DNA of 35,541 nt, taken from assembly GCA_902793695.1 (NCBI GenBank), contig CADBEI010000019.1:1-35541 (forward strand), given 5' to 3'. The position numbers and the translations under genes are program-made. Of this stretch, positions 1-35,541 are shown piece after piece (positions within the stretch are counted from its first letter, which is position 1; every line of letters begins with the position of its first letter). The notes beneath the pieces are model-generated. The model worked only from the letters and a program-made list of their open reading frames with translations. It was not told the origin of the DNA and made no database searches. This DNA comes from an uncultured Pseudomonadota bacterium. Lineage in GTDB: Bacteria > Pseudomonadota > Alphaproteobacteria > RF32 > CAG-239.

Positions 1-405
1 TTTATTTCTGCTGTAATGGATATCCCACCCATCTACTTTATGGTCAAGTTCTATATCAAAATCATAATATCCGAGACCGGCCATACCGAGCAACTGCCAT
101 TGATAATTCAGCGGAACATAACCGACGGCATCAAGACCGATGCTTGAATAAGACAAATCACCCAAATTATCAATATCGGAATCACTGGAGCCTTGCGAAG
201 ACAATTCAAGACCGAAATACGGGTTGAATTTTACACCGACATTGATATTGGCAACCGCTACATTGCTGGAACCATCAAGTTTCTTACCTGCAGCTTTAAC
301 ATGTGCGCCGCCCAAATCCATACCGATATACGGATTCAAATCATATGCGTTCGCCTGAGTTGCCATTAAAAATGCAGCCGCTGAAAGTAACAAATATTTT
401 TTCAT
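1..405 (-). CDS. Outer-membrane beta-barrel protein, OMP_b-brl/opacity-like family (3' part outside window)
   Basis: Only the first 135 codons are inside the window; the reading frame runs off the left edge. The protein begins MKKYLLLSAAAFLMATQANA, a typical Sec signal peptide with cleavage expected after ANA at about residue 20. After it come alternating hydrophobic/polar strands rich in Gly and aromatic residues, such as NPYIGMDLGG, INVGVKFNPYFGLEL and LLGMAGLGYYDFDIEL. This is the pattern of small 8-stranded barrels of the porin/opacity group. A strong ribosome-binding site AAGGAGGAAT (411-420) sits 5 bases before the ATG. Expected location is the outer membrane. The exact ligand or role cannot be read from the sequence. 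Family assignment rests on signal peptide and strand pattern only. Confidence 0.75.
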   Translation of the reverse strand, partial: MKKYLLLSAAAFLMATQANAYDLNPYIGMDLGGAHVKAAGKKLDGSSNVAVANINVGVKFNPYFGLELSSQGSSDSDIDNLGDLSYSSIGLDAVGYVPLNYQWQLLGMAGLGYYDFDIELDHKVDGWDIHYSRNK

Positions 406-473
406 GCTTAATTCCTCCTTACTGTTTTATATAAAAAGCTTACGCCCGAACACATCCTTATGCATTCGCCGTC

Positions 474-502
474 ATACTAAAACACTTTTTTGCCATAGTA
501 AA
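474..502 (-). promoter_or_regulatory. Possible sigma70 promoter for the outer-membrane barrel gene
   Basis: On the minus strand TTTACT (502-497) and TAGTAT (479-474) are separated by 17 bases, about 70 bases upstream of the barrel gene start. Each box matches consensus at four of six positions. The rest of the 406-640 gap shows no gene. It holds an imperfect inverted repeat (AGCCGA-TGC arms around 575-625) that could be a terminator for the gene at 641, without a convincing U-tract. Confidence 0.3.
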
Positions 503-640
503 CAAAAATATTAAAAACTTCGATTAGCCAAGCGTGTAAACTTTTTCAAAATCCGATAATCGCTGGAACTCCGCTATTTTAAGCCGATGCAAGCTTATTT
601 CGGCCGTACTTCATTTTTTGGCATTCGGCTGTAATAATTT

Positions 641-1036
641 TTAAAAACTGTCAGGATAATGGTGAGCACAATAACAATCCCATCCTACACATATCCAATC
701 CACTTTAGAAATCGAGCCTCCCGCCCAACCGATAAATCCAAAAGATTCATATCCGCAATTATGAAACATCGGAGTTCTGTACCATAATATCGATAGAGCG
801 CTTAACATCCCAATCAGCAGTAATATGCATAAAATCTTACCCCAAAGAGTCATACAGGATTTTATTTTTATTACCTTGTCATACCCAACCTGAAAAGTAT
901 TCTTTTTTACCTCTAATTTCAGAATTTTTTTCTCATTGTCGTTTGATAATACTTTAGCGGTAACTTTATTGACTTTTTCGTCATTGTTATATGTGATTAC
1001 ATATTTTTTACCGACTTTGACTTCATTTGGTTTCAT
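641..1036 (-). CDS. Hypothetical protein with one transmembrane segment
   Basis: 131 residues; no family recognised. Residues 1-60 are Lys/Asn-rich and look like a small cytoplasmic beta domain (VGKKYVITYNNDEKVNKVTA, KILKLEVKKNTFQVGYDKVI). A hydrophobic segment follows at about residues 66-86 (ILCILLLIGMLSALSILW). The tail of about 45 residues is rich in Cys, Trp and Gly and would face the periplasm if the N-terminus stays inside. AAGGAAAG lies 7 bases before the ATG. The gene begins 12 bases after the stop codon of a displaced copy of the parC tail (1049-1094), so it may have stood directly downstream of parC before the 221-residue gene was inserted. Real gene likely; function unknown. Confidence 0.6.
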   Translation of the reverse strand: MKPNEVKVGKKYVITYNNDEKVNKVTAKVLSNDNEKKILKLEVKKNTFQVGYDKVIKIKSCMTLWGKILCILLLIGMLSALSILWYRTPMFHNCGYESFGFIGWAGGSISKVDWICVGWDCYCAHHYPDSF

Positions 1037-1048
1037 TATACTTTCCTT

Positions 1049-1094
1049 TTATTCTTTGAAAAACTTATTATTCTTCGGAAAGCCGAACGGCACC
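1049..1094 (-). repeat. Displaced copy of the parC 3' end (46-bp direct repeat, copy A)
   Basis: Identical over 46 bases to 1842-1887, the last 15 codons (stop included) plus one base of parC. The copy keeps the parC stop codon at its end. Identity stops abruptly on both sides: base 1095 differs from 1888 and base 1048 differs from 1841. The offset between copies is 793 bases, and the 221-residue gene lies between them. Confidence 0.95.
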
Positions 1095-1104
1095 CACCGC
1101 CACT

Positions 1105-1770
1105 TCAGAGTTCCAGATCAGGCCCTTTTCTGGATGGCAATCCGACCGCAACCTTACCTTCTGTCTTGGCTTTAGGCTTATCATCAGCCTTTTGTAACTC
1201 TATTTTCTTTTGTGATATCTTAGATTTTAAGACGGTATGATCCTCATCAAATTTGGTTTCGTTTTCGTTCACTATTTTAGCAAAACGTTGCAATTGCGAC
1301 AACGACATATCTTTTAATTCCAAAACCCCTCTTCCGGCATAACTGACTATATCCGCCTTATTCTTAAAACATTCAATTAAGGCATCATAATGTTCCGGTT
1401 TCAAATTAGGATTATGATAAATACTGTTTAAAACATCGGCTGTATCCGCTTCGTTATCTGTTTTGGCCGTCTGTTCCAAGATATACTGCAACTTTTCGGC
1501 AGAAGTATGCGGATTAGCCGCAGCCGCCATATACAGTCTGGTCATTTCATGTTCGCGCCGAAAACGAATATAATCATCCGTATCTTCTTGAAATCCTTTC
1601 TTCAGATATTCATAATCCGAATCGCTCCATTTTCCATCTCTGAATTCTTTATCCGTAGCCAGCAATTCATCTACCCGTTCACTGCTTTGTGCCTTTCCGA
1701 TAAGCATAGAGACATCGCGCCCTCTCACTTCTATACCGACTTCATCCCATCCTTTTTGTTCTCTTGCCAT
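1105..1770 (-). CDS. Hypothetical protein bracketed by the parC-tail repeats
   Basis: 221 residues; no family recognised. The product is soluble, charged and probably mostly helical. The middle contains segments such as YMAAAANPHTSAEKLQYILE (about 80-99) and VLNSIYHNPNLKPEHYDALI (about 113-132), which resemble successive short helical repeats carrying Asn-Pro turns, as in HEAT-like or leucine-rich-variant proteins. The C-terminus (KVAVGLPSRKGPDLEL) is unlike the rest and ends only 11 bases before repeat copy A, so the gene end may be chimeric. GGGAGAG supports the ATG at 1770. A promoter-like TTGACA lies upstream, so the gene need not depend on parC transcription. Its location inside a direct repeat marks it as a likely acquired gene. 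Confidence 0.6.
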   Translation of the reverse strand: MAREQKGWDEVGIEVRGRDVSMLIGKAQSSERVDELLATDKEFRDGKWSDSDYEYLKKGFQEDTDDYIRFRREHEMTRLYMAAAANPHTSAEKLQYILEQTAKTDNEADTADVLNSIYHNPNLKPEHYDALIECFKNKADIVSYAGRGVLELKDMSLSQLQRFAKIVNENETKFDEDHTVLKSKISQKKIELQKADDKPKAKTEGKVAVGLPSRKGPDLEL

Positions 1771-1811
1771 AACAAACTCTCCCTGTTGTATATAAGAATG
1801 ATACTACAGTC

Positions 1812-1839
1812 AGTCTATCACAAAGATTATTTTTGTCAA
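1812..1839 (-). promoter_or_regulatory. Putative promoter of the inserted 221-residue gene
   Basis: A perfect -35 box TTGACA (1839-1834) is followed after 16 bases by TAGACT (1817-1812) on the minus strand, between the parC stop and the inserted gene. The -10 box is a weak match. Confidence 0.4.
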
Positions 1840-1841
1840 TA

Positions 1842-1887
1842 TTATTCTTTGAAAAACTTATTATTCTTCGGAAAGCCGAACGGCACC
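1842..1887 (-). repeat. Genuine parC 3' end (46-bp direct repeat, copy B)
   Basis: This copy is in frame with parC and encodes its natural C-terminus, [13 protein letters not shown] plus stop. It is identical to 1049-1094. Because the parC frame is intact here, copy A is the extra one. Confidence 0.95.
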
Positions 1888-4064
1888 AATTTGCCGACTT
1901 GCGCCCGATGCCCGAGCCATGTTATCAATTCTTTTTCGGTACTGATACCGCCGGCACGATTATAGCTAAATCCTTCCTCGCCCTTAAAGAACTGAATGTC
2001 GGTGATATTGCCGTCTTTATACTTTTGCAGCAACACGCCGTGACCGCGTGCCATAGTCGGTATTTCCTCGGCCTTGAACACCAGCAGCTTACGGTTTTCG
2101 CCGACCGTTGCCACATAATCGCCGGTAACCTTAACGCAGAATTTAATCACTTCATCATCAGCCACATTCATAATCTTACGTCCGTTGCGGGTTTGCGCCA
2201 AAATATGATTCTCATCCACAATAAATCCGTAGGCCTTGTCCGAAGCAATCAGATATCTTGCCTCCGGTTCATACACAAACATCGCCGCAATATCGTCGGT
2301 TTGCGCCAAATCAATCATCAAACGCACCGGCTGCCCGAAACCGCGCCCGCTCGGAATATCTCCGGCCGCAATGTTAAAGAACTTACCTTTATTATCCAAA
2401 AGCACGATTTTATCGGTGGTTTGCGCATGAATAGCAAAGGCCAAAGCGTCATCATCTTTGAACTTAAAGCCCTCATTCAAATCAGCGTAACCTTTAAGAC
2501 AGCGTATCCAGCCTTTTTGCGACAATATCACGGTTATCGGCTCTTTTTCTATCCATACTTCAGGCGTAAATTCAATCTCCGCCGGCGGTTCGGCAATTTC
2601 GGTACGACGCCGTCCCAGTGCTGTTTTCTTGCTGTATTTTTCCTTAATACGCTTAATTTCTTCGGCAATCGCCGCCCAGCGTTTACTCTCATCGCCGACC
2701 AATATATCCAAACCGGCTTTTTCTTCCAACAACTCGGAATGCTCGGTACGGATTTCTTCTTCATCGAGCTTGCGCAAATTACGCAGTTTCATATTCAAAA
2801 TTGCCTCGGCCTGATTATCGGTCAGCTTAAATGTCTGCATCAGCACCGCTTTCGGTTCATCTTCCTGCCGAATAATCCGAATAACTTCGTCCAAATTCAA
2901 ATAGGCAATCAGATATCCGTCCAGAATTTCAAGTCTGGCATTGATTTTGTTTAATCTGAAGTTTATCTTGCGTAAAAAGACATTATTTCTGTGAATCAGA
3001 TAGTCGTGCAAAACCTGTTTCAGGCTCATCACTCTCGGCACACCATCCAAATCCAATACATTCATATTCATATTGAACTTTGTTTCCATATCGGTTTGCC
3101 GATACAATTGTTCCATCAAAACAGAGGCATCAACCGTACGATTTTTCGGCTCCAATACAATGCGGACATCTTGCGCCGATTCATCTCTGATATCATTCAA
3201 CAGCGGCAACTTTTTATTCAACAGCAACTCGGCAATCTTTTCAATCAGCTTTGATTTTATTACCTGATACGGAATCTCGGTCACCACAATTTGATATTGT
3301 CCATGCCCCAAATCTTCGGTTATCCACTTGGCGCGAATACGGAAATTCCCTTTACCTTGCTTATAGTTATTCAAAATCGTCTCAAACGAATCAACCAACA
3401 TACCGCCGGTCGGAAAATCCGGTCCCTGTACCTTGCGCACCACCGCTTCGTCACTGCAATCCGGATTATCGATCATCAACAGCAACGCATCGCTTAGTTC
3501 GCTTAAATTATGCGGCGGAATATTGGTAGCCATACCCACGGCAATACCCATCGAGCCGTTGCACAATAAATTCGGCACCATCGCCGGCATTACCACCGGT
3601 TCGCTGTCCTCGCCGTCATAAGTATCGGTAAAGTCAACCGCATCGGAGTTCAATCCGTCCATCAAATCCATGGCAAATTCGGTCAAGCGCGCCTCGGTAT
3701 AACGCATAGCCGCGGCACCGTCGCCGTCAATATTACCGAAGTTTCCCTGCCCGTCAACCAATGGATAACGCACCGAAAAATCCTGTGCCAAACGCACCAT
3801 TGCGCCATAAACCGCACTATCTCCGTGCGGATGATATTTACCGATGACATCGCCGACCACGCGGGCGCATTTTTTAAAACTGTTCTTCGGGTCCAAATGC
3901 AACTGCCGCATGGCATACATCAGGCGCCGATGTACCGGTTTCAACCCGTCGCGCACATCAGGCAACGAACGTGATACAATGGTCGACATTGCATACGACA
4001 AATAGCGTTTACTCAATTCTTCTCCGAACTGTACGTCTTTTATTTTTTGCGCTTCATCAACCAT
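1842..4064 (-). CDS. parC: DNA topoisomerase IV subunit A (ParC)
   Basis: 740 residues, the usual ParC length. With ParE it forms topoisomerase IV, which decatenates daughter chromosomes. The N-terminal winged-helix/breakage-reunion domain shows [16 protein letters not shown] (about 32-47), the quinolone-region stretch [17 protein letters not shown] (78-94) and catalytic Tyr122 in [11 protein letters not shown]. The C-terminal half holds degenerate beta-pinwheel blades. No GyrA box (QRRGGKG-like) is visible, and the length is well short of GyrA, so this is ParC. The residue matching E. coli ParC Glu84 is Gly87 here, while the key Ser (Ser83) is kept. The start follows recO by 9 bases with AAGGTG upstream. 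It is the last gene of the seven-gene operon. Its last 46 bases are duplicated downstream. Confidence 0.95.
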
Positions 4065-4073
4065 TATTTCACC

Positions 4074-4802
4074 TTAAAGTTTATACATTTTCCCGAATTT
4101 CAGCAGATTAACACGATTTTCCGGTAATTGCAAGTTATGCTGTGCTAAAAAATTCTTTTGCAAAAAGCTGCCGGTCATTGCCAAAACATCAGTAATTTCC
4201 TTGTGTTGCGGGCGATAATTTTTCTCGGCTATATACTGTGGATAAGCAAACAATTTATCCTTATACGGCGCTCCGACCTCAGCACATACCGCACGTCCGG
4301 TTTTCGGCGAAACGTATAGCAAATCCGTATGTTTACCGGTAACTGCGCACTCGTTGATATCCAATCCGATACCCAAAAAATCGAGCAGATAAAATTCAAA
4401 AAACGAATAATATGCCAGCCAATTATCATCATTAATATGGCGAAAAAAATCATCTACCGCGCCAAAAAACGAGCCTAAATCGTCATTTTGCGCCACACAC
4501 TCATCCAACAATCGGCACAACGAGACCAGCGCTTCGATTTTATCTTCATTCAGCACAAAATCGGCTGCGTGCGAATGCACCAACTCCACTCCGTGCAGGC
4601 TTAACATATTTTCTTCCACTCTGGCATAAGCATTGAATGAAATGTAATTACCGATTTGAAAAACTCCCAGCCCGCGTTTATTGAGTGCACCCTTAACATA
4701 ACCGATGATTTTGCCCTTATGCGGACAGATAAGCGTAACAATAGCCGATTGTTCGCCGTGTTTTCTGATTTTAATGATATATCCTTCGCCGCTGAATTGC
4801 AT
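4074..4802 (-). CDS. recO: DNA repair protein RecO
   Basis: 242 residues, the normal RecO size. RecO works with RecF/RecR to load RecA on SSB-coated DNA during gap repair. The N-terminal OB-fold begins FSGEGYIIKIRKHGEQSAIV and continues with the typical HKGKIIGYVKGALNKRG (about 28-44). The C-terminal part is helical with CAVTGKHTDLLYVSPKTGRA (about 152-171), matching the RecO region that in some homologues binds zinc; only two cysteines are present here (about 152 and 173), so zinc binding is unlikely. It sits between kdsA (50-base gap) and parC (9-base gap) and shares the operon with recJ, which acts in the same RecFOR repair route. Confidence 0.9.
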   Translation of the reverse strand: MQFSGEGYIIKIRKHGEQSAIVTLICPHKGKIIGYVKGALNKRGLGVFQIGNYISFNAYARVEENMLSLHGVELVHSHAADFVLNEDKIEALVSLCRLLDECVAQNDDLGSFFGAVDDFFRHINDDNWLAYYSFFEFYLLDFLGIGLDINECAVTGKHTDLLYVSPKTGRAVCAEVGAPYKDKLFAYPQYIAEKNYRPQHKEITDVLAMTGSFLQKNFLAQHNLQLPENRVNLLKFGKMYKL

Positions 4803-4852
4803 AAATTATCCGTCCGTAAAACTTTGTTATCCAGATTTATAGCATAAAATTA

Positions 4853-5698
4853 TTAATATTCTTTTATCAAAGTTTTATTGACTTTATCAAACGCCATCAG
4901 CTCGGTCAGCACCCGTTCCATATCGCTCAATTTGATAGAGTTCGGACCATCGGAGAGTGCCTTATCCGGATTTTCGTGCGTTTCGATAAACACGCCGGCC
5001 ACACCCACGGCCACCGCCGCTCGTGCCAACACCGGCGCAAATTCACGCTGTCCGCCGGTAGTTCCGCCCAATCCGCCCGGCTGTTGTACCGAATGCGTGG
5101 CATCAAAAATCAGCGGATAACCGGTATCTTTTGCCATTTGCGGAAATGCCCGCATATCCGTAACCAGCGTATTATAGCCGAAACTGGTGCCGCGCTCGGT
5201 AATGCAAATATTATGATTTCCGGAATCCTCCACCTTTTTAACAATATTTTTCACGTCCCATGGCGCCAAAAACTGTCCTTTTTTAATATTAACCACTTTA
5301 CCGGTTTTGGCTGCCGCCACCACCAAATCGGTCTGCCGACACAAAAACGCCGGAATTTGCAATACATCAACATATTTTGCCACTTCTGCGCACTGCCATA
5401 CTTCGTGAATATCGGTCAAAATCGGCAAATCCGGATACAGTTTGCGAATTTGCTCAAATGTCTTCATTCCTTCTTCCAACCCTACGCCGCGAGCACTGTT
5501 TATCGATGTGCGGTTAGCCTTGTCAAAAGAGGCCTTAAAAATATACGGCAGCCCCAATTTCTGCGTAATCTCCACCATTGAGCCGGCGATAAAAATCGCA
5601 TGTTCGCGGCTCTCAATCTGACACGGTCCCGATATCAGCGCCAGAGGCAACCTGTTGCCGAGTGCCACCTTTCCGACTTGAATAATTTTCTGCTCCAT
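4853..5698 (-). CDS. kdsA: 3-deoxy-8-phosphooctulonate synthase (KdsA), metal-dependent class
   Basis: Makes Kdo-8-phosphate from phosphoenolpyruvate and arabinose-5-phosphate, the first committed step to the Kdo of LPS inner core. Visible landmarks are ALISGPCQIESREHA (20-34), FKASFDKANRTS, LPILTDIHE, GGTTGGQREFAPVLARAAVA and FIETHENPDKALSDGPNSI. The Cys in GPC (Cys26) is the residue that separates metal-dependent class II enzymes from the E. coli-type metal-free class. The start at 5698 is chosen because AGGAG (5709-5705) lies 6 bases from it; the ATG at 5704 would leave no spacer. pagP ends within that ribosome-binding site, so the two genes are tightly coupled. Confidence 0.93.
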   Translation of the reverse strand: MEQKIIQVGKVALGNRLPLALISGPCQIESREHAIFIAGSMVEITQKLGLPYIFKASFDKANRTSINSARGVGLEEGMKTFEQIRKLYPDLPILTDIHEVWQCAEVAKYVDVLQIPAFLCRQTDLVVAAAKTGKVVNIKKGQFLAPWDVKNIVKKVEDSGNHNICITERGTSFGYNTLVTDMRAFPQMAKDTGYPLIFDATHSVQQPGGLGGTTGGQREFAPVLARAAVAVGVAGVFIETHENPDKALSDGPNSIKLSDMERVLTELMAFDKVNKTLIKEY

Positions 5699-5707
5699 CT
5701 TCATCTC

Positions 5708-6259
5708 CTATATATGTAAACGGGCAAACATAAAGAACACGTTTCCGTCGTTTTTAACACCCGGAATATATGCACCGTGCACTTCAATATTGCGATATCC
5801 CGCACCCACCAACGGCAACGGCAACGGCACCGGAATATAATGATACTCATGACGTTGTGTCAAACCCAAAGTATAGCCTACACCGGCGTGCCACTGATTT
5901 TCCGAACCGGCAAACCAGTTCCACTGGCGGGCATAACCGAAGTATGTTTCAAAATACGAGTTGGAATCCTTAAAGCCCAAAGCATACAAGCCCGACCACG
6001 TTCCTTCGTCGTTAATATGCGAAATACCCAAACCGGCGCCCCACGGATACTCGTTATATCTGTCCAAATGTTCACGGTCATAAGTCAGACGATTATGCCA
6101 AGCATAAAATGGTACAAACAAATCATAATCATGCTCGTTCCAAATTTCTTTGATATCGGTTTTCAAAAAATTATAGCTGTCTGCCCACCATCCGGCTTCT
6201 GCCTGCCAACCGAGACAGCATCCGAGCAACACAACAGTTGATAAAAGCTTGGTTCTCAT
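5708..6259 (-). CDS. pagP: Lipid A palmitoyltransferase PagP
   Basis: 183 residues. PagP is an eight-stranded outer-membrane barrel that moves a palmitate from phospholipid to lipid A. A signal peptide occupies about residues 1-22 (LLSTVVLLGCCLGWQAEA). An amphipathic N-terminal helix follows, then the family signatures FYAWHNRLTYD, DRYNEYPWGAGLGIS, WSGLYALGFKDSNSY. The catalytic trio of E. coli (His33, Asp76, Ser77) corresponds to His55, Asp98 and Ser99. The protein ends FFMFARLHI, a typical aromatic last strand. The gene lies immediately upstream of kdsA and 11 bases after the DUF502 gene. PagP is best known from enteric gamma- and some betaproteobacteria, so horizontal acquisition or wider spread than expected is possible. 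Confidence 0.92.
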   Translation of the reverse strand: MRTKLLSTVVLLGCCLGWQAEAGWWADSYNFLKTDIKEIWNEHDYDLFVPFYAWHNRLTYDREHLDRYNEYPWGAGLGISHINDEGTWSGLYALGFKDSNSYFETYFGYARQWNWFAGSENQWHAGVGYTLGLTQRHEYHYIPVPLPLPLVGAGYRNIEVHGAYIPGVKNDGNVFFMFARLHI

Positions 6260-6270
6260 ATTCGTTTTCC

Positions 6271-6924
6271 TTATTCTTCGTTATCTTTCATATCCGGCGT
6301 GACGATGCCGCATGATATCACATACTTAATACCGTCTTCAACACTCATATTGAGTTTAATCACATCATTTTCCGGCACAAAAATCAAAAAACCGGAGGTT
6401 GGATTAGGGGTTGTCGGTACAAATATACTCAATGTTTTCTGTTTGGTATTGGTGTCAATTTCACCACCTGTTTCGTTGTTGCTGACAAATGCAATCGACC
6501 ACAGTCCTTTGCGCGGATATTCCACCAACACCACTTCGTTAAACGAGCGGGATTTTTGCGATAAAAACGTTTCGAAAATTTGTTTCAACAGCGAATATAT
6601 GCTTGAAATCACCGGCATTTTACGAATAATTTTTTCCCACAGGCGCACAAAAAACTTACCGATATAGCCGGTAGTGAGCATACCGATAAACAACAACAGC
6701 AAAATCAGCAATAAGAGCCCCAACCCCGGCACGGCATACGGCACAAAATCGCCGATTTTCCATTGCTGCGGTATCAGTTTTTTGGTAACTTCATTTATCC
6801 ATATCACCAAATGATACGACATATATATGGTAATTGCTACCGGCGCCGCCACAATCACACCGGTAAAGAAGTAATTTTTCAATCTGTGGAAAAAAGTATC
6901 TTCGGTTTTGTTTTCCTGTTTCAT
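6271..6924 (-). CDS. DUF502 family inner-membrane protein
   Basis: 217 residues, usual for DUF502. Two transmembrane segments are visible, about residues 17-38 (TGVIVAAPVAITIYMSYHLV) and 65-88 (AVPGLGLLLLILLLLFIGML). They are followed by the family block GKFFVRLWEKIIRKMPVISS and YSLLKQIFETF. A soluble C-terminal domain contains VVLVEYPRKGLWSIAFVSN and IFVPTTPNPTSGFLIFVPEN. DUF502 proteins have no established biochemical role. The start codon overlaps the recJ stop by 4 bases (ATGA), so translation is coupled to recJ. Its position before pagP and kdsA suggests an envelope-related job, which is inference. Confidence 0.88.
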   Translation of the reverse strand: MKQENKTEDTFFHRLKNYFFTGVIVAAPVAITIYMSYHLVIWINEVTKKLIPQQWKIGDFVPYAVPGLGLLLLILLLLFIGMLTTGYIGKFFVRLWEKIIRKMPVISSIYSLLKQIFETFLSQKSRSFNEVVLVEYPRKGLWSIAFVSNNETGGEIDTNTKQKTLSIFVPTTPNPTSGFLIFVPENDVIKLNMSVEDGIKYVISCGIVTPDMKDNEE

Positions 6925-8675
6925 GACTTCCTCATTATATCATTGATTAACATTTGCACACGCTTACGTCCTTGCCAACTGTCGCAACGCACATATCCGA
7001 CCACATCGAACACTTCGCCGCTGTTTTGCAATATTGCCTGTCCGATATCGCTATCCGCCGCGCGAAACGCAATCGCCGGAATTTTATCGCCCGCGGCCGA
7101 AAGCAAAGTACACTTTACGTGACCGTTGCCCACAATCTGCGCCCAACCGCAACGCACATCTCGCAACATAATTTGCGGCTCGGGATTACCGGTACCATAC
7201 GGTTCCAAAAGTTGCAAATCATCGGCAAATTGTTCGTTAATTGCGCTCGGGCTGACTATAGCATCAATATTTAGCACCGGCACGATTTTTTCACTGCCGA
7301 GTCGCGACAGGATATATTCTCCGGCAAATTTTCTGAACTCTGGTATTTGTTCTTCACGCAACGAGAAACCTGCCGCCATAATATGTCCGCCGCCACCGCT
7401 GATAACTCCTTTTTCTTTGGCCGAGAGAATCAGTGCACCCAAGTCAATACCCTCGGTAGAACGCGCCGAACCTTTTACCTCGTCCGATTCCACCGACATT
7501 ACAAATGCCGGAACATTATAACGCTCGCGCAATTTCCCGGCCACAATACCGATAACACCTTGGTGCCAATCGTGTCCGTAAACAAACACCATCGGATATT
7601 CTTGCGGCGTGCCTTCAATTTGTTCGATTGCATTCAGAAAAACAAAATTTTCTATCTCTTTGCGCTCAAAGTTAAACTGGTTGAATTGTTCGGCCAACAC
7701 CTGTGCTTCTTCCTCATTTTCCGAACACAACAGCTTGCTGCCGAGCCGCGCGTCCCCTACCCGTCCGCAGGCATTAATCCGCGGTCCGAGGGCAAAGCCC
7801 AAGTGATACGCCGTCGGTGCTTCTTGCAAATTCAAAACCTTCATCAGTTGCCGCAATCCGACGTTTTGCATTTTATGCATAACTTTTAGTCCTTGCCGCA
7901 CATACGCTCGATTTAAGCCCAAGAGCGGCACTACATCACACACTGTTCCTAAAGCCACCAAATCCAGCAACTGCAACAAATCCGGTTCATTACGATTCTG
8001 ATAAAAACCACGCTGACGCAACAACCTGTTTACAGCCACCAACACCATAAACCCTACGCCGACCGCCGACATATATTGCAAATAGATGTACGGATTATCC
8101 TCGTCCAGCCTTTTCGGATTAACCACCGCATAAACCTTTGGTAAAATCGGCTCGGCTTCGTGATGGTCAATAATTATAATATCAAATTTCTCGGCCGCCC
8201 GATTCAAAACATCAAATGCCGTGGTACCGCAATCAATGGTAATAACCAAACTCGCCTTGCCGTCGGCAAATTCCTTAAACGCAACATCGCTCGGTCCGTA
8301 GCCTTCTTCTCGGCTCGGAATATGGATAAGCGGCTCAATCCCGACTTGGCGAAAGAAACGGGTTAAAATCGAAGTCGAAGTCGCCCCGTCAACGTCATAA
8401 TCGCCGATTATTGCTATCTGCTCGTGTTTTTCCACCGCCGCAGCAATCCTTTCGGCCGCTTTTTGCATATCTTTCAGCACCGTCGGTTCCGGCATCAGTT
8501 TCTGAATTTTCGGATGCAAAAAAACATCTGCTTCTTCGGCAGAAATACCGCGCAAACACAAAATCCGCGCAATAGAAAGCGGAACTCCGCAAACTTCGGA
8601 TATATGGTAACACAACTTATCGTCCGTTTCCGGCTCGTTCCATATATTTCCGCCCAAAGAAATATTATCTTGCAT
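6921..8675 (-). CDS. recJ: Single-stranded-DNA exonuclease RecJ
   Basis: 584 residues, in the usual range for RecJ. It is a Mn/Mg-dependent 5'-3' exonuclease acting in RecFOR recombination and mismatch repair. DHH-family motifs are present: IIGDYDVDGATST (89-101), VITIDCGTT (144-152) and IIIIDHHEAEP (167-177, with Asp170-His171-His172). The DHHA1 motif ISGGGGHIMAAGFS lies near residue 425, and a C-terminal OB-like part follows (VGYVRCDSWQGRKRVQ). The gene starts inside the stop of the preceding lipoprotein gene (TAATG) and overlaps the DUF502 gene by 4 bases. RecJ and RecO in one operon is functionally coherent. Confidence 0.94.
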   Translation of the reverse strand: MQDNISLGGNIWNEPETDDKLCYHISEVCGVPLSIARILCLRGISAEEADVFLHPKIQKLMPEPTVLKDMQKAAERIAAAVEKHEQIAIIGDYDVDGATSTSILTRFFRQVGIEPLIHIPSREEGYGPSDVAFKEFADGKASLVITIDCGTTAFDVLNRAAEKFDIIIIDHHEAEPILPKVYAVVNPKRLDEDNPYIYLQYMSAVGVGFMVLVAVNRLLRQRGFYQNRNEPDLLQLLDLVALGTVCDVVPLLGLNRAYVRQGLKVMHKMQNVGLRQLMKVLNLQEAPTAYHLGFALGPRINACGRVGDARLGSKLLCSENEEEAQVLAEQFNQFNFERKEIENFVFLNAIEQIEGTPQEYPMVFVYGHDWHQGVIGIVAGKLRERYNVPAFVMSVESDEVKGSARSTEGIDLGALILSAKEKGVISGGGGHIMAAGFSLREEQIPEFRKFAGEYILSRLGSEKIVPVLNIDAIVSPSAINEQFADDLQLLEPYGTGNPEPQIMLRDVRCGWAQIVGNGHVKCTLLSAAGDKIPAIAFRAADSDIGQAILQNSGEVFDVVGYVRCDSWQGRKRVQMLINDIMRKS

Positions 8676-9145
8676 TATTTAAGCCGATATAAATAAATTT
8701 CCGCACGACGGTTAGCTGCCTCATCAGCACGAGTAACTTCCTTTTTGACCGGACGACTGTCAAACATTGCAAATGTACTGATTTTATCGGCAGAAACTCC
8801 GGCATCAACCAAAGCTTTTGCCGTATTAATCGCCCGCTCGTTGGAAATATCGATATTCACCAAAATCCGCTGTATCGGGTCTTTAGTTCTGGTACGGTGC
8901 GAAGCATGACCGTAAACAACCAATATCGCGTCATCGGTTGTTTTGGCGGCAATATCACGAATAACCTGCAAGTCATTCTTCTTTAAATCAGCTTTTCCGT
9001 CATCAAAATGGATAACCCCTTCCAATCTTGCATCGGCAATTTTGGAAACATATTCATCTTCGGATAAGCGACAATCCGGACCGTTGAACAAACCGGCGCA
9101 ACCGCTCAAAATCAGGGCCATACTCGCAATTAACAATTTTTTCAT
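8675..9145 (-). CDS. OmpA-family lipoprotein
   Basis: 156 residues from the ATG at 9145, chosen because AAGGAG (9158-9153) lies 7 bases upstream; an in-frame TTG at 9151 is less likely. A lipoprotein signal ends in the lipobox LSGC (Cys at about residue 16). The rest is a C-terminal OmpA-like peptidoglycan-binding fold: GVIHFDDGKADLKKND, ILVVYGHASHRT, INTAKALVDAGVSADKISTF and a final ADEAANRRAEIYL, the usual NRR signature. It would tether the outer membrane to peptidoglycan, as Pal does. The spacer between lipobox and domain is short. It is the first gene of the recJ-to-parC operon. Confidence 0.85.
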   Translation of the reverse strand: MKKLLIASMALILSGCAGLFNGPDCRLSEDEYVSKIADARLEGVIHFDDGKADLKKNDLQVIRDIAAKTTDDAILVVYGHASHRTRTKDPIQRILVNIDISNERAINTAKALVDAGVSADKISTFAMFDSRPVKKEVTRADEAANRRAEIYLYRLK

Positions 9146-9269
9146 ACGCAAACTCCTTTATGTTTCTTTATTTTGTAATTTAGAAAATATTACACCTTAA
9201 CACAAATACAAAAGCGGTTTTTCCCCAAAAAAATTAACGTTTTTTTTGTAAATAATTATTAAAATATGT

Positions 9270-9298
9270 TTGAATTATCTGAAAATGTGCTGTACGAT
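9270..9298 (+). promoter_or_regulatory. Possible promoter of the DUF192 lipoprotein gene
   Basis: TTGAAT (9270-9275) and TACGAT (9293-9298) are spaced by 17 bases, 34 bases before the start codon. Each box matches four of six consensus bases. The 9146-9331 gap separates two divergent units and holds no gene. Confidence 0.35.
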
Positions 9299-9331
9299 GC
9301 ACACATCATACAATAAAAAATAGGAGTGATT

Positions 9332-9838
9332 ATGTTTAAGTTTTACAGAATTTTGGCGCTGGCCGCGATGGTTTTAATCTCTGCATGTTCCGATGAAGAA
9401 AATAACCAGAGTGCCAACAAAACATCTCTTGAATGGCCGGCGGTTACCGAGGCCGCGGTTGTAGCCAAAGACGGCGGTGAAATCAGAAATATCTTCCAAA
9501 TCAACGTTGCCGATACTCAGGATAAAATTTATCACGGCTTAATGGGACGCACCTCTATTGACGAGAACTACGGTTTATTGTTTGATGTTAACATCGCACC
9601 GAAAGATGCCCAGATTGCTTTTTGGATGAAAGACACGCTGATTCCGTTAGATATGTTGTTTTTGGATGAAAAAGGCGTCGTTTACTTTATTTACAAAAAT
9701 GCGCAGCCTAATGATATTACCCCGATTGTTGCTCCGAAAAGACCGCGTGCGGTGTTGGAAGTTAACGCCGGACAAGCCGACAAATACGGCATTGAACTCG
9801 GCGATATGCTGAAAGCTGATTTATTCGGCAACAATTAG
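9332..9838 (+). CDS. DUF192 family lipoprotein
   Basis: 168 residues. The ATG at 9332 is preceded by AGGAG (9322-9326); the GTG overlapping that site is rejected. A lipobox ISAC ends the signal peptide at about Cys17. The DUF192 domain covers about residues 50-165: FQINVADTQDKIYHGLMGR, GLLFDV, AFWMKDTLIPLDMLFLD and RAVLEVNAGQADKYGIELGD, all typical of the family. DUF192 proteins are small secreted or periplasmic beta proteins of unknown activity. The gene stands alone, followed by a strong terminator at 9853-9893. Confidence 0.9.
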   Translation: MFKFYRILALAAMVLISACSDEENNQSANKTSLEWPAVTEAAVVAKDGGEIRNIFQINVADTQDKIYHGLMGRTSIDENYGLLFDVNIAPKDAQIAFWMKDTLIPLDMLFLDEKGVVYFIYKNAQPNDITPIVAPKRPRAVLEVNAGQADKYGIELGDMLKADLFGNN

Positions 9839-9852
9839 TCACCATATAATGA

Positions 9853-9893
9853 AAAAATCCCTCGCAGCGTTCAAGCCGCGGGGGATTTTTTTG
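9853..9893 (+). terminator. Rho-independent terminator after the DUF192 gene
   Basis: Stem ATCCCTCGC / GCGGGGGAT (one G-T pair) around an 11-base loop, followed by seven T. A-runs on the other side could make it work in both directions, which would suit the convergent gene at 9899-10345. Confidence 0.85.
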
Positions 9894-9898
9894 TTTTA

Positions 9899-10345
9899 TC
9901 AGAACCAAGTTTGCGTTTGTGTCAGATATTCCAAAACATCATTGATGTCCGAACATTCTCCGACATAATGACGATATTTTTCATCGCCGTAAACATCCTT
10001 ACGGACAGCCTTTTTGAAATGTCTGAAAACAGCACCGCGACCGACTTCAGGCGAATGGAGCATAAATTGGTTGCCTCTGACAAACATCAACCTGAAATCA
10101 CGCATTCCGCCTTCGTACTGTTCCAAAATTTCCATCATCTTATACCATATCGGATACACAATGTTAATTGACCAATCATCAATATCTCCTTCGAGTGAGA
10201 ATCCTTTAACGATAATCAGCTTTCTGTCACCGCGTTGATTGGTTGTAAGTATTGAAACTTCAAGATTGGGAAAAGCATTTTTTAACTTTTCCATAATTTC
10301 AGCTTTCTTATCCATAAGCAATATAAGTTTTAATAATTGAGCCAT
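9899..10345 (-). CDS. Hypothetical cytoplasmic protein
   Basis: 148 residues; no family recognised. No signal peptide or membrane segment. The first 12 residues (MAQLLKLILLMD) are hydrophobic but short; an in-frame ATG at residue 11 (MDKKAEIMEKL) is an equally good start. The body alternates helices and strands, for example DRKLIIVKGFSLEGDIDDW, YPIWYKMMEILEQYEGGMRD and GAVFRHFKKAVRKDVYGDE. Neither candidate start has a Shine-Dalgarno sequence; the leader is AT-rich. It lies convergent to the DUF192 gene and downstream of the pepA terminator, so it is probably transcribed alone. Confidence 0.6.
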   Translation of the reverse strand: MAQLLKLILLMDKKAEIMEKLKNAFPNLEVSILTTNQRGDRKLIIVKGFSLEGDIDDWSINIVYPIWYKMMEILEQYEGGMRDFRLMFVRGNQFMLHSPEVGRGAVFRHFKKAVRKDVYGDEKYRHYVGECSDINDVLEYLTQTQTWF

Positions 10346-10400
10346 AATTATAATTTAAGTATCTGCATTTTAAATAAAAAATATATCGGAGTCAAACGAA

Positions 10401-10436
10401 AAAATCCGCTTAAAGTATTCAGCTTCAAGCGGATTT
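10401..10436 (-). terminator. Rho-independent terminator after pepA
   Basis: Perfect 10-bp stem AAATCCGCTT / AAGCGGATTT with a loop of about 15 bases, followed on the minus strand by a T run (TTTTTTCG). It starts about 40 bases after the pepA stop. Confidence 0.85.
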
Positions 10437-10474
10437 CAACATAATATTCGTCGCTGTTTTCAACGACTTATCTA

Positions 10475-11899
10475 TTACTTCAGCGAATTGATAAACGTAT
10501 TGAGCAAACGCACTCCGAAACCGCTGGCGCCTTTCGGATACAAAACATTCGTACCTTCGCTCAAATCCATACCGGCAATATCAATATGCACCCACGGTGT
10601 ACCTTTTTCAATAAAGCGTTGCAAGAAGCAAGCCGCCGTAGCCGAACCTGCCGCACGACCGTTGCCGATGTTTCTCATATCGGCAATCGCCGAATCCATT
10701 TGCTTGTCATATTCGGCATCCATTGGCATCCGCCACACGCGCTCACCGCTTTCTTTACCGGCCGCCGTTATTTTATCCGCCAGTTTATCGTTATTGGCAA
10801 AAATTCCGGCAAAAGTATGCCCGAGAGCAACAACAATCGCACCGGTCAGAGTTGCCATATCCGCGACACATTTCGGCTTGAATGTCTTTTGAATATAAGT
10901 CAGACAATCGGCCAATACCAAACGTCCTTCCGCATCCGTATTCAACACCTCCACGGTTTGTCCCGACATAGAGGTAAAAACATCCCCCGGACGATAAGCA
11001 CTGCCCGAAGGCATATTTTCCACCAATCCGACCACTGCCACCACGTTTTTCGGCGCTTTTTGCAAAGCCAGCGATTTCATTACCGCCGTCATTGCCGCCG
11101 CACCGGCCATATCTTGTTTCATATCACCCATATTTGCCGCCGGTTTGATGGAAATACCGCCGCTGTCAAAAGTAACACCCTTGCCTACCAGACCGACCGC
11201 AAATTTATCGTCTTTCGGGTTACCGCACCATTTAATAATCGCAATCCGCGGCCGATTGGCCGAACCTTGTGCCACCGCCAGCGCCAAATTAAAGCCGAGC
11301 TCTTTCATTTTGGTTTCTTCCAAAATTTCCACTTCCAAACCGAGATATTCCAAACGCTTGATATCAGCCGCCAAAATTTCCGGAGTCATGGCATTTGCCG
11401 GCTCATTTATCAAATCGCGGGCATAACGTACGGCATTGGCCACGGCGGCAACATCTTTATAACCGCTCATATCTTTAAGACCGGTGTTGGTAAAAGCAAT
11501 TTTTTCCAATTTCGGATAAAAAGATTCTTTTTTCTTGGTAAAATATTTATCGAAGCGATACGAGGCCAATTCAACACCCAGTGCAAAATCATACACTTTT
11601 CTGACATCAATCTTCGGTAACGCCGCTTTTATTGTGCGACAATTTTTGATTTTTTGCCACATTGCTCCGCCGAATTTTTGCCACTCAACTGCCGTATCGA
11701 GCTTAACTATGGCGATGAACACTTTATATTCGCCCAAATCATATTCTTTGATTTTATCTTCGGGTTTTTGCTTTTTTACGGCGGCCGCCAAGCCCGTTTC
11801 GTTATCATTAAGCAACTTAACGATATCTTCCGGTTTTGCCGCCGCAATTACTTTATCACCTTTGGCACCGATATTGCGCCCGATTACAAATTCAACCAT
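10475..11899 (-). CDS. pepA: Leucyl aminopeptidase PepA (M17 family)
   Basis: 474 residues, slightly shorter than E. coli PepA. A cytoplasmic two-metal enzyme that removes N-terminal residues from peptides; in E. coli it also binds DNA in Xer recombination. Metal and active-site residues are visible: Lys240 and Asp245 in VGKGVTFDSGG, Asp263 in MKQDMAGAAA, and Asp322, Glu324 and Arg326 in the signature NTDAEGRLVLAD (320-331). The C-terminal catalytic domain covers about residues 155-474, and the divergent N-terminal domain residues 1-140. The ATG at 11899 has AAAGGAGGAAATT before it. Single-gene unit with its own terminator, divergent from the HNH gene. Confidence 0.95.
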   Translation of the reverse strand: MVEFVIGRNIGAKGDKVIAAAKPEDIVKLLNDNETGLAAAVKKQKPEDKIKEYDLGEYKVFIAIVKLDTAVEWQKFGGAMWQKIKNCRTIKAALPKIDVRKVYDFALGVELASYRFDKYFTKKKESFYPKLEKIAFTNTGLKDMSGYKDVAAVANAVRYARDLINEPANAMTPEILAADIKRLEYLGLEVEILEETKMKELGFNLALAVAQGSANRPRIAIIKWCGNPKDDKFAVGLVGKGVTFDSGGISIKPAANMGDMKQDMAGAAAMTAVMKSLALQKAPKNVVAVVGLVENMPSGSAYRPGDVFTSMSGQTVEVLNTDAEGRLVLADCLTYIQKTFKPKCVADMATLTGAIVVALGHTFAGIFANNDKLADKITAAGKESGERVWRMPMDAEYDKQMDSAIADMRNIGNGRAAGSATAACFLQRFIEKGTPWVHIDIAGMDLSEGTNVLYPKGASGFGVRLLNTFINSLK

Positions 11900-12026
11900 A
11901 ATTTCCTCCTTTACAAAACTTTTTTTATTATAATCGTTGAATATCGTTAAAAAATAGTAGACTTTATAATATTTTTTTGATATAGTTTAGACAAAACATA
12001 ACTTAATAAACAGACAAGGCATCGTA

Positions 12027-13595
12027 ATGGGACGCAAAAAAAGGACATACGCCGAAAAACACTTTGATTTTCTGCCGAGTGCATCTGAACTTACAGGCAG
12101 ATTTATCAAAGAGAATGCCGATTTATGGGAAACTCTGCGTAGTCCTATTGATTTTCAAGAGAATTTTACAAATCTGACATATTCGCGGCAAATTGCTTTG
12201 GTTGACCTGTTGCACGATATTACCTATAACAAAGTTACGATTTCTCCGGCCAAAATGCAGGAAAAATTGCTTGATTTAAGTGCCGATTGCCTTGAGATGA
12301 TTGGCTGGATGTGCGGCTCTTTTTATGATGCCGGAAACATCTATTATCCTCTCTCCGATGACGAGAAAAAGTTGGTGCGAATGGAGTGCTACGGTTCCAT
12401 TGATGCCCGCCGCGAACACGAACTCAGCTCGTATTACAAGTTTTTTTGCAAAAGCGAAAACCGCGGTAAATTCAAACTGAAAGATTATGATTTGTCGCAA
12501 TCGCCGATGTGGTGTGTTTTCAACCAATTTGAGAGCTTTCGCTCAATTGCCCCGAATGTTCGGCGCTATATGTATAAAAACGGCATTAATCCGGACGCGC
12601 TGAAGGTTATGTCGGTCAGCGATTTCTGCGACGTTATTCACAAATCATTTGCCAAGACACCGGAATCGATGAAGGCATTGTTTCTTAAAACCGGCTATAA
12701 AAAGAAGTTTGTTAAGAGTTTTATGCGCGAACAGGGTAAAGCCCTATATAATCGTCTGCTCGCCGACGGTTTGGACGAGCGTAAAGTTGTTTCATTATGC
12801 CGACGTATGGCTAAAGACGGCTGTTGCGATATATCATCTCTGGTAGTCACGGAGATAAATTTCACTCCGCGCATTATCAAAGATTTGCGCAACACACCGT
12901 ATTACAGCGAAGACTATAAGGTCGGCGATAAAATACCGGAAGAATTAATGGACAGGATGTTCACGGAAGACAAAGAAAATATACTGATTGCGCGGGACGA
13001 AAACGGTTTACCGCTGAACAAAGACGATATGCCGTGTTTTGAAGTGCACCATAAAAATGCCGTAAAATTTGCCAATGACGACGACTATCTGGCTAAAGTG
13101 AACTATCCGACCAATCTGGTGTTGGTCGAGCACGAAATGCACCGCGCTTATTTTCACGGATTTGATGACACTGATGAAGTCGCAAAAAATAACGAGATGT
13201 ATTTTTCCCGTATTAATATGTATGATTCGAACGTAGCGTTGCTTGACGGATTTAATTTTGAAATAAGTTGTGAATGGGAAAAAAACAGCAGTTTGCAAAA
13301 ACGTATTCAACAAGATAAGCAAAACGTGGTTAACTATTATGAAATGCAACTGCAACGCCTTAATAGTATTCCGGAAATCGCCGACAACTATGGTATTGAA
13401 TATTCCAAACGTGACTTAAGTAATGAGCGTCGTAACCTGATTGGTATGTTACAAGATAAAATCAACGTCTCTGCCGAGGATTTACAGATTTTTACCGATT
13501 GGGCCGTGCCTGACGCAAAAACCCAAAAGATTCTTAATAAGGCTACGAAAAAAAATCTGAAACTTACCAAAAAAAATCCGGGAAATGAGCTATGA
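12027..13595 (+). CDS. HNH nuclease-like protein, putative toxin of a toxin-immunity pair
   Basis: 522 residues; the full-length protein is not recognised. An HNH-like motif sits in the second half: FEVHHKNAVKF (338-348, His341 and His342), NLVLVEHEMHRAYFH (363-377, Asn363, His372, His377). This order matches the HH...N...H...H plan of HNH/ColE-type metal-dependent nucleases, though the last spacing (H-x4-H) is unusual. Residues 1-300 are charged, mainly helical, with no signal peptide or membrane segment; the C-terminal 140 residues look coiled and Lys-rich. The gene overlaps the SUKH-like gene by 4 bases (ATGA), the usual arrangement for toxin and immunity. Unlike classical polymorphic toxins, the nuclease motif is central, not C-terminal, so it could instead be a defence nuclease. 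A weak AAGG precedes the ATG. Confidence 0.65.
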   Translation: MGRKKRTYAEKHFDFLPSASELTGRFIKENADLWETLRSPIDFQENFTNLTYSRQIALVDLLHDITYNKVTISPAKMQEKLLDLSADCLEMIGWMCGSFYDAGNIYYPLSDDEKKLVRMECYGSIDARREHELSSYYKFFCKSENRGKFKLKDYDLSQSPMWCVFNQFESFRSIAPNVRRYMYKNGINPDALKVMSVSDFCDVIHKSFAKTPESMKALFLKTGYKKKFVKSFMREQGKALYNRLLADGLDERKVVSLCRRMAKDGCCDISSLVVTEINFTPRIIKDLRNTPYYSEDYKVGDKIPEELMDRMFTEDKENILIARDENGLPLNKDDMPCFEVHHKNAVKFANDDDYLAKVNYPTNLVLVEHEMHRAYFHGFDDTDEVAKNNEMYFSRINMYDSNVALLDGFNFEISCEWEKNSSLQKRIQQDKQNVVNYYEMQLQRLNSIPEIADNYGIEYSKRDLSNERRNLIGMLQDKINVSAEDLQIFTDWAVPDAKTQKILNKATKKNLKLTKKNPGNEL

Positions 13596-13993
13596 ACAAA
13601 TTTTTGGAAGAAATCAAAGATAAAAGGTTTGCTCACGGCGAAAAATTAGAAACCGAAGCACTTATTATCGCCCAAAAAGTTCTGCATAATATGGGATTGG
13701 GACTTATTCCTAAGTCTTATGCCGATTTTTTGCACCATTACAACGGTATGAAATTCGACGGCTCTTACCTTTTTGGTGCCACTGTGGATGACGACTTGGA
13801 TATAATTGATAAAAACGAACAAATGAAAAAGCCGGAGAATACCATTCTGCTCGGATATAATGATTTTGATTTGCTTTGTTACGATTATACCCTCAACGAA
13901 TATCTGATAATTGACCGCGGCGATTTCAAAGTTACGGATAAATATTCGGAAAATGAACTGGATTATGCTTTAAGTAAAATTTTTGAATTTTGA
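13592..13993 (+). CDS. SUKH/SMI1-KNR4-like protein, putative immunity protein
   Basis: 133 residues. Central landmarks GLIPKSYADFLHHYNGMKFD (about 38-57) followed by GSYLFGA, then ILLGYND and a C-terminal NEYLIIDRGDFKV match the SUKH superfamily (SMI1/KNR4, YrhA-type). Members bind and neutralise many nuclease toxins in contact-dependent and secreted toxin systems. The protein is acidic, as expected for an inhibitor of a basic nuclease. Its start codon lies inside the end of the HNH gene, so the two are translated together. Assignment rests on motif recognition; the partner relation is inferred from overlap. Confidence 0.65.
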   Translation: MNKFLEEIKDKRFAHGEKLETEALIIAQKVLHNMGLGLIPKSYADFLHHYNGMKFDGSYLFGATVDDDLDIIDKNEQMKKPENTILLGYNDFDLLCYDYTLNEYLIIDRGDFKVTDKYSENELDYALSKIFEF

Positions 13994-13994
13994 A

Positions 13995-14939
13995 ATGACT
14001 GATAATATCTACACCAATACTCCGCAAAATATTGAGAAAGCCGCCGAAGTGATTAAAAGCGGCGGGCTTGTGGCGTTCCCGACAGAAACTGTTTACGGTC
14101 TGGGAGCAAATGTTTATAATGCGCAAGCGGTTGCTGCCATTTTTGCCGCCAAACAGCGACCACATTTTGACCCGCTGATTTCTCACATTGCCGAAATCGA
14201 TTTCTTAAAAGAATATGCCGCTACCGATGCCCGCGTGTTTGCGTTGGCCAAACGTTTTTGGCCGGGGCCGCTCACCTTTGTTTTGAAACGCATTGAAGAA
14301 AATCCGGCAATTGACTTGGCTTGCTCCGGTTTGCGTACGCTGACGGTCAGAATGCCGCGTCACCCGATGGCATTGGAACTTATCCGCAAGAGCGGAGTGC
14401 CGATTGTGGCGCCTTCGGCTAACAAATACCAATCCATAAGTCCGACTACGGCGCAACATGTAGCCGATGGTTTGGGCAATAAAGTCAATATGATTCTTGA
14501 CGGTGGTCCTTGTGCGGTAGGAGTAGAGTCCACTATTTTGGATTTGACCGGTTCGCAGGTGGTAATGTTACGTGCCGGCGGTACCGCCAAAGAAGACATT
14601 GAAGAGTTTTTGGGCGAAGAGGTTTTAATTTCCGCAGGCAATCCGGATTTGCCTTCCGCACCGGGGCAATTATTGCGTCACTATGCCCCGCGCAACACTT
14701 TGCGTATAAATGTTGTGCGACCGGATAAGGATGAGTATTTCATCGGCTTCGGCAATATTGACGGCGATATCAACCTAAGCCCGCGCGGAGATGTCGAAGA
14801 AGCCGCCGGCAATTTGTTTGCTTATCTGCGTTTGGCTGATGCGGCCGCAACTCGCGGTAAAATCGCCGTTGCCCCTATTCCGCGCGACGGTTTGGGCTTA
14901 GCTATCAACGACCGCTTAAAACGCGCTTCATATAAATAA
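13995..14939 (+). CDS. L-threonylcarbamoyladenylate synthase (Sua5/TsaC/YrdC family)
   Basis: 314 residues from the ATG at 13995. Makes threonylcarbamoyl-AMP from threonine, bicarbonate and ATP, the first step of t6A37 formation on ANN-decoding tRNAs. The YrdC domain covers about residues 8-200 with VAFPTETVYGLGANVYN, AAKQRPHFDPLISHI, RFWPGPLTFVLKR, LTVRMPRHP, APSANKYQSISPTTAQHV and STILDLTG. A C-terminal Sua5 extension (about 225-314) makes it Sua5-type, longer than E. coli TsaC. It begins 1 base after the stop of the putative immunity gene and has no clear ribosome-binding site, suggesting reinitiation. A housekeeping gene directly behind a toxin-immunity pair is unusual. Confidence 0.92.
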   Translation: MTDNIYTNTPQNIEKAAEVIKSGGLVAFPTETVYGLGANVYNAQAVAAIFAAKQRPHFDPLISHIAEIDFLKEYAATDARVFALAKRFWPGPLTFVLKRIEENPAIDLACSGLRTLTVRMPRHPMALELIRKSGVPIVAPSANKYQSISPTTAQHVADGLGNKVNMILDGGPCAVGVESTILDLTGSQVVMLRAGGTAKEDIEEFLGEEVLISAGNPDLPSAPGQLLRHYAPRNTLRINVVRPDKDEYFIGFGNIDGDINLSPRGDVEEAAGNLFAYLRLADAAATRGKIAVAPIPRDGLGLAINDRLKRASYK

Positions 14940-14947
14940 ATATTCCG

Positions 14948-14976
14948 TTGACATAACCGCAAAAGCGTTATAGAGT
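14948..14976 (+). promoter_or_regulatory. Sigma70-type promoter
   Basis: TTGACA (14948-14953), 17-base spacer, TAGAGT (14971-14976). It lies about 45 bases before the ATG of the small membrane-protein gene at 15020. Confidence 0.65.
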
Positions 14977-15019
14977 GCACACCGATTAGGAATTAGTGTG
15001 TAATTAAATATTATTTCGT

Positions 15020-15417
15020 ATGGAACAATTATTATTTTACGGCAACATCATCTTTTGGATAGGATTGTTGCTGGCGGGTTTTATCTCAATGACATGCACG
15101 TACCGTTGGCACGGTATCAGAGGTTCACTTTTACCAAGCACCCCGACATGCAAAAAATCTGCCGGGCATTGTATGTTGTGAACGTGTTGCTCGCGTTGTT
15201 TGCCGAAGTCGGTGATTATTGGCGAAACCAAGCATTCTCTTGTTTGAACTATTTCATCAATTTGATGGTTGTTCTGCTCATCTATTTTGTGGTTTGCTAT
15301 TCATTCGTCATCTGTTTGTTGTGGGTAGTCTCCGCTTTATGGAGAATGCTTCGGCTGTTTGTTGCCGCGCTGGTATGCATTTTCAAGGATACCCTTGAAT
15401 GGATAAACGCCGAATAG
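15020..15417 (+). pseudogene. Small membrane protein gene, probably frameshifted
   Basis: The ATG at 15020 opens a frame giving MEQLLFYGNIIFWIGLLLAG and a further hydrophobic/Arg stretch, but it stops after 53 codons at 15181. The overlapping frame continues with good coding character from about 15094 to 15417: KHPDMQKICRALYVVNVLLA, then two or three more hydrophobic segments (LNYFINLMVVLLIYFVV, FVICLLWVVSALW). Joining them near 15115-15130 with a single-base shift would give a protein of about 130 residues with three or four membrane segments. Either the gene is a recent pseudogene or the sequence has an indel error; the second frame could also start on its own at ATG 15094. No family recognised. 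No ribosome-binding site is seen at either start. Confidence 0.45.
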
Positions 15418-15444
15418 TTTTTGATAAAGTTTAATTTTATGTAC

Positions 15445-15473
15445 TTGACATTTATACTTTAAAAGCATATAAT
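15445..15473 (+). promoter_or_regulatory. Perfect-consensus sigma70 promoter
   Basis: TTGACA (15445-15450), exactly 17 bases, TATAAT (15468-15473). Both hexamers and the spacing are ideal. The gene start at 15507 leaves a leader of about 27 bases. Confidence 0.9.
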
Positions 15474-15506
15474 CAACAATTGTGAAAAAAATTATTTAGT
15501 TACAAT

Positions 15507-15767
15507 ATGAGCGAAAACAAAAAAACAAGCGGGCTTTTACTGCCCTTGCGCCTTATCAGCCAGTCACTTAAAACGGAATCTAAGAACAGCCACGTTATCC
15601 GCAACGGCATCGTCAAGATGTTAGAGGATAAGATGGACGAAGTGGAGACCATCCCCGTGGATGAAATTCCGAAAATCAAGACACTGCTGCAAAAGATAGC
15701 GCCGGCAGAGCCCAAGGTTGCGGAGGAAGTCAATCAGATGATTGCCAAGTTCCACCCCAACCTCTGA
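15507..15767 (+). CDS. Hypothetical small protein under a consensus promoter
   Basis: 86 residues; no family recognised. The product is soluble, Lys/Glu-rich and helical, with no signal peptide. The first part is basic (SGLLLPLRLISQSLKTESKN), the second amphipathic (KMLEDKMDEVETIPVDEIPK, KVAEEVNQMIAKFHPNL). It has its own ideal promoter and its own strong terminator, so it is a self-contained and probably highly transcribed unit. No Shine-Dalgarno sequence precedes the ATG; the leader is AT-rich. Codons such as CTG, ATC, GTG and CCC are more frequent than in neighbours, which suggests transfer. Confidence 0.65.
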   Translation: MSENKKTSGLLLPLRLISQSLKTESKNSHVIRNGIVKMLEDKMDEVETIPVDEIPKIKTLLQKIAPAEPKVAEEVNQMIAKFHPNL

Positions 15768-15773
15768 GATGAC

Positions 15774-15816
15774 AGAGCCATTCGTTCTTTATGAACGTCT
15801 GGCTCTTTTATTTTTC
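15774..15816 (+). terminator. Strong rho-independent terminator
   Basis: Stem AGAGCCA plus inner CGTTC pairing with GAACG and TGGCTCT, 5-base loop, followed by TTTTATTTTT. It ends the 86-residue gene and reaches into the last codons of the convergent sirtuin gene. Confidence 0.9.
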
Positions 15817-16515
15817 TGCTAGTAATTTATTCACAAATTCCGGCAACGTAGTACCGGCCGGACCGTAAATATGTTCGTCAAACATTCGGTTATTTGAGGT
15901 TTTTTCCATATTAAACTCATAAGTATCCGCCCCGAACATCTTGGCTATTTGCACAAATCCGGCCGCCGGATACACCACCCCCGACGTACCGATTGATAAA
16001 AACAAATCACAAGTGCGCAACAAATTATCCACCTTATCCATATATAATAAATCTTCGCCGAAAAACACGATATTCGGCTTCAACACCGCCGCAATTCCGC
16101 AATTTTCACACACATCCTCGGAACTGAATTCGCCCCAAGTTTCAAAAACATGACCGCAATTTAAGCAGCGCATCTGGTTAATCTGCCCGTGAATATGATA
16201 TACGTTTTTGTTGCCGGCCTTTTCGTGCAAAGTATCAACATTTTGCGTCACCACGCTGATATTTGCCGGATATTTTTCCTGCAGAGTTGTAATCGCCTTA
16301 TGTGCCGCATTGGGCTGAGCATTAAATAACTCCGGCCGCATTTCGTTATAAAACTCGTGCACATAATCGGGGTTGCGATAAAACGCCTCAATGGTGGCCA
16401 CATCTTCCACACGATGCTTATTCCACAACCCGTCTTCGCTGCGAAAAGTTGCCAATCCGGATTCGGCAGAAATACCGGCACCGGTCAAAATCACAATATT
16501 TTTATACTTGTGCAT
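15808..16515 (-). CDS. cobB: NAD-dependent protein deacylase, sirtuin (CobB/Sir2 family)
   Basis: 235 residues from the ATG at 16515; a GTG at 16521 with AGGT upstream is an alternative. Removes acyl groups from lysines, splitting NAD to nicotinamide and O-acyl-ADP-ribose. Landmarks: ILTGAGISAESGLATFR (9-25), VVTQNVDTLHEKAG (88-101), catalytic His109 in YHIHGQ, four zinc cysteines (Cys117, 120, 136, 139) and FFGEDL. The class III pocket of E. coli CobB/SIRT5 (Y-x-x-R) is only half conserved: FYNEMRPEL keeps the Tyr (Tyr56), but Met59 replaces the Arg, so acyl preference may differ. The 5' end overlaps the murG end, implying joint transcription. The NAD-salvage operon lies about 4 kb away. Confidence 0.93.
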   Translation of the reverse strand: MHKYKNIVILTGAGISAESGLATFRSEDGLWNKHRVEDVATIEAFYRNPDYVHEFYNEMRPELFNAQPNAAHKAITTLQEKYPANISVVTQNVDTLHEKAGNKNVYHIHGQINQMRCLNCGHVFETWGEFSSEDVCENCGIAAVLKPNIVFFGEDLLYMDKVDNLLRTCDLFLSIGTSGVVYPAAGFVQIAKMFGADTYEFNMEKTSNNRMFDEHIYGPAGTTLPEFVNKLLAEK

Positions 16516-17572
16516 CACCACAAATTACCTCAAACAATTCCCGATTACTGGTGCGCTTCCACTCGGCATTCTCCATATTGGTGATATAATCTTGCCGATA
16601 TTTGAACACATTATCAACTGCCGTCAACAAATCGGTTTCTACTTTATCGTCCGTCAGAATCTCGGCAAATCCCTGTTTTTGAAATGATTTGGCATTAAGC
16701 GATTGTTCACCGCGGCTGGATGTTGACGGTAACGGTACCAACAGCATCGGCTTTTTCTGGCTCAACAGCTCAAAAATGGCATTGGAGCCGGAACGCGAAA
16801 CAACCACATCGGCCAATGCCATCAAATCCTTAAATTCCTTATCCACAAATTCAAACGGCGCATAACCTTCGCAACGCGCCAATACTGTTTGTCCTTTGCC
16901 GCAAATATGAATAATTTGATATTTTTCAAGCAGCGCCTCCAGATTTTTGATTACGGCATTATTTATACTTTTGGCTCCGAGTGAACCGCCGACAAACATC
17001 AGCACCGGCTTATCCGACTTAAAATTGCACATATCGCGGGCCTTTTCCGCATCGCCGTTATTAAGTCGGTCGGTCAGCACCGGCCCCACGCAGCGCACCT
17101 TGTTTTTATCGCTCACATAATCGGCCGTATCGGCAAAAGTGGTAAAAAAGGTACTGACAAACGGCAACGACATTTTATTGGCCAGCCCCGGAGTCACATC
17201 GGATTCGTGCATATAAATCTTTTTATTGCCGTTGAGCCAAGCCCCGAACACCACCGGAAACGACACAAATCCGCCCTTGGAAAACACTACATCCGGCTTT
17301 TCTTTACGGATAATATTCCACGCTTCAAACACACCGAGCGGCACCCGCATCGCATCCTTGAAATTTTCCCACGAAAAATAGCGACGCAGCTTGCCGGTGG
17401 CAATCGGATAATATTTCACGCCCTTAATTTTTTTAATCAGCTCATTTTCAATTCCGGTTTTGGAGCCGATGTAAACAACTTCCCATCCGCTCTGCAAAAA
17501 CAAAGGAATTAAGCCCAGATTCAACGTGACATGACCGCCCGAGCCGCCACCGGTAAAGATTATTTTTTTCAT
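16502..17572 (-). CDS. murG: MurG-type UDP-GlcNAc glycosyltransferase (lipid II synthesis)
   Basis: 356 residues. The ATG at 17572 is chosen because AGGAGG lies just upstream and the protein then starts with the family motif MKKIIFTGGGSGGHVTLNLG; the open frame upstream to 17734 is not conserved. MurG adds GlcNAc to lipid I at the inner face of the membrane. Other landmarks: YYPIATGKLRRYFSWENF (about 57-74), VFSKGGFVSFPVVFGAWL, HESDVTPGLANK, MFVGGSLGAKSINNAV and SRSGSNAIFELLSQKKPMLL. The SGKLRRYFSW-type block and the HESD motif resemble the variant common in Firmicutes more than proteobacterial MurG. The gene stands outside any visible dcw cluster. A horizontal origin or second copy is possible. 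Confidence 0.9.
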   Translation of the reverse strand: MKKIIFTGGGSGGHVTLNLGLIPLFLQSGWEVVYIGSKTGIENELIKKIKGVKYYPIATGKLRRYFSWENFKDAMRVPLGVFEAWNIIRKEKPDVVFSKGGFVSFPVVFGAWLNGNKKIYMHESDVTPGLANKMSLPFVSTFFTTFADTADYVSDKNKVRCVGPVLTDRLNNGDAEKARDMCNFKSDKPVLMFVGGSLGAKSINNAVIKNLEALLEKYQIIHICGKGQTVLARCEGYAPFEFVDKEFKDLMALADVVVSRSGSNAIFELLSQKKPMLLVPLPSTSSRGEQSLNAKSFQKQGFAEILTDDKVETDLLTAVDNVFKYRQDYITNMENAEWKRTSNRELFEVICGDAQV

Positions 17573-17719
17573 AACATCCTCCTTTGTTTGTGCATTTTTT
17601 GCCATTTTAGGCGTATAATCGTAAATATTCCGTGTAAAAAAGTACAAATATCGTGGATTTTTATGCAAAAAAGTTTTATATCGTATTTTCAGAGATACTT
17701 TTAAACAAGGATAAAAATA

Positions 17720-17935
17720 ATGAACAAAGTACAAAGTGATTTCTTAAACGATATTAAAGAAGAAAAAGTAGCCGTTACCGTGTTTTTGATTAACGGAGTT
17801 AAGCTTCAGGGCATTATTACGGCACAAGACGAAGAAAGTTTATTGTTGCGTCGCGATGGTCATACGCAGTTGGTATATAAGCACGCCGTTTCCACCATTA
17901 TGCCGAGCGTTGCCTTGGATATTGCCGAAGAATAG
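17720..17935 (+). CDS. hfq: RNA chaperone Hfq
   Basis: 71 residues, a compact alphaproteobacterial-size Hfq. Forms a hexameric ring that pairs small RNAs with mRNAs. The Sm1 motif covers [20 protein letters not shown] (about 20-39), and the Sm2 motif [10 protein letters not shown] (about 53-62) with the Lys-His that binds uridines on the proximal face. The short acidic tail lacks the long disordered extension of E. coli Hfq. AAGGA precedes the ATG. It is followed by hflX with a 1-base overlap, the arrangement seen in many proteobacteria. Confidence 0.96.
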
Positions 17936-19251
17936 TGATAGAATATCAGCAAAATCCGACTTGTAAAACTTGTGTCATCTGCCCGATTGTTGCGGGCGAA
18001 CGGCAAAGTTTGTCTCCGGAAAGCCGTTTGGAAGAAGCCAAAGGCTTGACACAAGCCATTAATTTAGACATTGCATACAGCGAAATAATCAATTTAAAAG
18101 AACTCAAACCAGCCACCTATTTCAGCCACGGTTTTATCGAGCGTATGCAACCGATTATTGCCGAACAAAATATTGAACTGATGGTGGTGGATACTCGCCT
18201 CAGTCCGATTCAGCAACGCAACCTTGAAAGAGAATTAAAACTCAAGGTTATTGACCGTACGGCTTTGATTTTGGAAATTTTCGGTGAACGGGCACAAACC
18301 AAAGAAGGTGCATTGCAAGTAGAATTGGCACACCTGACTTATCAGCGTTCGCGTCTGGTACGCAGTTGGACCCACTTGGAGCGTCAGCGCGGCGGCGCCG
18401 GCTTTTTGGGCGGACCGGGGGAAACCCAAATTGAGCTCGACCGCCGTATTATTGACGATAAAATCGTCCGCATTAAAAAAGATTTGGAAAAAGTCCGCAA
18501 AACCCGCGATATTCAGCGCAGTGCCCGTCGCAAAGTTCCCTACCCGATTGTTGCCTTGGTGGGATACACCAACGCCGGAAAATCCACTTTATTCAACAAA
18601 CTGACGCAAAGCAATGTAATGGCGGCGGATATGCTTTTTGCCACGCTTGACCCGACTATGCGCAAAATCGCCCTGCCGCACGGAATGGAAATTATTTTAT
18701 CCGATACCGTAGGCTTTATTTCCGATTTACCGCACGAGTTAATTATGGCTTTTCGCGCAACTTTGGAAGAAGTATTAAATGCCGACATTATCTTGCACGT
18801 ACGCGATATTTCCAATCCTGACAGCAACACCCAACGCACTGATGTGTTGCAGGTATTGGACAACCTCGGCCTCAACGAAATTCAGTACGCCGATAATTAT
18901 ATAGAGGTGCTAAATAAGGCCGATTTGTTGGAACCTGATGAAAGACAGGGCCGACAAAATAAAATTATGGACAAGACTAATGTGGTTTTGACTTCCGCAT
19001 ACAGCGGCGACGGTTGCGAACATTTGCTTGATATTATCGAACAAAAATTGACCTCGGCGCATATCCGCTGTCAGATAACTTTTCCGCTCTCTGACGGCAA
19101 AACCGCGGCGTGGCTGCATCAAAATTGCCGCATTGAAAAGCTTGAAAATTCGGAAAACGAAAATACTTATACCGTGAGCATACGTGCAGACGATTTGGCT
19201 CGTCTGAATAAAATGTGCGAACAAAATCGGGATATAAGTATAAGGAAATAA
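17935..19251 (+). CDS. hflX: Ribosome-splitting GTPase HflX
   Basis: 438 residues. HflX splits stalled or heat-damaged ribosomes in a GTP-dependent way. It starts with GTG, sharing one base with the hfq stop (TAGTG). The N-terminal HflX domain ends in the Gly-rich signature GGAGFLGGPGETQIELDRR (153-171). A helical linker is followed by the G domain: G1 GYTNAGKST (210-218), G3 DTVGFISDLPHELI and G4 NKADLL. A short C-terminal domain finishes the protein. A CxxC near the N-terminus (Cys10, Cys13, Cys16) is a possible metal site not usual for the family. Confidence 0.95.
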   Translation: MIEYQQNPTCKTCVICPIVAGERQSLSPESRLEEAKGLTQAINLDIAYSEIINLKELKPATYFSHGFIERMQPIIAEQNIELMVVDTRLSPIQQRNLERELKLKVIDRTALILEIFGERAQTKEGALQVELAHLTYQRSRLVRSWTHLERQRGGAGFLGGPGETQIELDRRIIDDKIVRIKKDLEKVRKTRDIQRSARRKVPYPIVALVGYTNAGKSTLFNKLTQSNVMAADMLFATLDPTMRKIALPHGMEIILSDTVGFISDLPHELIMAFRATLEEVLNADIILHVRDISNPDSNTQRTDVLQVLDNLGLNEIQYADNYIEVLNKADLLEPDERQGRQNKIMDKTNVVLTSAYSGDGCEHLLDIIEQKLTSAHIRCQITFPLSDGKTAAWLHQNCRIEKLENSENENTYTVSIRADDLARLNKMCEQNRDISIRK

Positions 19252-19252
19252 A

Positions 19253-19630
19253 ATGCGCAAATTCATATATTTAATCGGGCTGCTGGTTATAACCGGCTGC
19301 CAAGATATCAACTATACAAGTTCCGAATATCAACAGAGGTTAAGTGAAGTTGTCGGTAAAAGCGCCGCTTATCTTTATGCCTCATGGGGCGAGCCGCAGC
19401 AAATCACTCCGGTGGCCGATAACACTTATTTAGCGACTTATTACGCTTCCGAAAGCAAGCCGATTGATAACAATTATCAGCCTTATGCCGGCGAAATAAG
19501 TTATGCTGCGATGGCGATTCCGAATTATGGCCTGCCGTTACCTCCGCCGCTGTTTTATTGCAAAACTACGTTTGTTATTCGCAACAATATTGTCACCGAT
19601 TTCAATTTTAACGGCGACGATTGTTATTAA
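19253..19630 (+). CDS. Small lipoprotein, BamE/SmpA-like pattern
   Basis: 125 residues. A lipobox VITGC ends the signal peptide with Cys at residue 16. The mature part contains AAYLYASWGEPQQI and a C-terminal CKTTFVIRNNIVTDFNFNGDDC. The order (G-x-P turn, then C-x3-F-x-I-x-N-x-I-V, ending in a Cys) is common to small outer-membrane lipoproteins resembling the BamE/SmpA fold. The two cysteines could form a disulfide in the periplasm. It begins 1 base after the hflX stop, with AAGGA inside the hflX end, so it is the third gene of the hfq operon. Exact role unknown. Confidence 0.7.
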   Translation: MRKFIYLIGLLVITGCQDINYTSSEYQQRLSEVVGKSAAYLYASWGEPQQITPVADNTYLATYYASESKPIDNNYQPYAGEISYAAMAIPNYGLPLPPPLFYCKTTFVIRNNIVTDFNFNGDDCY

Positions 19631-19635
19631 AAATT

Positions 19636-19674
19636 TATCCCCGAAAGCGGCATTTAAGCAGCATTTCGGGGATA
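19636..19674. terminator. Bidirectional hairpin between convergent genes
   Basis: Arms TATCCCCGAAA and TTTCGGGGATA form 11 bp, with an extra GC pair past a bulged A. T-runs beyond it are short on either strand, so termination strength is uncertain. Confidence 0.6.
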
Positions 19675-19677
19675 TAA

Positions 19678-20265
19678 TCACGACTTTGCGTTGTGATAGA
19701 GGTCATAGAGAACCACCAGCTCCGGTATAGCCTTCTTGCGGAACTCCTTCTCGATCTCAGAGAAGAACTTACGCTTGTTTTTGACGTAGATTTGCAGGTC
19801 TTCGGCATTCTCCGGTAGCAAAAGCTTCAGCTCAGCCTCGCGAACATGAAACTCCGTCTGGTTGATGTAAAACCGCCTATACTCGCGCATCCCCTCACCC
19901 CACAACAACATTTCGTTATCGTGGTCGGCAAAGTTATGGTATTCGATGTATTTCATCAAATACTTGCCACGGAACTCAGGCTCAAACAATCTCTTCTCGA
20001 GCTTCGACCCCAGCACCCAGCTCTCCAAGAAAAAGAGGAGTACATCCTCATTCTCGGGGCGGAACATCAGATCTTGGTTTGCCTCATGCAAAGAGTGATG
20101 CTTGAGATACTCAAACAGCGCCGGTCGATAGGCGGGCTCAAACAAATACTTTTCATCGTCGGGCGCCACCAGATTGCGGACATCCTTCAACAATTCACAC
20201 AGGTCATTAACCTTTTCGGCGTCCCCAAAAAAATAGGGATTTACCTCCTCGGGAAATCTTTTCAT
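19678..20265 (-). CDS. Hypothetical helical-repeat protein
   Basis: 195 residues from the ATG at 20265 (MKRFPEEVNPYFFGD); an extension to 20298 has no ATG. No family recognised. The sequence looks like diverged repeats of about 27-32 residues: EKYLFEPAYRPALFEYLKHH, NEDVLLFFLES, EKRLFEPEFRGKYLMKYIEY and LKLLLPENAEDLQIYVKNKR, each with a LFEP/LLPEN entry and an aromatic helix. This is an alpha-solenoid pattern of the HEAT or leucine-rich-variant type. The gene is rich in CTC, GAG, ATC and TTC codons, unlike its neighbours. It has no Shine-Dalgarno sequence, yet a TTGACA promoter lies upstream. Likely acquired; a protein-binding role is inference. Confidence 0.6.
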   Translation of the reverse strand: MKRFPEEVNPYFFGDAEKVNDLCELLKDVRNLVAPDDEKYLFEPAYRPALFEYLKHHSLHEANQDLMFRPENEDVLLFFLESWVLGSKLEKRLFEPEFRGKYLMKYIEYHNFADHDNEMLLWGEGMREYRRFYINQTEFHVREAELKLLLPENAEDLQIYVKNKRKFFSEIEKEFRKKAIPELVVLYDLYHNAKS

Positions 20266-20300
20266 ATAAAAATTTTTTGATAATAAATAAAACACCAATC

Positions 20301-20329
20301 AGGTTATCATTATTTTCCTTTTTTGTCAA
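20301..20329 (-). promoter_or_regulatory. Putative promoter of the helical-repeat gene
   Basis: Perfect TTGACA (20329-20324), 17-base spacer, then TAACCT (20306-20301), a weak -10. It sits about 35 bases before the start codon. Confidence 0.4.
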
Positions 20330-20330
20330 A

Positions 20331-20378
20331 CAAAAAAAACGCCCCTTGCAGAACATTTTTTCTGTGCAATTTTCGGGC
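20331..20378 (-). terminator. Rho-independent terminator of the NAD-salvage operon
   Basis: Directly after the nadE stop the minus strand folds GCCC / GGGC and TTGCA-CAGAA / TTCTG-CAA with a 2-base bulge, then runs into eight T. Confidence 0.85.
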
Positions 20379-20379
20379 A

Positions 20380-21159
20380 TCATACCGCCAAAGCCGGCGC
20401 CATCTGCTTGTGCTTGAACTCCGAGCGACGAATTAAAGCGTCCACCCGCTCGACCAACTCCTTATCATAACCGGCCGTCACCGCTTCCGCTGCCGACTTT
20501 TTATCATCATAAAGCAACTTCAACACCTCATCCAAAACCACATACGGCGGCAATGAATCCTCATCTTTTTGCCCTGCTGCAAGTTCTGCCGACGGCGCCC
20601 GCGTGATTACCGCTTCCGGCAAAGCGTATCCTAAAGTATTGCGCCATTTGGCCAATGCGAAAATCGTGGTTTTATATACGTTACCTATCGGCATTAAACC
20701 GCCGCAAGTGTCACCATAGAGCGTACAATATCCGGTCAATGCCTCCGATTTGTTGCCGCAAGCCAACACCAACCCGCCGTTTTGGTTAGACCACGCCATT
20801 AACAGCTGTCCGCGAATACGCGCCTGCAGATTTTCTGCCGTAATACCGTGCACGGGAGCCTTAAAAGCCTGCGCTAAAAAGCCGATTTCCGCATTAACCA
20901 ACGGTTCAATATCCAACTCATGATAATCAAGATGGTTGAGCTTAGCCGTTTCGCGAGCAATTTGCAGACTCAAATCAGATGTATATTGAGTTTTCATCAT
21001 AATCGCCGTAACATTTTCGCCACCTAAAACATCTGCCGCCAACACCGCGGTCAGCGCCGAATCCAGCCCGCCGGAAAGTCCGAGAATTACTTTATTAAAG
21101 CCGTTTTCGTCGCAATATTGCCGCAAGCCGCTTTGCAATTTATGCCAAAGTTTTTCCAT
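20380..21159 (-). CDS. nadE: NH3-dependent NAD synthetase (NadE)
   Basis: 259 residues, a single-domain, ammonia-using NadE without the glutaminase domain. Converts nicotinate adenine dinucleotide to NAD. The PP-loop is VILGLSGGLDSALTAVLAAD (about 24-43). Other landmarks are MKTQYTSDLSL, the GITAENLQARIRGQLLMAWS helix, CGNKSEALTGYCTLYGD and the acceptor loop region ITRAPSAELAAGQKDEDSLP. It is the last gene of the operon; GGGGAGA precedes the ATG, 3 bases after pncB. Product of the last step of the pathway begun by pncA. Confidence 0.94.
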   Translation of the reverse strand: MEKLWHKLQSGLRQYCDENGFNKVILGLSGGLDSALTAVLAADVLGGENVTAIMMKTQYTSDLSLQIARETAKLNHLDYHELDIEPLVNAEIGFLAQAFKAPVHGITAENLQARIRGQLLMAWSNQNGGLVLACGNKSEALTGYCTLYGDTCGGLMPIGNVYKTTIFALAKWRNTLGYALPEAVITRAPSAELAAGQKDEDSLPPYVVLDEVLKLLYDDKKSAAEAVTAGYDKELVERVDALIRRSEFKHKQMAPALAV

Positions 21160-21162
21160 AGT

Positions 21163-22656
21163 TTATCTCCCCGACTGCGCATTCAAAATCAGCATTTGTC
21201 GTGTGTTATACAGATTCGTTTCCAATCCCACGCCGTAAATATGCGGATTGGCCAACCGCTTGTATGACTCGTCAAGCCGTGCCAAATTAGCCTTGCCGCG
21301 TTGCTGCAGTTTTTGCAAATTCAACTCCGGCGGATTGATTACCTTGCCGTTTTGCATCACCGGTTGCAACAACAAATACGCCTGTTCTCCGGCTTTGAAA
21401 TCACGTTTTAAGCCGTTTATGCTATCAAGAGTGTATGAGGTAATATTGCGTGATAATTTACCGTCTTGCACCAAATCCGTATCGGCCGCACCGCAGATAA
21501 TATCGCCCTCAAACTTATCTTTGCGTATGATTCGCACCACATTGGTCGCCCCCGGAATGGTAGTTTTTCCTTCGGCGATTTTAATGCACGGACGTCCCAT
21601 ATATTGCTTGGTTTTAAACACTCCGCCCAATGCCGGAGTATCATAAGCCGTAACCAACTTGGTACCCGCCGCCAAAACATCATACGGCGCCTTTTGCACT
21701 ATCAGCAGATTTTCTATCAGGTGTTCATCCAAGTCATTGGAAGCCACCATTTTTACATTGGCAAACAGCGGATTATCGCCTTCGGCATCTATCATTTTGC
21801 GCGCTTCCTTCGCCCAATATGCCAAATCGCCGGAATCCACCCGCATTCCCATCAGCGGCAAACCGACTTCCTTAGTTGCTTCAATGGCATGCTTAATTCC
21901 CTCGCGCGTATCATAAGTATCGACCAATAGCGTGGTATTCCCCGGATTGCCGCGCATAAAAGCCTTAAAAGCGTCGACTTCTTTTTCATAGCTCATCACA
22001 AAAGAGTGCGCCATAGTACCGGAATCCGGAATCCCGTAATGTTTGGCCGCCGCGGTGTTGGAAGTGCCGGTTGCACCGCCGATAAACGCCGCTCTGGTTT
22101 CGGAAAATCCGCCCATCTCATGCCCGCGTCTTAAGCCGAATTCCAAAAGCGGACGTTGTTTGCCGTCCAAAGAAGCAGCATATATCATACGCGATGCCTT
22201 GGTTGCCACCAAACTCTGCGAATTAAACGCGTTTAACAAGGCCGCTTCCACCAAATCAACCTGCCAAGTCGGACCGGTTACGGAATACACCGGCTCGTTC
22301 GGAAACACCAATTCTCCTTCCGGCACCGCGTTAATACTGATCTGCAGTTTTTTGTCTTTGATAAATTCCAGAAAACGCTTATCAAAACGCGCACTGCCGT
22401 CGGCATTTTTTTCTTGACGCAAATATGCAATATCGTCTTCGGTAAAGTGCCAATTTTCCAGCCATTGCACAAATTCGCCCAAGCCGGCACACATCAAATA
22501 ACTGCCGCCGAACGGATTTTTCCGAAAGAACGCTTCCGAAGTTTTGATTTCTTCGGCCTTACCGTCCAAAAACCACGCTTGCGCCATGGTTAAATGATAT
22601 AAATCGCAAAACAACGGGGTTCCGCTTTCCAAAATATTCGGTCTGGTATTTGTCAT
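21163..22656 (-). CDS. pncB: Nicotinate phosphoribosyltransferase (PncB)
   Basis: 497 residues, the longer bacterial/eukaryotic NAPRT type. Joins nicotinate and PRPP to nicotinate mononucleotide, driven by ATP. Visible: LFCDLYHLTMAQAWFLDGK (about 15-33), FRKNPFGGSYLMCAGLGEF, EFGLRRGHEMGGFSETRAAF, GGATGTSNTAAAKHYGIPD, GTMAHSFVMSY, LLVDTYDTREGI, GMRVDSGDLAYWAKEARKM and VASNDLDE. These are the full set of family blocks. Gap to pncA is 2 bases and to nadE 3 bases; AGGAG precedes the start. Acts in the cytoplasm between PncA and the adenylyltransferase. Confidence 0.94.
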   Translation of the reverse strand: MTNTRPNILESGTPLFCDLYHLTMAQAWFLDGKAEEIKTSEAFFRKNPFGGSYLMCAGLGEFVQWLENWHFTEDDIAYLRQEKNADGSARFDKRFLEFIKDKKLQISINAVPEGELVFPNEPVYSVTGPTWQVDLVEAALLNAFNSQSLVATKASRMIYAASLDGKQRPLLEFGLRRGHEMGGFSETRAAFIGGATGTSNTAAAKHYGIPDSGTMAHSFVMSYEKEVDAFKAFMRGNPGNTTLLVDTYDTREGIKHAIEATKEVGLPLMGMRVDSGDLAYWAKEARKMIDAEGDNPLFANVKMVASNDLDEHLIENLLIVQKAPYDVLAAGTKLVTAYDTPALGGVFKTKQYMGRPCIKIAEGKTTIPGATNVVRIIRKDKFEGDIICGAADTDLVQDGKLSRNITSYTLDSINGLKRDFKAGEQAYLLLQPVMQNGKVINPPELNLQKLQQRGKANLARLDESYKRLANPHIYGVGLETNLYNTRQMLILNAQSGR

Positions 22657-22658
22657 GG

Positions 22659-23282
22659 CTATTCTCCTAAACTTTTATGAACTAAATTGTGTTGAACTTT
22701 TTTATTATGCAATTCTTTGCGGAAAAATTGCGCTGTCGTAATCCGTCGCAGATAACCTGCCTCAATAAACGGCTGATAAACCTCTTTTTGCAAAATATCG
22801 CTGATTTGCTCTTGCGCTCCTTGGCACAAATCCTCAATAATCGTCACTTGCGCACCGTGTTTTAAGAGCCCGTTTAAGGCCTGTTTGACGCACACATCAC
22901 TCAAAACGCCGCACAAATAAACGTTAGTATCACCCCAATCCTGTTGCAAAGTGCGATATTGTTTCAACTCGTTCCAAATATTGGTGGTGGATTTATACAT
23001 TTTTTCAACCGCCAAATCCGGCTTAAACGGCGCCGCCTGCTGCCACCCCCAAGTGCCTTGCACACAATGCGGCGGAAAGCTGTCGGATTCCGAGGTGTTG
23101 CCGTAAGTTTCGGCAAAATGCGTGTCATAAGTATCGATAATTTTATCAAAACTGCCGTCAAACAGCGCATCGGCAAATTTTTGATGTTTTGTGATAAGTT
23201 CCGGTGCATTCAGACTGAGCGCGCCGTGCGGATGCACAAAATCGTTTTGAAAATCTATCCGCATTAAAATATTTTGAGTCAT
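22659..23282 (-). CDS. pncA: Nicotinamidase (PncA, isochorismatase-like fold)
   Basis: 207 residues. Hydrolyses nicotinamide to nicotinate and ammonia. The catalytic triad fits Asp10 (MRIDFQNDF), a Lys in AVEKMYKS (Lys94 or Lys97) and Cys131 in CGVLSDVCVKQAL. Metal ligands fit Asp53 and His55 in TYDTHF and His72 in FPPHC. Family isochorismatase proteins can have other substrates, but the neighbours pncB, nadE and an NMN adenylyltransferase make nicotinamidase nearly certain. AAGGA lies before the ATG. The 84-base gap from nadM contains a strong hairpin. Confidence 0.9.
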   Translation of the reverse strand: MTQNILMRIDFQNDFVHPHGALSLNAPELITKHQKFADALFDGSFDKIIDTYDTHFAETYGNTSESDSFPPHCVQGTWGWQQAAPFKPDLAVEKMYKSTTNIWNELKQYRTLQQDWGDTNVYLCGVLSDVCVKQALNGLLKHGAQVTIIEDLCQGAQEQISDILQKEVYQPFIEAGYLRRITTAQFFRKELHNKKVQHNLVHKSLGE

Positions 23283-23317
23283 AATTTCCTTCCCTTCAGG
23301 CTTATCAGGTTAAAATC

Positions 23318-23352
23318 GTCTGTCTCGCATAAGCCCCGCGCAAGACGCAGAC
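23318..23352 (-). promoter_or_regulatory. Intercistronic hairpin before pncA
   Basis: Minus-strand arms GTCTG-CG-TCTTGC and GCGAGACAGAC pair over 11 bp with a 2-base bulge and a loop containing GGGGCTTAT. The core TCTTGC-x3-GGGCTTAT resembles the hairpin in the leader of nadM. It may protect or process the mRNA, or be a second copy of a regulatory motif. No T-run follows, so it is not a terminator. Confidence 0.55.
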
Positions 23353-23366
23353 ATATTGAAAAACGG

Positions 23367-23909
23367 CTAAACAATACCTTTTTTCTTATTAAAATGTTCT
23401 TCCACCAGATGATGATTTTCCGGCGCCACAAAATTTTTCCAACGCTTGTCGCCGAATTTAATCATATCGCGCACCATAGTACCGGTCACAAACGGAAAAT
23501 TCGGGTCGGTACGATCTACCAACACAATGTGTTTGAAATGGTCTTTAAACCAATGCGCATCATATTCCGAACCGGCATAATATGCATCAGGCAGCGGCAA
23601 ATACGGCAAACTTTCTCCGAGAAAATCCACCACAAAATCGCCCCACTCCGCCGGATTATTGATATCAAACAACCCGATGATTTTGAGTCGCTCATATTCC
23701 GGCTTATCACGATATATATTCTGAATCATCTTTTTGCGAGTGGTATAATTGAGCGGATTGCGTGCCGTGCCCTGCTCTTGAATTGAGCCGAGAGCAATCG
23801 TTACCAGTTCACATTCTTGCAGCATTTGGTCAATGATTTTTTGGTGCCCGATATGAAACGGCTGGGCGCGCATAATGCAAAAACCGTGCTTATACTTGTA
23901 TTTAGTCAT
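23367..23909 (-). CDS. nadM: Nicotinamide/nicotinate-nucleotide adenylyltransferase, NadM-like
   Basis: 180 residues. The ATG at 23909 has AAAGGAG upstream; the in-frame ATG at 23960 would put the hairpin arms into coding sequence and lacks a ribosome-binding site. The nucleotidyltransferase motif FCIMRAQPFHIGHQKIID (about 10-27) carries the (H/T)xGH signature. VTIALGSIQEQGTARNPL (36-53), YTTRKKMI and the C-terminal FVTGTMVRDMI (the ISSTxxR-like position) complete it. It would adenylate nicotinate mononucleotide to the dinucleotide used by NadE, and perhaps NMN directly. NadD is the usual bacterial enzyme for this step; this NadM-type protein in the operon makes the route self-sufficient. First gene of the operon. 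Confidence 0.85.
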   Translation of the reverse strand: MTKYKYKHGFCIMRAQPFHIGHQKIIDQMLQECELVTIALGSIQEQGTARNPLNYTTRKKMIQNIYRDKPEYERLKIIGLFDINNPAEWGDFVVDFLGESLPYLPLPDAYYAGSEYDAHWFKDHFKHIVLVDRTDPNFPFVTGTMVRDMIKFGDKRWKNFVAPENHHLVEEHFNKKKGIV

Positions 23910-24023
23910 AAAAAAAAACTCCTTTAAACAGGAGCCGTCAACAAAACAAAATATTTTCATCTCATTAAACCGGCTCGGTTTTATATTGTTCCCTGCTTAT
24001 AAGCCCTGCAAGCACCGAGAACA
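23910..24023 (-). promoter_or_regulatory. Structured leader of the NAD-salvage operon, candidate translational switch
   Basis: In the leader RNA, AGGAG of the ribosome-binding site (23923-23919) pairs with CTCCT (23934-23930), closing a 5-bp hairpin over it. A competing 6-bp pairing, GAGCCG (23976-23971) with CGGCTC (23937-23932), would take part of that anti-ribosome-site strand and free the site. GAGCCG is itself contested by a local hairpin AAACCG / CGGTTT (23981-23967) and by CTCGGT (24019-24014) with ACCGAG (23979-23974). A further hairpin at 24022-23988 holds TGCTTGCAGGGCTTATAAGC. Mutually exclusive pairings ending at a masked ribosome site are the layout of a translational riboswitch, or of protein-controlled attenuation. 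No known class is recognised. Confidence 0.45.
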
Positions 24024-24056
24024 ATTATACGATAGTTCAGAAAATAAAAATGTCAA
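24024..24056 (-). promoter_or_regulatory. Putative promoter of the NAD-salvage operon
   Basis: Perfect TTGACA (24056-24051) and perfect TATAAT (24029-24024) on the minus strand, but 21 bases apart. A weaker TATCGT lies 16 bases from the -35 box. The overlong spacer may mean activator dependence or use of the second -10 box. Confidence 0.45.
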
Positions 24057-24091
24057 GATTTTTTTCCATTGTTTAAAAATCAACTCTTAAC

Positions 24092-24128
24092 AAAAAACAC
24101 CCGTCGGTTTTACCCGTCGGATGTTTTT
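24092..24128 (-). terminator. Rho-independent terminator after the lipoprotein gene
   Basis: Minus-strand stem AAAAACA-CCG-CGG with two mismatches pairs across TAAAAC and is followed by TTTTTTG. It separates the lipoprotein gene from the NAD-operon promoter. Confidence 0.7.
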
Positions 24129-24145
24129 ATGCTCATACAAAAAAT

Positions 24146-24574
24146 TCACTTTCTCTTACCGCCCCACGCCAAGATATTTTCTTTGGTATCAATTACATCA
24201 AACCAAATCTTGTGGGTATCGATAATTTCATTGTCCTCTGAAAGAAGCTCGACCACAATATTTCCGCCTTGAGCAAAAATAGGAGTCTTCATAATCACTT
24301 CTTCCTCAATTCGCACCCGTGCGTCTTTTCCTTTTTCTTTGAAGTAGACACGGATTGCACCCCAGTGATTGTTTTTTACCGTACCGACTGAACCGTCCTT
24401 ACTGAATAAGAACGAGTGATTGACGATTTTTACCGGAGAATTACTGCGACAGCAGACTCTTCCCATATTTTCCACGGACGGAGCGGAAGAAAACATTTCA
24501 TCATCTGCCTTCTGGCAGGAAACAACTGACATTGTCAGCATCAGGCCGATAAGACCTAAAAAAGTTTTTCTCAT
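24146..24574 (-). CDS. Hypothetical lipoprotein
   Basis: 142 residues; no family recognised. The signal peptide LGLIGLMLTMSVVSC ends in a lipobox with Cys at residue 20. The mature part is a likely beta-sandwich, with VKIVNHSFLFSKDGSVGTVK, WGAIRVYFKEKGKDARV and NIVVELLSEDNEIIDTHKIW. A CC pair (about residues 41-42) is conspicuous. No Shine-Dalgarno sequence is present; instead an 11-bp tandem repeat abuts the ATG. It has its own terminator and is transcribed alone. Membrane anchoring on the periplasmic side is expected. Confidence 0.65.
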   Translation of the reverse strand: MRKTFLGLIGLMLTMSVVSCQKADDEMFSSAPSVENMGRVCCRSNSPVKIVNHSFLFSKDGSVGTVKNNHWGAIRVYFKEKGKDARVRIEEEVIMKTPIFAQGGNIVVELLSEDNEIIDTHKIWFDVIDTKENILAWGGKRK

Positions 24575-24575
24575 A

Positions 24576-24607
24576 TGTGTTTGTATTGTGTTTGTATTGT
24601 GTTTGTA
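24576..24607 (-). repeat. 11-bp tandem repeat in the lipoprotein gene leader
   Basis: Unit TGTGTTTGTAT (plus strand) occurs almost three times without mismatch. It ends 1 base from the start codon, where the ribosome-binding site would normally be. As RNA it reads as A/C-rich ACAAACACAAT units. Confidence 0.9.
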
Positions 24608-24767
24608 AAATAATATTCATCATTATTCTGTAACTGTGATCAGTACACACCGATTTTGTCAAATATTAAGAGAAAATTTTGCTTTTTTTGCATCTTTTAT
24701 TAACCGCACCGATTTTTATGCAAACAATAAAAACCGCGTAATCCGGTTCACAGCTTAATTAAGACAT

Positions 24768-24795
24768 AAAAAAAGCGGAGACATTCAATCTCCGC
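24768..24795 (-). terminator. Strong rho-independent terminator after merR
   Basis: Perfect 7-bp stem GCGGAGA / TCTCCGC with a 7-base loop and seven T on the minus strand. The adjoining 24608-24767 gap holds no gene; it contains TTGACA (24662-24657) upstream of the lipoprotein gene. Confidence 0.92.
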
Positions 24796-24812
24796 CGCAA
24801 TAAATCAACACA

Positions 24813-25256
24813 TTAAAGATTTGTCAATTTCATTTTTAAACTTTTTAAAGTATTAACCGCACCGGAAATACCCTCAACCGCTTCTTTACTGAGCTCCGTC
24901 CGCACCAAAACCGTTGTTTGCGGCTCCGACTTTGCAAGTTCGTTTCCCTGTTTTTCCGGCTCTTCAAAAAAGTCTTTCTGAATTTCTTCTTCGCCGAGTA
25001 AATTCTTCAAACCCTTGGTTTTGATAAGTTGTTGCGCCCCTTCAATCGTATAACGATTATTATAAAGCAGACTTTTAATCAATTTAATGATTTCCACGTC
25101 ATCCGGACGATAATAACGCCTTCCGCCGCCGGTTTTCATTGGCTTTATCTGGCTGAATTTAGTTTCCCAAAAGCGCAAAACGTGGGTTGCCACACCAAGT
25201 TCATCTGCCACTTCGGCAATGGTTTTAAATGCGGATTTAGACTTATTAATCATCAT
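24813..25256 (-). CDS. MerR-family transcriptional regulator
   Basis: 147 residues. The winged helix-turn-helix lies at the N-terminus: [20 protein letters not shown] (10-29), then [40 protein letters not shown] and [12 protein letters not shown] weakly conserved acidic linker and a C-terminal amphipathic helix ([14 protein letters not shown]) suit dimerisation. No metal-binding cysteines are seen. The gene directly follows ihfA (25-base gap), an arrangement common in alphaproteobacteria, where this type is usually left as a MerR regulator of unknown effector. GGAGG lies 7 bases before the ATG. Confidence 0.92.
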
Positions 25257-25281
25257 AATTCAGCCTCCTCGGCAAAAACGG

Positions 25282-25572
25282 CTATTTTACGCCGCTGACA
25301 GCCTTTCTTAAAATTTGTGAAGGCTTAAACGAAATCACGGTGCGCGGAGTAATCGCGGCCTCAACTCCGGTTTTTGGATTACGGCCGATTCGCGCATTTT
25401 TCTTGCGCAATGCAAACGTGCCAAACGAAGAAATTTTGACATCATTACCTTTAGCCAATTCCGACTTAATTTCTTCGATAATCATATCCAAAACATCGCC
25501 GGAGTCTTTACGAGATAATCCGATTTCTTCATAAATGGCTTCGGTAATGCTCACACGCGTAACAGTTTTCAT
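25282..25572 (-). CDS. ihfA: Integration host factor subunit alpha (IhfA)
   Basis: 96 residues, full-length HU/IHF fold. With the beta subunit it bends DNA sharply and shapes recombination, replication and transcription complexes. TRVSITEAIYEEIGLSRKDS starts the helical body. VKISSFGTFALRKKNARIGR leads to the beta arm, whose tip RNPKTGVEAAITPRTVISFK holds the intercalating proline. IHF-alpha is preferred over HU because of the TR-S-x-E-A start and pairing with merR. AAGGGAAGGA precedes the ATG. Confidence 0.93.
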   Translation of the reverse strand: MKTVTRVSITEAIYEEIGLSRKDSGDVLDMIIEEIKSELAKGNDVKISSFGTFALRKKNARIGRNPKTGVEAAITPRTVISFKPSQILRKAVSGVK

Positions 25573-25680
25573 TTTTCCTTCCCTTTAGTTAAATTAAACG
25601 ATTGACTACATATATAATGCCAAGCGGACAAAAACAAAACCACTTTAAGCAAATGATTCACAACTTTTTATTTTGATATG

Positions 25681-25711
25681 AAAAACCGTCGCAGAAAACT
25701 CGGCGACGGTT
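25681..25711 (-). terminator. Rho-independent terminator after the Lon-family gene
   Basis: Perfect 9-bp stem AACCGTCGC / GCGACGGTT with a 10-base loop, followed on the minus strand by TTTTTC. Confidence 0.88.
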
Positions 25712-25730
25712 CTTTAATAATTATGTATAG

Positions 25731-28169
25731 CTAAATGCAACCGTTTGTTTCTTTAGCATAATGCACATAGTCACGATAATATTCTTTAAGACTCTGCTGT
25801 ACCAGATAATTCACCGTATTTTTCGGGTATTCACCTTTAGCATTAAGCTTTCCGGCCTTCTTTCCGGTCAAAATCTCAATACCGTCGTCAACCGTATCGA
25901 TGGCATAAATTGTGAATTTTCCTTCTTCCACCGCCTGCAGAATATCGGCACGTAGCATCAGATTATCCACATTGGTGCGCGGAATAATCACACCCTGCGT
26001 ACCGGTCAATCCCTTATAAGCGCACACATCAAAAAATCCTTCAATTTTTTCGTTTACGCCGCCGATAGGTTGAATTTCGCCGAACTGATTGATGGAACCG
26101 GTCACGGCAATACTTTGCTTAATCGGCAACTCGGCAATTGCCGAAACCATACAATAATATTCCGTGGACGATGCACTGTCGCCGTCAACTCCGCCGTAAG
26201 ATTGTTCAAACACAATCGAGGCCGAAAGCGAAAGCGGAGAGTGTTTGGCAAAGCGATTGGCTATCAACGACTTCAAAATCAAAACGCCCTTGCTGTGTAT
26301 CGGGCCGCTCATTGCCACTTCGCGCTCAATATTTACAAAGTCACCTTTTCCCATTCGCACTTGTGTTGTAATTCGCGCCGGCTTACCAAAGGTGTAATTT
26401 GAAAAATCATACACCACCAAACCGTTGATTTGTCCCACTCTTTCGCCGACAACATCCATCAAAATCGTCCCCTTATCGATTTCTTCCAACATTGCCTTTT
26501 TCACGCGGTCGGAGCGATAAACCTGTGCTTCAATCGCCTGCTCGATATGATTTTTGCCGATTTGTTTGGAATTGGACTTGCGTGCCCAATAATCGGCCTC
26601 TCGCAATAAATCGCCGATAGAAGAAATATGTGCCGTCAGTTTATTGGCATCATCGGCCAAACGCGACGCATGTTCAATAACGCGCGCCACCGCCTGCTTA
26701 TTCAGCGAGCGCAAACCTTTCTTTTGCGAAAGCGAACCGATGAGTTTTGCATATTCCACCTCGTTTTCCGGCGTCCGATCCATAATCGTACCGAAATCGG
26801 CCTCGACTTTAAAGAAATCACTGAAATCCGGATCGCGTTCACACAATAAGTCATAAATTTCGAAATCTCCGGTCAACACAATTTTGATATCCAGCGGAAT
26901 CGGCTCCGGATCAAGTGAAATCGTCGTAAAGCTGGTATCTTCGCTCGGAGCTTCGATTTTGATGTGTTTGGAAGCAATCGCCCGTTTCAACGAATCCCAT
27001 GCAAACGGCTGTTCCAAAACCTTGCGCGCATCCAAAAGCAAAAAGCCGCCGTTGGCGCAGTGTAAAGCACCGGCCTTAATCAATGTAAAATCGGTCAAAA
27101 GCGCGCCGTATTGCTGTATTCTTTCCACTTTGCCCACCAAATTTCCTTGCGTCGGATGGTCAAGCGTAATAATCGGAGCACCGGCATCCGGAGTATTTTT
27201 AACAATGACATTGACTTTAAGTTTGGCAAACTTATCTTCTTCCGGCTGTTTCATTCGGCTGAGCAACATTTGCAAAGGTTCTTCATCACCGTTGCCGGCA
27301 GCCAGATTCTTTTCCTTATCTTCCGGCACAAAATCATCAACATTATCCAAAATATGGTCTTGAATTGATTTCAAAAATTTTGTGGCCTGTGTAAGCCCTT
27401 TATACTTTTTGCGCAACTCATCAATCGGCTCTTTTACCGCCGCCTTGGTAAATCTGAAACGCAAAGCATCGATTTCGTCTTTTTGTTTTTCTTCCCACTG
27501 CGGCAAGTCCTGCGTAGCGTTCTCAATTTCTTCCTGCATGGCATTCAAGTCGTCCATAATCAGCTTTTTTTCATCATCCGGAAGTTGGTCGAAAACATCC
27601 GGACTCAACACTTCGCCGTCTTTCATCGGAGCCACTACCAATCCCATTTGCATATGTAGCAGAGAAACCCTTTTTCCGCGGGCTTTTTTTTGCAAAACAT
27701 TGATATATTCTTCACGTTTTGACTTATATTTTTGCCTGATAATCGACAATGCCGCCTTATATTCGTCAGATTCCACAAAAGCGGTCAGCGATGATGAAAA
27801 TTCGTCCAACAAATCGTCGACGTCTTTGGCAAATTCTCCGGCTTTTCCCGCCGGAAAACGAATAGCTTTCGGTTTATATGGCTCATCAAAATTATATATA
27901 TAAGCCCAGTCATCAGGAGTTTTGCGCTTTTTTGCTTCTTTTTCCAAAATTCTTTTAACCAAACTGGTTTTACCCGTTCCCTCCGGTCCGAGGCAGAACA
28001 GATTATATCCGCGTGAACGAATGTGAATTCCCAACTCAACGGCACTGATGGCTCTGTCTTGTCCCAAGGCGGAAAGACGTTCTTCCAAATCTGCCGTGGT
28101 ACTGAAACCGAATTTTGAAGTATCACATTTGCGATAAAGTTGGTTAGAATTTAATTTTGTAATAGCCAT
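25731..28169 (-). CDS. Lon-family ATP-dependent protease (AAA_32/LonB-like type)
   Basis: 812 residues. The Walker A loop is near the N-terminus, FCLGPEGTGKTSLVKRIL (58-75). A long insert with coiled-coil character follows (about 120-290), then an AAA_32-type region (about 330-560; GALHCANGGFLLLDARKVLE) and a C-terminal S16 protease domain. The Ser-Lys dyad is Ser665 in GGVDGDSASST and Lys708 in GGVNEKIEGFF, 43 residues apart as in E. coli Lon. It lacks the Lon N-terminal substrate domain, so it belongs to the YcbZ/LonB-like group, not LonA. Probably cytoplasmic quality control. It stands alone, divergent from the TPR gene across 66 bases. Confidence 0.9.
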   Translation of the reverse strand: MAITKLNSNQLYRKCDTSKFGFSTTADLEERLSALGQDRAISAVELGIHIRSRGYNLFCLGPEGTGKTSLVKRILEKEAKKRKTPDDWAYIYNFDEPYKPKAIRFPAGKAGEFAKDVDDLLDEFSSSLTAFVESDEYKAALSIIRQKYKSKREEYINVLQKKARGKRVSLLHMQMGLVVAPMKDGEVLSPDVFDQLPDDEKKLIMDDLNAMQEEIENATQDLPQWEEKQKDEIDALRFRFTKAAVKEPIDELRKKYKGLTQATKFLKSIQDHILDNVDDFVPEDKEKNLAAGNGDEEPLQMLLSRMKQPEEDKFAKLKVNVIVKNTPDAGAPIITLDHPTQGNLVGKVERIQQYGALLTDFTLIKAGALHCANGGFLLLDARKVLEQPFAWDSLKRAIASKHIKIEAPSEDTSFTTISLDPEPIPLDIKIVLTGDFEIYDLLCERDPDFSDFFKVEADFGTIMDRTPENEVEYAKLIGSLSQKKGLRSLNKQAVARVIEHASRLADDANKLTAHISSIGDLLREADYWARKSNSKQIGKNHIEQAIEAQVYRSDRVKKAMLEEIDKGTILMDVVGERVGQINGLVVYDFSNYTFGKPARITTQVRMGKGDFVNIEREVAMSGPIHSKGVLILKSLIANRFAKHSPLSLSASIVFEQSYGGVDGDSASSTEYYCMVSAIAELPIKQSIAVTGSINQFGEIQPIGGVNEKIEGFFDVCAYKGLTGTQGVIIPRTNVDNLMLRADILQAVEEGKFTIYAIDTVDDGIEILTGKKAGKLNAKGEYPKNTVNYLVQQSLKEYYRDYVHYAKETNGCI

Positions 28170-28235
28170 TTTAAAATAATCCTCATATAATGAACATTAT
28201 AAATAATATAGTCTTAAAATGCTAACAGAGGGTAA

Positions 28236-29720
28236 ATGTCGGAAAAATATTTTGAATGGGTTATATCTTTTCTGCTCGTTTGTATGATTTTGCTGCCGGC
28301 GCTCATATGGCGTTTACATATACGTCTGCGTTTTTTGCAAAATCTGGTGCGAATAAATATTTTGAAACGTCAACAGCAAAGCAATCAAAATCTGCTGTTT
28401 TCGGCCGATATTCTGAATCAATCCGTGTATGCTTTGTTTTTTTTGCGTAATTCTGCCGCCCGACGCGCTCTGCGTGCGTTGACCGGCGGTAACACCGCAC
28501 AAGCCGTCTCCGTTTTGCAAAACAAACACCCTGTTCTCGCTTTGTTATTGCAAGCACACACCGATACCGCAGATGCGTACAAACAACTGAAACGCCGGAA
28601 TTTTCTTCCCATCACCGACCGCAAATACGGGGTATATATCCCGCTTTTGGCACATTTGATGCATGACCGCAACACTTTGCTTGCGTCTGTAGAAAAAATA
28701 ACTCCGCAACTTACAAAATACACCCGCACCGCTCAAGCTTATTTTCATGCGATTTCGGCCTATGCTTATTTACAGGAAGGAGATATGCTCTCGGCCTCGC
28801 AAAATGCCTCGGCGGCACTCAAATTCTTCCAAAAAAAGCAATTTGCGATAGAAACTGCGGCGTGCCACTTGATATTGGCGGAAATTTATCGTATCAGCTG
28901 TGTAAACGATATAGCACAAACCATGATTGAATCCGCCCTCAAAATTTATCAAACGCAGAAAACCCCGCTTTTTTTAGCTAAAGCACACACTGCCAAAGGA
29001 ATGTTGATGGTATTTGAAAATCGTTTTGAAGAGGCCGAAGCCGAATATCAAAAGGCAATGCATTTGCCGATTACATCGCAACTTCGCGCCGATATACTGA
29101 ATCAACAGACTTTGCTGGCTCTGGCTCAAAACCGTACCGCCGTAGCCGCCGCTCGTGTAAAAACTGCTCTCGATATGCAAAAACAGCTGAAAAATCCGTA
29201 TGGTACCGCATTTTCTTTGCAGCTTTCCGCACACATTCATTTCCAAAAAAAGCAACATCGGCTAACGGTTAAAGATGCCGCAGAAGCTTACAAACTTTAT
29301 CTCAAACAAAAAAATTTTTCCGCTGCAGCCGAGTGCCTGTATCTGGCGGCGGAAGCCGAATTCAAGATGAACTGTTACACCGCGGCCGAAAAAAAACTGC
29401 GCGAAATTTTGCAAATCAATCGAACACACCCGAACAGTTTTCATACAGCCAACGCATACAGTCTGCTCGGTATGATTTATTTGCAGAAAAAAGATATGCA
29501 ACGAGCCAAAGTTCTGTTTCAGCAATCTTTACATCTTGAACAAAGCCATCGCCGTTGCGAAGGTTTGGCCGCCGATTATGCCAATTTGGCTTTGATTGAC
29601 GAACTTTCAGACTACTCCGATAACGCGGCGGCAAATTGGCAAATTGCCTTGGAATATGCCAAAGAAACCGGTGATAAGGAATTGGTTTCGCTGATTGAAA
29701 AGCACAGGGACGAGAGATAA
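28236..29720 (+). CDS. Membrane-anchored TPR protein
   Basis: 494 residues. One N-terminal transmembrane segment (about 8-28, VISFLLVCMILLPALIWRLH) is followed by a basic stretch. From about residue 150 to the end are tetratricopeptide-like helix pairs, for example AYFHAISAYAYLQEGDMLSA, AKAHTAKGMLMVFENRFEEA, AYSLLGMIYLQKKDMQRAKV and ADYANLALIDELSDYSDNAA. The layout resembles HemY- or YfgM-like scaffold proteins, but no specific family is recognised. AGAGGG precedes the ATG. It is the first of three plus-strand envelope-type genes with repeat architecture. Confidence 0.75.
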   Translation: MSEKYFEWVISFLLVCMILLPALIWRLHIRLRFLQNLVRINILKRQQQSNQNLLFSADILNQSVYALFFLRNSAARRALRALTGGNTAQAVSVLQNKHPVLALLLQAHTDTADAYKQLKRRNFLPITDRKYGVYIPLLAHLMHDRNTLLASVEKITPQLTKYTRTAQAYFHAISAYAYLQEGDMLSASQNASAALKFFQKKQFAIETAACHLILAEIYRISCVNDIAQTMIESALKIYQTQKTPLFLAKAHTAKGMLMVFENRFEEAEAEYQKAMHLPITSQLRADILNQQTLLALAQNRTAVAAARVKTALDMQKQLKNPYGTAFSLQLSAHIHFQKKQHRLTVKDAAEAYKLYLKQKNFSAAAECLYLAAEAEFKMNCYTAAEKKLREILQINRTHPNSFHTANAYSLLGMIYLQKKDMQRAKVLFQQSLHLEQSHRRCEGLAADYANLALIDELSDYSDNAAANWQIALEYAKETGDKELVSLIEKHRDER

Positions 29721-29784
29721 TTCTTTACTTTTGAAGATGAATTGTATAAATTGGAGTGATAAAAGATTTAAGGTAGTCATTTTT

Positions 29785-31158
29785 ATGTTGAATATGGAAT
29801 TTATAAATCGAATTACTTTGTTTCAACTTCCCCCCGAAGCTGAATGGCACAGCCTTATTTCGCACTTTTATGCCCGCTACAACCATATACACGAATTGGT
29901 ACTGACTGAATTCGGTCCGAACGGATTTATCGTTCTGTTTTTATTTTTCCTGTTTTTGCTGATTATCATCATCATTTACATTAAATCGTTGCTAGATACC
30001 TTCAGTGCCGGCCGTGCCGAAATGGAAGATGAAAATGCCGAACCGGACGGTTTGTTCTATACAGTCGAGGAACCGGAATTAACCTTGGCTAATGATAATG
30101 ATGCGGATAACACACAGATTTTTGACAGCGAAGAATTGGAAAAAATCCGAGAAGACCAAGAACTCTCCGCCAGTCTGATTTTAGCCTCGCAACAAACTGC
30201 CGATTATCTGCATTTGGAGCAGGATTACATTGAACTTAAAAAGAAAATGCAAAAGCACGCACAAGAAAGTCAACGCCGCCGCAAAATGCTCGAAGAACAG
30301 GAAATTTCGGCCATAACCTCCAAAAAAGGAAATAAACTCAAAAAGGAAAGCAAAGCCGAAAAAGAAAAAGTCGATGATACGCCGGATAATCCGGTAGCGG
30401 TTGTTTTAAGTATGCTCGGACACGGTGTAACCGAACAAAAAATCGCACAAGCATTATATTATTACAACAAATCCGTAATGTCCGAAGAAGATATCATTCA
30501 GATTGTTTCCTCTATCAATAAATTTATTGACCTGTGTAAATCGGGCAAATTTAATCTGACACCGCAAAAACAGCCGTTGCCGTCTCCGGTTACGGCGATG
30601 CTTGATCTTTCAAACGGCGATTCTTCTTCTTGTTTGATTTTGTTGCAATCTCTGCTTAATTCGCAAATGCAAAAAGCTGAAAATGAAAGCGGAATCATCC
30701 GCGATTTTACCTATGCAGTCGCCGCCAATATTGCCTGCATAATGGGTAATATTGCCAAACTCGGCGACTTGGAACTTGCACATAATTCTTTTGAACTGGC
30801 AACCGAGCTTTCGCCCAAAAACGTAACGGCATGGAGTCGCCTCGGCGATGTTTATATGCTTGAAGACACCAAAGGCAAAGCCATGATTGCTTACCAGACC
30901 GTTCTGGATATCGGTGATCGCATACTTTATTCCGAACAAATTGCCAACGCCCAACAAAAGCTGTCCGAATACTATTTGGCGCAAGGACTTGATGCCAAAG
31001 CCAAAGAAATGAAAGAAGAGAGTACTCGTTTCTACGAAACATACGGCATTGCCACTCCGCTCAGCAACAGTGAACTCAAGGTTTATCAAACACTTAAAAA
31101 GCAAAATTCCGAAACTTTGCCGGCTGTTATCAGCGCTTTAATTTCCGACCGTCGCTAA
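29785..31158 (+). CDS. Membrane protein with coiled coil and TPR-like C-terminus
   Basis: 458 residues from the ATG at 29785 (MLNMEFINRI), which has AAGG upstream; the open frame continues upstream into the previous gene. A strong transmembrane segment lies at about 47-69 (FIVLFLFFLFLLIIIIIYIK). An acidic stretch and a charged coiled coil follow (about 140-205; YIELKKKMQKHAQESQRRRK), then a linker. TPR-like pairs lie near 330-440 (DLELAHNSFELATELSPKNV, AWSRLGDVYMLEDTKGKAMI). The architecture suggests a cytoplasmic scaffold anchored at the inner membrane. No named family. It lies 64 bases after the first TPR gene. Confidence 0.7.
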   Translation: MLNMEFINRITLFQLPPEAEWHSLISHFYARYNHIHELVLTEFGPNGFIVLFLFFLFLLIIIIIYIKSLLDTFSAGRAEMEDENAEPDGLFYTVEEPELTLANDNDADNTQIFDSEELEKIREDQELSASLILASQQTADYLHLEQDYIELKKKMQKHAQESQRRRKMLEEQEISAITSKKGNKLKKESKAEKEKVDDTPDNPVAVVLSMLGHGVTEQKIAQALYYYNKSVMSEEDIIQIVSSINKFIDLCKSGKFNLTPQKQPLPSPVTAMLDLSNGDSSSCLILLQSLLNSQMQKAENESGIIRDFTYAVAANIACIMGNIAKLGDLELAHNSFELATELSPKNVTAWSRLGDVYMLEDTKGKAMIAYQTVLDIGDRILYSEQIANAQQKLSEYYLAQGLDAKAKEMKEESTRFYETYGIATPLSNSELKVYQTLKKQNSETLPAVISALISDRR

Positions 31159-31194
31159 AATCGTTTATCAGCCTGTTAATTTACATCAAAGCGC

Positions 31195-31223
31195 TTGAAG
31201 AATATAAAAATTCGTGCTAACTT
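31195..31223 (+). promoter_or_regulatory. Possible promoter of the MORN-repeat gene
   Basis: TTGAAG (31195-31200), 17-base spacer, TAACTT (31218-31223), about 40 bases before the ATG at 31265. Weak matches. Confidence 0.35.
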
Positions 31224-31264
31224 CATCACAAATCGGTTACTCGTAATTGTTACGGAGAAAAATT

Positions 31265-33442
31265 ATGAATAAAGGTCGTTTGCTCGCTCTGATTGCCGTT
31301 ATGGCGGTGTTTCTTATTGTCGTAAAAACAAATTGGCATCCGAAAATTGACCACGAACAGTTGCAAAAAGAAGCCGTTGATATTGATAACAGTTACACTG
31401 TCAGACATACCGACGGCGTTGAAAAAACTTATTTTTCCAACGGTGCAATTCGTAGCGAAACCAATTATGAAGGAGGAGAGCGCCACGGCAAAGCGTTCAA
31501 TTATTATGCCGACGGCACTCTGCGCTCGGAAGTCAATTATATTCACGGCAAACGCGAAGGCGAAACCAAAACCTATTATCAAAACGGACAACTTGAAAAA
31601 ATATATACTTACGCCGATGATATGTTGAACGGACCGGCAAAATCCTATGATAAAAACGGAGTTTTGACCAGCGAAACCACTTTCATAAACAACAAACAAC
31701 ACGAAAAAGAAACGGCTTTTTATCCGAGCGGAAAAGTTGCCGCCGTCTTTTATTTTGATGAAGACGGCCGCTTGCACGGCAAAATGCAGGAGTTCTACGA
31801 AAACCGCAAAATACGCCGCGAAACCGCTTTTTCTCACGGCAAACAAGACGGTCTGGAACAACTTTTTTATGAAAACGGTGAATTGTTCCAAACTTCGCAA
31901 TACATCAACGATATGCTGGAGGGACCGCAACGCACTTATAACGAAAAAGGCATACTGATTTCAAACGCGGAATATAAAAACGGCAAAATCAACGGGGTTG
32001 CCACAACCTATTGGCCGGATGGCAAAGTCAGAGAACAATATAATTTTGTTGACGGCCTCAAACAGGGAGAATACAAAAAATACAGCGAAAAAGGTGTTCT
32101 GCTGACTGCGGCAACGTATGTCAACGATACCGTCGACGGTCCGCTTACGCTCAATTATGCCAACGGCAAGCCTTATGCCGTAATTCCGTATAAAGACGGC
32201 AAAATAACCGGCAAAACCATACGTTATTACGAAACCGGCGAAAAATTGGCCGAGGCCGAATTTGTTGACGGTTTAATCGATGGTCACGAGCTGGAATATT
32301 ACAAAAACGGCAGAATCAAGCACGATTATTCATATAGTAAAGGTCAGATGGAAGGTACTGCCACCGAATATTACGAAAACGGCAAAATCAAACGCCGTAT
32401 GACTTTCTCCGGTGGTCAACTCAGTGATTTTGTCGTCAACTATGACAGCAACGGCCAAAAAATTTTTGAGGCACAATACATTGAAAATATTGTTAACGGC
32501 AAGGCACGTCTGTATCAAAACGGCGGCAAATATATCGGCACGATTATTCCTTATCGGGACGGCAAAATATCGGGCATGATGGAAGATATGGACAAGGCCG
32601 GCAACATTATGCAAGAAGTGGCATATCAAGACGGCGTTTATCAGGGGAAAGTTACCGGTTATTATCCGTCCGGCAATGTAAAATATAAATTGGAAACCCC
32701 TACTGCCGGCAAACAACCTTCCGAACTCTATTATAATGCCGACGGCAGGCCGGTTAAGGAAAATCTGACGGGCAAAATGACGGTTTATAATCAAGACGGT
32801 TCGTTGCAAGCGGAATTGAACTATGTAAAGGGACATTTGACCGGACCGTTCAAAACCTATTATCCGCGCAGCGGAAATCTGCTTATTGAAACAGATATGC
32901 TTGACGGAGTATATAACGGCGTATATAAGGAATATAACGAAAAAGGCGTTGTTATTACCCAAACCAAATATGACAAAGGGATAATTGACGACACAATTTC
33001 CACTTATTACGACAGCGGAAAACTCTTAATGCAAGTACCTTTTATCAACGGTGTAGCCGACGGCAAAGTTACCGGATATTACGAAGATGGTAAAACCGCC
33101 TTTACCATGTTTTATAAAAACGATAAAATCAACGGAATGGTAACCACATATTATCCCAACGGTCGTAAAAAAACGGAAAAAATGCTCAAAAACGGTGCTT
33201 GGTCCGGCGACGAATATCGCGAATATGATGAAAACGGGCGCGTTATTTTGGACGTTTCCGAGGACGGTTACGGCGTAAAATTTACTCGCAGTAACGCCGA
33301 CGGCAATAAAGAAGAACTTTCCGAGGCCGAAAAAACGCACCTTATAAACCGCCTCAAAATGTTGAATATCGGCATTGTCAGCGAAGATAAAATTTCCGAA
33401 TATATCAAAAAACTGCCGACTGCCGCCACGGAGAATAAATAA
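31265..33442 (+). CDS. MORN_2/YwqK-repeat protein, membrane-anchored
   Basis: 725 residues from ATG 31265, preceded by ACGGAG; a TTG at 31247 is rejected. A transmembrane segment or uncleaved signal lies at about 5-22 (RLLALIAVMAVFLIVVK). From about residue 45 to 660 the protein consists of about 26 tandem units of 22-24 residues with the pattern YY-x-NGK-x(8)-Y-x-x-G-x-x-x-G. Examples are TTYWPDGKVREQYNFVDGLK and TEYYENGKIKRRMTFSGGQL. This is the MORN_2 (YwqK) repeat, forming a long beta-ladder. The unusual number of units implies a rod of considerable length. The C-terminus (about 665-725) is non-repetitive and helical. The stop overlaps the slyX start by 1 base. Confidence 0.85.
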   Translation: MNKGRLLALIAVMAVFLIVVKTNWHPKIDHEQLQKEAVDIDNSYTVRHTDGVEKTYFSNGAIRSETNYEGGERHGKAFNYYADGTLRSEVNYIHGKREGETKTYYQNGQLEKIYTYADDMLNGPAKSYDKNGVLTSETTFINNKQHEKETAFYPSGKVAAVFYFDEDGRLHGKMQEFYENRKIRRETAFSHGKQDGLEQLFYENGELFQTSQYINDMLEGPQRTYNEKGILISNAEYKNGKINGVATTYWPDGKVREQYNFVDGLKQGEYKKYSEKGVLLTAATYVNDTVDGPLTLNYANGKPYAVIPYKDGKITGKTIRYYETGEKLAEAEFVDGLIDGHELEYYKNGRIKHDYSYSKGQMEGTATEYYENGKIKRRMTFSGGQLSDFVVNYDSNGQKIFEAQYIENIVNGKARLYQNGGKYIGTIIPYRDGKISGMMEDMDKAGNIMQEVAYQDGVYQGKVTGYYPSGNVKYKLETPTAGKQPSELYYNADGRPVKENLTGKMTVYNQDGSLQAELNYVKGHLTGPFKTYYPRSGNLLIETDMLDGVYNGVYKEYNEKGVVITQTKYDKGIIDDTISTYYDSGKLLMQVPFINGVADGKVTGYYEDGKTAFTMFYKNDKINGMVTTYYPNGRKKTEKMLKNGAWSGDEYREYDENGRVILDVSEDGYGVKFTRSNADGNKEELSEAEKTHLINRLKMLNIGIVSEDKISEYIKKLPTAATENK

Positions 33443-33651
33443 TGATCGAACAAGAAATATCGGAACGCCTTGTCAATATCGAAATGGCTCTCGACAACCA
33501 ACAGAAAGCCATCGACGATTTAAGTGAAATGCTGATTAAACAGGGCAGAATCATCAGCCATTTACAAAAACAAAATGAATGGCTCAAAAACAACATCAAT
33601 CAAGACGTGGTCAAGCCGTTGGCTGAAGAAACCCCGCCGCCGCACTACTGA
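33442..33651 (+). CDS. slyX: SlyX family protein
   Basis: 69 residues. A short coiled coil (ERLVNIEMALDNQQKAIDDL and EMLIKQGRIISHLQKQNEWL) ends in the diagnostic tail ETPPPHY. SlyX has no established biochemical role; it was named after its neighbour slyD in E. coli. The ATG overlaps the MORN-gene stop by one base (TAATG), with GGAG 8 bases upstream, so it is coupled to that gene. The neighbourhood here, MORN-repeat protein and NagB homologue, differs from the fkpA/slyD setting in enterics. Confidence 0.9.
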   Translation: MIEQEISERLVNIEMALDNQQKAIDDLSEMLIKQGRIISHLQKQNEWLKNNINQDVVKPLAEETPPPHY

Positions 33652-33666
33652 AGAGGAGAATAGAAA

Positions 33667-34458
33667 ATGCGCGTTGTCATCAAAAAAGATTATGAAGAAC
33701 TTTCGCGTTGGGCCGCCGATTATGTGGTCTATCGCATCAACAAGCATCGTCCTTCGCCGAAGCGTCTGTTTGTGTTGGGATTGCCGTCGGGATCGACTCC
33801 GCTCGGTATGTTTAAGTATCTGGCGCAATATTACAAAGAAGGCAAAGTTTCTTTTGAAAATGTCGTATTTTTCGGTATGGGCGAATATATCGGTGTCGGC
33901 GCCGGCAATGAACACGGCTTTCAATATTATTTATGGGACAAATTCCTGAAATACATCAACATCAAAAAAGAGCACGTTTATTTTCTGGACGGTCTGACTA
34001 AAGACTATGCCAAAGAATGCGCTGCTTATGAGGCCAATATCAAAAAATACGGCGGTGTAAATCTGTTTATCGGCGGTGTCGGCGTTGACGGCCATATTGC
34101 CTTTAACGAGCCGTATTCTTCGCTGTGTTCGCGCACTCGTGCCAAAATGCTGACTCCGAGCACTTTAAAAGCCAATTCACGCTTTTTTGATAACGATGTT
34201 TCCAAAGTACCACCGTTGGTGCTGACAATCGGTATTTCCACCATGATGGATGCCGAAGAAGTGATGATTATGGCAAGCGGTGCCGAAAAAGCCGATGCAC
34301 TCAAAAACGCCATTGAAGGTTGTATAACTCACGCTTGGCCGATAAGCATACTGCAAGAACATCCGCACGGAATTATCGCCTGCGACGATGCAGCCACCGT
34401 CAAACTCGAGAGCGAAACCGTCGCCTACTTTAAGGAAATTGATAAAAATAAATTTTAA
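33667..34458 (+). CDS. nagB: Glucosamine-6-phosphate deaminase homologue (NagB) with Gly in place of catalytic Asp72
   Basis: 263 residues, close to E. coli NagB (266). NagB converts glucosamine-6-phosphate to fructose-6-phosphate and ammonia. Family blocks are LGLPSGSTPLGMFKYL (38-52), FIGGVGVDGHIAFNEPYSSL (134-153), RTRAKMLTPSTLKANSRFFD and EEVMIMASGAEKADALKNAI. Asp141, His143 and Glu148 of the active site are kept. At residue 72, where E. coli has the catalytic Asp of NMDEYVG, this protein reads GMGEYIG; the codon is GGC (33880-33882), one base from GAC. Either the enzyme is altered or inactive, or the base is an error. AGGAG precedes the start, 15 bases after slyX. Confidence 0.88.
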   Translation: MRVVIKKDYEELSRWAADYVVYRINKHRPSPKRLFVLGLPSGSTPLGMFKYLAQYYKEGKVSFENVVFFGMGEYIGVGAGNEHGFQYYLWDKFLKYINIKKEHVYFLDGLTKDYAKECAAYEANIKKYGGVNLFIGGVGVDGHIAFNEPYSSLCSRTRAKMLTPSTLKANSRFFDNDVSKVPPLVLTIGISTMMDAEEVMIMASGAEKADALKNAIEGCITHAWPISILQEHPHGIIACDDAATVKLESETVAYFKEIDKNKF

Positions 34459-34507
34459 GGATTCGGGATATAGTTTGCCGCACTTTTGATAAAACGAAAA
34501 CTAAAAC

Positions 34508-34536
34508 TTGACAAAATACATAAAATATCGTACAAT
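34508..34536 (+). promoter_or_regulatory. Strong sigma70 promoter of the last gene
   Basis: TTGACA (34508-34513), 17-base spacer, TACAAT (34531-34536). One mismatch to consensus in total. AAGGAG follows at 34556-34561. Confidence 0.85.
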
Positions 34537-34568
34537 GGCTCTATTAATAGAAAATAAGGAGTATGAAT

Positions 34569-35518
34569 ATGGGAAAAAACCCTTTAAGAGATAGTATTAA
34601 ACGAGATTACGATGCATTTGTTGATACAGTAAAACAAACCGATGGATATCTAAAAGCCGGGACGTATGAAACCTTAGAACCTGAACAACCTCTGACGACA
34701 GATCCTTATCGAAACCTTTCACCTGAAGAAATTGAAGAGATTAAAAGAGATGCTGTCAACAAGGCCTACGCCGAAGAAATGGAAAAACCTTGGAAATCTG
34801 CCGAGACGTATGCAACAAAGCCTACGCCGAAGAAATGGAAAAACCTTGGAAATCTGCCGAGACGTATGAAATATTAGAACCTGAACAACATCTGACGACA
34901 GATATTGAAAAACTAAAGTCTACAGATAATGGCAATGTATCCTCTATTTCTCAGGAAGACACTATTAAGGCCGCGTTCGGACAAGTAGAAAGCGTTGTTT
35001 ATGATCCTACTTTTGAACAAATAAAACAGGATCATAGCGCATATCTGAAAAATTTACCGGATTCATACGATAAATTTGTGGAACACGCTCACGGCAATGA
35101 AATAACGGATAATGTTGTTGTTATGTCGCCTCCTGATGAAGTTAATACCGGAGGCACCAAAGATTTCGATCCTTATTATTGGGGACAGGCGGAAGCTCTG
35201 AAGTTGACCGGAGATTTCACCATGCCTAAAAGCGATCGATATTCCTCCATTATTTGTGCAGATAACGGCGTGGCGGTTTTATTTCACGATTCGGTTTCGA
35301 TGAGCGGTGTGGTTGAAGAAGGCAAAATTAAATATTATGCCTTGGATATGGATGGTAAATTAATGGAAATGAAAGACCAGCATAGTACCGATATAATTAA
35401 AGCCGCCAATAAAGAATACGGCAATCCGGAATCCGCTTTTTCCCAAGCATTAAAAAAAGAGCAAGAACAGAAAGATGTTGCCATGCACTATCTCCAAAAC
35501 AATATAATGAGTCGATAA
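34569..35518 (+). pseudogene. Hypothetical protein gene interrupted by a 56-bp tandem duplication
   Basis: Two frames, 34569-34877 and a continuation to 35518, belong to one gene. A 56-bp direct duplication at 34757-34868 shifts the frame. With one copy removed the gene would read through as about 297 residues. The ATG at 34569 is 7 bases from AAGGAG (34556-34561); the ATG at 34563 is too close. The product has no signal peptide or membrane segment and is acidic. An older in-frame repeat is visible: TYETLEPEQPLTTD and TYEILEPEQHLTTD. The C-terminal 150 residues look globular (NGVAVLFHDSVSMSGVVEEG, KIKYYALDMDGKLMEMKDQH). No family recognised. The intact promoter suggests the break is recent or reversible. 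Confidence 0.65.
34757..34868 (+). repeat. 56-bp tandem duplication, frame-disrupting
   Basis: Copy 1 spans 34757-34812 and copy 2 spans 34813-34868; they are adjacent and differ at one base (34763 G, 34819 A). 56 is not a multiple of three. A second, older 43-bp repeat (34661-34703 and 34861-34903, three mismatches) is offset by 200 bases, which is 144 (48 codons) plus the 56-bp insertion. Confidence 0.95.
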
Positions 35519-35541
35519 AAATAAATTCTAGGCAATTTATG

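Follow-up and report, generated by a model that had tools for sequence, protein, structure and literature searches.

The mRNA leader of an NAD salvage operon in an uncultured alphaproteobacterium carries a conserved RNA with two mutually exclusive folds, and a second copy of this RNA precedes the second gene of the same operon. The RNA is likely a new class of metabolite-sensing riboswitch outside Rfam, used twice to turn NAD salvage off and with NAD+ or NMN as its likeliest ligand, although ligand binding and the off direction are inferred. Comparison of relatives supports the association with NAD genes, hairpins HP1, HP2 and HP3, the kissing helix between loops and the long alternative hairpin; for a conserved RNA switch with two states, this is nearly as strong a case as comparative evidence can make. 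The window (the whole stretch of DNA analysed, 35,541 nucleotides) contains the operon nadM-pncA-pncB-nadE on the minus strand, the genes lying in this order downstream of the leader. The features are as follows.

24029-24056, minus strand: predicted promoter, TTGACA (24056-24051), 16 nt spacer and TATCGT (24034-24029), 10/12 matches
24022-23910, minus strand: nadM leader RNA, copy 1, conserved and covarying
23988-24022, minus strand: copy 1 HP1, matched by model R2 at 1.6e-12
24022-24018/23992-23988 and 24014-24010/23998-23994, minus strand: helices P1 and P2, respectively, of copy 1 HP1
24017-24016, minus strand: bulge of copy 1 HP1, two bases, the second always G
24009-23999, minus strand: loop of copy 1 HP1, 11 nt, GCAGGGCUUAU
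24001-24005, minus strand: copy 1 kissing strand GGCUU in the HP1 loop, complementary to GAGCC, in 43-44 of 44 leaders
23967-23981, minus strand: copy 1 HP2, stem 23981-23978/23970-23967, with GAGCC (23976-23972) in the loop
23932-23976, minus strand: anti-sequestor/antiterminator, GAGCCG (23976-23971) with CGGCUC (23937-23932)
23917-23936, minus strand: HP3, GGCUCCU (23936-23930) with AGGAGUU (23923-23917), masking the Shine-Dalgarno AGGAG (23923-23919)
23910-23918, minus strand: U9 tract between HP3 and the nadM ATG (23909)
23367-23909, minus strand: nadM-like nucleotidyltransferase (NMN/NaMN adenylyltransferase), first gene of the operon, PF01467
23318-23352, minus strand: copy 2 HP1, with P1, bulge CG, P2 and loop GCGGGGCUUAU, matched by model R2 at 5.0e-11
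23329-23335, minus strand: copy 2 kissing strand GGCUUAU in the loop, 7-bp complement of 23305-23299
23293-23309, minus strand: copy 2 HP2, CCU (23309-23307) with AGG (23295-23293), loop AUAAGCC (23305-23299)
22659-23282, minus strand: pncA-like nicotinamidase (isochorismatase family), PF00857, with a weak NCBIfam nicotinamidase match
21163-22656, minus strand: pncB, nicotinate phosphoribosyltransferase, TIGR01513 at 447.6 bits, above cut-off
20380-21159, minus strand: nadE, NAD synthase, PF02540 and TIGR00552, both above cut-off

The top NCBIfam matches of the nadM-like gene are nicotinamide-nucleotide adenylyltransferases, all under their cut-offs. Its predicted promoter abuts HP1 and the predicted transcription start, at about 24022, is the first base of that hairpin, so that all arms of the leader would be transcribed. 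Where the box is readable in relatives, the distance from TTGAC to HP1 is mostly the same to within 1-2 bases. Immediately upstream of the promoter, at 24085-24130, is a strong inverted repeat with T runs (ACATCCGACGGG...CCGACGGGTGTTTTTT), likely the terminator of a lipoprotein-like gene (24574-24146). An in-frame ATG at 23960 (minus strand, 23960-23367) could lengthen nadM across the leader (MKIFCFVDGSCLKEFFF...); this start is not kept in the relatives read and is regarded as incidental.

Within the leader, 14 pairs (23968-23955 with 23951-23938) add to those of the anti-sequestor to give a 20-bp hairpin (-16.1 kcal/mol, z -5.0), which is mutually exclusive with HP2, the kissing helix and HP3. 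The GGCUC of the anti-sequestor shares bases with CUCCU, which closes AGGAG. HP3 itself has 7 bp, including two G-U pairs (-9.1 kcal/mol, z -2.2), and was terminator-like in a scan. At least 6 U were present immediately 3' of the Shine-Dalgarno in 51/51 leaders, with 6-9 U following HP3. HP3 has the make-up of an intrinsic terminator, a stem containing GC with a U tract immediately after it. Termination itself is inferred, and for a terminator the HP3 stem is short.

The second copy (23352-23293, minus strand) was found with a covariance model, R1, built from copy 1 leaders, which matched the gap between nadM and pncA at 23302-23355. The two copies differ in stem sequence but share the bulge G and the GMAGGGCUUAU loop. 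The HP2 stem of copy 2 overlies the pncA Shine-Dalgarno AGGGAAGG (23295-23288), and in relatives the CCY arm matches the RGG arm, pncA ribosome site included. In an alignment of 32 second copies from relatives 97.2% of cells were paired, and the spacers were mixed A/T in contrast to the U tracts of copy 1. Copy 2 occurs only where pncA is the next gene (25/25 readable cases), being present where pncA follows at approximately 90 bases and absent where pncB or nadE follows nadM, where pncA lies within 35 bases of nadM or, at one locus (L024), where it lies at 77 bases.

The evidence for these structures comes from relatives in the same family, where a nadM locus was identified in 70 of the 126 genomes and the copy 1 motif at 53 of the 70 loci (51 by pattern, with L018 and the divergent L071 added by reading). 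Across 44 aligned leaders 95.6% of cells pair, against 25-53% in slid controls, and there were 12 double-change pairs compared with 6.9 after shuffling. For HP1, a joint alignment of both copies (54 sequences) had 97.3% of cells paired versus 71.5% when shuffled and 208 double-change cells versus 59.9, with 11/11 pairs changing on both sides. The loop bases outside the kissing pairing are nearly invariant, resembling a ligand pocket. The HP2 hairpin was seen in some register, with at least 3-4 of its pairs, in 44/44 aligned leaders; it has two registers and several compensated pair types (AAAC/GUUU, AACC/GGUU, AACU/AGUU, UAACC/GGUUA and others), and five leaders have it only with a mismatch. 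Kissing loops pair with their own partners better than with the partners of others (permutation p 0.00018), the pair types including GGCUU/GAGCC, GGCUA/UAGCC, GGCUUAU/AUAAGCC, GGCCUA/UAGGCC and GACAGU/ACUGUC. This helix is nearly invariant in the main group and its covariation support therefore rests on few divergent copies. The pairs read were GGCUA/UAGCC and GGCCU/AGGCC in L103, GGCCUA/UAGGCC in L032, CCUAU/AUAGG in L005, and GACAGU/ACUGUC together with GGGCAA/UUGGCC (one mismatch, copy 1) in L071. The arms of HP3 are likewise compensated in divergent copies, as CCUUUC/GAAAGG in L071 and CUUUC/GAAAG in L103. The ends of the anti-sequestor pair in 47/47 leaders tested, as the base of one long hairpin that varies from 38 to 114 bases across leaders and whose interior, the linker, has a mean z of -2.35.

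As a separate observation, the linker of the alternative hairpin is longer by about 40-140 bases in leaders L028, L037, L040, L042-L045, L047 and L048. These enlarged linkers hold a related insert (TTTATTTGCACACGCTATCTAAATTTATC), possibly a small mobile repeat, and the hairpin still closes where tested.

An earlier note on this DNA, made from sequence alone, had proposed a switch RNA with nested exclusive pairings before the NAD operon and belonging to neither known NAD class, and this proposal is supported. Two of its pairings held exactly: the 5-bp hairpin closing the ribosome-binding site (23919-23923 with 23930-23934, CUCCU/AGGAG) is the core of the 7-bp HP3, and the competing 6-bp pairing (23932-23937 with 23971-23976) is the base of the 20-bp hairpin (23976-23932). 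Its claim that the partner strand is contested by two further pairings held in part. One contestant, HP2, is real, and a loop-loop pairing added in the follow-up (23976-23972 with 24005-24001) is conserved and covaries. A reconstructed extra pairing, CUCGGU/ACCGAG (approximately 24019-24014 with 23979-23974), is not conserved, pairing in 64% of cells without double changes, and is considered incidental. Lack of conservation or covariation in relatives was to have refuted the proposal and was not borne out, the leader being conserved with strong covariation; a transcription start inside 23910-23970 would also have refuted it, and the promoter predicted here precedes every arm, which is a sequence prediction only. 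The second copy before pncA and the terminator-like U tract had been missed. That the RNA senses NAD, nicotinamide or a nucleotide is still an inference from gene context.

Switching was supported by fold modelling. In copy 1, the probability that AGGAG is unpaired fell from 0.35 to 0.02 when both kissing loops were blocked, compared with 0.35 (unchanged) when loop 1 alone was blocked and 0.24 when loop 1 was blocked together with random linker bases. In copy 2 the effect of blocking on the ribosome site was small (0.37 to 0.30, kissing energy excluded), and this half of the model is therefore less certain. Of the criteria for a riboswitch, a conserved domain with covarying structure is present in the 5' mRNA region, and mutually exclusive folds tied to the aptamer are present in copy 1 and more weakly supported in copy 2.

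In the mechanism proposed, the aptamer would consist of HP1 and HP2 joined by the loop-loop (kissing) helix. With ligand scarce, the HP2 loop of copy 1 would pair with CGGCUC to form the long hairpin, preventing HP3 and leaving the nadM ribosome site open. With ligand plentiful, the kissing complex would keep GAGCC to itself and CUCCU would close AGGAG as HP3, which with the U tract would stop transcription and by its stem would mask the nadM ribosome site. The kissing complex of copy 2 would steady the HP2 stem over the pncA ribosome site, so that pncA would also be turned down, at the level of translation alone. Copy 1 is thus inferred to be both terminator and ribosome-site mask and copy 2 to act on translation only; a terminator role suits copy 1 because it sits at the start of the operon. 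There are no binding or expression data for this RNA, and ligand binding, the identity of the ligand, the off direction and the choice between termination and an effect on translation only are all inferred.

The assignment of a ligand depends on gene context. Every credible copy is at NAD salvage genes, either at nadM or at the gene after it, and none was found at other pathways; the expectation for an NAD-sensing RNA, association with genes of NAD synthesis or salvage, is thereby met by position only, and control itself is inferred. No match was found when NadA or QRPTase was searched for in the genome of the window, and salvage is therefore probably its only route to NAD, making end-product feedback plausible, again by inference. 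In a divergent genome, G066, both copies are in a nadM operon in which pnuC replaces pncA and pncB. Here nadM is followed by a 173-aa ORF, a PnuC transporter (PF04973, 129 bits) and a nucleoside deoxyribosyltransferase-like gene (locus L180, 1360-3669, minus strand), and no pncA, pncB or nadE was found in the stretch read after nadM. Gene content suggests that this operon places a nicotinamide-riboside route beneath the same RNA. Since NAD+, and less surely NMN, is common to both operon layouts, G066 points to one of these two. Our best guess, from gene context and without binding data, is NAD+, the product common to all operons found, with NMN next. At another locus (L033) the gene 3' of nadM resembles, by eye only, an inorganic pyrophosphatase, which would remove the pyrophosphate made by NadM.

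Rfam, the search of which the earlier note had proposed, gave no gathering-score match in the window, and at E up to 10 the leader had no plausible match; six divergent relatives were also without a match. Taken alone, this result does not rule out the NAD+-II class. No nadM or pncA RNA motif is described in the open-access literature searched (subscription papers and supplements were outside its scope), and only two NAD riboswitch classes were found there, both taxonomically narrow and the first of disputed ligand specificity (PMC10043782, PMC10702441). The NAD+-II class (pnuC motif) is built from P1, P1a, an A5 strand and a pseudoknot that overlaps the ribosome site, and was first reported from Streptococcus only (PMC7749635, PMC10085692). 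Like it, the new RNA is a short element, inferred to be off-type, before an NAD salvage gene, and long-range pairing would control the ribosome site; one divergent genome here also has pnuC. In contrast to NAD+-II, the new RNA lacks the P1/P1a/pseudoknot topology, and its long-range helix forms between the loops of two hairpins, with the ribosome site outside it. The NAD+-I class (nadA motif) is found in Acidobacteria, where the nadA leader holds a tandem pair of bulged stem-loops and the second of these contains the ribosome site (PMC10702441, PMC7749635). The new RNA similarly uses bulged stem-loops twice before NAD genes, with an inferred off direction, but each of its copies has a separate HP2 and stands before a different gene of the same operon, and the CAACAUCCCCGU-type core (PMC10702441) is absent from both by inspection. 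One aptamer in two copies per operon is also a property of tandem riboswitches (reviewed in PMC9481103), from which the present copies differ in being approximately 670 bases apart, before different genes and with different expression platforms. The preQ1 and SAM-II riboswitches are small pseudoknot riboswitches. In these a small aptamer is closed by long-range pairing, as here; the new RNA differs in lacking an Rfam match and in having a loop-loop helix between two hairpins instead of an H-type pseudoknot.

On balance we lean, without great confidence, towards a third NAD+ (or NMN) riboswitch class with a kissing-hairpin aptamer used twice, as terminator and mask first and as mask only second. 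NAD is among the commonest of cofactors, and a third unrelated fold, if confirmed, would show repeated origin of RNA sensing for it. HP1 with HP2 is compact enough to be prepared and assayed readily, and the operon itself supplies two copies whose inferred outputs differ, allowing a direct comparison of the way one aptamer drives termination and translation.

Among the alternatives, a protein-controlled leader is unlikely. Here NadM, PncA or another RNA-binding protein would bind HP1/HP2 and impose the same two exclusive folds as operon feedback. Two copies adjoining the first two genes of the operon would suit autoregulation, nearly invariant loop bases would also suit protein contacts, and NadM homologues and the RNA co-occur in the class, close homologues being present in exactly the four RNA-carrying genomes of the class sample. 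Against this, more distant NadM homologues (55-63% identity) in the same family are without the RNA, and in our judgement the kissing helix and nearly invariant bulge G resemble a compact aptamer more than they do any known protein operator. A riboswitch for a proxy ligand outside the NAD pathway, such as ATP, ADP or another adenine nucleotide, is also improbable; NAD+-I riboswitches do not discriminate against ATP (PMC10702441), hence context does not fix the ligand, but all credible copies are at nadM or the next gene with no other pathways found. A constitutive 5' UTR structure acting on stability, start-site masking or as a thermosensor, with neither ligand nor protein, is very unlikely, for while the hairpins would form regardless and no binding has been shown, a static structure does not need two exclusive folds conserved together, and HP1 is strongly constrained and reused at pncA.

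The riboswitch interpretation remains preferred, for an RNA of narrow distribution. Model R1, run against 385 class genomes and 398 phylum genomes, gave matches only in the family and in one genome of a second alphaproteobacterial family (G156), which carries both copies; confinement to two families implies a shallow history. None was found in the viral contigs searched. The carriers probably belong to the gut order named RF32 in GTDB. When 84,980 species genomes were scanned for the pattern without regard to gene context, 45 stretches were returned, of which 38 pass model R1; most of these have record titles of uncultured Alphaproteobacteria, and rumen and gut are frequent sources. The other 7, from Pleurocapsales, Lentisphaerae, Aquamicrobium, Sedimentisphaerales, Limnohabitans, Streptococcus sanguinis and Candidimonas, had no model score and are taken as chance. 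Weak class-level R2 matches were likewise attributed to chance, L158 and L159 overlapping unrelated long ORFs and L160 and L161 being partial or without a full P1, and a weak match in G094 was rejected, having no R2 match and no nearby NAD gene. One record titled Lactobacillaceae bacterium (L141, JAISVX010000003.1) has the RNA together with an alphaproteobacterial-type nadM, and its title looks wrong.
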